Assembly: GCF_000829465.1 (NCBI RefSeq)
Contig: NZ_JXAL01000026.1
Location: 1-64,000 of the forward strand
Length of the DNA: 64,000 nucleotides
Origin: Cohnella kolymensis
GTDB lineage: Bacteria > Bacillota > Bacilli > Paenibacillales > Paenibacillaceae
Reading direction: 5' to 3'
The position numbers and the translations under genes are program-made. Positions 1 to 64,000 of the stretch are shown here, piece by piece. How positions within the stretch are numbered: position 1 is the stretch's first letter; every line of letters starts with the position of its first letter. The notes beneath the pieces were generated by a model. The model had not been told where the DNA came from, did not search any database, and saw only the letters and a list, made by a program, of their open reading frames with translations.

Positions 1-141
1 TGATTCTCCCCGGTTTTTATCCGGATGCGGACAGCTTATCCGACTAATGCTGGACAACTTATGCCGTCATCTGCTGGGCATTATGCGCTAGCAGTAACAG
101 TATAGATTAAAAAAGTCTTATTTTTCAGATCCTTTTGATTG

Positions 142-183
142 AAAAAGGCTGTTCCAAACTCATCTGCTCGGCTTGGAACAGCC
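142..183 (-). terminator. Rho-independent terminator of the yteA-like gene
   Basis: An 11-bp perfect inverted repeat (GGCTGTTCCAA, 147-157, with TTGGAACAGCC, 173-183) is followed on the minus strand by a run of T (A run at 142-146). It lies 17 bases past the stop of the yteA-like gene. The first 140 bases of the window show no gene I can support. Confidence 0.85.
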
Positions 184-199
184 TTGAGGACCTCAGCTG

Positions 200-817
200 T
201 TACAGTTCCCGGATATGCAGTTCCTCGTTGTCGGTATTTTCATCCGCTTTATCTGTCGACAATTGCTCATAGCTGCCGACATCCCTCTCGGCTGCCATGG
301 CCGGTGAATCGGAGCTGCCATGGCTTTCCGCCATTTTCCAGGCATCGGCCTCATCGAAATGCCCGCTGTCGGCTTGCCGGCGCTCACCGGCTCCTGAAGG
401 AGGCGGTGTCATGACCTGCTCTTCGATCGGGCGGTCTGAGACAATCGCAGAGGTGTGACTATGTTCTACGCATGTAGATGTCCATGGAAGAGCTTCAAGT
501 CTCTCGAATGGTATGGGTTCTTCGCAAACGACGCACTGTCCATAAGAACCATCTGCAATTCGATCAAGCGCTTCATTGGTCTCTTGCAGCCTTTTTTCTA
601 TCGTGTCGTCGATGACCATATCTCTTTCCCGTTCGAAAACTTCCGTAGCGATGTCCGCCGGATGATTATCGTACGCAGACAGCTCCCCGGTAGAGCTGCT
701 GATCGTCTCCTTGCCGGCCGCTGTTTCATTTACGGTAAAATGTCTTTCCAACTCCTCTTTTTCCTCTGCCAACCTCGTTTTTAACAATTCTATCTGAGAA
801 GCTTGTAATCGTTCCAT
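200..817 (-). CDS. YteA-like TraR/DksA-type zinc-finger protein
   Basis: A 205-residue protein with a long N-terminal coiled coil (QIELLKTRLAEEKEELERHF) and a C-terminal zinc finger of the DksA/TraR type: CVVC, about 17 residues, then CVEH. DksA-like proteins bind the RNA polymerase secondary channel; the Bacillus relative YteA is sporulation-associated. Residues YGQCVVCEEPIPFERLEALP fit the YteA subgroup. The ATG at 817 is chosen because GGGGTGG sits just upstream; an earlier in-frame start (865) has no such site. The gene stands alone and ends in a good hairpin. The last zinc ligand being His rather than Cys is, as far as I recall, normal for this subgroup. The C-terminal tail is acidic and low in complexity. 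Confidence 0.8.
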   Translation of the reverse strand: MERLQASQIELLKTRLAEEKEELERHFTVNETAAGKETISSSTGELSAYDNHPADIATEVFERERDMVIDDTIEKRLQETNEALDRIADGSYGQCVVCEEPIPFERLEALPWTSTCVEHSHTSAIVSDRPIEEQVMTPPPSGAGERRQADSGHFDEADAWKMAESHGSSDSPAMAAERDVGSYEQLSTDKADENTDNEELHIREL

Positions 818-904
818 AGAAACCACCCCGTCACAAGGTACTAGAGCCCATACGGACTCTGTCACCTTACTTACCCATTAGCATCACGTCTAACACGCCG
901 CAAA

Positions 905-934
905 AAGCCAACGCCTAAGCCTCGGCGTCGGCTT
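905..934 (-). terminator. Terminator after the secreted 169-aa protein gene
   Basis: AAGCC-A-ACGCC (905-915) pairs with GGCGT-C-GGCTT (924-934). On the minus strand this is followed by TTTTTG, 12 bases downstream of the stop at 946. Confidence 0.75.
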
Positions 935-945
935 CATTCCATCTG

Positions 946-1455
946 TTAAGGAATAAATTGCTGGGTGATCTTCACGATCTTATTATTTTCAATGACTAAG
1001 TGGTAAGGGAAATCTTTCATATTCATTTCTTCGTTCGGGCCGAATAAAGAGACGAATTTAGTAACGTCAATCTTCTCGTTCCAGACAGGATCCGCTTCAT
1101 CGATATTGCCGTTACGGTTGTAAAGCTGCATGAACACCTCAGCGTCCGGCGACAGTTCGAAAGTTTGCAGCTCGCTTACATCATTCACGATGTAATAGCC
1201 GTCCGGAGCTTCCGTCATTTCCGGATCTTGCTCTCGTTCGCGAAATACCCGATCCGCCTCTTCGCCTTCATACCATTCGATGAAATCTGCGGCAATGTAA
1301 GTCTTACCATCCGCGGTAAAGATCCTGTCGATATATGCAGGGTGCGTTTCCGAACTCTGTGTAACCGGCGTGTAGTCATTGTGATTGGCTTCAACAAAGC
1401 TGAACGGGAGGAGACCCAACAACACAACGGCCAAGCTGAGAAGCACCTTTTGCAT
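946..1455 (-). CDS. Secreted protein of unknown function
   Basis: 169 residues with a clear signal peptide: MQK, a Leu/Val-rich core (residues 4-19) and a likely cleavage after FVEA. The mature part is acidic and polar, rich in Asp/Glu and Tyr, with no Cys and no motif I recognise. Two stretches (YIVNDVSELQTFELSP and YHLVIENNKIVKITQQFIP) look like beta strands, so a small extracellular beta-rich domain is likely. The start is supported by AAGGAGAGATCGGG upstream of the ATG. Single-gene unit between two terminators. I cannot assign a function. Confidence 0.75.
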   Translation of the reverse strand: MQKVLLSLAVVLLGLLPFSFVEANHNDYTPVTQSSETHPAYIDRIFTADGKTYIAADFIEWYEGEEADRVFREREQDPEMTEAPDGYYIVNDVSELQTFELSPDAEVFMQLYNRNGNIDEADPVWNEKIDVTKFVSLFGPNEEMNMKDFPYHLVIENNKIVKITQQFIP

Positions 1456-1535
1456 ATTCCCGATCTCTCCTTAGTCTTGTAGCTGTAATCTGCCTATACC
1501 TCGTACTTATCCAATGCGCCGCAAATCAAAACAAA

Positions 1536-1556
1536 AATCGACCCTATGGGCCGATT
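1536..1556 (-). terminator. Terminator of the Rieske/FAD oxidoreductase unit
   Basis: AATCG-ACC (1536-1543) pairs with GGG-C-CGATT (1548-1556), followed on the minus strand by TTTTTGTTTTG. It lies 15 bases beyond the stop of the 76-aa gene. Confidence 0.75.
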
Positions 1557-1570
1557 ATTATTATAAATAT

Positions 1571-1801
1571 TTAAGGAATCTTGTATTTATTCTCAGTCGA
1601 TGAGGAATGTTTCGTTTCCTCTTTGCGCTGTTCTTCCTTCTGCTCCATGTTCAAATCTTCCACAGGGATCGGGTCTACGTTCTGCTCGCTTTCCCACATA
1701 TCGAACAGGCTTTCGTTCTCGGTCGGATATTGCTCGGGGTGATCCCGGTTTCCGCTTCGATGAATCTTTTGTTCACGTATTTCTTCGTTATGGTCAGCCA
1801 T
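1571..1801 (-). CDS. Small highly charged protein, unknown
   Basis: A 76-residue, very hydrophilic protein (starts MADHNEEIREQKIHRSGNRD) with no hydrophobic segment or Cys, probably largely disordered. It has an excellent ribosome site (GAAGGAGGTCGAGCACC before the ATG) placed inside the end of the Rieske coding region, and overlaps that gene by 8 bases. It is therefore probably translated from the same message as the oxidoreductase. Small charged cytosolic proteins like this are common in sporulation and stress regulons of Bacillales, but nothing here assigns a job. Confidence 0.65.
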   Translation of the reverse strand: MADHNEEIREQKIHRSGNRDHPEQYPTENESLFDMWESEQNVDPIPVEDLNMEQKEEQRKEETKHSSSTENKYKIP

Positions 1802-3333
1802 GGTGCTCGACCTCCTTCAAAGGTTGTGTCGCCGGTCCTTCTATGACTGATCCGTCGTAGTGGAAACGTGATCCGTGGCAAGGACAATCCCATGTCCTGT
1901 CGCCGTCGTTCCACTCCACTTCGCAGCCCATATGCGTGCAGGTTGTGTCGACCAAATATAACTGTCCGTTTAGGTCGCGGTACGCCCCTGTTTTGCGGCC
2001 CTTTATGCGCACGTGAGCCGCTTCGTCATTACCGAGATCCTCCGGTTTCGTCCGGGTCCACTCGAGCTTGCCGGCAACATAATGTTTGGCTGCATTTGCA
2101 TTCTCTTTAACGAATTTTTTCACGCTGGGATCGGTATTGAATCTGTTAGGATCAAACAGCTTCTCATAGCGGTTGTTTGCCAAACATCATGTCTCTTAAA
2201 ATAACCGCGGCTATCGTGCCCGTTGTCATCCCCCATTTGCGATAACCTGTTGCTACGAACGAGTTAGGTGTATTGTTGGAGTTCATGCCGATGTAAGGCA
2301 TTTTATCCAATGTGCCGTAGTCATTGGTCGACCATCGGTAGGCGATTTCCCGAACCGAGAAATTTTGCTCGGCAAACGATTTTAACGCTTCGTAGTGCTT
2401 TATCGTGTCTATTCCTTGCCCGGTTTTATGGCTTTCACCGCCGATTAGCAGAAGCTTCTCCCCGTTATAGTCGACGGCCCGGATCGATCGCTTAGGATTT
2501 TCGGCGCTGATGTACATGCCGCCGGGATACTCGAGATCCGATTTCACTGCCAGTGCATAGGAACTGTCCGCATGCATTTTGGCATAATACATTCCCCCTT
2601 CGAATACAGGGAAATGGCTGCAGGATACGACATCCAAGCACTCAATCCGGTGTCCTGCATCCGTTGTTATGAAATTCGGGATGCCTTCTTCAACTTTCTG
2701 GACGGTCGTCTGTTCATACACGCGTCCCCCGAGGCGAACGAATTCATCGAGCAGCCGGAGCAGGTACGGAATCGGATGAAAGCGCGCCTGATTTTTCATC
2801 ACAACTGCCGCACGCGCGGGTATCGGTAAGGGAATGCTGTCCATGTACGCCCCTGGTATTCCAAGCTTCTCGTAAGCTTTGAATTCGTTGCGGATGGCTT
2901 GCACTTTATCCTCTGCTGCCGTGTACACGTAAGCATCTTCTTCGGTCCAATCGCATTCGATGGCATGTTCGGCAACCATATCCTTGATAAAATTCAATCC
3001 GTCTCGATTCGCTTCATAATACAGCCGGGTGTTCTCTTCCCCGAAATGGCTGATGAACTCGTCGTAGATCAGGTGATGCTGCGCGGTTACTTTGGCCGTT
3101 GTATATCCTGTTGTGCCGTTCAGGACTTTACCCGCTTCCAGCAGAACGACTTCTTTCCCCGCTTTGGCGAGCAAATAAGCGGTGGTAATCCCCGTTATGC
3201 CCGCACCAACCACGGCTATATTGACCTTGAGGTCGCCCGACAACTTATCGAAAGCGCGTTGTTCGGTCGACGCTAACCAACACGATTCCGGCTGCTGAGG
3301 CATGCCCGCATCGGTTCTGTACGAATCATTCAT
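1794..3333 (-). pseudogene. YhfW-like FAD oxidoreductase with C-terminal Rieske domain, frameshifted
   Basis: Two adjacent frames together make one YhfW-type protein. The first (3333-2164, 389 aa) is a DAO-family FAD oxidoreductase with the dinucleotide motif VGAGITGITTAYLLAKAGKEV and a C-terminal FAD-binding segment ending GYRKWGMTTGTIAA. The second (from about 2183) is a Rieske [2Fe-2S] domain with CTHMGC and CPCHGSRF. Bacillus YhfW is a single protein of about 509 aa with this domain order; joining the frames gives about 515 aa. Dropping one A from the AAA at 2176-2178 (coding strand GGCAAAC) restores a continuous reading FGNNRYEKLF. The alternative is two proteins, the second starting at a TTG at 2183, but that TTG has no ribosome site. 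Start at 3333 is supported by GAGGGGG. The role is presumably redox; the substrate is unknown. Confidence 0.8.
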
Positions 3334-3425
3334 ACTCGGCTTGAGCCCCCTCGGATGCCAATTTCAATACACACACTATTAAACATTTATTGCCTCTTTG
3401 ATTGAAATTTAATGTCAACCCAAAT

Positions 3426-3449
3426 AAAAAACCGCGATCTCTCGCGGTT
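3426..3449 (-). terminator. Terminator of the DinB-family gene
   Basis: Perfect 8-bp stem AACCGCGA (3430-3437) / TCGCGGTT (3442-3449) with a TCTC loop, followed on the minus strand by TTTTTTATTT. It is 20 bases beyond the stop at 3470. Confidence 0.85.
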
Positions 3450-3469
3450 CGGAATACGGCGATATTCAA

Positions 3470-3964
3470 CTATTCGAATGATCGGTGTGACGGCCAAGAG
3501 CCTTGCAGCTTCCTAAGCATGATGATTTGTCCGGTATGGTAAGCATCGTGCATAATGAGGCCGGAGAGCCACATCCCGACTGAGTTTGTCGGAACGAGAC
3601 GGTCGAAATCCTTTTCATCCATGGCCGCGATATGATCCCGTATCCCATAATGAACGCTCCTCAAACGCGCCAGCGTTTCGGTCCAATCCGACGGCGCGGT
3701 GCTTGGTACCGCAAAAGTGTCATCATTGGTTACGCCTGGCGGGTACGACGACTCTTCACCGTTCAATCGTTTTAGAAACCGTTCTTTGTAATAAACGAGA
3801 TGATTCACATTTTCCCAGATTGTGTTTACCTTCTCTCCTGCCGGCCGCCAGTGGGCCTGCTCGGCTGTAACGTCTTTGAGAGCGTCCGCTAACGGGGGAT
3901 ACCAGTCCTCTTGCCCATCATAGCAGCGATCCCATTGGTACGACAGCAATTCAACAGCGGTCAT
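3470..3964 (-). CDS. DinB-superfamily (YfiT-like) metal-binding protein
   Basis: 164 residues, a four-helix bundle of the DinB/YfiT type. His residues expected to bind one divalent metal are visible in VNHLVYYK (about residue 55) and in the C-terminal MHDAYHTGQI (about 139-143). Family members include metal-dependent thiol S-transferases such as bacillithiol transferases, and many uncharacterised proteins. The start is supported by AAGGAGGAC. It is a single-gene unit, with the fold well supported and the substrate unknown. Confidence 0.8.
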   Translation of the reverse strand: MTAVELLSYQWDRCYDGQEDWYPPLADALKDVTAEQAHWRPAGEKVNTIWENVNHLVYYKERFLKRLNGEESSYPPGVTNDDTFAVPSTAPSDWTETLARLRSVHYGIRDHIAAMDEKDFDRLVPTNSVGMWLSGLIMHDAYHTGQIIMLRKLQGSWPSHRSFE

Positions 3965-4116
3965 TGACAGTCCTCCTTATTCGAAATATGTAACCACCTA
4001 AAATATTATTACCAGTTACAAAAATAAACTTAACATGTGCCTTATCGGTTTTCAAGTAACTAGTAATAATAGTTTTAAGGTGTTACAATAATTCGTAAAA
4101 AAAGCGGGGATTTTGT

Positions 4117-4674
4117 ATGCTGTGGGACGACTTTATGAACAGTGAATGGCACGATTGGCGCGGGAGCGGGAAGTCGGAGGATCGGCTGGACAAGCCGGAA
4201 TGGCTGAATGATTGGCTTGAACGCCACCGCCTCTCAGTGGATGCCGCGCCATCGTCGGATGAGTTGGCAGCCCTGAAGCAATTGCGTTTGCTGCTGCAGC
4301 GGATGGTCAAAGATATTGTGGCAGAGTTAGAAATGCGCGCTGAGGATCTCACTGAACTTAACAAGATTATGAAAGGCGGTGCGGTCATTCGCCGGTTAAC
4401 CATGGCGGATCGGCTGTATAACATAGCGTTAACCCCTGTTGATCATAACTGGCGGCAGGTCATGGCCGAAATCGCCGCTTCGTTCGCCCATGTGCTTGTT
4501 GACGCCGACGCGTCCCGCATTCGCATCTGCGATAATCCGGATTGCTTATGGGTCTATTATGACGACACCCGCAATCGATCGAAAAAATATTGCGATGATA
4601 AGTGCTGCGGCAATCTGATGAAGGTGCGGCGTTTTCGCGCACGACAAAAGGCCGCCGCTCGCAAACCTACATGA
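4117..4674 (+). CDS. CGNR zinc-finger protein (ABATE-domain family)
   Basis: 185 residues. The C-terminal part (about 130-180) has the CGNR zinc finger: RICDNPDC, a 17-residue spacer, then CDDKCCGNLMKVRRFRARQK. The N-terminal part is a helical, stress-response type ABATE domain. Family members are proposed DNA- or RNA-binding regulators. GCGGGGA upstream of the ATG at 4117 supports this start; a second ATG seven codons in is possible. It is convergent with the GNAT gene and shares a terminator with it. Confidence 0.8.
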   Translation: MLWDDFMNSEWHDWRGSGKSEDRLDKPEWLNDWLERHRLSVDAAPSSDELAALKQLRLLLQRMVKDIVAELEMRAEDLTELNKIMKGGAVIRRLTMADRLYNIALTPVDHNWRQVMAEIAASFAHVLVDADASRIRICDNPDCLWVYYDDTRNRSKKYCDDKCCGNLMKVRRFRARQKAAARKPT

Positions 4675-4686
4675 CCGCAGACGGAA

Positions 4687-4714
4687 ACAACCGCCGAAAT
4701 CATTCGGCGGTTGT
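4687..4714. terminator. Shared terminator between convergent CGNR and GNAT genes
   Basis: A perfect 12-bp stem (ACAACCGCCGAA, 4687-4698, with TTCGGCGGTTGT, 4703-4714) and an ATCA loop. T-rich sequence follows on the plus side. It sits exactly between the two stops, so it can serve both directions. Confidence 0.75.
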
Positions 4715-4719
4715 TCTGT

Positions 4720-5157
4720 TTACGCTTGAACTCTGTCGATATCCGTTACATAGGTGCACTTGAACCTTTCGACACCCGGGTATTGCTCGCCCAGACTTTC
4801 GATCGTAAAACCGATGCTTCTATAAAAATCAACCGTCTCCTCATCGGTTTCCGCCACAATGGCCTGAGGATTTTTTAAATGCAGCATTTCAAGGATCATA
4901 CCTCTTCCATACCCCAACCCTTGTTCTTCAGGCAGAACGGCAATGTGCCTCAGCTCCAGCACGTTCTCGCTATCGATTCGGAAGCCGACGAGACCGATCA
5001 GATTCTTATCCGCATAATAGCCCATGATTTCCAGATCGGGCCGATCCTTATATTCCTTCATCGCTTCCTCGGTCCGTTCAGGATCGTCATAAACGATTAA
5101 CCCTATTAACTGTCTTATCGGGTTATCATCCAGCTTGTCTTTAATATCCATCAACAC
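4720..5157 (-). CDS. GNAT family N-acetyltransferase
   Basis: 145 residues with the acetyl-CoA binding region [20 protein letters not shown] (motif A, Q/RxxGxG/A form QGLGYG) followed by a C-terminal YRSIGF segment typical of GNATs. GTG at 5157 has GGAGAG six bases upstream; an ATG at 5151 is the alternative and changes the protein by two residues. Substrate not predictable. Upstream is the dioxygenase-like gene in the same orientation with a 40-base gap. Confidence 0.8.
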
Positions 5158-5197
5158 TGTTATCTCTCCAATTCCAAATCGATAATGGCATTTTCAT

Positions 5198-6034
5198 TTA
5201 AACACGGCTGTACAGCAGCGGATTCAAGCGGCTTCCCGCAGCATCTCCCGGACTCTGACCCGGCAGCCATGCCGCTAAATCCGCTTTTCTGGCATTACTG
5301 TCCGGTTCCGCAATGCGGATTCCGTCGGCGAAATAGATGATGGTCATCACTTTGCGCATGGTTTCCGTTGGATTTCCGGGCGCGCTGTGAAGAGTCCATC
5401 CGGAGTGGAACGTGACATCTCCTGCAGCCATGGCGCCATAATTCATCTTCTCAAACCCTTTACCTTCGATGTATTGCCCAAGCGTTCTGTGCGACTCATC
5501 CGAAATAACCATTTTATTAATGTAACCGATCTTCTGGGATTCCGATGCGAACGTCATTGAGCCTACTTGTTCGGATATCGGCACAAGCGGCATCCACAGG
5601 GTGATCGTTTTGTCCGTATCAAAAGGCCAATAAATCTGGTCCTGATGCCAAGGGGTGTGACCGCCTCCCGGCTCCTTGAACAACGCCTGGTCATGATAAA
5701 GTCTAACCCCGTCTACGCCCATTAAATCCGCCGCGATCTTCGCGAATCGCTTGGCCAGCGTAAACCGCGCCGCCGCTTCGCTCTTCTCCCACAAATTGCC
5801 CACCTGAATGAATGCTTTGCCGTAAGTATCCCGCTCTTCGACAGGCTTATCGTGACCGTTCAACTTTTGTACCCAATCGCTGATGATCGGCTCGTATACG
5901 GCTATCTCTTCTTGGTCCGCCACTCCGCGGAGCAGAATATGACCGTTTCGCTGATAACTGCTGATTTGCTCTAAGCTCAGTTCGTAGTTCTCATTTAAGC
6001 TTGGCAATGAATCAAGGTTGTCATGCAATGTCAC
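5198..6034 (-). CDS. Phytanoyl-CoA dioxygenase (PhyH) family Fe(II)/2-oxoglutarate oxygenase
   Basis: 278 residues. The iron-binding triad is visible: HxD in TPWHQDQIYW (about residues 128-130) and the distal His in VTFHSGWTLHSAPGN, with a downstream Arg (MRKVMT) in the position that usually binds 2-oxoglutarate. These enzymes hydroxylate small substrates or CoA thioesters; bacterial members often act on natural-product or osmolyte substrates. GTG start at 6034 with GGAGGAGG seven bases upstream. It is divergent from cdaS. Function is assigned at family level only. Confidence 0.85.
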   Translation of the reverse strand: MTLHDNLDSLPSLNENYELSLEQISSYQRNGHILLRGVADQEEIAVYEPIISDWVQKLNGHDKPVEERDTYGKAFIQVGNLWEKSEAAARFTLAKRFAKIAADLMGVDGVRLYHDQALFKEPGGGHTPWHQDQIYWPFDTDKTITLWMPLVPISEQVGSMTFASESQKIGYINKMVISDESHRTLGQYIEGKGFEKMNYGAMAAGDVTFHSGWTLHSAPGNPTETMRKVMTIIYFADGIRIAEPDSNARKADLAAWLPGQSPGDAAGSRLNPLLYSRV

Positions 6035-6162
6035 GTGTATCCTCCTCCATCACAGTGGAAACCGCTCTAACGTTAATATAGCAGTAATTAGCGCTCTGTG
6101 AATACAACGAATCCTAAGTCTGCATGCTATTACATGATATTGAAAATGGATGTGAGCGAACC

Positions 6163-6783
6163 ATGTCGACAACCACGGCGCAGAATTGCGATTTCTCGCC
6201 GATGAAGCAATTGATCAAAGAAGATTTGCGGCAGTTGGCCGAGAGTATGGGCGAGCTCCTTCAAATGCTCGATAACGAAGATTATTGTCAGCTGGGCGAA
6301 TTCGAGAAAATTAAAAAGAACTTCATGAATATCGAGTCGCGCGCAGCGACCTTTTATTTGAATTGTTACCTTTCGCCTCATACGGATCGGTATATGGACT
6401 TATCGGTGTGCATTCAAAGTTTATCTGAACACCGGCACGGCGGATTGATAGCGGTTGAACGTAAGGACCCTCTGGATAACCTGATCCAGCCCGGCATCGC
6501 CATCGGCGCTCCGGTCACCCATTCGCTGCTGGAGTCGATTTTCTATCCCGGCAATCCGCTGCATGACGGCGCAGTGCTGATCCGGGGTAACGAGATCGTC
6601 TCGGCGAGAAACATCCTTCCCCTCACCGGCGGCCACAACCCGGAACAGAAGACCGGAACCCGCCACAGAGCGGCTCTCGGCTTAACCGAGAGAAGCGACG
6701 CCATCGTGCTTGTCGTATCCGAAGAAACAGGCAAAGCTTCGTTCTCAAGATTGGGGAGGCTTTATCCTGTCATTACCCCTTAG
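6163..6783 (+). CDS. cdaS: Diadenylate cyclase CdaS (c-di-AMP synthase, sporulation type)
   Basis: 206 residues. The N-terminal 60 or so residues form the helical YojJ-type regulatory region; the C-terminal DAC domain has the catalytic LHDGAVLI (DGA) and GTRHRAALG (RHR) motifs and the ATP-site segment SARNILPL. It condenses two ATP to c-di-AMP. Of the Bacillus cyclases, CdaS is soluble and made in the forespore. Length and the N-terminal helices fit CdaS, not DisA (C-terminal helix-hairpin-helix domains) or CdaA (membrane helices). The ATG at 6163 is preferred to 6124, which has no ribosome site; neither site is strong. Confidence 0.8.
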   Translation: MSTTTAQNCDFSPMKQLIKEDLRQLAESMGELLQMLDNEDYCQLGEFEKIKKNFMNIESRAATFYLNCYLSPHTDRYMDLSVCIQSLSEHRHGGLIAVERKDPLDNLIQPGIAIGAPVTHSLLESIFYPGNPLHDGAVLIRGNEIVSARNILPLTGGHNPEQKTGTRHRAALGLTERSDAIVLVVSEETGKASFSRLGRLYPVITP

Positions 6784-6838
6784 CACCCGTACCGGGGCGG
6801 GATCAGCCCATACGCAATCTAAGCACAGGAGGACCGAA

Positions 6839-8051
6839 ATGGCGGCTCGCAAGAAATGGGATTTATTATCGATTGCCACAATTCCGCTCACCATGACACT
6901 GGCCAATTCCATGCTGATCCCCATTTACCGGCCATGCAAAAGGCGCTCGGAATTACTCCTTTTCAAGCGAGCTTGATCATAACCTCCTATGCCTTAATTG
7001 CTATCATATTCATCCCTATTGCCGGATACTTGTCAGACCGGTACAGCCGCAAGGCGGTTATGCTTACAGGTCTCCTTCTTGTTTCGGCTGCCGGTGCCTG
7101 GGCCGGCTTCGCAGCATTATGGGCGGAAAATTCGTATCGAACTATTCTTTTGGCCCGTTTGGTTCAAGGCTTAGGTTCGGCCGGCTGCTTTCCCGTCGTA
7201 CTCCCGCTGGTGGGCGATTTGTTCAAAAAGGACGAAGAAGTGAGCAAAGGCTTGGGGTTGGTGGAAACGGCGAACACATTCGGCAAGGTACTGAGCCCGA
7301 TGATCGGCTCCGCTCTTGCGCTTTGGACTTGGTACATACCGTTTTTCGCTATTCCTGTGGTCAGCCTGCTCTCTTTTTTTTATGGTTTTGTTTTTGCTTA
7401 AGACGCCTCCCAAGCAGTCGCAAGAGGTGGAGAACATCAGCCCGAGAAGATTTCTGGTCTCCATTACCGGACTGCTTAAAGCCAAAAAATGGCTGTATGC
7501 GATTTTTGCGATCGGCGGCATTACGATGTTCATCATCTTCTCAAGTCTTTTTTTATTTGTCCGAGCTATTGGAGATCCGAGGGATCAAGCCCATCACCAA
7601 AGGGTTGGTGCTCGCTGTGCCCCTCGCCTGCCTGTGCCTTATTTCGTATTTGGGCGGAAAATGGATCGGCGAAAATAAATTACGCATGAAATGGACCAGC
7701 TTGACCGCAATGGCCGTGACCGCCGTCAGCTTGCTCCTGCTCGGCATGATCGTACCCGACAGCATGATGCTGCTGGTGCTGCTTTTATCCGTGGCCCTTG
7801 CCGGCATCGGCGCCGCTTTGCCCAGTCTCGACGCGCTGATTACCGAAGGCATCGAAAAAAAACAACGAGGTACTGTCACCTCGTTGTACAGCAGTATGCG
7901 TTTCATCGGGGTGGCCATCGGACCGCCGATCGGCGCTTTACTGATGAAGAATTCCATGTCTTTGCCGTTCTACGTAAGTGCAGCAACCGCACTCACCGCG
8001 GCGGTCATTACCGCTTGTGCAATTCGGCCGGGCGCTAGGGAAGCGGGCTGA
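6839..8051 (+). pseudogene. MFS exporter, interrupted by three frameshifts
   Basis: Three frame changes break a 12-helix major facilitator of the drug or siderophore exporter type. The restored protein starts WDLLSIATIPLTMTLANSML, carries the MFS signature GYLSDRYSRKAV after helix 2, and ends FIGVAIGPPIGALLMKNS. Junctions are at the T's of 6924-6926, in T8 at 7374-7381 and in T7 at 7548-7554; one base at each restores about 400 residues. The start ATG at 6839 has AGGAGG upstream. It resembles the bacillibactin exporter YmfD group. Either a decayed gene or indel errors; all three breaks being at T runs favours errors. Confidence 0.8.
7855..7887 (-). terminator. Minus-strand terminator embedded in the MFS coding region
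   Basis: Perfect 10-bp stem ACAACGAGGT (7862-7871) / ACCTCGTTGT (7878-7887), loop ACTGTC, followed on the minus strand by eight T's (A8 at 7855-7862). The only minus-strand unit it can serve is Csp-CopZ-pirin, whose last gene ends at 8054. That unit would run about 170 bases into the convergent MFS gene before stopping. Confidence 0.75.
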
Positions 8052-8053
8052 TA

Positions 8054-8887
8054 TCATACAAATTTGCCGTTCCTGTAATCTTCATATGCCTGAACGATCT
8101 GTTCCTGGGTGTTCATGACGAACGGCCCGCGGGCAACGATCGGTTCACGCAAAGGTTCACCTGCGTATAGCAGCACACGCAGCCGGCTTACAGCAGTAAT
8201 TTCGAGTTCACTTTCCGCATTCCCTTCCGCGGATCCAAGCAGCAGCACTTTTTCTTTCCCTGCCGCCATCTTGTCGCGGCCGAATTGACCTTCTCCATCC
8301 AGTACATACAGAAAGCCGTTATACGAGCCGGGCAGATCCTGCTTGACTGTAACTCCCGGTTCCATATTGAACTCTACCATCGTGACGGGAACAAAATTTT
8401 TCGTTTCGGCGCGAACCCCTGCAGAGGATCCTGAGAATACGATGATTCTTGCGCCCTCTTCCTCCCTGACCGGCATATTTGCGCTCCTTAAATTTTGGTA
8501 GCGCGGTTCGGTCATTTTATGCTCACTCGGCAAGTTGACCCACAGCTGCAGGGAATGAACGACTTCGCCTTCCGCCGGATCCTCTTTATGAATAACGCCG
8601 CGTCCGGCCGTCATCCACTGGGCGTCCCCGCCCTCGAGCACATCCTGCGTGTGCGTCTTGTTATCGAAGTGTTCAAGTTTGCCTGACAGCACGTAGGTCA
8701 CCGTCTCGATGCCGCGGTGCGGATGAACGTCGAAGGAACCCTTATGGAACCAATCTTCGGCAAGGAATAGAAAAGGATCGTAATCCGACCATTTGCCCGG
8801 CTCAAGGATGAACCGGTTTTGATGTGTCGGGCTAATGTGATTAACTCCGTTAGACCATACTTGCTTGATATCGCGTTGATATGCCAT
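8054..8887 (-). CDS. Pirin-family bicupin protein (YhhW type)
   Basis: 277 residues. The N-terminal cupin has the pirin metal site: FDVHPHRGIETVTYVL (His-x-His) and a later Glu/His (VIHKEDP). The C-terminal cupin lacks a clear metal set. Bacterial pirins include quercetin 2,3-dioxygenases and regulators. The start has AGGAGG upstream. It follows copZ by 23 bases and is probably the last gene of the copper unit, which raises the question of a metal-linked redox role. Confidence 0.85.
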   Translation of the reverse strand: MAYQRDIKQVWSNGVNHISPTHQNRFILEPGKWSDYDPFLFLAEDWFHKGSFDVHPHRGIETVTYVLSGKLEHFDNKTHTQDVLEGGDAQWMTAGRGVIHKEDPAEGEVVHSLQLWVNLPSEHKMTEPRYQNLRSANMPVREEEGARIIVFSGSSAGVRAETKNFVPVTMVEFNMEPGVTVKQDLPGSYNGFLYVLDGEGQFGRDKMAAGKEKVLLLGSAEGNAESELEITAVSRLRVLLYAGEPLREPIVARGPFVMNTQEQIVQAYEDYRNGKFV

Positions 8888-8910
8888 TCTGCCTTTTACC
8901 TCCTATACAT

Positions 8911-9111
8911 TCACACAACGTCGTAGCCTTGATCTTGTATAGCTGCTTTAATCGCTTCCAGCGAAACACGGGATTCATCAAACTCTACCGACACGGAATT
9001 CGAGGCCAGATCGACTGTAGCGGACGCCCCCAAGCTCTTTACTGCGCCCTCTACCGAGTTCACGCAATGATTACAAGACATTCCCTGCACCTTAAGAGTC
9101 GTTTTTTCCAT
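8911..9111 (-). CDS. copZ: CopZ-like copper chaperone (HMA domain)
   Basis: 66 residues forming a single heavy-metal-associated domain: KVQGMSCNHCVNSVEGAVKS carries the MxCxxC copper(I) site. CopZ hands Cu(I) to the CopA ATPase or CsoR repressor. ATG at 9111 has GGAGGATAGATCA upstream. It lies between a copper-storage protein and a pirin, with no CopA or CsoR in the window. Confidence 0.85.
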   Translation of the reverse strand: MEKTTLKVQGMSCNHCVNSVEGAVKSLGASATVDLASNSVSVEFDESRVSLEAIKAAIQDQGYDVV

Positions 9112-9143
9112 TGATCTATCCTCCATCTCATCTTTTCATCAGT

Positions 9144-9476
9144 TCAATGCACGATGAGTGCTTTGCACGCCTGCGCGCAAGAAAAACAGGCTTCCGCGCA
9201 GCGCTGGCAGTGCTCGTTGCGATGGCGCACGCATTCTGTCGCGCACGATTCGCACACTTCCGCACATATTTCGCACAAATCCAGCGCGTAGGACGCGTTC
9301 AAAGACAAAGCCTCAGCCGTGAATGCGCAGATTTGCGCACATTCGCGGGTCAAGCGGATACAGACTTTCATATTCATCGAATGCTCTTCACTCAAGCAAG
9401 AGTCATAACAGTAATTGCAAGCCTTCATACTCCGGATACATTCATCGATGCAGCTCTGAAACTGTTCATGCGACAC
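9144..9476 (-). CDS. Cys-rich four-helix-bundle copper storage protein (Csp, DUF326)
   Basis: 110 residues with 17-18 Cys spaced CxxxC or CxxC along predicted helices, for example CIDECIRSMKACNYCYDSC and CAEACFSCAQAC. This is the pattern of cytosolic Csp3-type proteins, where Cys line the core of a helical bundle and bind many Cu(I) ions. There is no signal peptide, so it is cytosolic. GTG start at 9476 with GAGGAGG nine bases upstream. The gene is 32 bases upstream of copZ, and the pair suggests storage with a chaperone to load or unload it. Confidence 0.85.
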   Translation of the reverse strand: MSHEQFQSCIDECIRSMKACNYCYDSCLSEEHSMNMKVCIRLTRECAQICAFTAEALSLNASYALDLCEICAEVCESCATECVRHRNEHCQRCAEACFSCAQACKALIVH

Positions 9477-9551
9477 GGAATACAGCCTCCTCAGATCAGG
9501 TAATGAGTTTCTTTACCCGTTCACAGGAGAGGCCACACATCTGATACGGGA

Positions 9552-10868
9552 TCAATCCCGCTCATAGATCGACCCCGAACGGCTCGCGAAAAATTCGAGA
9601 TACACTTTCTCGGCATAGGCGTCCGTCATCCCCGAGATATAATCGGCCGCAAGCCTTTGCCAGTCCCAGCTGCCGCTCTGCCGCTCATAATTGTTCAGCC
9701 AATCGGGCGGGATAATCAACCGGCCGGTCTCTTCGTTTTTGAAGCTGTCCCAAAGCCGTTCGATCATGACTTCGCTCCGCTTGTGAAGCCGCTGAACCCG
9801 AAAATCCTTGATTAAGGTCACCCAAGCGAGCTTCTTGAGGATCTCCATCGTGCGGAGCAGGTCCATGTCTTCTACCCCGTCCCGCACGAAAGTCACCTTC
9901 TTCCATCCTGTATCCGGATCATCGATGATCCCGACCTCATTTGCGAATATGCGAACCCATCGCGCCTTCATTTCCCTTCTCGTACGCGACGGATCGCGAT
10001 CGCATTGCGCATAGATCGTTTCCCACAGCTCCAGATATTGGCCGAGAACTTGCTTCACCATTGCGGGCATATCGACTTGCAGCCAATTCGCCTCCGTAAA
10101 TCCGGGATCATCTGTAATCTCCTGGATGAGACTGGCCACAATGCGATCATCTTCAAACAAGCTGCGGTTCATCGGAATTTTGCCTGCACGAATCCCATCC
10201 TCAAGATCATGTGTCGAATATGCGATATCATCGCACAGATCCATGAGCTGGGCTTCCAGTGTCGCGCAATTCTCGGGCATCCCCCATGTCTGCCGAAGAA
10301 ACTCGATGCCTTCCCACTCCATCCGGTAGACGCCTTTGATACGGCCGGGTTCATCGACACAGAACGGATATTTGTTAATGCCGAGCAGAACGGCAGCCGT
10401 CAAGTCCAAGCCGCTGTCGCTGCCGGCCCGCTTCTCCAGAAACATGAGGATCCGAAAGTTTTGGGCGTTCCCTTCATATTTCAGGCCATGCTCATTCCAA
10501 AGAAGCCGGTTTAACACTTCTTCCCCTTTGTGACCGAACGGGGGATGGCCGAAATCATGAGCCAATGCGGCGCACTCCACCACCTCAGGATCGATCATAA
10601 GTCCGGGATGTGCCTTTGCCGACAAAAAGGGATAACTTTTGCCGAGACGTCTGGCGACCTCTCTCGCGATTTGGGACACCTCAAGCGAGTGCGTCAACCG
10701 CGTGCGATAGTAATCCCCGGATCCTGCGCCGAATACCTGGGATTTCCCCTGCAGCCTGCGCAATGCGGGCGACTGAATCAATCGGGCATAATCCTTCTCA
10801 AATTCATCCCGGTCATCGCCGGAATGAACGTTTTCCGTATCGTATAGCCTCATATTCCGCACATTCAT
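9552..10868 (-). CDS. dgt: dGTP triphosphohydrolase (HD superfamily)
   Basis: About 438 residues. HD motif residues are clear: TRLTHSLEVSQIAREVARRL near the N-terminus, then AALAHDFGHPPFGHKGEEVL and later DLCDDIAYSTHDLEDGIRAG. Dgt-type enzymes cut dNTPs to nucleoside and triphosphate and limit nucleotide pools. The ATG at 10868 is preferred; a TTG at 10880 lies right against the GGGAAGG ribosome site. No partner gene is obvious. It lies 27 bases upstream of the SgrR-like gene's 3' end, on the same strand. Confidence 0.85.
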   Translation of the reverse strand: MNVRNMRLYDTENVHSGDDRDEFEKDYARLIQSPALRRLQGKSQVFGAGSGDYYRTRLTHSLEVSQIAREVARRLGKSYPFLSAKAHPGLMIDPEVVECAALAHDFGHPPFGHKGEEVLNRLLWNEHGLKYEGNAQNFRILMFLEKRAGSDSGLDLTAAVLLGINKYPFCVDEPGRIKGVYRMEWEGIEFLRQTWGMPENCATLEAQLMDLCDDIAYSTHDLEDGIRAGKIPMNRSLFEDDRIVASLIQEITDDPGFTEANWLQVDMPAMVKQVLGQYLELWETIYAQCDRDPSRTRREMKARWVRIFANEVGIIDDPDTGWKKVTFVRDGVEDMDLLRTMEILKKLAWVTLIKDFRVQRLHKRSEVMIERLWDSFKNEETGRLIIPPDWLNNYERQSGSWDWQRLAADYISGMTDAYAEKVYLEFFASRSGSIYERD

Positions 10869-10895
10869 GATGTACAGCAACCTTCCCGCCTAAGT

Positions 10896-12711
10896 TCAGG
10901 TTCCCGGCACGCGGGCTTCCAACCATATATCTTTAAAATCCATCCAACCGAGCGAATTTAAACCGACACCTTTGACGTTCGGGTGAATATACGTATTTAT
11001 TTTTTTGTGCAGCAGAAACAGTACATGCCCTTCGTCGTAAAGCCGCTTTTCTATCGCGTTCAGCAGCTGCCGGCGTTCATCGGGCCGCTCGGCTGCCAGA
11101 GCGAGGTTAATCTGTTGTTCAGCCCATTGAAGCATCTCAGGATGCAGGCATTCTCTCAAATAGTTCCCTTGCTGGTGGTAGTTCTCGATTTCACACACTT
11201 CATCTTCCGTAAATATGACACTGTACAAAATACAATCCACACTCTTGAGCACGTCAGGCGCTTGAAACGCGTTGCATAAATCGACGCGTACGATGTCTAC
11301 AGCGATTCCGAAATGTGCGCAGCGTTGTTTGATCCACTCCGCATCGGTTATAAAATTCACACATGTGCCTAAGGTCAAGGGCGTGCCGTCGTATTCTCCC
11401 TCTTTGAGCAAAGTCAGCGCTTCATCCGGATCATAGCCGTCATTCAGAAAGGGCGTTTGCTCGGTCGGACGAAATCCGCGAGCCGCATATGCCCGGTCTT
11501 CCCCTAACTGCCGGATCATAGCCTTGCGATGGATGAGCAAGTTAACGGCGCACCGGAATTTTTCCGAGTGTTGAGGTCCGTCTTTGCCTAAGTTCCATGT
11601 CAGCATTGTGCAGCCCTTGTACAGCTGTTCGATTGTTTTCCAATCCTTTGCCGGCTTGTTCCCCATTTGGTTATGGTCCGTAATCAGGTGCTGCCATTTC
11701 GCAGTTTCGGAAGCATCAGCAGTATCCTCCGGCATTGTCGCGATGACCACACGGTCGAGATGAGCCCGCCCCAAATAGTAATCGGTGTGCGCCGCAAGCT
11801 CCAACCGGTCTTCCGTCCATTGAACGATGCGGAACGGTCCCGTCCCCGTCGGATGAGCCCAGAATCGGCTTTCATCCTGATGGTTCAGCTCCTTCGGAAC
11901 GATGGACATGCCGGCAGAACACAAATAGCGGAGAAACAGACGATTAGGCTTGCTTAAAAAAAACGCGAACGATGCGCGGCCCGGGACAGTCTACCCGAAT
12001 CACCGATCGAACCATCCAGCTGTGCAGCTTGTCCCCATTCAGACGTTCCAACGTAAACCGCACATCTTCTGAAGTGAGTTCCCGGCCGTGATGGAAACGA
12101 ACACCTTTGCGCAGATAAAAAGTCCACTCGGTTGCGTCTGCGTTTGAATCCCAAGCATGAGCCAATCCCGGCACATAACGGTTCTCCGAGGTATCATATC
12201 CGACAAGCCGATCGAAAATTTGCCGGATCATCTGCGCCTCAAAAGCATAATTCACCTCGGCAGGGTCGAGTGTCGTGATCGTTCGATAAACCGGAATACG
12301 AAGCATATCCATCTGCGCGCTTCCTTCCGTCTGCTCCGATTCATAACCGAAATGGCCGTTCAACCATTGAACGAAACGCTCTTTGACCGCCGTCCCTTCA
12401 CTGTAGGTTTGGAGAAGCTCAAACGCCTGCTTATATTCGCCTTTCTCCGCCATTTGTTTCGCCCACTCCAACAACAGCGGATCGCGATCCGCCAAGAACT
12501 TAATGCGTGAGCGATTGCCGCGGCCTCGTCCGGCTTGCCATTCGATCAAGCCTTCCTCCACCAGCTTGTGCAGAATGATTTTGACGTTACGTGTCGTACA
12601 GAACAAAGTTCTGGAAAGCTCGTCAATACTCACTTCGGCTTCCGGGCATTTCACCTCGGTGCCGCCGAACGTGTTATGGAGCGTCAAGTATCTTTCAACG
12701 GCAGGATACAT
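10896..12711 (-). pseudogene. SgrR-type regulator with solute-binding domain, frameshifted
   Basis: The first frame (12711-11944) has an N-terminal winged helix (ELSRTLFCTTRNVKIILHKL, about residues 33-52) joined to an SBP_bac_5 (oligopeptide/dipeptide-binding) domain (about residue 145 on). The second (11924-10896) is the rest of that domain. This matches SgrR-family regulators, which are one-component transcription factors with a cytosolic solute-binding sensor. The break is in T8 of the coding strand (A8 at 11956-11963); with seven T's the reading runs VFLSKPNRLF and gives about 604 residues. Start ATG with GGAAGGAGG upstream. Ligand unknown. Confidence 0.8.
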
Positions 12712-12845
12712 ACGATGCCTCCTTCCAGCTGTTGCTAAATGATTGTTGATTAAAAGGGGAAGTGCGTGGAGGAAACAGTTCTCTTTTTTTCCCCTTTTTG
12801 GTACAGCATAATAAATCTCATCAACGATAGCAAGGAGGAAATGAA

Positions 12846-13034
12846 ATGCTGCTCAATCATTATGCGTTGGAGAAAGTAGCCTCTTATCGAAGCGCCGAAC
12901 TGGAAAAGCATGTCCGGATCCGCGCCGAATGGGATGATGCTCAACGGAAGCCGAAAAAAAGAAGCGCAGACGATGCGCGTCCCTCTTCTTCATTGTGTCC
13001 GTCCGGTCAGCTGTGTTCACAACAAAACGTTTAA
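12846..13034 (+). CDS. Small charged protein, unknown
   Basis: A 62-residue frame (MLLNHYALEKVASYRSAELE...) behind a textbook ribosome site, AGGAGGAAATGAA before the ATG. The first 45 residues are charged and helix-forming; the last 15 or so (SSSLCPSGQLCSQ) look less protein-like, so the true end may differ if there is an indel here. It lies alone in a 675-base stretch between the SgrR-like and PilZ genes. The upstream region contains AAAAGGGG and CCCCTTTT arms about 28 bases apart (near 12753-12800). Confidence 0.45.
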   Translation: MLLNHYALEKVASYRSAELEKHVRIRAEWDDAQRKPKKRSADDARPSSSLCPSGQLCSQQNV

Positions 13035-13066
13035 AGATAAATCGCGGGCCGCTGCCATGCTGCCGT

Positions 13067-13139
13067 GCAAAGCGGCTCAGCCGCTCTGCAGCCACCGAAG
13101 TGAGGCATGTAGCACGTCCAAAGCGGCTAAGCCGCCTTA
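13067..13139. repeat. Two copies of an AAAGCGGCTnAGCCGC palindrome
   Basis: AAAGCGGCTCAGCCGC (within 13067-13089) and AAAGCGGCTAAGCCGC (within 13118-13139) are near-identical palindromes with a variable centre base, 35 bases apart, in intergenic DNA. The same word recurs at 30087-30155. I see no gene on either strand that explains it. They resemble short extragenic palindromic repeats. Confidence 0.6.
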
Positions 13140-13386
13140 CCAGTTCATCCAACTGCTTCGTTTGTCTAACGTATTTTCACAGCACCATACCGGGCGGATT
13201 TGTTCACATACAGCATATACAAATCGCCCCCCTCTCCTTTCCACTCTATCCCCGCAAGCCCCGGAATGCTCCCCTATTATCTTTCCCCTAAAATTTTCAT
13301 GGAACTTACTGGATTTTCATTATATTATTAAATACATATGCTATTAATCATCTCGTGAAATTCATCGGCAAGAGGAGATAAAAGTT

Positions 13387-14049
13387 ATGGTCTCTAATCC
13401 CAATGCATTGTTCTGGGTCAATCAAATGCTCATTCTCGAGACGGAAGACAGAATGACATACTATACTCGCATTGTTAAAGTAACCGACAATTCAGTCATA
13501 ATTGTCCACCCCGTCAATGAAAATCGGCAGCCGCTCAATCAAGCCTCAGGTAAACGTGTCGAAATGAAAATCTACAACGACCAAAAAGAAGGGTATGTAT
13601 TTGAGACGGTTCTAAAGTTTGATAATAATGAGCTATGCTTTGTCAAACCGGATGCCGCATCCCTTAATAAAATTCAAAGAAGGCAGTTTTTCCGTGTCAC
13701 AGCCTCGCTTAGTTTATCTCTGGATATTGAAGAGACAGGCAGCTTTAACTTTACTACATATGATGTAAGCGGCGGCGGAGTCAGTTTTTACAGCCTGAAT
13801 ACGGAAATGTTCAACATGAACGACGTTGTCGGAGGACGTCTCTATCTCCCTAAGAAATTAGGAAAAACAGAAATTCTCTTTCGCGCCAAGATTGTAACGA
13901 TCCGCAAAGATGTCGACTCCCGTCCCAAAATCGCTTTGAATTTTACCCGGATCAAAGAAAATCACCGAGACGATATCATTCAATATTGCATAACGAGACA
14001 GCTGGAGATGCGCAGGATTCTCGGCGAACACCTGGCCATGCGAAAGTAA
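13387..14049 (+). CDS. PilZ-domain protein (YcgR/YpfA-type c-di-GMP receptor)
   Basis: 220 residues in the two-domain layout of YcgR-like flagellar brakes: an N-terminal beta domain (about 1-95) and a PilZ domain with the c-di-GMP signature RRQFFRV (about 98-104) and DVSGGGVSF (about 125-133). Binding of c-di-GMP by such proteins slows flagellar motors or alters secretion in relatives. GAGGAGATAAAAGTT precedes the ATG. It is a single-gene unit with its own terminator; the N-terminal YcgR domain has diverged. Confidence 0.85.
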   Translation: MVSNPNALFWVNQMLILETEDRMTYYTRIVKVTDNSVIIVHPVNENRQPLNQASGKRVEMKIYNDQKEGYVFETVLKFDNNELCFVKPDAASLNKIQRRQFFRVTASLSLSLDIEETGSFNFTTYDVSGGGVSFYSLNTEMFNMNDVVGGRLYLPKKLGKTEILFRAKIVTIRKDVDSRPKIALNFTRIKENHRDDIIQYCITRQLEMRRILGEHLAMRK

Positions 14050-14063
14050 AAGATCCTAATAAT

Positions 14064-14106
14064 AATGGAGTGCCGCAACTGCTGACAGTGTGCGCACTCC
14101 ATTTTT
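14064..14106 (+). terminator. Terminator of the PilZ gene
   Basis: AATGGAGTGC (14064-14073) pairs with GCACTCCATT (14094-14103), followed by TTTTT. It lies between convergent PilZ and glpX genes. Confidence 0.8.
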
Positions 14107-14112
14107 CGTTAC

Positions 14113-15084
14113 TTATAAGGTTCTGTGCAAAATAGCCTTATTAGGCAAATAGTGCCGCGATGTAATGAAGCGGATCGTCTTTGTCTTCGCGCGCATGACT
14201 ATGGAATGGGTTTCGGCCCGATCATCCGGCAAATAGCGGACACCGCCCAGAAATTCTCCCGGGGTTACTCCCGTAGCCGCAAATATGACATCATCCGTAC
14301 CGACCATGTCTTCCATGCTCAGAACTTTGTACGGATCCTCGATCCCCATCTGCAAGCATCTTGCATATTCGTTCGCATCCGAAGGCATCAGACGCCCTTG
14401 TATTTCGCCTCCCAAACATTTCAGCGCGGCGGCGGCGAGAACTCCCTCCGGAGCGCCACCCGAACCGACGTACAAATCGATTCCGGCTTCCGGGAAAGCC
14501 GGGGCCATCGCCCCCGCCACATCACCGTCGGACAGAAACTTGATTCTGACCCCGACTTTTCGGAGCGTTTTGATCAGCGACTCATGCCGGATCCGGTCCA
14601 GGATCATTACCGTTAGTTCAGCTACGTTCTTGTTTAGTGTTTCAGCTGCTTTCTCCAGCGTCAGCTCCATCGGCTCCGTCAGTTTGAGCTTGCCGACCAG
14701 CTCCGGCCCTACCGCAAGCTTCTCCATATACATATCCGGAGCGTGAAGCAGGTTGCCTCTGTTCGCCACAGCCAATACCGACATCGCATTGTTCAAGCCT
14801 TTCGCTACAATTTCCGTTCCCTCCAGCGGATCGACGGCCACATCTACTTCCGGTCCGTTCATGCTCCCCACCTGCTCTCCGATATACAGCATCGGAGCTT
14901 CATCCATTTCGCCTTCACCGATCACTACGGTTCCCCGAATGGATACGGAATCGAACATTGCCCGCATCGCGGAGGTCGCGGCTCCGTCGGCGTTGATTTT
15001 ATCTCCCCGCCCCATCCAAGGCGCTGAAGCCAACGCCGCGAGTTCCGTGACGCGTACTAACTCCAAAGCTAATTCTCTTTCCAT
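14113..15084 (-). CDS. glpX: Class II fructose-1,6-bisphosphatase GlpX
   Basis: 323 residues, full length. Hallmarks: GRGDKINADGAATSAMR, GEGEMDEAPMLYIGE, VDPLEGT (metal/substrate site) and GSGGAPEGVLAAAALK. It hydrolyses fructose 1,6-bisphosphate in gluconeogenesis, Li+-sensitive and Mn2+-dependent in relatives. It is not followed by murA or rho as in some Bacillales. The upstream 90 bases are AT-rich and hold the likely promoter. No anomalies. Confidence 0.92.
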   Translation of the reverse strand: MERELALELVRVTELAALASAPWMGRGDKINADGAATSAMRAMFDSVSIRGTVVIGEGEMDEAPMLYIGEQVGSMNGPEVDVAVDPLEGTEIVAKGLNNAMSVLAVANRGNLLHAPDMYMEKLAVGPELVGKLKLTEPMELTLEKAAETLNKNVAELTVMILDRIRHESLIKTLRKVGVRIKFLSDGDVAGAMAPAFPEAGIDLYVGSGGAPEGVLAAAALKCLGGEIQGRLMPSDANEYARCLQMGIEDPYKVLSMEDMVGTDDVIFAATGVTPGEFLGGVRYLPDDRAETHSIVMRAKTKTIRFITSRHYLPNKAILHRTL

Positions 15085-15200
15085 ATCGATTCCTCCGTTC
15101 AGGAATATTTATAAGTTATTGTATAACAAATAAATATATATGTCACAATATATTTAATCAAAAATCAATTTAATGCGTCATAGATAGATAGCACAAAAAT

Positions 15201-15225
15201 ACCGTCCGGATATCATTCGGACGGT
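15201..15225 (-). terminator. Terminator of the metallophosphoesterase gene
   Basis: ACCGTCCG (15201-15208) pairs with CGGACGGT (15218-15225); on the minus strand ATTTTTGT follows. It is 18 bases past the stop at 15243. Confidence 0.8.
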
Positions 15226-15242
15226 TTTGGTAGCGCCTTTTT

Positions 15243-16394
15243 TTATGATTTCAACCGGAGAGTGATTTGTATAATCTCTGACCGGCTGCCGATGCGGATC
15301 GGAGGCCCCCAAGAGCCGAAGCCGGAGGATACGATAACGTGCATCGCCTCTTTCATCATATAACCCCAATCAAGCTCGAACAGTCTCCGTGTAAATAAAT
15401 GGTTGGGCGCGAATTGCCCGCGATGCGTGTGACCGCATAGCAGCAGATCCGCTCCAGCGTCCGCTGCCTGCTGAAACTTGGTCGGCTGATGATCCATCAG
15501 AATGACCGGCTTCGCCTTATCCAGACCGGCTAACAGCTCCCCTGCGCTCAGCCTTCCTTCAGGCTCCGCCGTCTCCGCTGTTTTATCTTTTCTCCCGGCA
15601 ACGTATAACGAATCGGCTATAAGCAGCTTATCATCGCGAAGAACGGTAATGCCGATAGACCGCATTTGCTCAATATATTGTTCAATATGTCCGCCGTAAT
15701 ACTCATGATTGCCGAGCACCGCATACACGCCATGCTTGGCTTTCAATTGCCCCAATGTGCGGCTCATCCGATTACGGATGAAAGGTTCGATCGTATCGTC
15801 GATCACATCGCCCGGCAGCAATATCAAATCCGGATTCATACGGTTCACACGGCTGACCAGCCGCCTTAAATGCCGGTTCCCGACCAAGTTGCCCAGATGG
15901 ATATCCGATGCGGCGGCGATTGTCCACTCTTTCGCCGTAACCGCACTCTTGTCCACATCCAGCACATGCTTACGCACAATAGGGTTCCAGGCGTTCCGCG
16001 ACCCGATCAGCAGTGCAGTTCCCAGCACGATCAGCACCGCCGCTCCCGCATAGACATCATACTCTTGCAGCGGTATCCCGAACGGAATAAGTGCTGCACG
16101 TACAATATCCATAAGCGCAAACAACACAAACGAATATTCAAATACGAAAATATAATAGGATCCGAGGACTTTAATAAAACGGAACAGAGGCTGCAGAGGC
16201 CGGTTCACACGAATGCGTCCAATGAGAAATCCGAATGCCGCGAGCGCGAGCAGCGGCCAGAAAATCTCAGGCTGATATGAAATTCCGGTGTCATCCATCC
16301 ACCCCGTTACATGCCATCCAATATAGTAATTCATCGCAGAGTATATGAGCAAAATGAATAAGAACATGGCGATCATGCGAGGTTGCATTTTCAT
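15243..16394 (-). CDS. Membrane-anchored calcineurin-like metallophosphoesterase
   Basis: 383 residues from the ATG at 16394, which has GGGGAG upstream. Four or five hydrophobic segments in the first 140 residues are followed by a calcineurin-type phosphoesterase: SDIHLGNLVG (DxH), LLPGDVIDD (GD), LGNHEYYGG (GNHE), and GHTHRGQFAP (GHxH). Similar Bacillus proteins (YkuE/YaeI type) act on lipid-linked substrates such as UDP-diacylglucosamine analogues; the exact substrate here is not known. The usual twin-arginine signal of YkuE is replaced by a multi-span N-terminus. Single-gene unit. Confidence 0.85.
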   Translation of the reverse strand: MKMQPRMIAMFLFILLIYSAMNYYIGWHVTGWMDDTGISYQPEIFWPLLALAAFGFLIGRIRVNRPLQPLFRFIKVLGSYYIFVFEYSFVLFALMDIVRAALIPFGIPLQEYDVYAGAAVLIVLGTALLIGSRNAWNPIVRKHVLDVDKSAVTAKEWTIAAASDIHLGNLVGNRHLRRLVSRVNRMNPDLILLPGDVIDDTIEPFIRNRMSRTLGQLKAKHGVYAVLGNHEYYGGHIEQYIEQMRSIGITVLRDDKLLIADSLYVAGRKDKTAETAEPEGRLSAGELLAGLDKAKPVILMDHQPTKFQQAADAGADLLLCGHTHRGQFAPNHLFTRRLFELDWGYMMKEAMHVIVSSGFGSWGPPIRIGSRSEIIQITLRLKS

Positions 16395-16475
16395 TGCTTC
16401 TATTATCTCCCCATTAACCAAGTTGTAGTTACTATCAAAATTATAGCATACAAGCATTATTCCTAAATGACTAAC

Positions 16476-16505
16476 AAAAAAACCCGGACCGCAATGGCCC
16501 GGGCT
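16476..16505 (-). terminator. Terminator of the stalk-domain secreted protein gene
   Basis: On the minus strand GCCCGG, a 10-base loop and CCGGGT are followed by TTTTTTTG. The hairpin is 24 bases past the stop at 16529. Confidence 0.75.
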
Positions 16506-16528
16506 TCCGGCAAAGCTCGCTTATTCTA

Positions 16529-18478
16529 TTATCTAGGCATCGGCATAAATAGTAGATTAATAGGCAGCATACTGCCATTCGCCGGCGTAAAGATGATTGT
16601 CACCGTTTCTACCGAATCTCCGGTCTTATACAGTACTCCCACTTCATTCGGATTCAAAAGAATGCTGTTGTTCGTCGCGTATACAAGCTTGCCGTTGACG
16701 TTAAACGCGCCGGCGTAATGTCCGCCGCGGGGATTCACGACAATGGCCGTTCGCGGCTGAACGTTATTCAATCGAATGGTGTACATCGTACCGTAGTTTC
16801 CGGCGTTTTTAACCTCTGTTTGCGTGGTTTTGTCAATGCCCGGCAGCACCACATCGGACACGTTGTCCGTCAGCACCATCCGGCTTTTCACATCGCCGAT
16901 CGTCTGATTGACGATCATCACTCTGTCCGCTTGCTCGAACGTTCCGCGAATGTGACGATCGTGGCTTGGCAAGAGCTGCAGGTACGGAAGATAAGTCATC
17001 ACGTTGCGGTCTGCGTTAACGACAACAACTTTCACCCGCAGCGGCTGATCCATTTTGACATCGGCGTACATGGAAAGTACGTCACCGGGCTTCATCGTTT
17101 TTTCACTGAATTGCGAAACGATGACCCGGGTTTGGCCTGCAGGGATTTGCACATTCGTCCATCGGTTTACCATCCGCGATTCCAGGAACCTTGCGGTTGC
17201 TGCGCGGCCAACCGTAGTGACGTAAGGATTAGGGCCGCCGATTCCTACAGGGCCCATGCCGACGTTAGCGTCCACCGCGTTCTCATTCGTGGCGATAATG
17301 TATACTTTGGCCGGTGTCGAACGCCCGTTGTAATTGTGAACCAGGAATCTGACATCGCCGGACACGACATCCTCGTAGTAAATCCCTTCATCTTGGATCG
17401 TCTCTGGGCTGTTGGCCCGGATCAGCGTCTGCTCTTGCGGGTCGATGAAATAATGCATTTTCGGCAAATTCAACACTTCGGGCCCGCTGATCTCGAATTT
17501 CTCGCCTGCCTCCGTATACACCAGGTTAAATTCCTCTTTCGTGTATAGAGTTTCATTTAAGATGGTGATCGTTTTGGAAAATTCATTAACCGCGCCGTTG
17601 ACGTCCGTTACTTTCAGTGTAATCGTCTTCTCGACCGGCTCGAAAAACCCTTTTTCGTCATTCGTCCAGACCCGCTCGTTAATCAGGTTCTCGTCATCGT
17701 AGCTTTGGTCCGTATAGGTGATATATTCACCCATTTTATAAGTATCCTTATCCGTTACGAAACCGGCCACCGGCGGCTGGTTCGGGGCTTTCACCGTAAT
17801 CGTCAGCGAGTACGGATCGCTCCAAACTCCGGATTCATCTTGTACCCAATGCGTTACCGTAACGGTACCTTGCTGCTCAAACAACGTGTCGTTATTTTCC
17901 CAGCGTTCATCTACGATTTTCAAGCCGCGCGGATGATAGGATAAGTCCGTATAAAAGACTTCCGTTTGCCCTGCGTAAGGGTTCAGTGATGACATCTCGA
18001 ATTTGGCGACCGGCTTGGCTGTCCAAGCGAGCTCAATTTTCTTTTGTGCGGGAACAAAGGTGAACGTCATTCCGAAATGCTGGCTGACCGTGCGAAGAGG
18101 TACCATCAGCGTCCCTTTGAGCACGTAAGGAGCTCCGATTCCCTTCTGGGAAGTTCCATTCAGTAAGTATGGAGTGCGGCCTGTGTTGAAACGCAGTTCA
18201 GCTATTCCATTCGCCAGAACATACTGCTTGGTCTTCGTGTTATACGAGATTGTTCCATAGATTTCATTCATGAACGAACGCGCTGAAATATAAGTAACGC
18301 CTTTAACTGCCGTAAGCGGTTGTGTAGCCAGCACCGTTCTGCCGTTATGTATCATTTTCTTGGAGCCTTGAAAGACAGCCAACTGCTCTTCCCCGCCCGA
18401 GGTTTCTTCGGCGAAAACAGGAACAGACATGGCGAACAGCATCAAAATTGCGAGGACTGACAGAGAAAATCGTTTCAA
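16529..18478 (-). CDS. Secreted protein with copper-amine-oxidase N-terminal (stalk) domain
   Basis: 649 residues with a signal peptide (MKRFSLSVLAILMLFAMSVP, likely cut after VFAEE). Residues about 45-150 form a copper-amine-oxidase-like N-terminal domain (VTYISARSFMNEI, MVPLRTVSQHFGM), a cell-envelope stalk module very common in Paenibacillus. Two PKD-like segments follow (VAKFEMSSLNPYAGQTEVFY; PPVAGFVTDKDTYKMGEYI). The C-terminal 300 residues are beta-rich and unrecognised. There is no catalytic amine-oxidase domain and no sortase motif. The role is probably structural or adhesive at the wall. Confidence 0.8.
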   Translation of the reverse strand: MKRFSLSVLAILMLFAMSVPVFAEETSGGEEQLAVFQGSKKMIHNGRTVLATQPLTAVKGVTYISARSFMNEIYGTISYNTKTKQYVLANGIAELRFNTGRTPYLLNGTSQKGIGAPYVLKGTLMVPLRTVSQHFGMTFTFVPAQKKIELAWTAKPVAKFEMSSLNPYAGQTEVFYTDLSYHPRGLKIVDERWENNDTLFEQQGTVTVTHWVQDESGVWSDPYSLTITVKAPNQPPVAGFVTDKDTYKMGEYITYTDQSYDDENLINERVWTNDEKGFFEPVEKTITLKVTDVNGAVNEFSKTITILNETLYTKEEFNLVYTEAGEKFEISGPEVLNLPKMHYFIDPQEQTLIRANSPETIQDEGIYYEDVVSGDVRFLVHNYNGRSTPAKVYIIATNENAVDANVGMGPVGIGGPNPYVTTVGRAATARFLESRMVNRWTNVQIPAGQTRVIVSQFSEKTMKPGDVLSMYADVKMDQPLRVKVVVVNADRNVMTYLPYLQLLPSHDRHIRGTFEQADRVMIVNQTIGDVKSRMVLTDNVSDVVLPGIDKTTQTEVKNAGNYGTMYTIRLNNVQPRTAIVVNPRGGHYAGAFNVNGKLVYATNNSILLNPNEVGVLYKTGDSVETVTIIFTPANGSMLPINLLFMPMPR

Positions 18479-18582
18479 AATACCGTGCTCCTTTATCTCT
18501 TTAATTACAGATCTATTAATTAAAACATAGAGTTAAACGGCAAGACCAGTCAAAGGTTGCTATTTTTTTAGAATTAATGAAA

Positions 18583-18612
18583 AAAATAAGTCTTGAGAGG
18601 GGGCTCTCAAGA
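18583..18612 (-). terminator. Terminator overlapping the stop codon of the GNAT gene
   Basis: Perfect 9-bp stem TCTTGAGAG (18591-18599) / CTCTCAAGA (18604-18612), loop GGGG, then TTATTTTTTT on the minus strand. The TGA stop of the GNAT gene at 18607-18609 is inside the stem. Confidence 0.85.
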
Positions 18613-19071
18613 CCTAAGATTTTTGCGCATGCGCACATGCAGGATATCTGCATCGAGAAAAGGTTCTATAGATTCCGTGACATAGCCGAGCTTCCGGTAG
18701 AAGTCTTCCGCCGTACACTGCGCGTCCAGCAATGACTCGGCGCAGCCGCACTGACGAGCGTCATCCTCCATGCCTTGCAATAGAAGCCTGCCCACGCCCG
18801 TGCCGCGATATGACTTTAGAACGGCGATCCGCTGCATTTTGGCAACTCCGGGTTCGTACGGCTTCCATCTTCCGGTCGCGATCGGCCGGTTATCGTCGAG
18901 CACAATAAAGTGCCGGCAGGAAGTCGGTGATTCATCATACTCATCGAGCTCCAGATCCGGCGGCACGCCTTGCTCTTCCACAAAAACCTTCATGCGTATG
19001 TTTAAAGCTTCTCTTAAAAGATCATCTGTCGTTATGTGCAGACACTTCATCTCAGCGGCCATCACTTTCAT
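18607..19071 (-). CDS. GNAT family N-acetyltransferase (YjcF/ElaA-like)
   Basis: 154 residues from ATG 19071 (GAGGAATCC upstream). An N-terminal RMKVFVEEQGVPPDLELDEY segment marks the YjcF/ElaA group, and motif A is KMQRIAVLKSYRGTGVGRLL. The gene begins 47 bases after the ClpP stop, without a terminator between, so it is probably the last gene of the HTH / 73-aa / ClpP unit. Substrate unknown. Whether acetylation is functionally linked to the ClpP paralogue is inference from position only. Confidence 0.8.
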   Translation of the reverse strand: MKVMAAEMKCLHITTDDLLREALNIRMKVFVEEQGVPPDLELDEYDESPTSCRHFIVLDDNRPIATGRWKPYEPGVAKMQRIAVLKSYRGTGVGRLLLQGMEDDARQCGCAESLLDAQCTAEDFYRKLGYVTESIEPFLDADILHVRMRKNLRS

Positions 19072-19117
19072 GTAGGATTCCTCTATGATAGCCTGAGAGG
19101 CAGCGAGACGCAACGCA

Positions 19118-19702
19118 CTATCCGCAGATCCGGTCAATCAATCCGTATTGAAGGGTTTCCTCCGCAGACATATAGTAGTCGCGGTCCGTATCCTTCTCGA
19201 CTTTCTCGAAAGGCTGGCCGGATCTCTCTGCGAGAATTTGATTAAGCCGCTTCCGGGTGTTCAGCACATTCTTGGCATGTATGGCGATATCGGTCGCCTG
19301 CCCTTTGATTCCGCCGCCTCCCACCCAAGGCTGATGAATCATCACTTCCGCGTTCGGTAATGCAAGCCTTTTGCCCGGTGCCCCCGCAGCAAGCAGGACG
19401 GCGGCATATGAGGCGGCCATTCCAACGCAAATCGTAGATACATCCGGCTTGACGAACTGCATGGTGTCGTAAATCGCAAAGCCGGAAGTCGTGGATCCGC
19501 CCGGAGAGTTGATATACATATGAATATCTTTATCGGGATCGTCTGCAGCAAGGAACAGCATTTGCGCGATTACCGCGTTCGCCGTGTTATCGTCGATGGC
19601 AGATCCCAGAAAAATAATACGATCCTTAAGCAACCGCGAATAGATGTCATAGGACCGCTCGCCGTTGCGGCTTTGCTCTACAACCATAGGTACAAAGCTC
19701 AT
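19118..19702 (-). CDS. ClpP-type serine protease, divergent paralogue
   Basis: 194 residues from ATG 19702; an ATG at 19711 directly abuts the AAGGAAGGGG site and is less likely. The catalytic triad is present: Ser in [16 protein letters not shown], His in [12 protein letters not shown], Asp in [19 protein letters not shown] of the oxyanion region is kept. Compared with housekeeping ClpP, GMAASMGAFLL is replaced by [11 protein letters not shown] and the loop after His carries an extra Gly-rich insert. ClpP rings degrade substrates delivered by Clp ATPases; no ATPase gene is nearby. The operon context (HTH regulator, small protein, GNAT) suggests a dedicated role. Confidence 0.82.
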
Positions 19703-19719
19703 CGCTGTCATCCCCTTCC

Positions 19720-19941
19720 TTATGCCGCGCAGCGGAGCTGCTTGTTCGTTGAATCGGCGGCTTTAGCTTTAACAGCTTGCGGCGCTCCGAATCCTGAAGA
19801 AATGACACGGATAACTGGCATTGTCGTTTCTACGCCGGATCCGGTCCGAATTTCCCGTACCGATGCTTCCCCGCCGCTGCTTGAGTTCGAATTTTCCCAC
19901 ACCAATATCGGCCGGCTCGTCAGTTCCTCAGTCTTATTCAT
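19720..19941 (-). CDS. 73-residue Ser/Gly-rich small protein upstream of clpP
   Basis: The protein ([20 protein letters not shown]...) has no homologue I recognise. It has the best ribosome site of the operon (AAGGAGGAAAAAGACA before the ATG), its ATG overlaps the HTH gene's stop (ATGA), and it ends 17 bases before the ClpP start, so it is almost certainly a real, co-translated gene. Its C-terminus is LRCAA, and a terminal Ala-Ala is the kind of end read by ClpX-type degrons. The middle is rich in Ser, Gly and Val. It could be a regulator, substrate or precursor peptide; all of these are inference. Confidence 0.7.
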
Positions 19942-20537
19942 TGTCTTTTTCCTCCTTGATCCGGATCCGGATATACGGCCATCAGCACCCGATAACCATT
20001 GTCTTTGTCGTCTGTACGATATTTCTGAGCAAGCTTCTTCATGGCCTCGGCGTAATCGCGTATGAAAGCTTCACGGTCTGCCTCAGCCGGCAAATACACA
20101 TCCGTCTCGAGAGCTGCGCTGGCAATTTCCGCGGCTTCGTCCGACGCTTCCATCAACCGCATGGCATCGCTGCGCATACGTTCCGAAACCGTAATCAGGT
20201 GGCGCAGCGCCCCTTGGTCCTTCATTCGTTCTACGGTGTCTTCCGACCAACCGAAGGATTCCGGGATGATAAAGGTTCTGGCGACTGCCTGGTACAGCAC
20301 CTCAATCAGGTTTTTGACCTGACGTGTGCCGCTTCGCCGCAGCAATCCCACCTTCTCCAGCGACTTGAGATGATAATTGATTTTTTGCGGAGATTCACCG
20401 AGCTGCCTGCCGACTTCCGTGGCGGAAGACGGTTCGTTCATCATACGCAGAATTTCCGCCCGAAGCGGATTCAGCAAGGCGAGCGCCTGTTCCGGGCTTT
20501 CCAACCTGTAGACCTCTTGTATTCGGAATTCTGCCAT
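19938..20537 (-). CDS. ArsR-like winged-helix transcriptional regulator
   Basis: 199 residues. The N-terminal 70 residues form an ArsR-type winged helix: NPLRAEILRMMNEPSSATEV, then GESPQKINYHLKSLEKVGLL as the recognition region. The C-terminal 120 residues are helical and acidic with no Cys/His metal site, so it is probably not a metal sensor. It heads the unit with the 73-aa gene, ClpP and GNAT. A perfect palindrome in its upstream region is a candidate autoregulatory site. Confidence 0.8.
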   Translation of the reverse strand: MAEFRIQEVYRLESPEQALALLNPLRAEILRMMNEPSSATEVGRQLGESPQKINYHLKSLEKVGLLRRSGTRQVKNLIEVLYQAVARTFIIPESFGWSEDTVERMKDQGALRHLITVSERMRSDAMRLMEASDEAAEIASAALETDVYLPAEADREAFIRDYAEAMKKLAQKYRTDDKDNGYRVLMAVYPDPDQGGKRQ

Positions 20538-20558
20538 GTTTGTCTCCTAAAAATTAAT

Positions 20559-20568
20559 TTTACGTAAA
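20559..20568. promoter_or_regulatory. Palindrome TTTACGTAAA upstream of the HTH gene, candidate operator
   Basis: A perfect 10-bp palindrome sits about 22 bases before the HTH start codon and just upstream of its ribosome site (TTTAGGAG), in an AT-rich stretch where the promoter must lie. The position fits a self-regulating winged-helix repressor. No binding evidence beyond symmetry and position. Confidence 0.4.
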
Positions 20569-20612
20569 CTAATCTTATTATGATTGATCTCCAATGTCAA
20601 TATTCTCACAAA

Positions 20613-20655
20613 CAAAAAAAGCCCGTTTTTTTCCCTCAGGAAATCAATCGGGCTT
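20613..20655 (-). terminator. Terminator of the YbjQ gene
   Basis: AGCCCG (20620-20625) pairs with CGGGCT (20649-20654), with an inner TTTCC/GGGAAA pairing, and is followed on the minus strand by TTTTTTTG. Located between the YbjQ stop and the HTH promoter. Confidence 0.75.
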
Positions 20656-20710
20656 CTGCTTCGTGCAATAGGAGTGATATCGGAACGAAACGGGATTCCC
20701 CGCGACCTTC

Positions 20711-21028
20711 TTACGCCTCGACGTGAACGGCCGTGCCGCTGACCGCCACCATCAGCATACCGTCCCTGATCACTTCATAATCCACATCCACGCCGACGAC
20801 CGCATTGGCACCGAGACGCTGGGCTTGACTGACCATATCCGAAACGGCGATATCGCGCGCTTCCTTCAGCTTGCTCTCGTATGTACCGGACCGGCCTCCG
20901 ACGACGTCAGTAATGGAAGCTAGAAAATCGCGGAAAATATTCGCACCCATAATCGTTTCCCCTGTTACAAGACCATAGTATGAGGTGATACGGTAACCTT
21001 CCACATTCGGCGTTGTCGTAACGAGCAT
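20711..21028 (-). CDS. YbjQ/UPF0145 family protein
   Basis: 105 residues, full length for the family. Typical landmarks are [39 protein letters not shown] and [17 protein letters not shown]. The family forms pentamers and is sometimes labelled heavy-metal-binding, but its function is unknown. GGAGGG precedes the ATG. Neighbours give no clue: a TPR gene lies upstream, 65 bases away. Confidence 0.88.
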
Positions 21029-21092
21029 TCATAGCCCTCCTCTATTCAGATCAACCATATTTTAACATAAGGGAGGACGCCTGCGAATACGG

Positions 21093-23066
21093 TTATGACA
21101 AATAACGCATGGTCCCGTAAGAATTTATAAATTGCTCTTTGGCGCGTTCCCGCATCTCGTCGTCGAAGCCGCGAAGCTCGTTAAGCAGGGCGAAACGGTC
21201 GCCTTCCTGTTTCTCTCCGCCGGCATACAAAAGCCATTGCGCCAGATCATGAGCGGCACGCGAACGGTCAAACGCATGATGATACATGATGGACGCACGT
21301 TCCAGATACGCTTGGGCTTCAAAAGGATTCAACTCAAGCACTTTGGAATACGAGGCGATGGCATCATCATAGCGATCCAGCTGTTTGTATACCAAGCCCA
21401 GATTGTAATGTCCCTGCGGATCTTCAGGCAGCATCCGGGCATAGGTCAGCGAGTCCATCAAGGCCGCGTTGTATTCATCCAACCGGTAGTGGATAAATCC
21501 TCTAAGCCAAATCAACCTGGCATTCGTCCCGTCCAGCAGCAACGCTCTGTTGCAGTCGTCCAGCGCTTCCTGGAGACGTCCGGCGGCAAACCTGCACCTT
21601 GCCCGGCGGTCGTACATCTGCGGGTTATCCGGTTCAAGCGCGATAGCCCGGGAAAATTCGGTTTCCGCAAGCTCCCAGTTCTCCATACCCGCGTAAAGCT
21701 CGCCCAGCGCGTAAGCCGTTTTGCTTTGCGACATCAAGCTTTCATCCAGCTTAACGGCAGCTTGAATATCCATCATGGCTTCCTCGTAACGATCGGCCAT
21801 GAACCTGACAAAGCTGCGGCGCATGTAGTAATCGGCGGACGCTTCGAACTTCAAGGCTTCCGTATAAGCCTCATCCGCTTCGTTGTAGCGATCCATGTCG
21901 ATGGCCAGTTCTGCGCGCTGCTTCCAATTCAAAGGGTCATCCGGTTCGCGGTCGGTCAGCACCTTGTTTTCCTCCAGCGCCTCTTGCAGCCGATCCGCTT
22001 CCCGGTAAGCGTCGGCGAGCCAATAACGGACGACCATGTTGTCCGGAAAATGCTGCTTGGCGATCTGGAGCGTTGCGACCGCTTCGTTATGTTTACCTTG
22101 CAGTCGATACGTGGTGCTTAGCTCCATGTAGCCATGCAGCCAAAGAGGATTCTTCTCTATTAAATCTTTAAGAATCGTCCGGGATTCCTCATAACGGTCT
22201 AACTGACGGAGCAGCATGCCTTTACGCAGCAGCAGCTCGGCGGACGCAGCGTCACACTGCTGCGCCTTCTGAATCGATACGAGCGCTTGTTCGAGGTCCC
22301 CCATGTTCTCCAACAATCGCGATTCGTAAAGCCTGAATCCGCACTCCTCTTGTGCTCCCTTCATCAAGCTGTCGACGGCTGCTTCGGAATAATTCGTTCT
22401 TTCCTTCAGCATGCCCGCTCCCCGATCGCTTGAATTGAACCAACGCTCCTGCAGCTTGATGCCTTCCTGCAGTGTTTTCAGCGCCTCATCGCTGCGATTC
22501 AATTTCTCCAATGATTGCGCAAGTCTGTAATAATAGTGCGGAATCGCTTTATCCGGGTTCGCTGCCGCTTGACGGTAGCTGTACTCGGCCTCGTGAAAAA
22601 GTCCCATTTTCATATAAACATTGCCTAACTCGTAAAAGGTCGAAGCCTTTTCAGAATCTGCCTTGCGTTTCAATGCTTCTTGGAAATCCCGCACAGCGAG
22701 ACGGTATTCACCGCGGTCATGGTGGGCGATGGCCCGCGAATACCAATAGAGATACGGACCGGGATCCAAACGGATCGCTTCGTCTAAATCCGCGATCGCT
22801 TCCTCTTCCTTTCCTTGCTCATTGTACATATGAGCCCGGCATTCATACGCTTGCGGAAGCGGCGTACGCGACAAAAGCTTCGATAACAGCTTGATCGCTT
22901 CATCGGCTTGCCCGTTGTCGTACAACAATTCGGCATAACCGACCTGCTTTTCGGGCGTCATCCGGTCGATGCCCCATCTTTGATGCCAACGGAGAGAGTG
23001 GCGCCATTGCTGACGCTTCAGCAGCCATTTTGCCATCCATCGGGTAAATCTTCCGCTCAAGTTCAT
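21093..23066 (-). CDS. Large TPR-repeat protein
   Basis: About 657 residues made almost wholly of tetratricopeptide repeats, with no signal peptide or membrane segment, e.g. EAIADLDEAIRLDPGPYLYW, AETEFSRAIALEPDNPQMYD, DAIASYSKVLELNPFEAQAY. I count roughly 15 or more repeats. Such proteins are protein-protein scaffolds. The start is uncertain: GGAGGGG directly abuts the ATG at 23066, a TTG six bases further gives better spacing, and a GTG at 23099 extends the frame. It lies 45 bases after the 174-aa gene and is probably co-transcribed with it. Confidence 0.82.
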   Translation of the reverse strand: MNLSGRFTRWMAKWLLKRQQWRHSLRWHQRWGIDRMTPEKQVGYAELLYDNGQADEAIKLLSKLLSRTPLPQAYECRAHMYNEQGKEEEAIADLDEAIRLDPGPYLYWYSRAIAHHDRGEYRLAVRDFQEALKRKADSEKASTFYELGNVYMKMGLFHEAEYSYRQAAANPDKAIPHYYYRLAQSLEKLNRSDEALKTLQEGIKLQERWFNSSDRGAGMLKERTNYSEAAVDSLMKGAQEECGFRLYESRLLENMGDLEQALVSIQKAQQCDAASAELLLRKGMLLRQLDRYEESRTILKDLIEKNPLWLHGYMELSTTYRLQGKHNEAVATLQIAKQHFPDNMVVRYWLADAYREADRLQEALEENKVLTDREPDDPLNWKQRAELAIDMDRYNEADEAYTEALKFEASADYYMRRSFVRFMADRYEEAMMDIQAAVKLDESLMSQSKTAYALGELYAGMENWELAETEFSRAIALEPDNPQMYDRRARCRFAAGRLQEALDDCNRALLLDGTNARLIWLRGFIHYRLDEYNAALMDSLTYARMLPEDPQGHYNLGLVYKQLDRYDDAIASYSKVLELNPFEAQAYLERASIMYHHAFDRSRAAHDLAQWLLYAGGEKQEGDRFALLNELRGFDDEMRERAKEQFINSYGTMRYLS

Positions 23067-23111
23067 CCCCTCCAATTGACGCAAAAGCTGCCGAGACACC
23101 CGGCAGCTTGT

Positions 23112-23636
23112 TTATTGTGAGTACCTGTCCGTCGTATCGATTCCTTCCTCGACGGCAAATTCAAAGTCATCAATGTCGTAGAGCTGCACGGGAATACCGT
23201 TCTGTACGACCTTCTCCTGGAATTCGATCTGATCGGTAAGAATCGGACATTGCAGGCGAAGCGACGTCAGAATGACTTCGGTCTCGATCGGGTCCAGAAC
23301 CTCTCCGTACTGCATGTTCTCCGACGCATTCACGATGACCATCGTTACCTTGTCATTGATCGGCAGCGGAGGACTTTCACGCCAAGGAGCCAGCAGCGCA
23401 CGTTCTAACTTCTTTTTATTAAACGGATCCTCGAAAAATGAAATCATTTCGCCGATCTTTATTTTTACATAGGCGTCGTCCTCAGCTTCCGGCATCAGCG
23501 GATCCGGGCTGTCTTTCATGTCATACAGCTCCATGATCGTCGTATAGGGGATCCTATATTCGACAGGACGTTTCGGCAGAAGCAGTTGGCCGTAAATGGC
23601 GATCATTACCGCCTCAATGACAAAACGCCGACTCAT
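23112..23636 (-). CDS. Conserved-looking hypothetical protein, 174 aa
   Basis: 174 residues, no signal peptide, acidic C-terminus (DIDDFEFAVEEGIDTTD). The start is supported by GGGAGGTAAAGAACC. Segments YRIPYTTIMELYDMKD and VTMVIVNASENMQYGE look like an alpha/beta domain, but I recognise no motif. It is upstream of and probably co-transcribed with the TPR gene, so the two may work together; that is inference from position. Confidence 0.7.
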   Translation of the reverse strand: MSRRFVIEAVMIAIYGQLLLPKRPVEYRIPYTTIMELYDMKDSPDPLMPEAEDDAYVKIKIGEMISFFEDPFNKKKLERALLAPWRESPPLPINDKVTMVIVNASENMQYGEVLDPIETEVILTSLRLQCPILTDQIEFQEKVVQNGIPVQLYDIDDFEFAVEEGIDTTDRYSQ

Positions 23637-23730
23637 TGGTTCTTTACCTCCCGGGAAGCTTTGTGCGTTACTTGCGAATTGTTTCCCATTATATCACAAA
23701 AAGCGGGCGGCGTGACGCGAACGGTTGCGG

Positions 23731-23736
23731 TATAAT
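23731..23736 (+). promoter_or_regulatory. Consensus -10 box (TATAAT) close to a GTG start
   Basis: TATAAT at 23731-23736 is only 11 bases before the GTG proposed as the start of the 133-aa gene. If it is the -10 box, the transcript would begin at or within a few bases of the start codon. No good -35 is visible at 17 bp, and no ribosome site precedes the GTG. Confidence 0.4.
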
Positions 23737-23747
23737 ATTCGAAGATT

Positions 23748-24149
23748 GTGCAGTTTCGCGCGGAATTGAAAGGTTACTCCGATGCGGACATCCCCCGATT
23801 GCGCGATTGCCTGGAACGCGCCCGGAGGCTGTTCCCCAAGCCGGGACTATTCAGCCCCTCCTGGAACGAATTATGGAATGAATTTGAGGGTATATATACG
23901 GCAAAGAATAAAGTGCTGTACCGCATTCCAGCTGAAGTTCGCGATGGTGAATGGCAGGTGTTAATCGACAATCCTTTTGTGCCGCAGCAGGTCGTGTGTT
24001 ATCCCGCACTGGAGTTTGCCGATGCCTCCTATTTATACGGATACTTCCAGCTGGAGCTGAAGCCTCATGAGTGTTTGAGGCTGCAGAAAATCACTCAATT
24101 GATGGTTACGCACGGAGATAAAGCTGCCTCCATTCTGCCAAGCATCTAA
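23748..24149 (+). CDS. Hypothetical protein, 133 aa
   Basis: 133 residues, mixed alpha/beta, no signal peptide and no motif I recognise. Compositional bias matches the neighbours and the frame is open to its GTG, so it is likely real. The start is doubtful because there is no ribosome site; the next candidate is internal. The serine hydrolase gene follows 25 bases downstream on the same strand and probably shares its message. Confidence 0.6.
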   Translation: MQFRAELKGYSDADIPRLRDCLERARRLFPKPGLFSPSWNELWNEFEGIYTAKNKVLYRIPAEVRDGEWQVLIDNPFVPQQVVCYPALEFADASYLYGYFQLELKPHECLRLQKITQLMVTHGDKAASILPSI

Positions 24150-24174
24150 AAATCGCATCATTGGAGCCTTAACT

Positions 24175-25107
24175 ATGAACTCGACATTTCCATTATCGTC
24201 GACCAAGCTCGCTAAATTTAAGCGGCAGGTCGAGAAAGCCAATATCGAATACTGCCAAGTCTATCAGCGAGGTGAAGTGCTTTTTACACACTCGCGTCAT
24301 CCCGGCTCTGCCGTTGAACTCCACAAAATGAACTCCATTACCAAAAGCGTGCTGTCTCTATTGATTGGCATTGCGATGGATCGCGGAGAACTGGGCACTG
24401 TGCATACGTCCATTGCCGAGTTTCTGCCCGGTGCACGGAAATACGCCAAAGATTCGCTGACGCTTGAACATTTGCTGACGATGACCCCGGGAATCGAATG
24501 GCTGGAAATGGGCGATTGGGGAGGCAAGCCTTACCCGATGATGAACAGTGAGGATTGGGTGGAATTCGTTCTCACCCGTCCCACGATTGATCCGCCCGGA
24601 ACGCTCATGATCTACAATTCCGGTTGTTCTCACCTGCTCAGCGCCATCCTGCAACAGGCGACAGGGTTAAAGGCCGCGGAATACGCGGAGCGTCATTTGT
24701 TCGGCCCGCTCGGAATCGCGGATTATTATTGGCCGGCCGATCCGGATGGAATTAACATCGGCGGGTTCGGCCTCGAGCTGGACTCGGCTGATTTGCTAAA
24801 GCTTGGACGGCTCATGCTTGACAAAGGGCGCTGGAATAACGCACAGATCGTTTCGGAAAACTGGGTGGAAATGTCGACACTTCCACGTTATCACACCTAC
24901 AGCCACATCGGTTCCTATGCCTATCACTGGTGGGTCATGAGTGACGACGACCTGCATCCGTCGGAGCCTTATACGTACTTTGCGATGGGTTACGGCGGCC
25001 AGAACATCTATATCGTACCGGAACATGAGTGCGTCGTAACCTTTGCCGCCAACTTGTACAAAGACACTTTCCACACCTATCGGCTTTTTAAAGAGCTCAT
25101 TTTATAA
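24175..25107 (+). CDS. Serine hydrolase of the beta-lactamase/esterase (class C-like) family
   Basis: 310 residues. The nucleophile motif SxxK is NSITKSVLSLLIG (about residue 60), the second motif Yxx is LMIYNSGCSHLLSAIL (YNS), and the third-motif region is MGYGGQNIYIVPEH (GYGG, in place of KTG/HxG). The layout fits family VIII esterases and penicillin-binding-protein-like hydrolases; no signal peptide, so it is cytosolic and unlikely to be a secreted resistance enzyme. TTGGAGCC precedes the ATG. Confidence 0.85.
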   Translation: MNSTFPLSSTKLAKFKRQVEKANIEYCQVYQRGEVLFTHSRHPGSAVELHKMNSITKSVLSLLIGIAMDRGELGTVHTSIAEFLPGARKYAKDSLTLEHLLTMTPGIEWLEMGDWGGKPYPMMNSEDWVEFVLTRPTIDPPGTLMIYNSGCSHLLSAILQQATGLKAAEYAERHLFGPLGIADYYWPADPDGINIGGFGLELDSADLLKLGRLMLDKGRWNNAQIVSENWVEMSTLPRYHTYSHIGSYAYHWWVMSDDDLHPSEPYTYFAMGYGGQNIYIVPEHECVVTFAANLYKDTFHTYRLFKELIL

Positions 25108-25108
25108 C

Positions 25109-25147
25109 AAACAAGCATCCCCGGGATCAACCCGTGGATGCTTGTTT
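25109..25147. terminator. Shared terminator between convergent genes
   Basis: Perfect 12-bp stem AAACAAGCATCC (25109-25120) / GGATGCTTGTTT (25136-25147) with a 15-base loop. It lies between the serine hydrolase stop and the stop of the convergent 97-aa gene, overlapping the latter. Confidence 0.8.
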
Positions 25148-25440
25148 CACTGTGCATGCAGAGAACCGTTGCGATAGACTAGCACTCTGCGAGGATCGTT
25201 ACGCAGCTTCACATTGGCCATTTTCACGTCATGTTCGGTCAGTACGAGCGGCTCCCAATCCTGCACCTTGCCAGCTACTTCATCCGGCGCAATTCCCGCT
25301 TCCGCCAACGCTTCCGGCATCTGCGCAGCAGTCGGCGGCTGCTCCCAAAGGAGAACCCCGTAGTACGCGAGCTCGTAACCGTTCCTCTGAACACAAGCGA
25401 GTATCGTGCCTGTCGGCGCATGTTTCAATACATAAGGCAT
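25147..25440 (-). CDS. Hypothetical protein, 97 aa
   Basis: 97 residues, compact mixed alpha/beta (PYVLKHAPTGTILACVQRNG; PLVLTEHDVKMANVKLRNDP), no signal or membrane segment. It follows the ferredoxin oxidoreductase gene by 19 bases on the same strand, so it is probably the last gene of that unit. The ribosome site is weak. No function can be assigned. Confidence 0.65.
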   Translation of the reverse strand: MPYVLKHAPTGTILACVQRNGYELAYYGVLLWEQPPTAAQMPEALAEAGIAPDEVAGKVQDWEPLVLTEHDVKMANVKLRNDPRRVLVYRNGSLHAQ

Positions 25441-25459
25441 TGGCGTGTGCGCCCCATTC

Positions 25460-27780
25460 TTATAAGTAAGGATTGTCGTGCTTCGCCTTAAGCATATTCC
25501 AACGACGTTCGATTTCTCCTTCGAATTCCCGCAGTGTCTCGGCGTACTCCGGCTTCGAAAGATGCTTCGTCTTGCCCATCATTTTCAGCCAATCGCCTAC
25601 GGGCACACGCTTGCCCTTCTCTTCCGGATTGTAGGTGATGGTTGTAATCCCCTTCTCAACCTCATAGAGAGGGAAGAAGCATGTGTTCACCGCTTGGTCG
25701 ATAATGGTCGAGCCGTCCTTGTCCTCCGATAACCAGTTAAGCGGGCAGGTAATGAGGATTTTACCGTATACCATACCTACGTTCTGGGCGTACCATTGCG
25801 CTTTGGCTGCCTTCCTCACCAAATCCTGAGGACTTGCTTCACTTCCCGTGAAAACATAAGGAATGTTCGTTGCGGCCATGATTTGCGCGGTGTCCTTATG
25901 GTGGAACACCTTGCCGCCCTGCTGCTTGCCGACATTAGATGTTGAAGTACGGTGTCCCATCGGGGTCGAATACGACAGCTGAGCTCCGGTGTTCATATAA
26001 CCTTCATTATCGTACTCGAGAATAATCATGCGGTGGTTGCGCAGCGCTGCCCCGATCGCGGGCCCCATCCCGATGTCCATCCCGCCGTCGCCAGTAATCA
26101 TCACGAATGTGAAATCATCCTGCAGTCCGAGATGATCCAGTTCTCCGCGGCGTTTGCGCTCATGGAACATTTCAACGACGCCGGATAATGTAGCCGCACC
26201 GTTCTGGAACAGATTGTGAATATAGGTCGCTTTGTGCGCGGAATACGGATATCCCGTCGTCACGACCATTGCGCAGCCGGTATGGAACAATGCGACGATA
26301 TCTCCCTCTATGCCTTTGAAGAACAATTCCAGCCCTGAGAAAATGCCGCAGCCGGGACACGCTCCGTGACCTGGGGCGATTCGTTTCGGCTTCTTCGTCA
26401 AAGAACGGAGAGGCGGTATGCGGACATTGATCTTGCCCGTTGTTTCATCAGGTGTCACAGTGATCAGTCCGGTTTTCAGATCCTCGTACTTCATCGGCTC
26501 AAGCACTTTCTTAGGAGCTTTGCTTGGATCGCCGGCCGTGTGTCCATGATAGTCGAACGGTTTCTCTACAAACCCTTTTTCCGAAGCATCGATAGCAAAT
26601 TCGAACATTTTCAAACCGTCTTCTGCATAAAAATCTTTACCGCCCAAACCATAAATCCGGCTGATGACCATCGTCGTATGATTTCCGTATGTTTGCAGCG
26701 CAGCCTTGATTTCCAGCACCATATTGCCGCCGTGGCCTCCAAACGAGTCCGACCGGTCTCCGACCGTGACGGCCTTCACGTTCCTCAGCGCCTCTGCGAT
26801 TGCCTTCGCCGGGAACGGACGAATGATATTAGGCGAAATGGAGCCGCTTTAATTCCCTGGGAACGCAGTTGATCGACCACATCTTTAATAATTTCAGCTG
26901 ACGAATTCAGCAAGAATACCGCGACTTCCGCATCCTCCATCCGGTACAGATCAAGAATCGGATAATCTCTTCCGGTCAGTTCGGCGTACTCCTTGCGAAT
27001 CCGGTCGAACACCGCTTCCGCCCGGTACATGGCCATACTTTGCTGATAGCAGTTGTTGATATAATCAGGCTCGTTCATGTACGGCCCGACGGTAATCGGA
27101 TTGTTGCGGTCAAGCACATGCTGGAAGCCTTCAGGCGGATGCTCCCCGACGAACTTCTGCACATCTTCGCGGTGTGCGAAAGTCATCACTCTCCGCTTCT
27201 GGTGACTTGTGAAGTATCCGTCAGACGCCACCAGTACCGGCAAGCGCACGTCCGGATCTTCCGCCAGCTTTAGTGCGATGATGTTCATGTCATATACCGC
27301 TTGCGGATCACGGCACAGCACAATCGGCCATCCCGTATTCAGGGCGAAGTACAGGTCGGAATGATCGCCATGAATATCCAGCGGTCCCGATACCGAGCGG
27401 CATACCAGATTCATGACCATCGGAAATCGCGTCCCCGACTGAACCGGCATTTGCTCCAGCATATACAAATACCCGTTGGCGCTGGTTGCATTAAAGACCC
27501 TGCCCCCGGCCGTGGACGCTCCATAACAGACGCCTGCGGAACCGTGCTCTCCGTCTGCAGGAATCAATACGATATCGTGCTGCCCGTTCGCTTTCATCAA
27601 ATCGAGAAATTGCGCCACTTCCGTTGAAGGCGATATGGGAAAATAACCCATAATATGATAGTTGATCTGGTGAGCGGCGTATGCTGCCATTTCGTTGCCG
27701 GATTCATAGACGATTCGTTGCTCGACGGTGCCGGTCAGTCCCGTTTCTTTGCGAATGTCGATCGACAATGCGGACTCCAC
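25460..27780 (-). pseudogene. 2-oxoacid:ferredoxin oxidoreductase, fused alpha-beta subunit, frameshifted
   Basis: Two frames make one alpha-beta polypeptide of about 773 residues. The alpha part (27780-26785) has AAYAAHQINYHIMGYFPISP and IPADGEHGSAG. The beta part (to 25460) has GHGACPGCGIFSG and the TPP site MITGDGGMDIGMG...DNEGYMNTG; TTGYPYSAHKATYIHNLFQN resembles the PorB signature. The break is near 26841-26847: adding one base restores SISPNIIRPFPAKAIAEAL between the frames, and there is no start with a ribosome site at the junction. The enzyme oxidatively decarboxylates a 2-oxoacid (pyruvate-like by the PorB match) to acyl-CoA and reduced ferredoxin. The start may be a TTG at 27768 (AGGTGGAG upstream) instead of GTG 27780. 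Confidence 0.8.
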
Positions 27781-27823
27781 CTTTCCTATCTTTTTCTCGT
27801 TGTTGCGAAATTATAGAGAAGGC

Positions 27824-28828
27824 CTATTTCGCCAAATGAAATTTATGCGGAACCCGGTTGACTTCCGCGTAGCCTTCTTCCTCCAGCGCGCTCGAAAGCG
27901 CATCGGTCGGACATGCCTGCACACACTTCAAGCAGCCTTTGCAATATTGATAGTCGATACCCTGCAAGAACATCTGCGGACGGCCTTTCTTGTCCTCCTG
28001 CTCTTCCCACACGAAGCAGAAATCGGGGCATACATTGTCGCACGCCGCGCAGTGAATGCATTTGTCGTCATGAAAATGGGGCATCATGCCAGCGCGGGAA
28101 ATGCTGAGGTCTTTCAGTATACTGTTGCCGGGATTCGTGATCATTCCGCCGATCGGCTGTGTTTCGTAACCCAGCACCGGCGTGTCCATTCGAACATAAG
28201 CCGGCATCGCATCTCCTTCGAGCAGCTGGAAGGTTTGAAACTTCACTTCGTCATAACCGCGTTGAAAAGTATGGAGAGCCGGCTGAACGGCACCGGGGTA
28301 CTTTTTCTCGAGAGATTTGCGGATGACGCCCTTCATGAATTCCGCATCCAAAAATGTACAGAGCCTGAAGAGCCCGCCCAGCATTGCCATGTTCACGCGG
28401 TTGTTCTCTTGCATGGCGATGCCGGTCGCATCCACAACTGCGATAACACCGCCTTTTAACTTCAATTGCTCCTTCAGCTGCTCAGGCGATTTCTTGGAGT
28501 TTACGAGCACGATGCTGTCTTCGTACATACCGGAAATGACATTGATCGTTTTGGATAGATTTTCATGAAAAATACCGATCACATGCGGCTTCTCGACCGG
28601 AGAAGTATCGCGGATCTGCGCGTTGGTTTCGCAAAAGCGAATATGGGCCTTAACGGCTGACCCCTTCTTCTCGGAGCCGTATGAACTGAAACTGACACCG
28701 TTCAACCCGACGCCCATGACGCCGGCCTCCGCCAACATTTTTCCCGCGAGATTTGCTCCAAGTCCGCCGATGGATTCCAATCGAAGTTCAAAAAAGCCGA
28801 GCTCATTCACTTTAGGCAGAGTGACCAT
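27824..28828 (-). CDS. 2-oxoacid:ferredoxin oxidoreductase, fused gamma-delta subunit
   Basis: 334 residues. The N-terminal part (about 1-190) is the gamma domain: LRLESIGGLGANLAGKMLAE and GLNGVSFSSYGSEKKGSAVK. The C-terminal 90 residues are a two-cluster ferredoxin domain: CIHCAACDNVCPDFC and CKGCLKCVQACP. The ferredoxin part carries electrons from the TPP centre of the partner alpha-beta protein. Order gamma-delta then alpha-beta, 43 bases apart, matches the ancestral order of archaeal and Thermotoga enzymes, here as two fusions. AAGGGG precedes the ATG. Confidence 0.88.
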   Translation of the reverse strand: MVTLPKVNELGFFELRLESIGGLGANLAGKMLAEAGVMGVGLNGVSFSSYGSEKKGSAVKAHIRFCETNAQIRDTSPVEKPHVIGIFHENLSKTINVISGMYEDSIVLVNSKKSPEQLKEQLKLKGGVIAVVDATGIAMQENNRVNMAMLGGLFRLCTFLDAEFMKGVIRKSLEKKYPGAVQPALHTFQRGYDEVKFQTFQLLEGDAMPAYVRMDTPVLGYETQPIGGMITNPGNSILKDLSISRAGMMPHFHDDKCIHCAACDNVCPDFCFVWEEQEDKKGRPQMFLQGIDYQYCKGCLKCVQACPTDALSSALEEEGYAEVNRVPHKFHLAK

Positions 28829-28969
28829 TATTCCGTTTAATCCCCTTTCGCTAGATGTGGAGGATAATGCAGAATATTGCGTAAACTTTAAACATTTATA
28901 ATTTCGCGCTATTTTACTAAAATCCTTCCATGAACACTAAATATCGGCAATTGCCGCAAGACCGCCAGG

Positions 28970-29886
28970 TCATGGGGAAAGCCCGGTTTGCAGCTGCTGC
29001 AGATCTTTCCACCCGATCATATGAATTTTCTCTCCGGCCAAAACCGCCTTCACTTGAACATCGTTCCAGAATGCCCTCTCCCAGCCCCGTTTCTCCCATT
29101 GCTCATGGAAAGCCTTCAGCTCGTCTGTGACGACGGAAGGATGCGCGATCCACTCTGTTACGCCCGGCCGCAGGTCCCGAATCATACGGATGCCTTCCGC
29201 TTTCATAAGCTCGTACGTGTCTCCGACCGCCATTCTAAAATCAAATCCCGTCACATAATCCGGCAGCACAATGCCTGATCGTCCGCTTGTTTCACCCTGA
29301 TGTCGGCCAGCTTCTGCAGTTCCGGCGGAATGGGCATGCCGTCGATCGGCAATAGATAGCGCGGCAGACGGAACGGCAAACCGTACTGCTCACACACGTC
29401 AAAAGCGACGAGCAGCAAATCTCTCCCCGTGAGCAAGCCGTAAAGACTGCCCATATGATTATCCGCATGAGTCAGTGTCAAACCCGAATGAAGCGCCGCT
29501 TCGACCTGTGAGATGAGCTCTACTCTCACTTCTTCCGGGTCCGAATGTTCCTCCACATCCACGATCGTCGCCGGAAACCAACCGTCCGCCTCTGCCAAAG
29601 TGGACATCGAACGGCTGCGTCCGATCGGTCCCCATTTGTAGCGCGGCCATTCGCTCGTTAAAGTCCAGTGGACGCCGATGTCCGCATTCGGAGCATGTTG
29701 TTTAATGATCGCAGCCGCATGCGCAGACCACGAGCAGGTCATCATGATTGTGGCGGAGCTTACCGCATTCTCCGATAACAGCTGCAGCACACCCTCATTG
29801 ACACTGCGGCAAAGCCCGAAGTCATCGGCGTTTACGATCAATAAACGTGCACTTTTTCCGTAACCCAAACGTTCTGTCGTATTCAT
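28970..29886 (-). pseudogene. ChbG/YdjC-family carbohydrate deacetylase, frameshifted
   Basis: Two frames give about 305 residues of a YdjC/ChbG deacetylase. Metal ligands are visible: NADDFGLCRSVNEG (the D-D pair), IGVHWTLTSEW and LTHADNHMGSLYG. The second part (to 28970) has LPDYVTGFDFRMAVGDT. The frame breaks at a GG near 29274; one more G joins VKQADDQ to IVLPDYVTG. ATG at 29886 has GGGAGGCGG upstream. ChbG removes acetyl groups from chitooligosaccharides; the substrate here may differ. It stands alone between the POR unit and a repeat-bearing gap. Confidence 0.8.
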
Positions 29887-29982
29887 CGCGCACCGCCTCC
29901 CTTCATCTATTGTATGACGGGCGGCGGCTTGCTTGCTCTTTGAATGTGTGATGGGTTGCTTCGCTTGTCTCTGGTTTGTCCA

Positions 29983-30009
29983 CTGCAAGTCCGGTGGCCG
30001 GACTTGCAG
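29983..30009. repeat. Perfect 12-bp palindrome in the ChbG upstream gap
   Basis: CTGCAAGTCCGG (29983-29994), TGG, CCGGACTTGCAG (29998-30009). A partial second copy, GTGCAAGTCCGCCACCGG, follows about 25 bases later. No T tail on either strand makes a plain terminator unlikely. The gap 29887-30234 holds this, the repeat at 30087-30155, and no gene I can support. Confidence 0.6.
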
Positions 30010-30086
30010 CACCTCGTGCGTCTCTGTTTTGCCCGTGCAAGTCCGCCACCGGCCTTCAAGCGATCGCAAGCAAGGATTCGCGTTCC

Positions 30087-30155
30087 TGCAAAGCGGCTGA
30101 GCCGCCCTACACATCATGCTTCCACTGTTCTTTCCGCCTGCAAAGCGGCTGATCC
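30087..30155. repeat. Further copies of the AAAGCGGCTnAGCCGC word
   Basis: GCAAAGCGGCTGAGCCGC (from 30088) is a full palindromic copy and GCAAAGCGGCTGATCC (30140-30155) a damaged one. Together with the pair at 13067-13139 they make a four-copy family, always intergenic. Confidence 0.6.
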
Positions 30156-30234
30156 TTTAAATGAAACAAGACTAACCAGCATATAAAACGCCGATTAGTC
30201 CCGTAGTGTTTCGGTACTCTATTTACTTTCTAAC

Positions 30235-30891
30235 TTAGTCAACCTTTTTTTCCAACGTCGCCACCCAGCTGGCGGAGAGAGCATTGACTGCGAGCAACCG
30301 CCGGATTGAATCCTGATCGTGTTTATCCGTATACATTACGCGATTCGCTTCAGCTACTGTGACACGGTCCGGATGGCGTCTCGTCAACCTGAGTTCATCG
30401 CCCGCCTGAACTTCCCCCGGCTGTATAACCCTAAAGTAGAAGCCGGTCGCGCCGGATTCCGTAATAAGCAAAGGTAATTGCTCCAAACCCCACCGCATTG
30501 CCAGCTTCCAGCAAGGTTGGCGGGGCTGGCTGATTTGAACGACTGAGGTGCCCGCTTGAAACTCATCACCGATGTAAACCTCAGCTTCACTCACACCGCG
30601 CAGCGTAAAATTTTCTCCGAATGATCCAAACGGCAATTGACGATTGAGTACATGCTCCCAATGAGGGTAATGATTGTGACTGTATAAGCAGACCGCCTTG
30701 TCCGGCCCTCCGTGATGCACAAGATCCGCTTGCGCGTCACCGGCGAAGCCAAGTTCGCTCAGCGTCACCTTTCCCAATACGGATTCCTTTTCAATTCCCG
30801 ATCGGACCTCTTTGCCCTTATATGTATTTGACTTTATTCCCCCGATGTTTAAGGACAGCAAATGAAAGCACAAACGTCCATCCTGATCCAA
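30235..30891 (-). CDS. MOSC-domain protein (YiiM-like)
   Basis: About 218 residues. MOSC landmarks: GFAGDAQADLVHHGGPDKAVCLY, a PFGSFGENFTLRG segment and SQPRQPCWKLAMRW with the conserved Cys. MOSC proteins handle molybdenum-cofactor-bound sulfur; YiiM reduces N-hydroxylated compounds. The start is uncertain: TTG at 30891 has GGAGAGG ten bases upstream, and the conserved domain begins at HLLSLNIGG a few residues later. It follows the ABC gene by 17 bases and is probably co-transcribed with it. Confidence 0.8.
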   Translation of the reverse strand: MDQDGRLCFHLLSLNIGGIKSNTYKGKEVRSGIEKESVLGKVTLSELGFAGDAQADLVHHGGPDKAVCLYSHNHYPHWEHVLNRQLPFGSFGENFTLRGVSEAEVYIGDEFQAGTSVVQISQPRQPCWKLAMRWGLEQLPLLITESGATGFYFRVIQPGEVQAGDELRLTRRHPDRVTVAEANRVMYTDKHDQDSIRRLLAVNALSASWVATLEKKVD

Positions 30892-30908
30892 ACGAACAAC
30901 CGCCTCTC

Positions 30909-31637
30909 CTACGACAACTTTAACTTCTCCGCAGCTGTCAGCCTTCTTCCTCTCACTTCCAACACGAGGCGGCCGTCCTGCATGCCCCAAATTTCATCGG
31001 CAAACTTCTCGGCGAGCTCCAACCGGTGAAGTGCTGCAACGATAGTGGCGCCTTTCTCCCGGCAGAGCTTCTTCAGCAGCTGCATCATTTCTTCGGACGT
31101 GTGGGGATCCAGACCGGAGACCGGCTCATCCGCCAGCACAAGTCGAGCGCCATGGACCAGTGCGCGAGCGATTGCCACACGCTGGCGCTCCCCGCCGCTC
31201 AGCTTTTCTGCAGTTTGCCGTCCTTTGTCCAGCAGTCCGACGTCTTCGAGCATGTCCATTCCGCCCATGTAGTCGTCGTTCCGGATCATGCCGGTTACCC
31301 GCCGCCATAATGGCGTTTGTTCCGCGGCGCCTATCAGCACGTTTTTAAGAGCTGTCTTTTTCTCTAGCAAAATCGGTTTTTGTTCTAAAAAGGCAACCTG
31401 TCTGCGATAGCTCATTTTCGCGAAAAGACCGGCGTCCAACAAATTGACGCCGTCCACTTTATATTCACCGGAGGTCCACTGCTCCCGCAAAGCTAACGCT
31501 CTAAGCAGCGCAGATTTTCCGCTGCCGCTTGCGCCTACGACCGCAACGAAAGTTCCGGGCGTGAGCCGGGCATGTATATGATCCAGTATGATTTTTCCGT
31601 CCGGAATTTTTCGGGTCAATCCTGAGATTTCGATCAT
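30909..31637 (-). CDS. ABC transporter ATP-binding protein (PhnC-like)
   Basis: 242 residues. Walker A GASGSGKSALL, Q-loop (AFLEQKPIL), signature LSGGERQRVAIARAL, Walker B LVLADEPVSGLD and H-loop AALHRLEL. It resembles PhnC and short import ATPases. ATG 31637 with AAGGAG upstream. No permease or binding protein gene is beside it, so its partner is elsewhere or unknown. Divergent from the SOS-boxed promoter, with which it shares a 130-base intergenic region. Confidence 0.85.
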   Translation of the reverse strand: MIEISGLTRKIPDGKIILDHIHARLTPGTFVAVVGASGSGKSALLRALALREQWTSGEYKVDGVNLLDAGLFAKMSYRRQVAFLEQKPILLEKKTALKNVLIGAAEQTPLWRRVTGMIRNDDYMGGMDMLEDVGLLDKGRQTAEKLSGGERQRVAIARALVHGARLVLADEPVSGLDPHTSEEMMQLLKKLCREKGATIVAALHRLELAEKFADEIWGMQDGRLVLEVRGRRLTAAEKLKLS

Positions 31638-31693
31638 TGCTGTCAAACTCCTTCGGTCCGATATGTTTCTAGTGTATTTCATTAAGGAACACC

Positions 31694-31744
31694 TTTCCAT
31701 ACGAACAAATGTTTGCTATAATGGAAAACAAGAACATACGTTCC
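31694..31744 (+). promoter_or_regulatory. SOS-type promoter: two LexA boxes around a TATAAT
   Basis: CGAACAAATGTTTG (31702-31715) and AGAACATACGTTCC (31731-31744) match the Bacillus LexA box CGAACRNRYGTTYG fully or nearly so. Between them lies TATAAT (31717-31722), with TTTCCA (31694-31699) 17 bases upstream. One box covers the spacer, the other the early transcript, a layout typical of tightly repressed SOS genes. The plus-strand gene driven is the small protein at 31772. Confidence 0.7.
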
Positions 31745-31771
31745 GAAATTGTTCTAAGGGTGGGATAATGG

Positions 31772-32002
31772 ATGGTGAATTGCGAACATCTCCGTTACCT
31801 GGAACCTTCCCGAGGTTCCAGACCGTCTAGGGACTTAACCTTCAAATTTTTCACCGACGGTAAGCTCGTCATCATTGATAACGACACAGGAAATACAATG
31901 AACCCCCGCGAGTTGAGCGGGGGCAGCTACGATTTCTATGTTCGTCAGCGCATTAACTTCATTAAACGCAACCTCTATGCCAAGATATCCCAATATGCGT
32001 GA
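31772..32002 (+). CDS. SOS-promoter-driven small protein, unknown
   Basis: A 76-residue basic protein with no signal peptide (MVNCEHLRYLEPSRGSRPSR...). The C-terminal half, DGKLVIIDNDTGN to RINFIKRNLYAKISQYA, looks folded. ATG at 31772 has GGGTGGG about seven bases upstream; an overlapping frame from ATG 31768 stops after 20 codons. It is 50 bases after the SOS promoter. It does not look like YneA (no LysM, no membrane segment) or YolD. Given the local indel rate, the N-terminus may be partly out of frame. Confidence 0.5.
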   Translation: MVNCEHLRYLEPSRGSRPSRDLTFKFFTDGKLVIIDNDTGNTMNPRELSGGSYDFYVRQRINFIKRNLYAKISQYA

Positions 32003-32041
32003 ACGGACGATCGGCAAGACGGATGCAGCCAAGGCGCTTGT

Positions 32042-32179
32042 TTATGGTAAGTTTTTATTGATCCCGTTCAGACTGGCCGGATAACGCGCCATTTTGTCCA
32101 GTTTCAAAGCTTGCGCCTTAGACTTAAACCGGGACATGTTGTTCTGGTCATCCGTCTTGGTGCTTTTATTTCTCGGCAT
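32042..32179 (-). CDS. 45-residue basic small protein
   Basis: A small frame (MPRNKSTKTDDQNNMSRFKS...) ending KNLP, with GGGGGTGATAAAA before its ATG. It is strongly basic and polar, and could be a small DNA- or RNA-binding or spore-type protein. It lies in the 370-base gap between the small SOS gene and the HAD gene; the rest of that gap shows nothing clear. Confidence 0.5.
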   Translation of the reverse strand: MPRNKSTKTDDQNNMSRFKSKAQALKLDKMARYPASLNGINKNLP

Positions 32180-32370
32180 TTTTATCACCCCCGCACCCTC
32201 CGCTCAGAGGAGTTTTCTTTTTAGCTTGCCACTTTCCTATCATTTACAAACCCGGGCATACAAGCCATAATGGATGAATACGACCGTCATCTTCGCCGAG
32301 CAAGTTAATTCCGAAATCTGGAGATACTACCAAGTACGGTTTCGCTGCAAATAAAGGAGTATATTACGGC

Positions 32371-33123
32371 ATGAAACAAAGAATCCTGTTTGATCTTGAC
32401 GATACATTAGCTCACTGCAACAAGTATTTCAACTTTATTCTAGAGCAATTTACGGATGAAATGACGACCTGGTTCGGCCCTGCCGGAATTTCCAAGGAGA
32501 CCATTATCGTGAAGCATACCGAGCTCGATATCGCCGGCGTCAAGCAGCTGGGCTTCAAGAGCGAGCATTTTCCTCAATCGTTCGTAGACACCTACCGATA
32601 CTTCCAGAGCATGACCGGACGAGCCGGCTCCCCGCTGGAAGAAGAGAATCTGTGGAAGCTGGGGCTCAGCGTCTATGAGCAAGAGGTGGAGCCGTATCCC
32701 ATGATGGAGGAAGCCCTCGAAGCTTTGAGGCGCAAGGGACATGAACTGCATCTGTACACAGGCGGAGATGCCCTCATTCAGCGACGGAAGATCGAACAAT
32801 TGAAGCTAGAACGATACTTCCATGACCGCATCTATGTCAGACAGCTCAAGAACACGCCGGCAATGGAGCAAATTCTTTCGGACGGCGGCTTCGACCGAGC
32901 CAATACGTGGATGATCGGCAATTCGTTGCGGACGGATGTCCTCCCTGCTCTGGAATGCGGAATTCATGCCGTATATTTGAAGCACGAACAGGAATGGGCA
33001 TACAATCTGATTCCGATCGACGCCTCACCGACCGGAGCTTTCGTCACTTTGACCGCACTATCCCAGGTTCCTTCCGCCATCCACAATTATTTGGCGTCTG
33101 CGGGACTGAAAGAACCTGTATAA
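32371..33123 (+). CDS. HAD-superfamily hydrolase
   Basis: 250 residues. HAD motif I is RILFDLDDTLAHCN (DxDxT), motif II is LHLYTGGD, motif III/IV are RRKIEQLKLE and MIGNSLRTDVLPALECG. A large helical cap lies between about 20 and 105. Phosphatase or phosphonatase-type chemistry is likely; substrate unknown. AAAGGAG precedes the ATG. It has a strong terminator. Confidence 0.85.
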   Translation: MKQRILFDLDDTLAHCNKYFNFILEQFTDEMTTWFGPAGISKETIIVKHTELDIAGVKQLGFKSEHFPQSFVDTYRYFQSMTGRAGSPLEEENLWKLGLSVYEQEVEPYPMMEEALEALRRKGHELHLYTGGDALIQRRKIEQLKLERYFHDRIYVRQLKNTPAMEQILSDGGFDRANTWMIGNSLRTDVLPALECGIHAVYLKHEQEWAYNLIPIDASPTGAFVTLTALSQVPSAIHNYLASAGLKEPV

Positions 33124-33129
33124 ACCGAG

Positions 33130-33178
33130 AAAGCCGAGCGGGACTGCGCGATCGCAGCTCACTCGGCTTTATTTTTTT
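33130..33178 (+). terminator. Terminator of the HAD gene
   Basis: AAAGCCGAG (33130-33138) pairs with CTCGGCTTT (33162-33170), with inner CTGCG/CGCAG pairing, then ATTTTTTT. It is convergent with the gene that ends at 33177. Confidence 0.8.
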
Positions 33179-34226
33179 ATGGGGTCATAGTAAGGCTGTT
33201 CAGCTTGTCGAAGATTTGTCTTACGCCGTCCTGCCACAAAGGATCTTCCGCATAGGTTTCATTAAGCCAGGCAAAAGGCTCATAGCCTTCCGGACGTTTT
33301 TGAGCGCGCCGAGCGATCGTCCTTCCCGCAATGCCCGCGGATTTATGGATCGTCGTATTGTAATCCTGCCAGCTGTGAAAGACGTTAAAGGGATTATTGG
33401 CGATTTTGTGCGCATTTTTGTTGGACTTTGGAACAAAACCCTGCTCTTGGCCGGTTATGGCGAACAGAAGCAATGGGTGTACATTATGTACTTTGGCAGC
33501 TTCCACGATTGCTCCGAAATAAGGCTCTGCGGCCAGCATAGACTCTCTGCTCTTCAGATAGCTTTTGAGCGCGGCCGTATCTATGTCGGTATATTTCAGA
33601 CGATCCGGCATGCCGATGTCCGCTTTGAGCGGTGTGGCAATGACAGGCGGATTCGCGACAGGTTGTTTCGCGAATGGGTTTGCTGTGAACAGGCCCGTCG
33701 CAACTGCGCAGACAACGACACCCGCTAACAGCGCCCAACCGGCGGCCGGCAGCCGTATTCTTGGAAGATTCGGAAGAGCTTCAGGCCCGGCTAATCCGGC
33801 ATCGGCAATACTTGCAATCGGTACAGCAATCGGAGCGGCAGAATGAATGCTTCCTCTTACCAACCGCGAAGCTAATTGTTCCGCACTCCAGCCTCCCGGA
33901 GAACGTTCGTTCAGCCAGCTCAGAATCGGCTCTATTAATTCATCCTTGTGATCGATCGGCTTGTCGTCCAGCTCGGCACAAATATCTAGAACATCTTCGG
34001 GTATAACTTCTCTTTGTTCGCTAACGAGACAGCGAGTTATAAGCTCTTCTACCAATCGGTGTTTGAAATCGACCGGCAGGTTCGGCAGCCTTTGCTGTAA
34101 AGTACGGCGAATGGCATCCGCCACGATTTCCGCTTGGCGATGCCCCGGCAGAGGAGCGTATTTGGTATGTACATACCGTCTGATGACGTGAATGTCTGTC
34201 GGTGATAACAACGCCGCGCCGCTCAT
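33177..34226 (-). CDS. Membrane-anchored protein with glucosaminidase-like C-terminal domain
   Basis: 349 residues from ATG 34226 (GGGGGAGGATTGGC upstream). The N-terminal 160 residues are polar and helical, one membrane segment follows (AGWALLAGVVVCAVATGLF, about 165-183), and the C-terminal 130 residues look like a lysozyme-type or GH73 glucosaminidase domain: HPLLLFAITGQEQGF (candidate catalytic Glu), NPFNVFHSWQDYNTTIHKSA, ETYAEDPLWQDGV. By orientation the enzyme domain would be outside, the helical part inside. It is a plausible wall-remodelling protein with a cytosolic sensing or docking part. Confidence 0.6.
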   Translation of the reverse strand: MSGAALLSPTDIHVIRRYVHTKYAPLPGHRQAEIVADAIRRTLQQRLPNLPVDFKHRLVEELITRCLVSEQREVIPEDVLDICAELDDKPIDHKDELIEPILSWLNERSPGGWSAEQLASRLVRGSIHSAAPIAVPIASIADAGLAGPEALPNLPRIRLPAAGWALLAGVVVCAVATGLFTANPFAKQPVANPPVIATPLKADIGMPDRLKYTDIDTAALKSYLKSRESMLAAEPYFGAIVEAAKVHNVHPLLLFAITGQEQGFVPKSNKNAHKIANNPFNVFHSWQDYNTTIHKSAGIAGRTIARRAQKRPEGYEPFAWLNETYAEDPLWQDGVRQIFDKLNSLTMTP

Positions 34227-34319
34227 GCCAATCCTCCCCCGCACATCTCACACCAGTGTAACATGGAGGAAAGTTTTGGGGGAAGCGTGTCTTACGACCC
34301 AGTCACGAACAGCTTTCGT

Positions 34320-34661
34320 TCAAAAGCGGCGTATATTTTTGTTATCGGAGGAAGCGGCTTTGAGAATGGCGTTACGGACTTCATTACTTTCGATAAACGT
34401 CACGATTTGCTCCTTCTCCCCTGCTGTCAGCTGGTATTCACAGTCGCAGCCCTCGTCCAAGGTGACGAGCTGAATAGGATCGCCTTGATGGGTGCAAATA
34501 ACCATAACCGTAAAGTCGATCAAATCGTCGGGCAACGGCGTCTGATCCGATACTTCAACGCGCAATGTGACGTCAACCCATTGGCTGTCCCGCCGTTCGA
34601 CTTGATACAGAAACTTCATGAATTTAAGCTCCGTCCAGCTTTCATCCCCATAGCGAATCAT
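34320..34661 (-). CDS. Hypothetical protein, 113 aa
   Basis: 113 residues from ATG 34661 (AAGGTGG upstream). No signal peptide; beta-rich N-terminus (VDVTLRVEVSDQTPLPDDLI) and a helical C-terminus. Two Cys (EGCDCEY) sit close together. I know no family. It lies between the gltD terminator and the glucosaminidase-like gene. Confidence 0.6.
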   Translation of the reverse strand: MIRYGDESWTELKFMKFLYQVERRDSQWVDVTLRVEVSDQTPLPDDLIDFTVMVICTHQGDPIQLVTLDEGCDCEYQLTAGEKEQIVTFIESNEVRNAILKAASSDNKNIRRF

Positions 34662-34685
34662 AGCCGCGCCACCTTTTCTTTTGTA

Positions 34686-34722
34686 TAAAAAGAGGTTGTC
34701 CCAAGTCTGTCGGAACAACCTC
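34686..34722 (-). terminator. Terminator of gltD
   Basis: GAGGTTGT (34692-34699) pairs with ACAACCTC (34715-34722), with a CC/GG inner pair, followed on the minus strand by TTTTTAT. 25 bases past the stop of gltD. Confidence 0.8.
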
Positions 34723-34746
34723 CTGTATATGATAATTGCAGCTTGC

Positions 34747-36237
34747 TTATGGCAGCATGGTGCTGCCCATCAAATACTTATCAACCTCGCGGGCTGCTTC
34801 GCGCCCTTCATTGATGGCCCAGACGATAAGGCTTTGTCCGCGTCTCATGTCACCGGCTGCAAACACTTTATCGACATTGGTCGTGTATTTGCCGTAACGA
34901 GCTTTTACATTCGTGCGGCGGTCGGTTTCCAACCCCAGCTGATCGATGATCGTCGTCTCCGGACCTTCAAAGCCGACGGCTACGAGCACGATATCTGCCG
35001 GCCAGATTTTCTCCGTCCCGGGTATTTCTTCATAAATTTTACGGCCCTGCTCGTCGATATAACGGCGTATTTGAACCGTATGCAGTTCTTTTACGTTACC
35101 GTTCTCGTCGCCCACGAACTTCTTGGTGAGTACTGAAAACGCGCGCGGATCTTCGCCATACAAAGCTTTCGCTTCTTCATGCGCGTAATCAAGCGTATAA
35201 ACGTTCGGAAACTCCGGCCAAGGGTTCGCTAAAGGATCTCTCTGCAGCGGCGCTTTGGCATGCGTTCCGAATTGGGTGATGCTTGCGCATCCATGGCGCA
35301 GCGCGGTTGCTACACAATCTGTACCCGTATCGCCGCCGCCGATAACGATAACATGCTTATTTTTACCGGAAATATAAGTGCCTTCTTCCAATCCATGATC
35401 CAAATAGCTCTTGATCGTGCTGTTGAGATATTCCATTGCCGGGTAAATCCCTTTGAGATTGTGGCCTTCCATTGTTCCGATCGGACGAGCTTTCGTCGCT
35501 CCGCCGCAAAGGACGACCGAATCATAATCGGCAACGAGCTTCTCCGATGAAATATCCTTGCCGATTTCTGTGTTCGTCACGAATTGCACGCCTTCTGCAG
35601 CCAGCAGATCGACACGGCGCTGCACGATGTCTTTCTCGAGCTTCATCGTCGGAATGCCGTAAGTGAGAAGGCCTCCGATGCGATCCGCTCTCTCATAAAC
35701 GGTGACCGTGTGGCCCGCTTTGTTCAACTGGGCGGCAGCCGCAAGTCCCGCAGGCCCGGAACCGACAACGGCAATCTTCTTGCCGGTACGTGTCTTCGGA
35801 GGTTCGGGAACAACCCAGCCCTCTTCGAAGGCGCGGTCGATAATGGCTTGTTCAATGGTTTTGATCGTTACGGCTTCTCCAATGAGACCGACCGTACAAG
35901 AGCCTTCACAAGGCGCGGGACACACCCGCCCGGTAAATTCCGGGAAATTGTTCGTTTTCATCAGCCGTTCGTAAGCTTCTTTCCAGAGTCCCCGGTAAAT
36001 CAGGTTATTCCACTCCGGAATCAGATTGTTGATCGGGCAGCCGGACGCACTTCCCGCCAGCTCCATTCCGGTATGGCAATATGGGGTTCCGCAATCCATA
36101 CAGCGTGCGCCTTGCGTGCGCAGCTGATCTTCAGAGAACATCCGGTGGAATTCTTTCCAGTCCTTGATGCGTTCCAAAGGATCGCGGTCGGCGGGAAGCT
36201 CCCGCTGATATTCCATAAATCCCGTAGGTGTCGACAT
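34747..36237 (-). CDS. gltD: Glutamate synthase (NADPH), small (beta) subunit GltD
   Basis: 496 residues from ATG 36237 (TGGGGGAAATGAAG upstream). It has two 4Fe-4S-type Cys sets in the N-terminus ([29 protein letters not shown]), then FAD and NAD(P) sites ([20 protein letters not shown] and [20 protein letters not shown]). GltD feeds electrons to GltA, which makes two glutamates from glutamine and 2-oxoglutarate. No gltA is adjacent, which is unusual for Bacillus but known in relatives. The family also includes NADPH-dependent pyrimidine and other reductases; the length and N-terminal Cys set favour GltD. Confidence 0.85.
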
Positions 36238-36343
36238 CTTCATTTCCCCCATAAGAGTGAGTTCATATTCCAGATAGCAATAATAGACCATCCTATCAAA
36301 GAGACGACGGCCTCAGAATGGACTTTATCTAGAATTGTTTGCA

Positions 36344-36835
36344 TTATCCGGACACAGTCCGTTCATATACGCAAAAAGCGTAAGGAACCGTGTTCCGATC
36401 ATCTTGAATGCCCGGAACCCGGGATACAAGAGACCAAGCATTGCGGTCGAATTTCGGAAAATACGCATCTCCGTCGAAAGGTTGCCCGATCTCCGTCAGC
36501 ACCAAGCGGTCGGCTGCTCCCATCATTTGCGTATAAATTTCAGCCCCGCCTATCACCATTAACTCTTGGTCCCCGAATTGCGCCAAAGCTTCCGAAATGG
36601 AGCGCACCAGCAGGCAGCCTTCTGGTGCTTGCGACAAATTTCGCGACAAAATGATGTTGATGCGATCTTTCAGGGGCTTGCCCAAAGATTCAAAAGTTTT
36701 GCGTCCCATTAAGACCGGCTTGCCGATCGTTTGCCGCCTGAAAAAAGCCATGTCTGCAGGCAGCTTCCATGGAAGGCCATTATTCGAACCGATGACGCCG
36801 TTCGAGGCGACAGCGGCAATCAAAGTTACGCTCAT
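36344..36835 (-). CDS. folA: Dihydrofolate reductase
   Basis: 163 residues with MSVTLIAAVASNGVIGSNNG, LPWKLPADMAFFRRQTIG, MGRKTFESLGKPL and MVIGGAEIY, the standard DHFR motifs. It reduces dihydrofolate to tetrahydrofolate and recycles what thymidylate synthase oxidises. AAAGGA precedes the ATG. In most Bacillales folA directly follows thyA; here two copper-protein genes sit between them. Confidence 0.92.
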   Translation of the reverse strand: MSVTLIAAVASNGVIGSNNGLPWKLPADMAFFRRQTIGKPVLMGRKTFESLGKPLKDRINIILSRNLSQAPEGCLLVRSISEALAQFGDQELMVIGGAEIYTQMMGAADRLVLTEIGQPFDGDAYFPKFDRNAWSLVSRVPGIQDDRNTVPYAFCVYERTVSG

Positions 36836-36903
36836 CGTAGTTGTTCCTTTGCCCGCATGAACGCTGCGGTTTTTTCAATCATACCATACCCGGTTGCCAC
36901 TGC

Positions 36904-37860
36904 CTACCCAAGCAGATGTGAACGAATTGTTGCCAATTGCAGCCCCTGGCCTGCACTATAACGTTCTTCGGCTTCGAACATTCGCGTCCCTTTGGGCTCG
37001 TCGGAAAACTGATCGGGCTCGAGCGATACGGAGACATACTCAATCGCCGGTGTCTTCTCCGTGACAGGGATCGTCATGATGCCGATGCCGGAGGCATCAA
37101 CGGTGAACGTGCCTGCGCTGTGGCGTTGGCCCTCGTTCCATACCCATACTTGATATGCCTCTGAGCCTTCCGTTTGAGGTGTGCCGAAGACGTAGACGAC
37201 GAACTGGTCCTGCCGTTCTGAACGTACCAGACAGGCGACACCGTAAGCGCGCGGGTGATCGGTGAACTTACCGGTATCCCTAGATGCCGTCAGATGAAAA
37301 AGCGTCTCGATCTTTGTCGGAGCCGACTGTGCGATTGAAGTGTCATACAAATTCGGTTTGGCAGTCATATTCTGATGCGGACCGCAATAGTAGCTGAACG
37401 TACCCTCATCGTTGAATTTGACGCTTGCGGAGTCATCAAGTGCAAGAAGGCCGGTATCGAACTCTCCGCCGTCTGCGACCGCGGAATGCTTCACTTTATC
37501 ACGATTGATGAACTTGACCGTGCTGCCTTTAGGGACCGTCAGATTAGCCGGGGAAAATGCGAAATCTTTGATTTCCACAACGAACTCCGTTTTCGGCTTG
37601 TCATCCGGTGTCGGTGAAGGCGTGGATGAAGATTTCGAGTCAGAAGGCTCCGGTGCTTTGGACGGTGACGGCGACGGTTTTACAGATGGTTTTGCTGATT
37701 CCGACGGCGTGGCGGACGGTTGTGACGCCGCAGCGGATGGGGACGATCCGTTGCCTTGAGAGGCCGTGTTGTCCATATTATTGGAACCGCACGCGGATAG
37801 CGCCATCAACACCATGGCCAGCATCAGCGCAATTTTCAGTGCTTTTTTCATCTGTCTCAT
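36904..37860 (-). CDS. Lipoprotein with cupredoxin and RskA-like domains
   Basis: 318 residues. A lipoprotein signal (LMALSACGS) puts it on the outer face of the membrane. A Ser/Pro-rich linker (about 26-95) is followed by a cupredoxin domain: IKDFAFSPANLTVPKGSTVK, KHSAVAD (His ligand) and FSYYCGPHQNMTA (Cys, His, Met), a full type-1 copper set. The last 140 residues resemble the extracytoplasmic RskA anti-sigma domain: AYQVWVWNEGQRHSAGTFTV, but without the cytosolic zinc-binding part. The ATG overlaps the stop of the next gene upstream (ATGA), so the two are co-translated. Likely role: copper binding or electron transfer at the cell surface, by inference. Confidence 0.75.
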   Translation of the reverse strand: MRQMKKALKIALMLAMVLMALSACGSNNMDNTASQGNGSSPSAAASQPSATPSESAKPSVKPSPSPSKAPEPSDSKSSSTPSPTPDDKPKTEFVVEIKDFAFSPANLTVPKGSTVKFINRDKVKHSAVADGGEFDTGLLALDDSASVKFNDEGTFSYYCGPHQNMTAKPNLYDTSIAQSAPTKIETLFHLTASRDTGKFTDHPRAYGVACLVRSERQDQFVVYVFGTPQTEGSEAYQVWVWNEGQRHSAGTFTVDASGIGIMTIPVTEKTPAIEYVSVSLEPDQFSDEPKGTRMFEAEERYSAGQGLQLATIRSHLLG

Positions 37861-39496
37861 GGTTTAACCGTAATCGTGCCTTTCATCGATTTGGAGTGTG
37901 GCTCACAGTAATATTCGTAGACTCCTTCTTTGTCGAGAGTGATCGTTGCGGATTTGCCCGTTTCCAGCATTGCTGTCTTAAAAGCACCGTTCACTGCCAC
38001 AGCGTTATGAGACATAAGTTCATCCCGGTTGATGAATTCGATAGCCGTTCCAGGCTTAACCGTGATGTTAGGGATTGTGAAGGCGTAGTTCTTCATCTCA
38101 ATCGTTACTTTCGCAGGAGCAGCCTTGCCGGTCGTGGTGCCGTCAAATTTCGCGGGATCCACGACGAACCATACGTTGTTAACGTTTTGACCCTTCACTT
38201 CCCCGCGGGTAGTGTCCGGTTTGAAGTAATAAAGCGGATAACCCTTGAACGTTGTGAACTTTGTTCCGTCAGCCCTTGTGATCTCACCGAAGTCCGACTT
38301 GTTTAAAGAGCTTGGAACGACGATGGAATCGACGTGGAATGCAGGCCAATTCACCAAGCAATTTCCTTCGCATACGCTGGAGCCCATAGGATCTTTGTCA
38401 AAGTAGTATAGTGTGCGGCCCATGGAATCAACGAGGTAATTGGCCAGCTGGCGAAATTGATCTGTATCCGTACCGATGGTAATGGTATAGAAAGGTTGTT
38501 TCATGAGGTACCAGTTTTTGACGCTTTCCCCTTTGGCATCGCCGGGTTTTTATCGTTTGCAAAATAATATAATGGCCAGCCTTTATATGTCAGCTGTTTA
38601 GCTCCTTCCTTACGTGTAAATACGCCAAAGTCGTCGGCCTTTAACGAGTTGTCGATCAGAAGATTCGCTTCCGAATTAAAGAGCGGCCAAAATTCGATAC
38701 ACTTGCCTTGGCAGGAACTCATGTCGAATACATCCGTTGTAAATAAGTAAAGCGCCATGCCTTTGCCGTCAGTCATATAAAGTGAGCCGTCCGCCAATTT
38801 GCGGATATCAGCGCGTGCACCGTCCAGCACCGCCGCATTATCAGCGGTGACAACCTTCATGTTCACCAGCTCTTTGAGGAGCGTATCGCTGCCGCTTTTC
38901 GGCTTCGTTTGCAGAGTTTCGGTCAATGCAACGGCCAAATCGCGGTTAGTGAACGGCGCAGCTGCTGCTGCACGGAACAGACCTTGGGAGGATGCGAACG
39001 ACAGTGTGTCTTTGTACGCGAAGTCCGATCCGGATTTGAAACGAAGCGATTCGAGCATCACTTTGTACAGCTGCTGCGAGGTAATGGCTGCGTTCGGTTC
39101 GAATTTGCCGCCCGGCGTTCCGTTCCATCCAAGTTCAGGGTGGCTTTTGAGATACGCCAGTACAGGCGCCATCGTTTTGCCCGCAGTGTCTGCGTCGGCG
39201 AAGTTTACCAGTCCGGTGTGGCTGAGTGCTTCCTGCTCTTTGCCCATCAACCGAAGGTATAGAATCGCCGCTTGCATCCGAGTGGACGTTTTGGCCAGAT
39301 AAGCATCCGTAACACCTTGGCCGTCTCCACGCAATACGCCAAGCTTCGTAACGGCTTCTGCGGCTGTCGTCGTTTTAGCCGGACTCACCGTCGCGTTCCC
39401 CACCTGCTGCTCTCCTGCCGCGAGCACGGCTATAGGCGATAACGCCATGACCATCGCCAAGCCTGCAGATAATAACCATTTGCTCCCTTTTCTCAT
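37857..39496 (-). pseudogene. SLH surface protein with Yx(FWY)xxD repeats and cupredoxin, frameshifted
   Basis: Two frames make about 545 residues. Order: signal peptide (MRKGSKWLLSAGLAMVMALS), about three SLH-like modules (to about 215), two COG4315-type units with four Yx(FWY)xxD motifs (YLFTTD, YYFAND, YYFDKD, YYFKPD), each unit carrying SSCQGKCIEFWP- or SVCEGNCLVNWP-like Cys pairs, then a C-terminal cupredoxin (IEFINRDELMSHNAVAV, YEYYCEPHSKSMKG: His, Cys, His, Met). The frame breaks near 38541-38546; one extra G restores NPGDAKGESVKNWYLMKQP. It is co-transcribed with the lipoprotein. SLH modules anchor it to secondary wall polymers. A redox-active surface protein is the best reading. Confidence 0.72.
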
Positions 39497-39584
39497 CCGC
39501 GATCATTTCCCTTCTGAATTTAAGATCTTCACCTAAGCTAACGGGAGCATCCACGATACGGTTTGAAGCAAATTTAAAAATCAA

Positions 39585-39617
39585 TAAAAAAAGACCCTTC
39601 CGTATCAGGAAAGGTCT
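39585..39617 (-). terminator. Terminator of thyA
   Basis: AGACC-C-TTCC (39592-39601) pairs with GGAA-A-GGTCT (39608-39617), followed on the minus strand by TTTTTTT. It separates thyA from the copper-protein unit, so folA is not simply transcribed from thyA. Confidence 0.8.
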
Positions 39618-39644
39618 AGCTATAAGAGTCGTCAGCCTTTTCGT

Positions 39645-40439
39645 TTACACGGCTACCGGAGCTTTAATGGCGGGATGATGCTCATAGCCGACAAATTCGA
39701 AATCTTCATAAGTATAGTCGAATATGGAGTCGGGAGTACGCTTGATGAGCAGCGTCGGCAGCGGCAGAGGTTCTCTGGAAAGCTGCAGCTTCACCTGCTC
39801 CAAGTGATTGCTGTAAATGTGAACGTCGCCTCCGGAGAAGATGAATTCACCGGGTTCCAAGCCGCATTGCTGAGCCATCATATGGGTGAGTAAGGAATAG
39901 GATGCGATATTGAACGGCAGACCCAAAAAAGTATCCACCGAACGCATCGTGAGCATACAGGACAGTTTACCGCCGGCCACATAAAACTGGAAAACGAAGT
40001 GGCAAGGCGGCAGCTTCATGCGGTCAATAACGGCAACGTTCCAGGCGCTTACCAGATGCCGCCGCGAATCGGGATTGCGCTTAATCGATTCGACGACCTG
40101 CTGAATCTGATCGATGGTTCCTCCGTCCGGCGTTTCCCATGCGCGCCACTGAGAACCGTAGACAGGACCCAGATCGCCGTTCTCGTCAGCCCATTCATTC
40201 CAGATGGATACTCCGTTTTCTTTCAGGTACTGAATATTGGTATCGCCTCTCAGGAACCAAAGCAGTTCATGGACGACGGATTTAAGATGAATCCTTTTGG
40301 TCGTGACGAGCGGGAATCCTTGGGACAAGTCAAACCTCAGCTGCCGGCCGAATACGGACACTGTGCCCGTGCCGGTGCGATCTTGTTTCACGGTTCCGTT
40401 ATCCAGAACATCCTGCAATAAATCCAAATAATTGCGCAA
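39645..40439 (-). CDS. thyA: Thymidylate synthase ThyA
   Basis: 264 residues from a TTG at 40439, the family's usual length; AAAGGTGTG lies at proper spacing, while a GTG at 40448 abuts the ribosome site. Motifs: [11 protein letters not shown], the catalytic [12 protein letters not shown] (Cys), and [20 protein letters not shown]. It methylates dUMP to dTMP with methylene-tetrahydrofolate, making dihydrofolate for FolA. No anomalies except the distance to folA. Confidence 0.93.
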
Positions 40440-40481
40440 CGAGAACACACCTTTGCCGAAATTTATTTGAAATTTATTGTA

Positions 40482-41003
40482 TCATTCCGTTTGTGTGTCT
40501 GTCGATGATTGTCGGTTGGTGGGTGAATAACGGGTAGCACGCCTTTTCATGCGCTGCTCATATCGCTCGGGGGCGGTTTCATGCAGCTTGCGCTCCGCAT
40601 CGTTCTCGGGCTGCACTGTGGGAACCGCTGTCGGCTTGCCCTGATCATTCAAGGCGACAAAAGTAGAGAATGCCGTAACCGTCACGCGACGCTCCCCGGT
40701 AAACAGATTCTCGGCACGAACTACCACATAGACCTCCATTGAGCTGCGGCGGGTCCATGTCACGAAAGCCTCCAGCTCCACGGCTTCCCCCATCCGGATC
40801 GGCGACAGAAAATCGAGGCTGTCCGTTGATGCTGTAACCACGGGTTTATTTGCATGTCTCATGGCCGCGATGGCTGAAATTTTATCGATATAATGCATGA
40901 GCGCCCCGCCGAACATCGTTCCATGCACATTGGTATCCGTCGGAAGCACAAGCTCCGTCATGATCGTTCGGGAACGGCTTACCGGTCTTATTTCGTCGCT
41001 CAC
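40482..41003 (-). CDS. Acyl-CoA thioesterase (YkhA-like hotdog fold)
   Basis: 173 residues. Hotdog landmarks: LVLPTDTNVHGTMFGGALMHYID (N/D of the active region and the GG helix) and STDSLDFLSPIRMGEAVELE. YkhA-type enzymes hydrolyse acyl-CoA. GTG start with AAAGGGG upstream. It follows the pdh operon terminator, so it probably has its own or a read-through promoter. Confidence 0.85.
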   Translation of the reverse strand: MSDEIRPVSRSRTIMTELVLPTDTNVHGTMFGGALMHYIDKISAIAAMRHANKPVVTASTDSLDFLSPIRMGEAVELEAFVTWTRRSSMEVYVVVRAENLFTGERRVTVTAFSTFVALNDQGKPTAVPTVQPENDAERKLHETAPERYEQRMKRRATRYSPTNRQSSTDTQTE

Positions 41004-41067
41004 TGCGATTTTGCCCCTTTCGGCTTTGAAAGCCTGTCTCTGATCAGATCATACATCAACCCATAAT

Positions 41068-41124
41068 AAAAAGGCACCTTTATGCGAGACCCACGGGTTG
41101 TGAGCATATTCGTCATAAAGGTGC
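41068..41124 (-). terminator. Terminator of the pyruvate dehydrogenase operon
   Basis: GCACCTTTATG (41074-41084) pairs with CATAAAGGTGC (41114-41124), loop 29 bases with its own small ACCC/GGGT pairing, then TTTTTATT on the minus strand. It is 12 bases past the stop of lpdA. Confidence 0.75.
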
Positions 41125-41135
41125 ACCGGTTATTA

Positions 41136-42557
41136 TTATGCTTTTGGAGCGATCGTGTGAATAGGATGGCCGATAGCAAGCTCTGCCGCATCCATCGTAA
41201 TTTCAGCCAGTGTCGGATGCGCGTGAATGGTAAGCGCAATATCTTCGACAGTGGCGCCCATCTCGATCGCCAGTCCAATCTCGGCGATCATGTTGGAGGC
41301 TTCCACGCCGGCGATTTGCGCGCCGACAACCAAGCCGGTATCCGCTTCATGAATGAGCTTCATAAAGCCGTCCGCTCCACCGAGCGTAACCGCGCGGCCG
41401 TTGCCGCCGAAAGGGAATTTGCTGGACTTCACTTTAAGTCCTTTTTCCTTCGCTTCTGTCTCCGTATAGCCGACGCTCGCACATTCGGGATCCGAGAACG
41501 CCACAGCCGGGATACATTTGTAATCGACTTTGGACGGCATTCCGGCAATCGCTTCAGCAGCGACCTTGGCTTCGTAAGAAGCTTTGTGGGCAAGCGCCGC
41601 ACCGGGAACGATATCACCGATTGCGTAAATATGCGGGATACTCGTACGACATTGGTCGTCGACCTCGATAAGCCCTCTCTCGTTGACTTTCATGTCGATG
41701 AGATCCAGTCCGAGTTCTCCATCCGTATTCGGACGGCGGCCAACGGTCACGAGCAGATAATCTGCAGTTACCGACTTTTGCTCTCCACCGGCTTCATACG
41801 TCACCGTCACGTCTTTGTCCGTTTGTTCCGCACCCTTGGCCATAGCACCGGTAACGATTTCGACGTTCGCTTTTTTCATTTTCTTCGCTACAAGCTGGCT
41901 CATGTCTTTGTCAAAGCCGGGCAGGATAGTGTCGGCACCCTCCAGAACCGTAACCTTTGTTCCGAATTTCGAGTACATTTGACCGAGCTCGATCCCGATA
42001 TAGCCGCCTCCGATGACCACGAGGCTTTTCGGTACCTCCGGCAGCGACAGTGCTTCGGTGGAGGACAGAATGCGTCCGCCGAACGGGAAAGGCTTGAGTT
42101 CGATCGGGCGGGAACCTGTGGCGATGATGCAGTTTTTGAAACGGTAACGCGGAGATTCCTGCTCGTTGAACAAACGGGCTTCCGTGTCGTTGATAAACAT
42201 CGCTTCGCCATTGAAGATTTGCACTTTGTTCGCCTTCAGAAGCATTTCCACGCCGCCGGTCATTTTGTTCACGACCGAAGATTTATACTCCTGCACTTTT
42301 CCGAAATTCACGCCGACGTTGTCCGCAGACAAACCGTAATCAGCGGCATGCTGCATGGACTCGTAATGATGAGCGGCATTGATCAATGCTTTGGAAGGAA
42401 TACATCCGACATTCAAGCAAACGCCGCCGACTTTCGCTTTATCGGCGATGATGACTTTTTGGCCAAGCTGAGCGGCGCGGATGGCGGCTACATAGCCGCC
42501 CGGTCCCGCACCGATAACCAACAGGTCGATATCTAGTGAAGCGTCACCTACAACCAT
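41136..42557 (-). CDS. pdhD: Dihydrolipoamide dehydrogenase (PDH E3)
   Basis: 473 residues. FAD motif [20 protein letters not shown], redox disulfide [23 protein letters not shown] motif [20 protein letters not shown] and the C-terminal HAHPTLAEI His. It reoxidises lipoamide of E2. GGAGGTGTAATCC precedes the ATG and the start is three bases after the E2 stop. Last gene of the pdh operon. Intact. Confidence 0.93.
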
Positions 42558-42560
42558 GGA

Positions 42561-43900
42561 TTACACCTCCATGACTAGCAGCTCAGGATCGCTGAGCAGC
42601 TGTTTAATGTAATTCAAGAAATTTTGCGCCGTTGCGCCGTCGATAATGCGGTGGTCAAAGCTGAGCGACAAGGCCATCACAGGCGCGATAACGATTTCGC
42701 CGTTCTTCACGACCGCTTTTTCTGAAATACGTCCTGTTCCGAGGATGGCGACTTCCGGGAAGTTGATGACCGGAGTAAAGAACATGCCGCCGGCGGAACC
42801 GATATTCGTAATTGTAATCGTGCTGCCTTTAATCTCGTTCGGAGCAAGCTTCCCATCCCGGCCGCGTGTTGCGAGGTCGCGGATTTCATTCGCGATGCTC
42901 CATACATTTTTGCGGTCGGCGTCGAACACGACGGGTACAAGCAGTCCGTTATCCGTATCGGTTGCAATCCCGATGTTGTAGTACTTTTTGTAGACGATCT
43001 CGTTGGCCGCTTCGTCGATCATCGCATTCAAAGCCGGGAATTCGCGGCACGCCGCAACAAGGGCTTTGACGATGAACGGCAGATACGTCAGCTTGACGCC
43101 TTTTTTCTCAGCAACCGGTTTAGCCCGCGTACGTAAAGCGACGAGCCCGGTTACATCGACTTCGTCCATCAATGTAACGTGAGGAGCGGTGTAGACGGAT
43201 TTGACCATCGCGTTCGCAATCGCCTTGCGGATTCCCTTGAACGGAACGCGCTCTTCCGTTCCGCCTGCTCCTGCGGTTACAACCGCTGCTGCTGCAGGAG
43301 CACGCGCCGGCCATCTGTGCCGGTGCTGCCGCTGGTGCGGCGCCGCCGGCAGTAAATCCGAGTACATCGTCGCGTGTAATCCGTCCGTTTCTTGCCGGTG
43401 CCGGCTACTTCGCTGATGTTGACGCCTTTCTCACGAGCAAGTTTGCGGATGCTTGGGGTCGCAAGTACCATGCCGCCCGCAGGAGCCGCTGCCGTAGTTG
43501 CCGCCGGTGCAGGTGCTGCAGCCGCAGGCGCGTTTTCCTTGGCAGGCTGCTGCGCAGGCTGGTCCTTCGTTTCGGCGCCGCCGACGGCAGCATTGCCGGA
43601 AGCTCCGCCGGCCGCTTGACCATGACTTTCCGCCGCAGGTGCCTGTTCGGGAATTTCACCCTCCGCTTCAATGATGGCAACAACTTCGCCGACACGCATG
43701 ACTTGTCCGTCTTTGGCCATCACTTCAAGTACCTTGCCGTTTACAGGGCAAGGTACTTCCACGATCGCCTTGTCGTTCTGAACTTCCATGACGATATCTT
43801 CGTCCGTTACTGTCTGGCCCGGTGCGATGTGCATTTTGACGATTTCGCCTTCATGCAGCCCTTCGCCCAGCTCCGGGAACCGATATTCAAATCTGGCCAC
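42561..43900 (-). pseudogene. pdhC: Dihydrolipoamide acetyltransferase (PDH E2), two frameshifts
   Basis: Restored length about 445 residues, normal for Gram-positive E2. Lipoyl domain with VQNDKAIVEVP (lipoyl-Lys), an Ala/Pro-rich linker, the E1/E3-binding domain [20 protein letters not shown], and the catalytic domain ending [16 protein letters not shown] (HRxxxDG). Frame breaks are at the AAA (coding) at 43388-43390 and near 43300-43306; removing one base at each gives [20 protein letters not shown] and a continuous linker. GTG start with GGAGGAGG. E2 is needed for the complex and its neighbours are otherwise whole, so true loss is unlikely. Confidence 0.85.
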
Positions 43901-43917
43901 GTGTCATCCTCCTCCGT

Positions 43918-46071
<2,154 letters not shown>

Positions 46072-46276
46072 TTATAGAATTATTATATCCCTGTTTAACC
46101 GGATTGGTCAAAGAAAAATACCTAATAGTCCTTGATTTATCTAGCTTCCATCTGTTTTATGTTTATATAACAGAGATATAATTGTGGTATAACAAGATAA
46201 TACAATCAGGCAAAATTAGCCTTCATTTGGTTTTCCCCCGCCCGGGATTTCCCATACGTAAAAGGAGGTAATTCGA

Positions 46277-47029
46277 ATGAACGACAGCCATCTTTTCAAA
46301 AGAACGATTGTGAAGCATGAAATACCCAGCCGGTATCTGCCTGAAGGCAGCCGGTCCATTCGCGTCTATCTGCCGCCAGGGTTTCAGGAATGGATCAGCT
46401 ACCCGGTCGTTTACTGCCAGGACGGTGAAGATTTTTTCAATTTCGGCCGAATCGCTACGCATGCCCAGAAGCTCATTCTGGATGAAGATTGGAATCCGTT
46501 TATCATTGTCGGTGTCGAGGTGAACAAAAAACTGCGCACGTCCGAATATGCTGCGGATGGAGAGCGTCATCCTTTATATACCCGATTTTTCGCAGAAGAA
46601 CTGCTGCCTTGGGTGGAATCCCGTTATCCGGTGAGAACCGAGCCGAATGAGAGGCTGCTCGCGGGCGATTCACTGGGCGCAGCCGTGTCGCTTTCCCTCT
46701 GTCTCGCCTTCCCGGCTTTATTCCGAAGAATGATTTCTCTGTCCGGCGCCTACTATGATGCCTCTTATAAGCAGCTGCTGCAGCAAGAGTCACTTGCGGA
46801 TCTGCAAATCTGGATGATCGTCGGACTTCAGGAAACAGCTTTCGAATCCGATCGAGGAACGTTCAACTTTGTGGAATTGAATCGTCAAGCACGGGCTTTG
46901 ATGGAGCAAAAAGGAGCGGATCTGCATTACGAGGAAAAAGACGGTGAGCACAAATGGGGATTCTGGCAAAATGAGTTACCGGATGCGCTTGCTTCGTTCC
47001 TCGGCCCCTCGCCGATTTTCACACGATAA
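46277..47029 (+). CDS. Esterase (alpha/beta hydrolase, esterase D family)
   Basis: 250 residues. The nucleophile elbow is LLAGDSLGAAVSLSL (GxSxG form GDSLG), with the catalytic His probably in DGEHKWGFWQ and an Asp between. An N-terminal YLPPGFQEW..YPVVYCQDGEDFF segment is typical of enterochelin-esterase-like and tributyrin esterases. AAAGGAGGT precedes the ATG. No siderophore genes lie next to it. The 247 bases upstream hold both promoters (pdh and esterase), with a TATAAT near 46175-46190. Confidence 0.85.
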   Translation: MNDSHLFKRTIVKHEIPSRYLPEGSRSIRVYLPPGFQEWISYPVVYCQDGEDFFNFGRIATHAQKLILDEDWNPFIIVGVEVNKKLRTSEYAADGERHPLYTRFFAEELLPWVESRYPVRTEPNERLLAGDSLGAAVSLSLCLAFPALFRRMISLSGAYYDASYKQLLQQESLADLQIWMIVGLQETAFESDRGTFNFVELNRQARALMEQKGADLHYEEKDGEHKWGFWQNELPDALASFLGPSPIFTR

Positions 47030-47078
47030 AAAAAGGCCTTATTGCCTGGAGCACGCACGGCTCCGGCATTAAGGCCCT
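47029..47078. terminator. Shared terminator between esterase and the TRIC/phosphatase unit
   Basis: GGCCTTA-T-TGCC-GGAGC (about 47035-47052) pairs with GCTCC-GGCA-T-TAAGGCC (about 47060-47076). It has an A run upstream and CTTACT downstream, so it mainly suits the minus-strand unit and may serve both. Confidence 0.7.
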
Positions 47079-47083
47079 TACTA

Positions 47084-47611
47084 TTATTCTGCATCTCCGC
47101 GCGGCGGAAGCCCTTTGTCCATCTCGTCCAGCAGCCGCTTGATATCTTCTTCGCTGTGCGCTCCTCCTTGACTGCGGAACGTCAGCAGCTTCTCACGAAT
47201 ATAAGCGGCAGCTTCATCGTAAGTTTGCTCTTCCGCCGCTGCGCCTGCCGGGTCATACCAGACAAATCCGCCGTTCGGTCCGTTCCGCAAGTAAGCCCGC
47301 GCCCAATGCTGCGGATAGACGTACAAGTCCGCGCCGAGCGCCAATGCGATGACATCATCATGCTCCAACGGAAGCAGGTGGTGATATTCCTCTTCCACTG
47401 CGCCTCCGGCAACATTCAGATGATAGACGGCATAATGAACATAATGTTCGCCGGTTTCCGTATCCTTCGCCAGGCGATACATTTCAGTGTCGTTGTCCTG
47501 TAACACTTTGACCGTCTCCAGACGTCGATTAAGCTCGTCCTGAGACACCAGCCGAAGCTGTGTAAAAGAGACGGGCAATGGCGCAGACGGATTTATACGA
47601 TCATCATTCAT
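47084..47611 (-). CDS. Hypothetical protein, 175 aa
   Basis: 175 residues, acidic, no signal or membrane segment. A central HDDVIALALGADLYVYPQHW and a C-terminal helical tail (SEEDIKRLLDEMDKGLPPRGD) are visible, with no motif I know. It overlaps the phosphatase gene by 8 bases and so is the third gene of the TRIC/phosphatase unit. Confidence 0.7.
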   Translation of the reverse strand: MNDDRINPSAPLPVSFTQLRLVSQDELNRRLETVKVLQDNDTEMYRLAKDTETGEHYVHYAVYHLNVAGGAVEEEYHHLLPLEHDDVIALALGADLYVYPQHWARAYLRNGPNGGFVWYDPAGAAAEEQTYDEAAAYIREKLLTFRSQGGAHSEEDIKRLLDEMDKGLPPRGDAE

Positions 47612-48080
47612 GCTTGAGTTCCTCCTTCACGCGACCCAGTAGACGGATGCACCCTTCCTTCACCAGTTCATACACTTCGTCGAAGTTCCCCGAATAATAA
47701 GGATCCGGCACATCGTCCATCCCTTTTTCAGGCAGCAGCGACAAGAACCGGATTACCCGAGCTTGCGAAGAAGCGCCCAGCATCTCTCTTATATCCCGCT
47801 CGTTGCGGGTATCCATGGCGACAATCAGGTCGAATCGTCCGCCGTCTTCCGCGGCCAGCTTTCGTGCAGTCATTCCGCCATAAGCGATGTCATAGCGGTC
47901 GAGCAGCAGCCTGGTCCCTTCATGCGGCGGATGGCCGATATGCCAATCGCCCGTCCCTGCGGAATCCACCGTTACCCGATCCTCCAAGCCTTCCCGCCGA
48001 ATGAGATCGCGGAACACCGCTTCGGCCATCGGCGAGCGGCATATGTTGCCCAAACAAACGAACAAGACGGAATAACTCAT
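47604..48080 (-). CDS. Low-molecular-weight protein tyrosine phosphatase
   Basis: 158 residues with the P-loop VCLGNICRSPMAEA (CxxxxxRS, residues about 9-16) and the general acid DVPDPYYSG (DPYY). In Bacillus such enzymes (YfkJ, YwlE) act on phosphotyrosine or phosphoarginine; the Ile in CLGNICRSP vs the Thr of YwlE suggests tyrosine rather than arginine. It follows the TRIC gene by 2 bases. Confidence 0.9.
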   Translation of the reverse strand: MSYSVLFVCLGNICRSPMAEAVFRDLIRREGLEDRVTVDSAGTGDWHIGHPPHEGTRLLLDRYDIAYGGMTARKLAAEDGGRFDLIVAMDTRNERDIREMLGASSQARVIRFLSLLPEKGMDDVPDPYYSGNFDEVYELVKEGCIRLLGRVKEELKHE

Positions 48081-48082
48081 CG

Positions 48083-48718
48083 TCAGCCTCCGATATCGTT
48101 ACGTTCCGCCGCCGGCAGCGAACGGCGGGGAAGTTTCCATTTATAGTGCACGGAAAGCATTCGGAACAATACGACGAACACGAACAGAGTGAGCAGCTCC
48201 CATGGCTTGCGAAGATCGCTCAATCCCACTGCCACGCCCGCCAGGATTGCCCATACCGCATAAATCTCGTCTCTCAGCACAAGCGGTTTGCGGCCGGCCA
48301 TGATATCACGGATCATTCCGCCGCCGATTCCCGTCAGCATCGCCGCGACCATAACGGCACTTAACGGCAAGCTCGCCTCTGCCGCGAAAAGAGCGCCTTG
48401 AATCGCAAATGCGGACAATCCGATCGCGTCGAAGAACGCCTCGCTTCTTTTCCAACGATGAATCCAATGGACAGGAAGCAAGAACACAATGAGAATGGCG
48501 ATTCCCGCCGTTGTCAACAGCGGGCCTTGATTCCACAAAGTAGTGACAGGTATGCCGATCAGCAAGTTTCGTATGACCCCTCCGGCGAAAGCGGTGGCCA
48601 GACCCAAGACGAACACGCCTAGAATATCGTATTCTTCTTCCATCGCCACAATGGCGCCGCTGACTGCGAACGCGATCGTCCCGATCAAGCTGAAAATATC
48701 AAAAACGTGCCATTCCAA
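48083..48718 (-). CDS. TRIC family (UPF0126) trimeric cation channel-like membrane protein
   Basis: 211 residues, seven hydrophobic helices in two related halves: AVSGAIVAMEEEYDILGVFVLGLATAFAGGVIRNLLIG and AIQGALF...AMLTGIGGGMIRDIMAG, with the paired GGxxRD/GGxxRN motifs of prokaryotic TRIC channels (K+/cation). First gene of the three-gene unit. The regulatory link with a phosphatase is by position only. Confidence 0.85.
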   Translation of the reverse strand: MEWHVFDIFSLIGTIAFAVSGAIVAMEEEYDILGVFVLGLATAFAGGVIRNLLIGIPVTTLWNQGPLLTTAGIAILIVFLLPVHWIHRWKRSEAFFDAIGLSAFAIQGALFAAEASLPLSAVMVAAMLTGIGGGMIRDIMAGRKPLVLRDEIYAVWAILAGVAVGLSDLRKPWELLTLFVFVVLFRMLSVHYKWKLPRRSLPAAERNDIGG

Positions 48719-48896
48719 CGATGTCTCCTCCTCCGTGTTCTCCCCGTCCCGGGCGAATACAGCTTCCGCAGAATATGTCGATCCGCGGCATCAACTCCCA
48801 TTGTAGCGGGAAGGCGAATAGTTCCGCAACGTTCTTTTTCCGGTTATACTGGAAGAACTGACCGAGTTACGCTACGCACTAGGAGGCTTCTCATAC

Positions 48897-49549
48897 ATGT
48901 CATTCTCTCATCATTCCCGCGCTCTCATCTTTACGGGAGGCAGCCTCGGGGGGTGGGCCCTCTCTCACGTGTCGCCGGACGACTTTCTGATCGGCGCAGA
49001 TCGGGGGGCGCAATTTCTGATCAGCTCCGGCTATGCGCCGCATTTGGCAGTGGGGGATTTCGACTCCGTTTCATCGGACGAAATGCTGCAAATAACCGAC
49101 ACTGCGCTTGAACTGCTCACCTGCGATTCCTATGACAAAGACTTCACCGACACGGAGCTCGCGTTCCGGGAAGCGTTGCAGCGAGGATTCCGGCACATCG
49201 TCATTCTGGGGGGGCTGGGTACCCGATTCGATCACAGCTTAGGGAATGTGCACTTGCTTAGGCAAGCCGATGATCATGCTGTGAACTCGTTCTTATAGAC
49301 GCCCATAACGAAATTCGCCTCTGCACCGACAGACTCCGGTTAGAGGCGAACAGCCGTTATCCCTATGTATCCCTACTACCGCTCAGCACGGAAGCCGCCG
49401 GCGTCACGCTGGAAGGATTCCGTTACCCGTTGCGTGAAGCAACGCTGAAGCTCGGCTGGTCGTTAGGAATTAGCAATGTCCTGGAAGCGCCGGTCGGCAG
49501 CATTTCCGTGACTTCAGGGATGCTGCTCGTCATACGGAGCCGCGATTAG
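48897..49549 (+). pseudogene. thiN: Thiamine pyrophosphokinase, frameshifted
   Basis: Restored length about 217 residues. TPK motifs: FTGGSLGGWAL, IGADRGAQFLISSGYAPHLA, VGDFDSVSSDE, DKDFTDTELAFREAL and GGLGTRFDHSLGN, then in the second frame LVLIDAHNEIRLC and a C-terminal beta part ending SVTSGMLLVIRSRD. The break is at about 49283 (GTGAAC read for GTGGAAC). It makes thiamine diphosphate from thiamine and ATP, the cofactor of the pdh and ferredoxin oxidoreductase enzymes in this window. AGGAGG precedes the ATG. No other thiN is seen here. Confidence 0.82.
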
Positions 49550-50319
49550 ATCGTGATTTCCATACCGGTGGCAGCAAGTGTGACGTTGGGAGGCAGTCCG
49601 TAATCTGAGTTTACGTCAACGTCATGGGACAGATGCGTGAAAATGACGGAGTGCGGCTTGACCTCCGCAGCCAGCTGCAGGCCTTCCTCCATATCGTATA
49701 CGGAACGCGTCTCCATCGGGAACGGTTCCCTGACAAAGCTCGTGCCGAGCACCAGGAGCGCCAAGCCGCTCAGAGGTGCTTTTTGGTGTTCCGTAAGATC
49801 GATCGAATCCGAGCAATAAGCCCATGCTTTCCCATTCAAGGTATTGTCGAATCGATAAGCGTAGGAGTAACCATTCTTCCCATGGTTCACTTTCCAAGGG
49901 CGTACGCGCCAATCCCCATACTGTGTTCCGTCGTCGTTCGCGAGCAATCTCAAATGGTTCTCGATCCAGGGAAAGCGGTCTCGCACGTCGGTCAGCACTT
50001 CGGACGGGGCAAACACTTCAGCCGTCTCCTTCCGCCAGCGGCATCCGTCCGCCCAATCCGTCAATCCTCCGATATGATCCATATGAGCATGTGTCAGTAA
50101 CCCGTGCGACACATGACGCAAACCGGCCGCTTCCATTTGCGCCCGAAAGTCCGGTCCGCAATCGAGAAGCAAAGGGCGCGCGGCTTCCGTCCGCAGCAGC
50201 AGGGAGGAACGCATCCGGCGGTTTGCTCCGGTGGTCCGGGCTTCTCCGCATACAGGGCAATCGCAATAAACTCTTGGTGTTCCCATAGAGTCGCCGTTGC
50301 CTAGAAACTTGATTCTCAT
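49546..50319 (-). CDS. Metallo-beta-lactamase-fold hydrolase (PhnP-like)
   Basis: 257 residues. The metal site THAHMDHIGGLTDW (HxHxDH) and later CSDSIDLT and FTHLSHDVDV (H) fit the MBL fold; a CDCPVCGEARTTG Cys cluster near the N-terminus binds Zn as in PhnP (5-phospho-ribosyl cyclic phosphate phosphodiesterase). No other phn gene is near, so the substrate may differ. Its stop overlaps the convergent thiN stop by 4 bases. Confidence 0.85.
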   Translation of the reverse strand: MRIKFLGNGDSMGTPRVYCDCPVCGEARTTGANRRMRSSLLLRTEAARPLLLDCGPDFRAQMEAAGLRHVSHGLLTHAHMDHIGGLTDWADGCRWRKETAEVFAPSEVLTDVRDRFPWIENHLRLLANDDGTQYGDWRVRPWKVNHGKNGYSYAYRFDNTLNGKAWAYCSDSIDLTEHQKAPLSGLALLVLGTSFVREPFPMETRSVYDMEEGLQLAAEVKPHSVIFTHLSHDVDVNSDYGLPPNVTLAATGMEITI

Positions 50320-50357
50320 GCCTTAACTCCTTAGCGCGCTCAGGGTCGTACCCTGAT

Positions 50358-51029
50358 TTATAGAGGAAGCAACTCTACCCGATCGCGGCTTTCCAGCCCG
50401 CTCACCATTTCCGTCCATTCCTTCGGTTTATTCGGAAGGGCGGCATAGTACTGCCGAAGAAACTTTACCACAAGTGCCGCGTGTATACTTTCGGTATCCT
50501 CGTCGGCGGGACGGAATCCCAGATCCAGCTCGGTAACCGCTTTTCCCTCATGGTCCCATGACGGATGGACATACCGCAGATCAAGCTTGCGGTATCCGAT
50601 GTGCGAGAGCACTTCCCGTCTAACAACGGGGTGCATCGCCGGAACATCGCCGAAAGCGAAGCCTGTAATGGACTGCGGGTTATAGATCTCCGCGAACATC
50701 CCCATCGAAGCCGATCCGGATTGCTGCTGCAGACGCAGAAGATCCTTTTCCCGTTCCACGTACAGGAAACGTCCTACGCCAAGCTCCATGGCACCGATGA
50801 TTGTAAAATCCGTCATCGCAACACGCAGTTCCGGATAATAACGGTATTCCGTCGCACCCACAACTTCCCCGTTATGTACCGCAACGTAGACATGGATGTC
50901 CGGATCCTGAATCGGGTCTTTCCATAACTCGAATGCCAGCACTTCCTCAGGCGGGAATATTGTGCCCAACAGCCGATGCATCCCTTTAAAATACTCATTC
51001 TCGATAGATTGTACTCGAATATATTGCAT
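50358..51029 (-). CDS. GNAT-like acyltransferase family protein
   Basis: 223 residues. It starts MQYIRVQSIENEYFKGMHRL; GNAT-type strands AVHNGEVVGATEYRYYPELR and a C-terminal EVLSHIGYRKLDLRYV are visible, but the acetyl-CoA signature is weak (GVGRFLYVEREKDL). ATG with GGAGGGAAATCG upstream. It follows the GNAT at 51054 by 24 bases and is co-oriented with the nitrilase, so the three genes form a unit. Assignment at fold level. Confidence 0.7.
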   Translation of the reverse strand: MQYIRVQSIENEYFKGMHRLLGTIFPPEEVLAFELWKDPIQDPDIHVYVAVHNGEVVGATEYRYYPELRVAMTDFTIIGAMELGVGRFLYVEREKDLLRLQQQSGSASMGMFAEIYNPQSITGFAFGDVPAMHPVVRREVLSHIGYRKLDLRYVHPSWDHEGKAVTELDLGFRPADEDTESIHAALVVKFLRQYYAALPNKPKEWTEMVSGLESRDRVELLPL

Positions 51030-51053
51030 GTCGATTTCCCTCCGGCGGCAATG

Positions 51054-51734
51054 TCAATAGTCCTGTGTGTGATCCATCCTGGTAAAAGGGTTTCGCCATT
51101 CCATTAAAGCCGCATAGTTGGCAGAATGCTCGTCTTCCAAATAATCCGCTGCAACCCCTATCGGTAATCGTCCGCAGCGTAGCAGAAATGTCAGTACGGG
51201 ATCCGTAAGTTCTCCTGCGGTCACCCGCCCGACATACTCCTCAGGCGTCATTCTTTCCTTGAGGGCGCCATAGCCCGGCATTCGTCCTCCACCGAGCAGC
51301 CGCCTGCAATTGAGGTGCACTACCGTTTCGTACATGGACTGCATGAGCCATTGGCCCAACCCGAATTTCCGGTATGAAGGCGCTATGCAGATGTCCACCA
51401 CATACAGTGTTTTACCCTGAGGATTATGGTTGCGGATGTATCCGTTGTCCGTCACCGACGCCCAGTCATTAGGAGAGCGCTCGTCCAAGTTCAGCCGGAG
51501 CGAAGTCATGGAGCCGACAACGATGCCTTCGATCTCTGCGCATAAGGCGCCTTCGGGGAATCGCGTAATATGCTCCGTCAGCTGCTCTTCATTCCACCAC
51601 AGCCCGGAAGGAAATGGCGGCGGAAAGCTCTGTGCCTGCACATCAATGAGCTGAGCGAAATCTTTCTTATGATATCTCCGAATCGTTGCGGGAAGCATCT
51701 GCTTCCCGTCCGTTACGTTCAATTGCTTGAACAT
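51054..51734 (-). CDS. GNAT family N-acetyltransferase (YhcX N-terminal-like)
   Basis: 226 residues. Motif A: VVDICIAPSYRKFGLGQWLM. An N-terminal region IRRYHKKDFAQLIDVQAQSF and CEDEH-type C-terminus fit the acetyltransferase half of Bacillus YhcX, where it is fused to a nitrilase domain. Here the nitrilase is the separate gene 13 bases upstream. Function of the pair unknown. Confidence 0.8.
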   Translation of the reverse strand: MFKQLNVTDGKQMLPATIRRYHKKDFAQLIDVQAQSFPPPFPSGLWWNEEQLTEHITRFPEGALCAEIEGIVVGSMTSLRLNLDERSPNDWASVTDNGYIRNHNPQGKTLYVVDICIAPSYRKFGLGQWLMQSMYETVVHLNCRRLLGGGRMPGYGALKERMTPEEYVGRVTAGELTDPVLTFLLRCGRLPIGVAADYLEDEHSANYAALMEWRNPFTRMDHTQDY

Positions 51735-51747
51735 ACAGCTCCCCCCC

Positions 51748-52602
51748 TTATTTCCAGTCGGGATAAAGATCCGTGCGCCGATCGCGCCAAGTCGTTACGG
51801 ATCCTGCCTTTCGAACATCCTCAAGCAATGAAAGATCCAAATCGGCGGTAATCAGCATATCCTCGTTAACCTCACCCTCGCACATAATCCCTCTAGGCGG
51901 GAACGGGATATCGTTAGGTGTGATGACAGCGGCCTGACCATAGTTTGCGCGCATGAAATCGACTCTCTGAAGGGAACCCACAGTACCTGTCGTAACAATA
52001 TAAACCTGATTCTCAATCGCCCGCGCATGACAGCAATATCGAACCCTGTGAAAGCCATGACGGTCGTCCGTGCATGACGGGCAAAAAATGACGTCGGCCC
52101 CTTTGGCCCTAACCATACGGAAGATCTCCGGAAATTCGATATCGTAGCATGTGAGAAGGCCGATTGTCCCGAAAGGTGTCTGGAAAACGGCAACGCCTTC
52201 CCCTTCCTCCACCTTCCATTCTTCTTTCTCGGTAGGCGTGATGTGCAGCTTGTCCTGCGTTCGGTATGTACCGTCCGGAGCGAACAGAAAGGCTGTATTC
52301 CGCAGCTGCTGAGCATTGCCGGTCACGTGGGTGCCGCCGATGATGTACATTCCGTATTCCTTCGCCAGACCCGAGAACAGCTCCGTATACTGCTCCGTAT
52401 ACTCGGCCAACCGGTGAATAGGCTGCCCTGTGGCCGCTCCTCCGATGGAAAGAAGCGGTGTCGTCATAAACTCGGGGAAAAGAACAAAATCCGACTTGTA
52501 TTCCGCCGCGTTGCGCACATAATGGGTGACCTGTTCCTTGAATTCCTGGATGTTGTCGCAGTCTCTCAGCTGAAATTGGACGGCGGACACTCTCATTTTC
52601 AT
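51748..52602 (-). CDS. Carbon-nitrogen hydrolase (nitrilase family; YhcX C-terminal-like)
   Basis: 284 residues. Catalytic triad: Glu in FVLFPEFMTT, Lys in RTQDKLHITPTEKEEW and Cys in GLLTCYDIEFPEI. It cleaves a C-N bond (amide, nitrile or carbamoyl). Close to the C-terminal half of YhcX. An ATG at 52602 with GGTGGAG upstream is used; GTG 52608 and ATG 52596 are alternatives. The following GNAT gene is likely co-transcribed. Confidence 0.85.
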   Translation of the reverse strand: MKMRVSAVQFQLRDCDNIQEFKEQVTHYVRNAAEYKSDFVLFPEFMTTPLLSIGGAATGQPIHRLAEYTEQYTELFSGLAKEYGMYIIGGTHVTGNAQQLRNTAFLFAPDGTYRTQDKLHITPTEKEEWKVEEGEGVAVFQTPFGTIGLLTCYDIEFPEIFRMVRAKGADVIFCPSCTDDRHGFHRVRYCCHARAIENQVYIVTTGTVGSLQRVDFMRANYGQAAVITPNDIPFPPRGIMCEGEVNEDMLITADLDLSLLEDVRKAGSVTTWRDRRTDLYPDWK

Positions 52603-52869
52603 CTCCACTCCACCTCTCTGTACTTCATATTATCTACAGTTGGGATAGGGAGCAAGCGCAAACAGGCCGACAAGCAATGCTTCGGCCATTTTCGAGCTTA
52701 TGAGAAAATTTTCATGCTTTTCTAACAAAGTCCTGCAAACCTTTATTATTCCGGGATTTTTATTCTTCGTGGAAAATATTGGCCTAATTTCCTTCTGATA
52801 TACTCATTACCAGGTTGCTAACTAACTAGGCACCGCAAAACCAAGAAAGATGGAGGGAAAACGAACACC

Positions 52870-53361
52870 ATGAGCTTCAGCCACACAGTCGTGAGAAAAG
52901 TATTAACCGTCAGCCTCTGTGCTGTCATTGGTTTTACAGGGTTCGCCTTCGGACAAGCCCCTTCCGCATCCGCCGCAACGAGCAAAGCGGACAAAATCAT
53001 TTTGCTGGGTAAAAAATACTTAGGCGTCAAATATCGCTTCGGTGCACCGTCAGGCATTACTTCGGCGTTCGACTGTTCCAGCTTTGTTCAGTATATTTAC
53101 GGTAAAAACGGCATTAAGCTGCCGCGTGTGTCCAGCACGCAAGCAACCAAAGGCTACAAAGTTACGAAAGGCAAATTAAAAAGAGGCGATCTTGTTTTCT
53201 TCAGAACAAAGCGTACAGGCAGCAAAATCGGCCATGTCGCAGTATATCTGGGTAGAGGCAAAATTTTGCATACATATGGATCTGCAGGTGGCGTTACCTA
53301 CTCCTCGCTCAATTCCGGTTATTGGAAAAGAAATTATGTAACCGCACGACGGGTGCTGTAG
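52870..53361 (+). CDS. Secreted NlpC/P60 endopeptidase
   Basis: 163 residues. Signal peptide (VLTVSLCAVIGFTGFAFG, likely cut at ASAA), then an NlpC/P60 domain with the catalytic Cys in FDCSSFVQYIYG, His in KIGHVAVYLG and third residue in HTYGSAGG. It cuts peptide links in peptidoglycan stems. No LysM or SH3 binding module, so it is a minimal enzyme. GGAGGG lies before the ATG. The 260-base upstream gap holds its promoter; I see no riboswitch there. Confidence 0.88.
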   Translation: MSFSHTVVRKVLTVSLCAVIGFTGFAFGQAPSASAATSKADKIILLGKKYLGVKYRFGAPSGITSAFDCSSFVQYIYGKNGIKLPRVSSTQATKGYKVTKGKLKRGDLVFFRTKRTGSKIGHVAVYLGRGKILHTYGSAGGVTYSSLNSGYWKRNYVTARRVL

Positions 53362-53390
53362 TAAACACTTAACCTTTTCTTCAATATAGT

Positions 53391-53430
53391 AAACGGCAAA
53401 TTCGGATAAACCGAACTTGCCGTTTTTTTT
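53391..53430 (+). terminator. Terminator of the NlpC/P60 gene
   Basis: AAACGGCAA-A-TTCGG (53391-53405) pairs with CCGAA-C-TTGCCGTTT (53411-53425), then a T8 run. The long stem is convergent with the histidine kinase gene and may also stop it. Confidence 0.85.
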
Positions 53431-53434
53431 GCCG

Positions 53435-54814
53435 TTATTGAGGCGAAGATTTAAGGTTACGCGGGAATTGGATTGAGATTGTTGTGCCGCTCCCCGGTTT
53501 GCTGAATACTTCAACCGTTCCTTCATGCATATCGATGATTTTTTTGGCGATCGACAAGCCTAGTCCGCTTCCCCCCGTCGAACGATGTCTAGCGGAATCC
53601 ACGCGATAGAAACGTTCGAACATATAAGGAATTTCGCTTTCGGGCACCCCTATTCCATAATCGGTGACTTCCAGCTTGACTCCGTTTTTCTCCGGGCGCA
53701 CCCGGACATCGATCGGCTCTTTGCTATATTTGATGGCATTGTCAATCAGGATAAGCAGCAGCTGACGGATCTTATCCTTATCCCCTTTCATCTGGACCGC
53801 GTTACCGTTAATATGAACGCGGATTTCCCGTTGAAAAGTCGTCCCTAACACATCGGACAGCTCTTTAACCACTTGGGAGACGTCGAAACGGGCAATGTTC
53901 AGCCAGTCGTCTTGTTCCGCCTCCGCTAATGTGAGCATAGACCGGATCAAATTCTGCAGCCGCTCGGTTTCTTTGCCGATCGCTTCTATCGCTTCATCCC
54001 GCACTTCGGCATTGTCTCTTCCCCACCGTTTCAGCATGTCGGCATAGCTGGAAATGACCGTCAGCGGGGTTTTCAGTTCATGAGAGGCATCCGCCACGAA
54101 ATGCTTCTGGTGTTCGATCGTCCGATCCAGCCGTTCGATCATTTGATTGAATGCCCGGACCATCTGTTGAAGCTCCACCGACTCTTCCCGGCCCTGCAGC
54201 TTGACCCTGTGGAGTTTTCCGCTCCGGTCAATCTCCCTCATCGTTTGCACCATTTGGCCGATCGGTCCGGTTAGACGTGAAGTGAACCAATACGTGCCGA
54301 AAATCGCGAACACGATCGCTCCCAGACTGGTTATGCTTAGAGCGAATACTAATATTTGCAAATAGCTGTCCAGAATCGTCAGTCTTCGAGCAGCCTCCAC
54401 CGAACCGATCAGGTGCCCTTGATCGTAGAACGGCATCGTCAAGTAAATAATCCTCTGTCCCTCGACTTGCCTGGTCTCCGATTGGAATGATCTCGATTGC
54501 GACTGCGATTGCGGCTGGATCGACAACAGCAGCTTGTCGTCGCCAACCGCATTGACCACCTTGCCGTCAACGGTGACGATTCGCATCATTTCGTTAGGAT
54601 TATAGAGCTCCGCCAGCAGCTTCGGATCTTCATAGCCGCGCATGTCTTGCTTGCGCAGCGATTCGATTACCAGATCGGCCTTGCTTGCGATAAGCTGTGT
54701 CTCTCCGCGAGTCGTAACGCGAATAACGAAAAAATAAACGAACACGTTATACAAAATTAAAATAAAAATTAACCAAAAAACCGTAAATAGAGTGAAGCGG
54801 GATCGCAGTGTCAT
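53435..54814 (-). CDS. Sensor histidine kinase
   Basis: 459 residues: two membrane helices flanking an extracytoplasmic sensor (about 30-165), HAMP (about 180-235), phosphoacceptor HELKTPLTVISSYADMLKRW (His about 254), N box DNAIKYS, and G boxes DYGIGVPESEIP and GGSGLGLSIAKKI. It starts at ATG overlapping the response regulator stop (ATGA). Sensor resembles the ArlS/CssS group; signal unknown. It shares the message with the response regulator and probably chrA. Confidence 0.88.
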   Translation of the reverse strand: MTLRSRFTLFTVFWLIFILILYNVFVYFFVIRVTTRGETQLIASKADLVIESLRKQDMRGYEDPKLLAELYNPNEMMRIVTVDGKVVNAVGDDKLLLSIQPQSQSQSRSFQSETRQVEGQRIIYLTMPFYDQGHLIGSVEAARRLTILDSYLQILVFALSITSLGAIVFAIFGTYWFTSRLTGPIGQMVQTMREIDRSGKLHRVKLQGREESVELQQMVRAFNQMIERLDRTIEHQKHFVADASHELKTPLTVISSYADMLKRWGRDNAEVRDEAIEAIGKETERLQNLIRSMLTLAEAEQDDWLNIARFDVSQVVKELSDVLGTTFQREIRVHINGNAVQMKGDKDKIRQLLLILIDNAIKYSKEPIDVRVRPEKNGVKLEVTDYGIGVPESEIPYMFERFYRVDSARHRSTGGSGLGLSIAKKIIDMHEGTVEVFSKPGSGTTISIQFPRNLKSSPQ

Positions 54815-55515
54815 GCGTCGGGCTCCCTCAGCATGTAGCCGACACCCCGCACGGTGTGAAGCAGCTTATGGCGATAGCCCTTGTCCATCTTCTGCCTTAG
54901 GTATCGGATGTAAACGTCCACCACGTTCGTATCCCCGATGTATTCGTAGCCCCACACGTCGGACAAAATTTCGTCGCGGGTTTTTTCTATATTCTTGTGG
55001 CGGGCCAAATAGAGCAGCAGCTCGAACTCACGAGGGGTCAAGTCGATGGAATGGTCTTTCCGATACACTTTGCGGGTCATCAGCTCGATCGACAAGTCTG
55101 CGATCCGAAGGACATCATCGCTTTCCCCCTCCCGCGATGCCTTGAAAATTCTCAGCAAATTCCGGACACGCGCCAGCAGTTCTTCCATTGCGAAAGGCTT
55201 CGTGATATAGTCGTTGGCGCCGTGCTCGAAGCCGCTGACTTTATCAGGGACCGTATCTCTCGCGGTCAGCAAAATAATAGGCACGGCCGAATCGTTCTGC
55301 CTTAAGCGCCGGAGGACCTCTATTCCGTTCAATTCAGGAAGCATCACATCGAGCAGCACGAGATCCCACTCGCCGGACACGGCCATCTCCAATCCTTTGC
55401 GGCCGTCCGCCGCCCTGCCGACATTATATCCCTCATGCTCGAGCTCCAATTGCAAAATTCTTGCGATCGGGTCTTCATCTTCGATAATCAATATATTTTC
55501 TTTTTCTTCGCTCAT
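54811..55515 (-). CDS. OmpR-family response regulator
   Basis: 234 residues from ATG 55515 (ATGAGGTGATAATA upstream). Receiver with phosphoacceptor Asp in LVLLDVMLPEL, conserved Thr (ILLTARD) and Lys (YITKPF); C-terminal winged helix with VDVYIRYLRQKMDKG. It is 10 bases after the chrA stop and overlaps the kinase start. Target genes not known; chrA is the obvious candidate by position. Confidence 0.9.
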   Translation of the reverse strand: MSEEKENILIIEDEDPIARILQLELEHEGYNVGRAADGRKGLEMAVSGEWDLVLLDVMLPELNGIEVLRRLRQNDSAVPIILLTARDTVPDKVSGFEHGANDYITKPFAMEELLARVRNLLRIFKASREGESDDVLRIADLSIELMTRKVYRKDHSIDLTPREFELLLYLARHKNIEKTRDEILSDVWGYEYIGDTNVVDVYIRYLRQKMDKGYRHKLLHTVRGVGYMLREPDA

Positions 55516-55525
55516 TATTATCACC

Positions 55526-56713
55526 TCATGTATATACCATCCAACCGCCTGCCGCAGCTGCAATAACAAGAAGCCACGGCGGGCATCGCCAAAAAACCAA
55601 TGATATGAATCCGATAAGTACAAATACGAAATCGATTGCATGATGCACGGTGACTGTCCAGATAGGATCATACAGAGCTGCCAGCAGCAGACCGACAACC
55701 GATGCGTTCACACCTGCCAGCATCGCACGTGTAGAGCTGCGCGTCCTCAATTTCTCCCAGTAGGGCAGTACTCCCGTTACAAGTAAAAATGAAGGAAGGA
55801 AAACAGCAACGAGCATAGCTGCAGCTCTGGCCGCTCCTTCTGCACCGTACGCGGACACAGCGCCAATATAGGCGGAGAAAGTAAATAAAGGACCCGGTAC
55901 CGCTTGGGCTGCTGCATAGCCTGCCAAAAATTGCTGATCGCTTACAATACCGGACGCTACGGTTTCCTCTTCAAGCATAGGAAGAACGACATGTCCTCCG
56001 CCAAATACGAGAGATCCGGCCCGATAGCCGATATCTGTTAGCTGCAATAGCGGGTCTTTGACAGTAAAGGCGATCACAGGCAGCGCTATAAGTAATAAAG
56101 TAAACATCGCAAGGCATATAACTGCGGTCATCGAATGAACTGCCGGATGAAACGATGCCGGTGCATTCACCGGTTCGGGTTTGAAATACAGCCAGCCGAT
56201 GACTCCGCATACGATAAGGGGCAATATTTGCCCGAGCGCGCCCGGCAATAGAAGCGTGAACCCTGTTGTAAACACGGTCATCGCAACCCTTGCGCGATCC
56301 GGCGCCAGCGTGCGCGCCATGCTCCAGACCGCTTGCGCCACTACCGCTGCCGCCGCCAGCTTAAGACCCTGCAGCCAGCCGGCATCCGCCAGCCATTCTC
56401 CCTGCATAGCTATGGCGAACACAATCATAAGTACAGCCGATGGAAGCGTGAAGCCCAGCCATGCGGCTATTCCGCCAAGCAGACCGGCCCGCTGAATTCC
56501 GATCGCAATGCCAAGCTGGCTGCTCGCGGGACCCGGCAGAAATTGACATAACGCCGTGAGATGTGCGAACACCTCTTCGCTGAGCCAACGCTTGCGTTCG
56601 ACATATTCGGTGCGGAAATAACCGATATGGGCGATGGGACCTCCGAAGGAAGTTAAACCGAGCTTGAGCGCGGTCCATCCGACTTCCAACCAACCGTATG
56701 GGCTGTTTTTCAT
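55526..56713 (-). CDS. chrA: Chromate transporter family protein (two-domain ChrA)
   Basis: 395 residues with two related CHR halves: LGLTSFGGPIAHIGYFRTEY with FLPGPASSQLGIAIG (first) and SLVFGGGHVVLPMLEEE with QAVPGPLFTFSAYIGA (second). About ten membrane segments. Long-chain ChrA proteins export chromate; the family also includes members whose substrate is not chromate. It is probably co-transcribed with the response regulator and kinase downstream. Confidence 0.88.
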   Translation of the reverse strand: MKNSPYGWLEVGWTALKLGLTSFGGPIAHIGYFRTEYVERKRWLSEEVFAHLTALCQFLPGPASSQLGIAIGIQRAGLLGGIAAWLGFTLPSAVLMIVFAIAMQGEWLADAGWLQGLKLAAAAVVAQAVWSMARTLAPDRARVAMTVFTTGFTLLLPGALGQILPLIVCGVIGWLYFKPEPVNAPASFHPAVHSMTAVICLAMFTLLLIALPVIAFTVKDPLLQLTDIGYRAGSLVFGGGHVVLPMLEEETVASGIVSDQQFLAGYAAAQAVPGPLFTFSAYIGAVSAYGAEGAARAAAMLVAVFLPSFLLVTGVLPYWEKLRTRSSTRAMLAGVNASVVGLLLAALYDPIWTVTVHHAIDFVFVLIGFISLVFWRCPPWLLVIAAAAGGWMVYT

Positions 56714-56805
56714 GCCGAATGCTCCCCACCGCCAGTAGTCTCATTAAGTATTGTAACATGACTGCGCATTCTGTGGAAAATGGGGCAAAAATGAGAAATT
56801 TCTCC

Positions 56806-58392
56806 TTATGCTTGTCGTTTAACCGAACGAATCGCTTTTTGAAACGCGCGGTCTAACAACTCCCCTGTTTGCGCATCGGTCGGCAGCCCGCTGCCCCTCC
56901 AGATCGCACTTGCTACGGAATCACTTGAAAGCTGCGGGATGTTGGCCTGAGGCGGAGCCGGAAACATGGACAGCCATTGCCTGCGCCCCTCAAATTGCTG
57001 ATCTCGATTCGCAATCCAGCTGATCGTTTTCCCGTCTTTTACAGCCGCTTCTTGCAATTGATGGCAAGCCGTCTGCCTGCGCGCGGACCATTTTGCCGGC
57101 ATGCAATCCGCTACCATCCAGATGCGGTCAACGGCTCGAACGAGCCATTGCATAAAAGGCTCGTTATCCCATCCGCTTGAAACATCAACAATAACAACGG
57201 GAACACCGAGCCGTCTGAGCCAGCTCGAGAAAGCTTCACCCGGCATGTGGCCCGCCGGCGCGAGCGGATCTAAAGGATAATAATGAGCCTTGCCTCTGGA
57301 CCATACCGGAACTGCCGGCGTTTGCCCGCCCGCTTGCGCGAACACGGCACCTTTCGGCATCGTTCTTGAGCCGTCCAACAGCCCGTAGAGCTCTGCTTCT
57401 ATCCCGGGACATTCAACCACAGCATGTGCGATTCCCGAACGGGACAGCGACGAGGAGATTGCAAGCGAAACGAAAGTCGCTCCGGCGCCGGGATAAGCAG
57501 ATGCAACGGCGGCGACGATTACTCCGCTGTCTGCCGTGTCATGGCTGTTTATAGGCGGCGTGTCCGAATTCGCACTGTCAGGCAGCAGCCTTCTAAGCTC
57601 TGCGCTTAGCTGCTCCGCCGTTTGCGGCCGGCCTTCCGGCTGATCGGACAACACCTGTTCGAGCAGGTGGCGGAACGCCGGAGGGACATCTCCCTGCAGC
57701 GCTTCTTTCAGGCTGCCGCGGCGGCGCATAGCGAATTGACCGCGCGACAGCAGATGATAGGCAAGCGCGCCCAGTCCATACAGATCGGTGCGGGTATCCG
57801 ATTGTTCACCGCGAAGCTGTTCCGGTGCCGCAAAGCCCGGCGTGCCGAGCTGCAGCGTATCGCTGCCTGCTCCCGTTCGGTACCAGCGGGCTATGCCGAA
57901 GTCCACCAAGACTGCATTGTCATGCCGATCGATCAGCACATTCGCAGGCTTCAAATCCCGAAACACGATCGCAGGACTTTGGGCATGAAGATAAACCAGC
58001 ACATCGCATAACTGAATGAGATACCGCAGCACGAGATGAAACGGCATTCTCAGCCCGTAACGATCGAATCTTTCGGCGAGAGTATCGCCTGCTATGTACT
58101 CCATGACGATGCATGCCGTACCCTGCTCATCCGGAGGGTAATAATCCACCACCGCCGGCAGATGCTCATGCTCCAGCACGCACAGCATTTGGGCTTCCGG
58201 CAGAAAGGTTCGGCGTTCCTCGGGCAGCGGACGCGTCAGCTTCAGCGCTCTCGCTTTGCCGCCCAGCCGCAGATCGTCGGCCAAGTAAACCCGGCCCATG
58301 CCTCCTTTGCCGATCTGCATCACGATCCGATAACGGTCGGCGTATAGCTCACCTGCATGTAAAGGCCTAATTTCATTCACTTGCCCATGCAT
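56806..58392 (-). CDS. Ser/Thr protein kinase fused to a MinD/CpaE-like P-loop domain
   Basis: 528 residues from ATG 58392 (AGGAGGCGGGTATT upstream). Kinase domain (about 20-270): Gly loop IGKGGMGRVYL, Lys51 (ALK), FRDLKPANVL (about 144-153), VDFGIARW (DFG 164-166), GTPGFAAPEQ. After a linker, residues about 290-510 resemble a MinD/ParA-CpaE domain with VIVAAVASAYPGAGATFVSL as a degenerate P-loop (GAGAT at 302-306). No PASTA domains and no membrane segment, unlike PrkC. HRD is FRD. The second domain may be an inactive NTPase that docks substrates. Target unknown. Confidence 0.78.
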   Translation of the reverse strand: MHGQVNEIRPLHAGELYADRYRIVMQIGKGGMGRVYLADDLRLGGKARALKLTRPLPEERRTFLPEAQMLCVLEHEHLPAVVDYYPPDEQGTACIVMEYIAGDTLAERFDRYGLRMPFHLVLRYLIQLCDVLVYLHAQSPAIVFRDLKPANVLIDRHDNAVLVDFGIARWYRTGAGSDTLQLGTPGFAAPEQLRGEQSDTRTDLYGLGALAYHLLSRGQFAMRRRGSLKEALQGDVPPAFRHLLEQVLSDQPEGRPQTAEQLSAELRRLLPDSANSDTPPINSHDTADSGVIVAAVASAYPGAGATFVSLAISSSLSRSGIAHAVVECPGIEAELYGLLDGSRTMPKGAVFAQAGGQTPAVPVWSRGKAHYYPLDPLAPAGHMPGEAFSSWLRRLGVPVVIVDVSSGWDNEPFMQWLVRAVDRIWMVADCMPAKWSARRQTACHQLQEAAVKDGKTISWIANRDQQFEGRRQWLSMFPAPPQANIPQLSSDSVASAIWRGSGLPTDAQTGELLDRAFQKAIRSVKRQA

Positions 58393-58423
58393 AATACCCG
58401 CCTCCTTTCCTCTTGAATACAAC

Positions 58424-58477
58424 AAAAAACCCGCGCCTGGCGGCCGATCGGAGTTTCCGACGGAGCCTCGGTGCGGG
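58424..58477 (-). terminator. Terminator of the methyltransferase-containing run
   Basis: CCCGC (58430-58434) pairs with GCGGG (58473-58477) around an inner stem-loop, followed on the minus strand by TTTTTTG. It ends the long gene run that begins beyond the window, 20 bases past the stop at 58497. Confidence 0.65.
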
Positions 58478-58496
58478 ATGCTTTCCCGAACACATA

Positions 58497-59522
58497 TTAT
58501 GGTTTACGTTTCACCCACATTGTAACTTCTTCACGGTTATGAAACAACTGTTTGATTTTGCGAATCTCAAAGCTCTCGCTGTAGGCTTTGGACAATTCCT
58601 GGATACTTTGAAAAGGCTTGCGATACATAAGCTTCAGCGTTATAATCCCGGAACCTCCGGCAGTCAATACAGGCGCCAGCGCCGACACGAGCCGGCTTGT
58701 GTGATACGGGTCCCAGCTCATGTCACACACGAGCAAATCGAATGATCCAGGCGGGAAAGACAGGTCCGCCGCATTCCGCTTGAGATGCCTCAGACGGGGA
58801 TGCAGCTCCAGGGACGGATCCATATCTGCCGGGTCCACCGCGGTCACTTTCATTCCCCGCTCCAGCAGCACGGAGGTCCAGCCCCCGGGCGCCGCTCCCA
58901 AGTCCAGCGCGTTCGTGAAGCGGTCAAGCGGCAGATTGAATTCCCGCTCCGCTTCCAGCAGTTTGAAAGCGGCACGTGAGATCAAGCCCTCTTCTCTGCG
59001 GAAGCGGACGGCGCCTCCCGGCCAATCCGACAGGTTATCCTTGGGCTGGGAGCACCCCATGTAGATCGTTCTGTTCGAGGCATATACCGAAATAATCCAA
59101 TCCGCCTCTCTCGGCACCGGTTCGCCGCCAAGCTCCCGTACCACTTCAGCGACAATATCCCTTGCTTCCGAGGAGGAATAAGAGAACGGGCTGCCTTGCG
59201 CTTTGCGCACTTGAATGGCTGCCTTGCGTCCCTTTACCCGACCCCCCAAACTGTCGGCGTATCTTCTTAAGGCGTCAGCGGTCTGTTCCGAGCTATCCGT
59301 GCAAGGGACTTCCGCATCAATAGGGAAAATGTGCCGCAGAAAAATAGGTTCTTTGCGCCGCAGTTCCTTAACAAGCTGGTCCGTCTCCAGATCCCCGGAT
59401 GTGAACGCGAACGTTTCACCCGGAGCGAGGCCGGATACGCGCGAACCCGGGATCCGCCTGCGCAGCTCTTCCATCGCGTATGGAGCAAAGCCGGGATTTG
59501 CCGTTCCTACAAAAGATATCAT
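58497..59522 (-). CDS. FtsJ/RlmM-like SAM-dependent RNA methyltransferase
   Basis: 341 residues from ATG 59522, overlapping the ABC gene's stop (ATGA), with GAGGAGGCATCAAT upstream. N-terminal THUMP-like region (about 1-140), then a RrmJ/FtsJ fold: K in AAFKLLEAE, LDLGAAPGGWTSVLLERG (SAM), D in LLVCDMSWDP, K in ITLKLMYRKP and E near REEVTMWVK, giving the KDKE tetrad. It probably 2'-O-methylates rRNA. RlmM is gammaproteobacterial; the exact target here is uncertain. Confidence 0.82.
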   Translation of the reverse strand: MISFVGTANPGFAPYAMEELRRRIPGSRVSGLAPGETFAFTSGDLETDQLVKELRRKEPIFLRHIFPIDAEVPCTDSSEQTADALRRYADSLGGRVKGRKAAIQVRKAQGSPFSYSSSEARDIVAEVVRELGGEPVPREADWIISVYASNRTIYMGCSQPKDNLSDWPGGAVRFRREEGLISRAAFKLLEAEREFNLPLDRFTNALDLGAAPGGWTSVLLERGMKVTAVDPADMDPSLELHPRLRHLKRNAADLSFPPGSFDLLVCDMSWDPYHTSRLVSALAPVLTAGGSGIITLKLMYRKPFQSIQELSKAYSESFEIRKIKQLFHNREEVTMWVKRKP

Positions 59523-60298
59523 ATTGATGCCTCCTCTCCGACGCGTATCCACGGCCGGCTGTCCTGCCAATAAATGCTGATCGGAAGATCATAAGCGGCT
59601 TTCAGCCGCTCCGGTGTAAGAACCGCTTGCTTCGGCCCTGAAGCGACGATCTGCCCTTCGGACATGAGAGCGACATGCGTGAACAACGGAACGATCTCCT
59701 CGATATGATGCGTGACATACAGCATCGACAGATTTTGTGCGGACAACCCCGACAGCGCGTCAAGAAACCGCTCCCGTTCGTACAGATCGAGACCGGCACA
59801 GGGCTCGTCCAGAATGAGAAGCTGCGGTTCGGCCATCATCGTTCGCGCCAGCAGCACTTTTTTGCGTTCACCTTGTGAAAGCGTGCCGAAAGGCTGCGCT
59901 GCCAATGCCCGTAAGCCAACCCGTTCCAATTCATCGTGTGCGCGTTCCCGCAGCGCGTCCGGTACTTCCTCATAGATACGTAAGTAGGCCAAAGCTCCAC
60001 CGACGACGATTTCCCATACGGGATCCCTGAGTGTCAGCTTTTCAATCAAAGACGGACTGATATAGCCGATTTTTTTGCGTATCTCCCTCACATCGACCTG
60101 CCCGTATCGGCTGCCGAGTACATCTACGGTACCGGAGGTCGGAAACAAGTAGCCGTTAATGATTTCAAGCACGGTTGATTTACCGCATCCGTTGCGGCCG
60201 AGCAGAGTCCATTGTTCACCCTGGTTAACATGCAAATCCACGCCTCGTAAAATATCCTTTTCTCCCCGGCGCAGCGTTAATTGTTGCAAATGAATCAT
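59519..60298 (-). CDS. ABC transporter ATP-binding protein (YlmA-like)
   Basis: 259 residues. Walker A LLGRNGCGKSTVLEI, signature FGTLSQGERKKVLLARTMM, Walker B LLILDEPCAGLDLY, H-loop YVTHHIEEI. The YlmA group consists of stand-alone ABC proteins with no membrane partner in the same operon. It overlaps the thioredoxin gene start (ATGA) and the methyltransferase start. Partner protein unknown. Confidence 0.85.
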   Translation of the reverse strand: MIHLQQLTLRRGEKDILRGVDLHVNQGEQWTLLGRNGCGKSTVLEIINGYLFPTSGTVDVLGSRYGQVDVREIRKKIGYISPSLIEKLTLRDPVWEIVVGGALAYLRIYEEVPDALRERAHDELERVGLRALAAQPFGTLSQGERKKVLLARTMMAEPQLLILDEPCAGLDLYERERFLDALSGLSAQNLSMLYVTHHIEEIVPLFTHVALMSEGQIVASGPKQAVLTPERLKAAYDLPISIYWQDSRPWIRVGEEASI

Positions 60299-60615
60299 GA
60301 CATTTCCCTCTCGCTTCTCAACCGTTCCACCAGCTCCGTCACAGAGGGGAATCGATAAATTTTTGTCCAGCTGCCATCCTTCCGCTTCAATAACAAACAG
60401 GGGACGCTTTCAATTTGCAGCGATTGCGCCACATCGGGCATCACATTTATATTGGCTTCAATAAGCGGAAAGTCAGGCAGGATCTCTGCGGCAACTTCGA
60501 GCATGCGGCGGACAGCTTTGCAAGTTCCGCACAGAGGCGTATGTACAAATACGGCGAATGGGCCGGGCTTTTGTTCCCACTCCCGCCGCCACTCCGCGCC
60601 GGTCCACTCACGCAT
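60295..60615 (-). CDS. Thioredoxin-like protein
   Basis: 106 residues from ATG 60615 (GGGAAG upstream). The fold keeps FVHTPLCGTCKAVRRMLEVA with a CGTC active site, a cis-Pro segment ESVPCLLLKRKDG and a short C-terminal helix. The CGTC motif differs from CGPC of thioredoxin. The gene overlaps the receiver-like gene's stop by 8 bases. Confidence 0.85.
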   Translation of the reverse strand: MREWTGAEWRREWEQKPGPFAVFVHTPLCGTCKAVRRMLEVAAEILPDFPLIEANINVMPDVAQSLQIESVPCLLLKRKDGSWTKIYRFPSVTELVERLRSEREMS

Positions 60616-60958
60616 TCGAGAGCTTCCCGGAGGCCGCAGCTGAATGCAGCACATGCTCCGGCATCGGTCCGTCATGGATCCGCACGCCTTCAGGCTGCGC
60701 CGATTTCAGCTCACGTACCATTTGCGCGCGTCCCATCAAGCTGGAAGAATGAACGAATATTTCGCGCGGATATTTGCCGCTGACGATAAGTCCATGAACG
60801 ACGGATAGACCGTTCGGCTGTCCGTACCCGAGCTCGAAATCGAGCGACAGCAGATTCACATCGCATTCCGCCAAAAGCGTCAAGCATTCTTCGGCCGTTC
60901 GGGCAGCCACGAACCCCGCCGGACAGGGCCGCATATCGTCCAGATAGATATTGATCAT
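60608..60958 (-). CDS. Receiver-like domain protein (cyclic-phosphate processing cREC family)
   Basis: 116 residues from ATG 60958 (GGGGGGAGG upstream; start overlaps the endonuclease IV stop). Landmarks NIYLDDMRPCPAGFVAART, LLSLDFELGYGQPNGLSVVH, IFVHSSSLMGRAQM fit the stand-alone receiver domain named for cyclic-phosphate processing in computational surveys of RNA repair-like systems. The Asp pair (LDDMRP, SLDFEL) is kept. Phosphoacceptor use is unproven. It sits between endonuclease IV and a thioredoxin. Confidence 0.72.
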   Translation of the reverse strand: MINIYLDDMRPCPAGFVAARTAEECLTLLAECDVNLLSLDFELGYGQPNGLSVVHGLIVSGKYPREIFVHSSSLMGRAQMVRELKSAQPEGVRIHDGPMPEHVLHSAAASGKLSNA

Positions 60959-61794
60959 CGGTTTGCCTCCCCCCACAGTCGACGCACGAGCGCGATTTGT
61001 TCCCGGTGCGTTCCGTCTTCGTCTGGAGACGTTTCCAAAAGCAGCGGCGTATTGTGCAGCTCCGGAGTCGATAAGAGCTGTCTCATTCCTTCCTCACCTA
61101 TGTAGCCTGCGGCGATCTGGGCATGGCGGTCTTTGCGGGACCCGCCCGGATAACGCGAATCGTTCAGATGCACCGCATACAAGCTGTTCCAGAAGCCCAG
61201 CTTGCCCGCCCGTTCCGCGAACGCGGACCATTCGCCTTCACGCCATTCCCCGCTTGCAAACAAGTGGCAGGTGTCGAGGCAGAAACCCACTTTGTCCGGT
61301 TCATCGCAAAGAGAGCGGATTTGCATCAACTCTTCCGGTGTCGTTCCCATTGGACCGTGTTCGCCGGCCTGGTTCTCGAGCAATATTTTGGCTTGACCGT
61401 CCCAACGCGAGGTAACGCTGTTGATCCATTGGATCATGTTCCGGTATCCCTGTAACGGATCGTTGCCTTTATACACGCCAAAATGAACGACCACACCGAT
61501 CGAGCCGCACGCGTTCGCGATCTCCAGGTCGTTAAGTGTTGACAGTGCCGACTGCCTGGCCGACTCGCCTTCTGCGGCCGGGTTCACCGGATAAGGTCCA
61601 TGGGCGATGGAGACCACATCGTTGTCACGGCACCAAGCGGCGCAGCTTTCCGCCTCCTGCCTTGAGAAAGCCTTGGGCTGCAGGGAGCGTGGATTTTTCG
61701 GAAAATATTGAAAGGCGTTGCCGCCCATTGCAGCCGCGCTGATTGCAGCCCCGCGATAGCCGTTTCTCGTGCTTACATGGCTTCCGATTCGCAT
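60955..61794 (-). CDS. nfo: Deoxyribonuclease IV-family AP endonuclease
   Basis: 279 residues. TIM-barrel with zinc ligands: MRIGSHVST (His), IAHGPYPVNPA (His), VVHFGVYKG (His), LENQAGEHG (Glu), FCLDTCHLFASG (Asp/His), VHLNDSRYPGGSRKDRHAQI (His, Asp, His), LLLETSPDEDG (Glu). It cuts DNA 5' to abasic sites. It neighbours a Fpg-type glycosylase, so the two could act in sequence on oxidised DNA. Intact. Confidence 0.9.
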   Translation of the reverse strand: MRIGSHVSTRNGYRGAAISAAAMGGNAFQYFPKNPRSLQPKAFSRQEAESCAAWCRDNDVVSIAHGPYPVNPAAEGESARQSALSTLNDLEIANACGSIGVVVHFGVYKGNDPLQGYRNMIQWINSVTSRWDGQAKILLENQAGEHGPMGTTPEELMQIRSLCDEPDKVGFCLDTCHLFASGEWREGEWSAFAERAGKLGFWNSLYAVHLNDSRYPGGSRKDRHAQIAAGYIGEEGMRQLLSTPELHNTPLLLETSPDEDGTHREQIALVRRLWGEANR

Positions 61795-61797
61795 ACG

Positions 61798-62616
61798 TTA
61801 CGGCTTCCTTTGGCAGTTAGGGCAGTAGAACATTTTGCGGCCGCTTATCGTCTCGAATTGAATCTCGCTTCCGCAAACCACGCAAGGCTCTCCTTTGCGG
61901 TCGTACACCCGGCATCGCTCGTTATACCCGCCGGTTACGATGTCCCCGGGCGTCAGCGGGTTCTCCATATACCCGCCCGCATCTTTGGCTTCCTGCAGAA
62001 TATTCCGCATCGAGCGGTAAAGCCGTGTGGAACTTTCGGCATCAAGCGATCGTGCGATAACGGCAGGATGAATTTTGGCGTCGAAACAAATCTCATCGCT
62101 GTAGCAATTACCGATTCCCGCTATAAAATGCTGGTCGGTGAGGGTTGTCTTCAGCTTGCCCCGTTTACCCGCAAGCCGCTTATGAAAAGCCTCTTCGCTC
62201 AGGCGAGGGTCAAAAGGATCCGGCCCCAGCTCTCTCATGATCTCAGCCGCTTGCTTCGCGCTGATCCGATGCAAATAGCCAAGTCGCAGACCGCCGAAAT
62301 AAATTGAATTTCCGTCTTCGAAGGTCACGATGACCTGAAAATGACTGTCTTCTTTAGGTCCCTGCGGACCGTAAGCGAGCCAGCCGCCCAGCATCAGATG
62401 AAGATGCAGCCGATTGCCGTCGTCCAAATGGAACAAAAGATGCTTGCCCCGGCGTTCCAGGAAGAGTACGGTTCGTCCAACCAGCTGGGATGTAAAAGTG
62501 TCCACCGGTTCGTTAATTGTTCGGGGACGATTCACCGACACGCCCCGGATGCTCTGTCCGCAAATACGAGGTGAAAGCTGCGTTCGATAATTTTCCATTT
62601 CCGGCCATTCAGGCAT
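61798..62616 (-). CDS. Formamidopyrimidine-DNA glycosylase family protein
   Basis: 272 residues. N-terminus MPEWPEMENYR keeps the catalytic Pro2-Glu3 but has Trp for the usual Leu of MPELPE. It also has a H2TH region (QHFIAGIGNCYSDEI) and a C-terminal zinc finger (GEPCVVCGSEIQF...YCPNCQRK; C2-C2). It removes oxidised purines and nicks the strand. Divergent from housekeeping MutM; probably a paralogue. Its stop is 3 bases before the nfo start. Confidence 0.85.
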   Translation of the reverse strand: MPEWPEMENYRTQLSPRICGQSIRGVSVNRPRTINEPVDTFTSQLVGRTVLFLERRGKHLLFHLDDGNRLHLHLMLGGWLAYGPQGPKEDSHFQVIVTFEDGNSIYFGGLRLGYLHRISAKQAAEIMRELGPDPFDPRLSEEAFHKRLAGKRGKLKTTLTDQHFIAGIGNCYSDEICFDAKIHPAVIARSLDAESSTRLYRSMRNILQEAKDAGGYMENPLTPGDIVTGGYNERCRVYDRKGEPCVVCGSEIQFETISGRKMFYCPNCQRKP

Positions 62617-62620
62617 CAGG

Positions 62621-63490
62621 CTACTTCCCTTCTGTACGTAATTCCCTGTTCGAAGTTCTATCTTGAATTAAGCTTACCAGTTCATCAAGGTCCGCACAAA
62701 CCGCGTTCGGTACTACGTCTGCCGAGCGGCAATGCTCACGCCAATCGTCAGCGTCGCATAGCCCAGTGAGCACCAGAATCGCCGGGCAGCCGGCGTTACG
62801 CGCAGCTGCGATATCCGTGTACGGATTGTCTCCGATCACCCATGTTTCCTCCGGAGCGGTTCCAGATTGCTCTAAAGCATAATCCATCAGGATGTGCGAG
62901 GGTTTACCGATGACGATCGGCTCGATGCCGGTCGCTGCCTTCAGAGCGGCCCCGATGCTGCCCGCGCCGGGAAGGAAACCGCCTTCGACGGGCAGAACCC
63001 GATCGGGATTGGTCAGCACATATACGGCTCCATTCAGAATATGATGAACGCCTGCCGCCAAGCGGTCATAGGTCAACCGCCGATCCATACCTTGAACAAC
63101 CAGGGCGGCGGGCCCCGCGGCCTCCCCTTCTTCAATTAACCGAAGCCCTGCGTTTCGAAGAGCTTGTCGAAGTCCCTCTTCTCCAATGACGAACGTCTCG
63201 GCCCCCGGGTGATGCTTCAAAACATAGTAGGCTGCTCCCAATGCGGAGGTTACAATCGATTTCTCGTCAGCGGGGATACCCAATTTGCGAAGGTGCAGGG
63301 CTACTTCCTCAGGCGTCTTGGTGGAATTGTTCGTGACGAACCGGTAAGGGATGCCGCTCCTTTGCAATCCTGCGATTAACCGGTCTGCTCCCGGTATCAT
63401 CGCTTCACCGCGATATAAAGTTCCGTCCAGATCGAAGAGCAGGGCTTTAGGCGCGATTAATCCGGAAGTTCCCTGGAGGTCCTTATTCAT
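62621..63490 (-). CDS. HAD-family sugar/nucleotide phosphatase (NagD-like)
   Basis: 289 residues with HAD class IIA features: KALLFDLDGTLYRGEAMIPG (motif I), YRFVTNNSTKTPEEVA (motif II), a C2 cap, VIGKPSHILMDYAL (motif III), and WVIGDNPYTDIAAARNAG (motif IV). Likely acts on nucleotide or sugar phosphates. It overlaps the DMT transporter gene (ATGA) and precedes Fpg by 4 bases. Confidence 0.87.
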   Translation of the reverse strand: MNKDLQGTSGLIAPKALLFDLDGTLYRGEAMIPGADRLIAGLQRSGIPYRFVTNNSTKTPEEVALHLRKLGIPADEKSIVTSALGAAYYVLKHHPGAETFVIGEEGLRQALRNAGLRLIEEGEAAGPAALVVQGMDRRLTYDRLAAGVHHILNGAVYVLTNPDRVLPVEGGFLPGAGSIGAALKAATGIEPIVIGKPSHILMDYALEQSGTAPEETWVIGDNPYTDIAAARNAGCPAILVLTGLCDADDWREHCRSADVVPNAVCADLDELVSLIQDRTSNRELRTEGK

Positions 63491-64000
63491 GCCGCCTCTT
63501 CCCCTTCCCGTACACCGCGCTTTGTCCTACGTTTGGCTGTATAAGTAAACAACAGTACGCCTGCCACAATGAATGCGACTCCGACCCAGTGTGCGGGTTT
63601 GAGCGTCTCTCCCAGCAAAAGAAAGGCCAAGAGTGCCGTAAAAAACGGATTGAGATTGAGAAACAGTCCCGCGCTCGTCCCCCCTAGCTGTTTCACGCCG
63701 ATGTTCCAAAATAACGTAGCCAACACCGTGCCGCCAATCGCGCTGTACACAACGGCTGTCCAAAAAGCCGGATCCGGCTGCTCCACCCTCCATGTGGCGA
63801 TAGCAAATGGGAGCATCACGACCGTTCCGATGACGCTCGACCAAAACGTGCTCATAAGCGGCGAAAGTTCACGGGTGGCTTGCCTTCCCGCAACCGCGTA
63901 CAGTCCCCAGCTGACAACCGCCCCCAGCATCAGCAGATCTCCCGTATTGAATTGAAATTGAGCAAGCCGCTGCGGATGCCCTTCCGTAAGAACAACCACG
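63487..64000 (-). CDS. EamA/DMT-family transporter, partial (3' end)
   Basis: The gene starts beyond the window; the 170 C-terminal residues here form the second EamA repeat: GDLLMLGAVVSWGLYAVAGR, FWSSVIGTVVMLPFAIA, GGTVLATLFWNIGVKQLGG, LNLNPFFTALLAFLLLGET and VGVAFIVAGVLLF, five membrane helices, with a basic tail. Such proteins export metabolites or drugs. It heads the visible part of the overlapping gene run. Confidence 0.85.
   Translation of the reverse strand, partial: VVVLTEGHPQRLAQFQFNTGDLLMLGAVVSWGLYAVAGRQATRELSPLMSTFWSSVIGTVVMLPFAIATWRVEQPDPAFWTAVVYSAIGGTVLATLFWNIGVKQLGGTSAGLFLNLNPFFTALLAFLLLGETLKPAHWVGVAFIVAGVLLFTYTAKRRTKRGVREGEEAA

Follow-up and report, generated by a model that had tools for sequence, protein, structure and literature searches.

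We analyzed a stretch of 64,000 nucleotides of Cohnella kolymensis, hereafter the window, which contains three ORFs in an operon slot flanked upstream by thyA (39645..40448) and downstream by folA (DHFR, 36344..36835). All of these genes, and the parts of the slot described in the next sentences, lie on the minus strand. ORF A (38501..39496, 331 aa) is the 5' part of a surface protein gene and contains the first COG4315 domain with a CxxxC motif, and ORF B (37857..38504, 215 aa) is the 3' part of the same gene, with the second COG4315 domain and a cupredoxin. ORF C (36904..37860, 318 aa) is a fusion whose 5' part is a cupredoxin lipoprotein and whose 3' part is the extracytoplasmic portion of an anti-sigma factor. 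Domains scoring over the Pfam cut-off were Lipoprotein_15 (PF03640) in ORF A, Lipoprotein_15 and Copper-bind in ORF B, and Copper-bind and RskA_C in ORF C. The Lipoprotein_15 scores were 64.1 bits in ORF A and 80.8 bits in ORF B (cut-off 24.4), and those of Copper-bind were 54.6 bits in ORF B and 39.5 bits in ORF C (cut-off 21.2); PepX_N in ORF A was barely over its cut-off (26.3 versus 25 bits). A signal peptide was judged by eye to be present at the start of ORF A, and an ECF-type promoter, TCAAACC-N16-CGTTAGCT (39536..39566), was located by pattern match in the own genome 40–70 bp 5' of the ORF A start.

Based on motifs, a set of H, C, H and M copper ligands was present in both ORF B and ORF C. 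In the surface protein the ligand positions fall within 37863..38126, and this cupredoxin also matched amicyanin in PDB. The cupredoxin assignments of an earlier preliminary description survived the profile search in both ORFs, and the full His-Cys-His-Met set that it gave for the surface protein was seen again by motif. Its four Yx(FWY)xxD motifs and its Cys pairs also agreed with our motif count over the window ORFs, which gave four of the former, together with CxxxC pairs in two places and copper ligands in two sets. Cysteines occurred at positions 262 and 266 of ORF A, 45, 49 and 200 of ORF B, and 24, 159 and 210 of ORF C, and none of them was part of a heme-binding CxxCH motif.

The same description had proposed SLH-like modules in the surface protein, for which profile searches and structure prediction gave different answers. 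Profile search had been set beforehand as a check on this assignment. SLH (PF00395) scored under the Pfam cut-off in ORF A (14.8 versus 20.8 bits), the locus was absent from the SLH profile search of its own genome at E ≤ 0.001, and the SLH profile matched 8 of 29 relatives at E ≤ 1, with a best E-value of 0.031. A profile of the domain compared with PDB sequences found no SLH chain; its best match was a PepX chain (E = 0.0026), and the only other one was to an unrelated peptidase (E = 1.7). Structure prediction for this part of the protein did give an SLH fold: the model of ORF A residues 41–215 (38852..39376) is a three-repeat spindle that matches solved SLH domains. The assignment thus holds for the predicted fold and fails by profile score. 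The three-repeat fold is shared with SpaA-SLH of Paenibacillus alvei (6cwc, 7sv4), from which the ORF A domain differs in its divergence under the Pfam SLH cut-off and in an Asn, invariant in 28 sequences, that replaces the third-repeat Arg. Residues R39, G92 and K111, invariant in all 28 relatives, may correspond to the TRAE Arg, SLH-Gly29 and pocket Lys (Arg61, Gly109 and Lys130), given as pyruvate-binding residues of SpaA-SLH in the portion of PMC6081394 consulted; the correspondence is based on motif spacing and not on residue-level superposition. The domain may bind pyruvylated secondary cell wall polymer, and the surface protein would be wall-anchored via this domain.

A protein search with ORF A gave 346 matches, of which the best 120 were inspected. 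The closest matches listed were mostly single proteins of ~520–565 aa containing both Lipoprotein_15 and cupredoxin parts, and those of them that had a name were Cohnella or Paenibacillus. Judged from these sequences, ORFs A and B correspond to one protein of ~540 residues in relatives, composed of a predicted SLH-fold trimer, two COG4315 domains and a cupredoxin, and the single protein restored in the preliminary description is borne out. PF03640 repeats were over the cut-off in 29 of 29 relatives, and a fold search with the whole model of one intact relative, P0002, had cupredoxin-type-domain proteins among its best 50 matches. In the window, the two halves of P0002 matched in different frames (38516–39499 and 37863–38567), which places the frame break within 38516..38567. 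A long match to the surface protein was found in 20 of 37 genus genomes (best matches below 1e-100), and the protein occurred in 53 of 197 sampled Paenibacillaceae genomes (E ≤ 1e-40). Among these 53, only the genome of the window had the halves in frames that differed in length, 333 versus 230. Eight further family genomes gave two matches with a single frame length, one (G356) matched residues 264–548 alone, and three (G008, G255 and G406) had one stop each within the match. Since none of the other 52 matched genomes has the two-frame split, it appears from the sequences compared to belong to the window genome. For the same reason, and because close relatives have one protein, the possibility that ORFs A and B are two designed overlapping genes was rejected.

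The second protein was described earlier as a cupredoxin-RskA lipoprotein, and both of its domains and its ligand set are indeed present; its two halves, however, are separate proteins in relatives. A search with ORF C returned 61 matches, which included its own copy (P0121, from the contig of the window), anti-sigma factors of 214–311 aa matching the 3' part, and separate cupredoxins matching the 5' part. According to precomputed Pfam assignments, cupredoxin and RskA_C occurred together only in P0121 among these 61 matches. One anti-sigma factor, P0122, was 92–93% identical to the 3' part of ORF C and contained both zf-HC2 and RskA_C. ORF C retains only anti-sigma residues 119–270 (36907..37362, 92% identical to the same residues of P0122), an RskA_C remnant with neither the HxxxCxxC motif nor the transmembrane helix, in agreement with the reported absence of the zinc-binding part. 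The adjoining cupredoxin (37363..37602) lacks the last stretch of the profile: its Copper-bind match ends at profile position 90 of 99, compared with 99 of 99 in ORF B and in the second gene of an intact locus (L029). In G010, the genome of that locus, ORF C residues 173 and 179 match positions that are ~1,020 bp apart, and therefore ~1.0 kb is missing in the window. The lost part comprises the end of the cupredoxin, the sigma gene and anti-sigma residues 1–118, with the zinc motif and a membrane helix (the latter judged by eye in P0122). No close sigma gene was found elsewhere in the own genome, where the best match had 31% identity, nor was a second copy or piece of the anti-sigma gene; relocation of the sigma gene within the genome was rejected on this search. 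We conclude that the cupredoxin-RskA lipoprotein most probably arose as a fusion through deletion (or in assembly), as a scar rather than a designed protein, and that it should be taken as a warning and not as a new system. None of the anti-sigma factors listed among the matches to ORF C was on a contig as long as that of P0002 (130 kb), and the loss of the sigma and anti-sigma genes may be shared with the source genome of P0002.

A scan of named genomes found 100 loci encoding a relative of the surface protein, 80 of which were kept; the scan patterns were drawn from the SLH-fold part, and proteins without it would be missed. In two loci (L029 in G010 and L030 in G009), thyA, the surface protein gene, the cupredoxin lipoprotein gene, an ECF sigma gene, the anti-sigma gene and folA followed each other on one strand. 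Both thyA and folA flanks were present in 10 of the 80 loci; in the window, the slot between these two genes contains no sigma gene. Sigma and anti-sigma genes were found in 78 of 80 loci (in L080 as a divergent pair), and all 78 anti-sigma factors had the HxxxCxxC zinc motif. The two loci without the pair (L054 and L089) had a related anti-sigma factor, with 41 and 44% identity, at another place in their genomes. The preliminary description missed this regulatory half because it is absent in the window. A search for a conserved neighbourhood in Paenibacillaceae had also been set beforehand as a check, and the counts above (53 of 197 genomes for the surface gene, 78 of 80 loci for the adjoining pair) show such a neighbourhood. 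Uniqueness of the gene pair to this genome, the converse outcome, was seen for the cupredoxin-RskA fusion, among the 61 matches to ORF C, and not for the operon.

The putative copper-binding parts of the operon were less constant. Of the 80 surface proteins, 60 contained a cupredoxin motif. A gene for the cupredoxin lipoprotein was present in 41 of 80 loci, with the full ligand set by motif in 40 of these 41; no lipoprotein gene was found in the other 39, and in 18 of the 80 loci a cupredoxin was found in neither protein. Because of these 18 loci, and of the pair in 78, we regard the COG4315 protein, sigma and anti-sigma as the constant core and copper as an add-on. A regulatory set that stays the same while copper domains are gained and lost points to a modular redox device at the surface. 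In 14 of the 80 loci (among L097–L115) the surface protein contained six Yx(FWY)xxD motifs and lacked a cupredoxin motif, with the same sigma/anti-sigma pair adjoining.

After five of the 80 loci without an anchor (L048, L054, L104, L114 and L118) were dropped, all 75 anchored loci had AACC-N16-CGT[T/A] 5' of the surface protein gene (shuffled sequences: mean 0.89, maximum 5; reverse strand: 2). In 68 of these 75 the match had the stricter AAACC form, which averaged 0.27 in shuffled sequences and did not occur on the reverse strand. A strict pattern for genome searches, derived from the same promoters it was used to find, gave 18 sites in the 37 genus genomes, of which 17 were directly before a surface protein gene; the reversed control gave 1 site. 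This distribution suggests that the sigma factor would serve essentially one promoter, its own. The remaining strict site was in the window genome itself (G000, C34:105062-105092). It precedes a gene for a secreted 147 aa orphan protein, present in 1 of the 37 genus genomes, and a DoxX gene (L180 4063-5116; G000:C34:105062-106115). The window genome keeps the ECF promoter without the sigma gene, and two intact promoter copies in such a genome fit recent loss or an assembly artefact.

SigK-RskA is a pair of an ECF sigma factor and an RskA-type anti-sigma factor. Like this pair and SigU-RsuA of S. coelicolor, the relatives of the window locus combine an ECF sigma factor with a zinc-motif anti-sigma factor ending in RskA_C. 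They differ in that sigma, anti-sigma and target are in one operon, with the strict promoter almost only there, and the window differs further in the missing sigma gene. The sigma factor of L029 was under the NCBIfam SigK cut-off (111 versus 226 bits). A passage of PMC6295645 counts SCO0930, the namesake of a COG4315-like lipoprotein family of NCBIfam (NF040526), as a secreted member of the SigU regulon. The surface protein shares PF03640 repeats over the cut-off with the SCO0930 lipoproteins and with COG4315/Lipoprotein_15, but adds the SLH-fold anchor and the cupredoxin, and the NF040526 cut-off of 275 bits was not reached by ORF A (63), ORF B (97.5) or the intact P0002 (169). That a surface SLH-fold protein can have a redox function is indicated, in an excerpt of PMC12203936, by OmhA, the undecaheme S-layer cytochrome of Carboxydothermus ferrireducens (6qvm). 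The window ORFs have putative copper sites and CxxxC motifs instead of hemes, and a heme conduit of the OmhA type was rejected on the absence of CxxCH from these ORFs.

The best explanation (probability about 0.65) is that the locus represents a self-regulated ECF operon conserved in Paenibacillaceae (Cohnella/Paenibacillus) and that the copy in this genome is damaged, having either decayed or been misassembled. We hold the anatomy of the operon with high confidence, and a redox or copper role, suggested by the sequence motifs, only tentatively. In the intact order, as in L029 and L030, the ECF promoter is followed by genes for the surface protein, the cupredoxin lipoprotein, the ECF sigma factor and a membrane anti-sigma factor with its HxxxCxxC zinc motif inside and its RskA_C domain outside the membrane. 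The anti-sigma factor would hold the sigma factor and release it in response to an envelope signal sensed outside, be it redox, copper or thiol state. The freed sigma factor would then fire its own promoter, yielding more of the wall-anchored thiol/copper protein and of the copper lipoprotein, and these two, if loaded with copper, might act at the cell surface as relays or buffers of copper or of redox equivalents. In the window genome, as assembled, a frame break interrupts the surface gene, and a deletion of ~1.0 kb has taken the sigma gene together with the part of the anti-sigma factor that lies in the cytosol and the membrane, and has fused the lipoprotein to RskA_C.

The damage itself may lie in the assembly: both lesions, the frame break and the missing ~1.0 kb, could be assembly or sequencing errors, the living strain having an intact operon. 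We think this somewhat improbable, but it is the strongest of the rival explanations. Both promoter sites are intact, the database relative with 92–93% identity in the common part has a whole anti-sigma factor, and nearby conserved genes are also frame-faulted. In the PDH genes (window 42561–46029), E2 (pdhC) is split over two frames and a single ORF holds both E1 subunits, alpha and beta (pdhA and pdhB), which reflects either sequence error or decay in the window genome; these faults raise the probability that the break between ORFs A and B is a sequence error. On the other hand, a clean in-frame loss of 1.0 kb is atypical of indel error, the completeness of the genome (34 contigs) is rated at 100%, and, as noted above, neither a close sigma gene nor a second anti-sigma piece was found elsewhere in it. 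Three further genes of the window appeared frame-split by eye: those of a ferredoxin oxidoreductase alpha subunit (25460–27780), an SgrR-like protein (10896–12711) and an MFS transporter (6856–8051).

For the intact operon, a speculative and rather unlikely reading is an undescribed envelope redox circuit, in which a one-promoter sigma factor controls a wall-anchored COG4315 thiol protein that has gained and lost copper modules, the state of the wall is reported to the outer RskA_C domain, and copper lineages have a heme-free electron path. If true, the surface protein or the copper lipoprotein would report the redox or copper state of the wall and close a homeostatic loop, and in copper-bearing lineages a heme-free path for electrons would cross the Gram-positive wall. 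Less likely still is that the operon serves copper defence or copper acquisition under a copper-responsive sigma factor. The frequency of cupredoxins in the surface proteins and of the lipoprotein with its full ligand set would favor such a system, but the same core operon occurs in the 18 loci in which no cupredoxin was found, and these loci appear to weaken any copper-centred function. Moreover, the L029 sigma factor contains no cysteine, unlike the copper-sensing CorE with its C-terminal extension (as given in the part of PMC8999054 consulted), and a CorE-like copper sigma factor was rejected on this basis. Finally, a purpose-built two-site copper relay, in which the membrane cupredoxin-RskA lipoprotein passes electrons or copper to the SLH-anchored cupredoxin, agrees with the two ligand sets, the predicted SLH fold and the topology of a lipoprotein anchor with RskA_C outside, but is very improbable given a fusion restricted to P0121 among the 61 matches, a fused cupredoxin that lacks the end of its profile, and 39 loci in which no lipoprotein gene was found.

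Among the open PMC papers listed in literature searches, none was recognised as describing the damaged operon in its intact form. Pfam characterises its constant cargo, Lipoprotein_15 (PF03640, COG4315), as a 'secreted repeat of unknown function', and a table of PMC8078820 includes PF03640 among repeat families that were modelled because no structure was known. Since this family is carried by an ECF sigma operon whose promoter can be recognised, its function is open to induction and knockout study. Lipoprotein_15 was found in 0 of 14 control genomes and was rare in a phylum-wide sample, occurring in 2 of 199 Bacillota genomes, one of which was the window genome.
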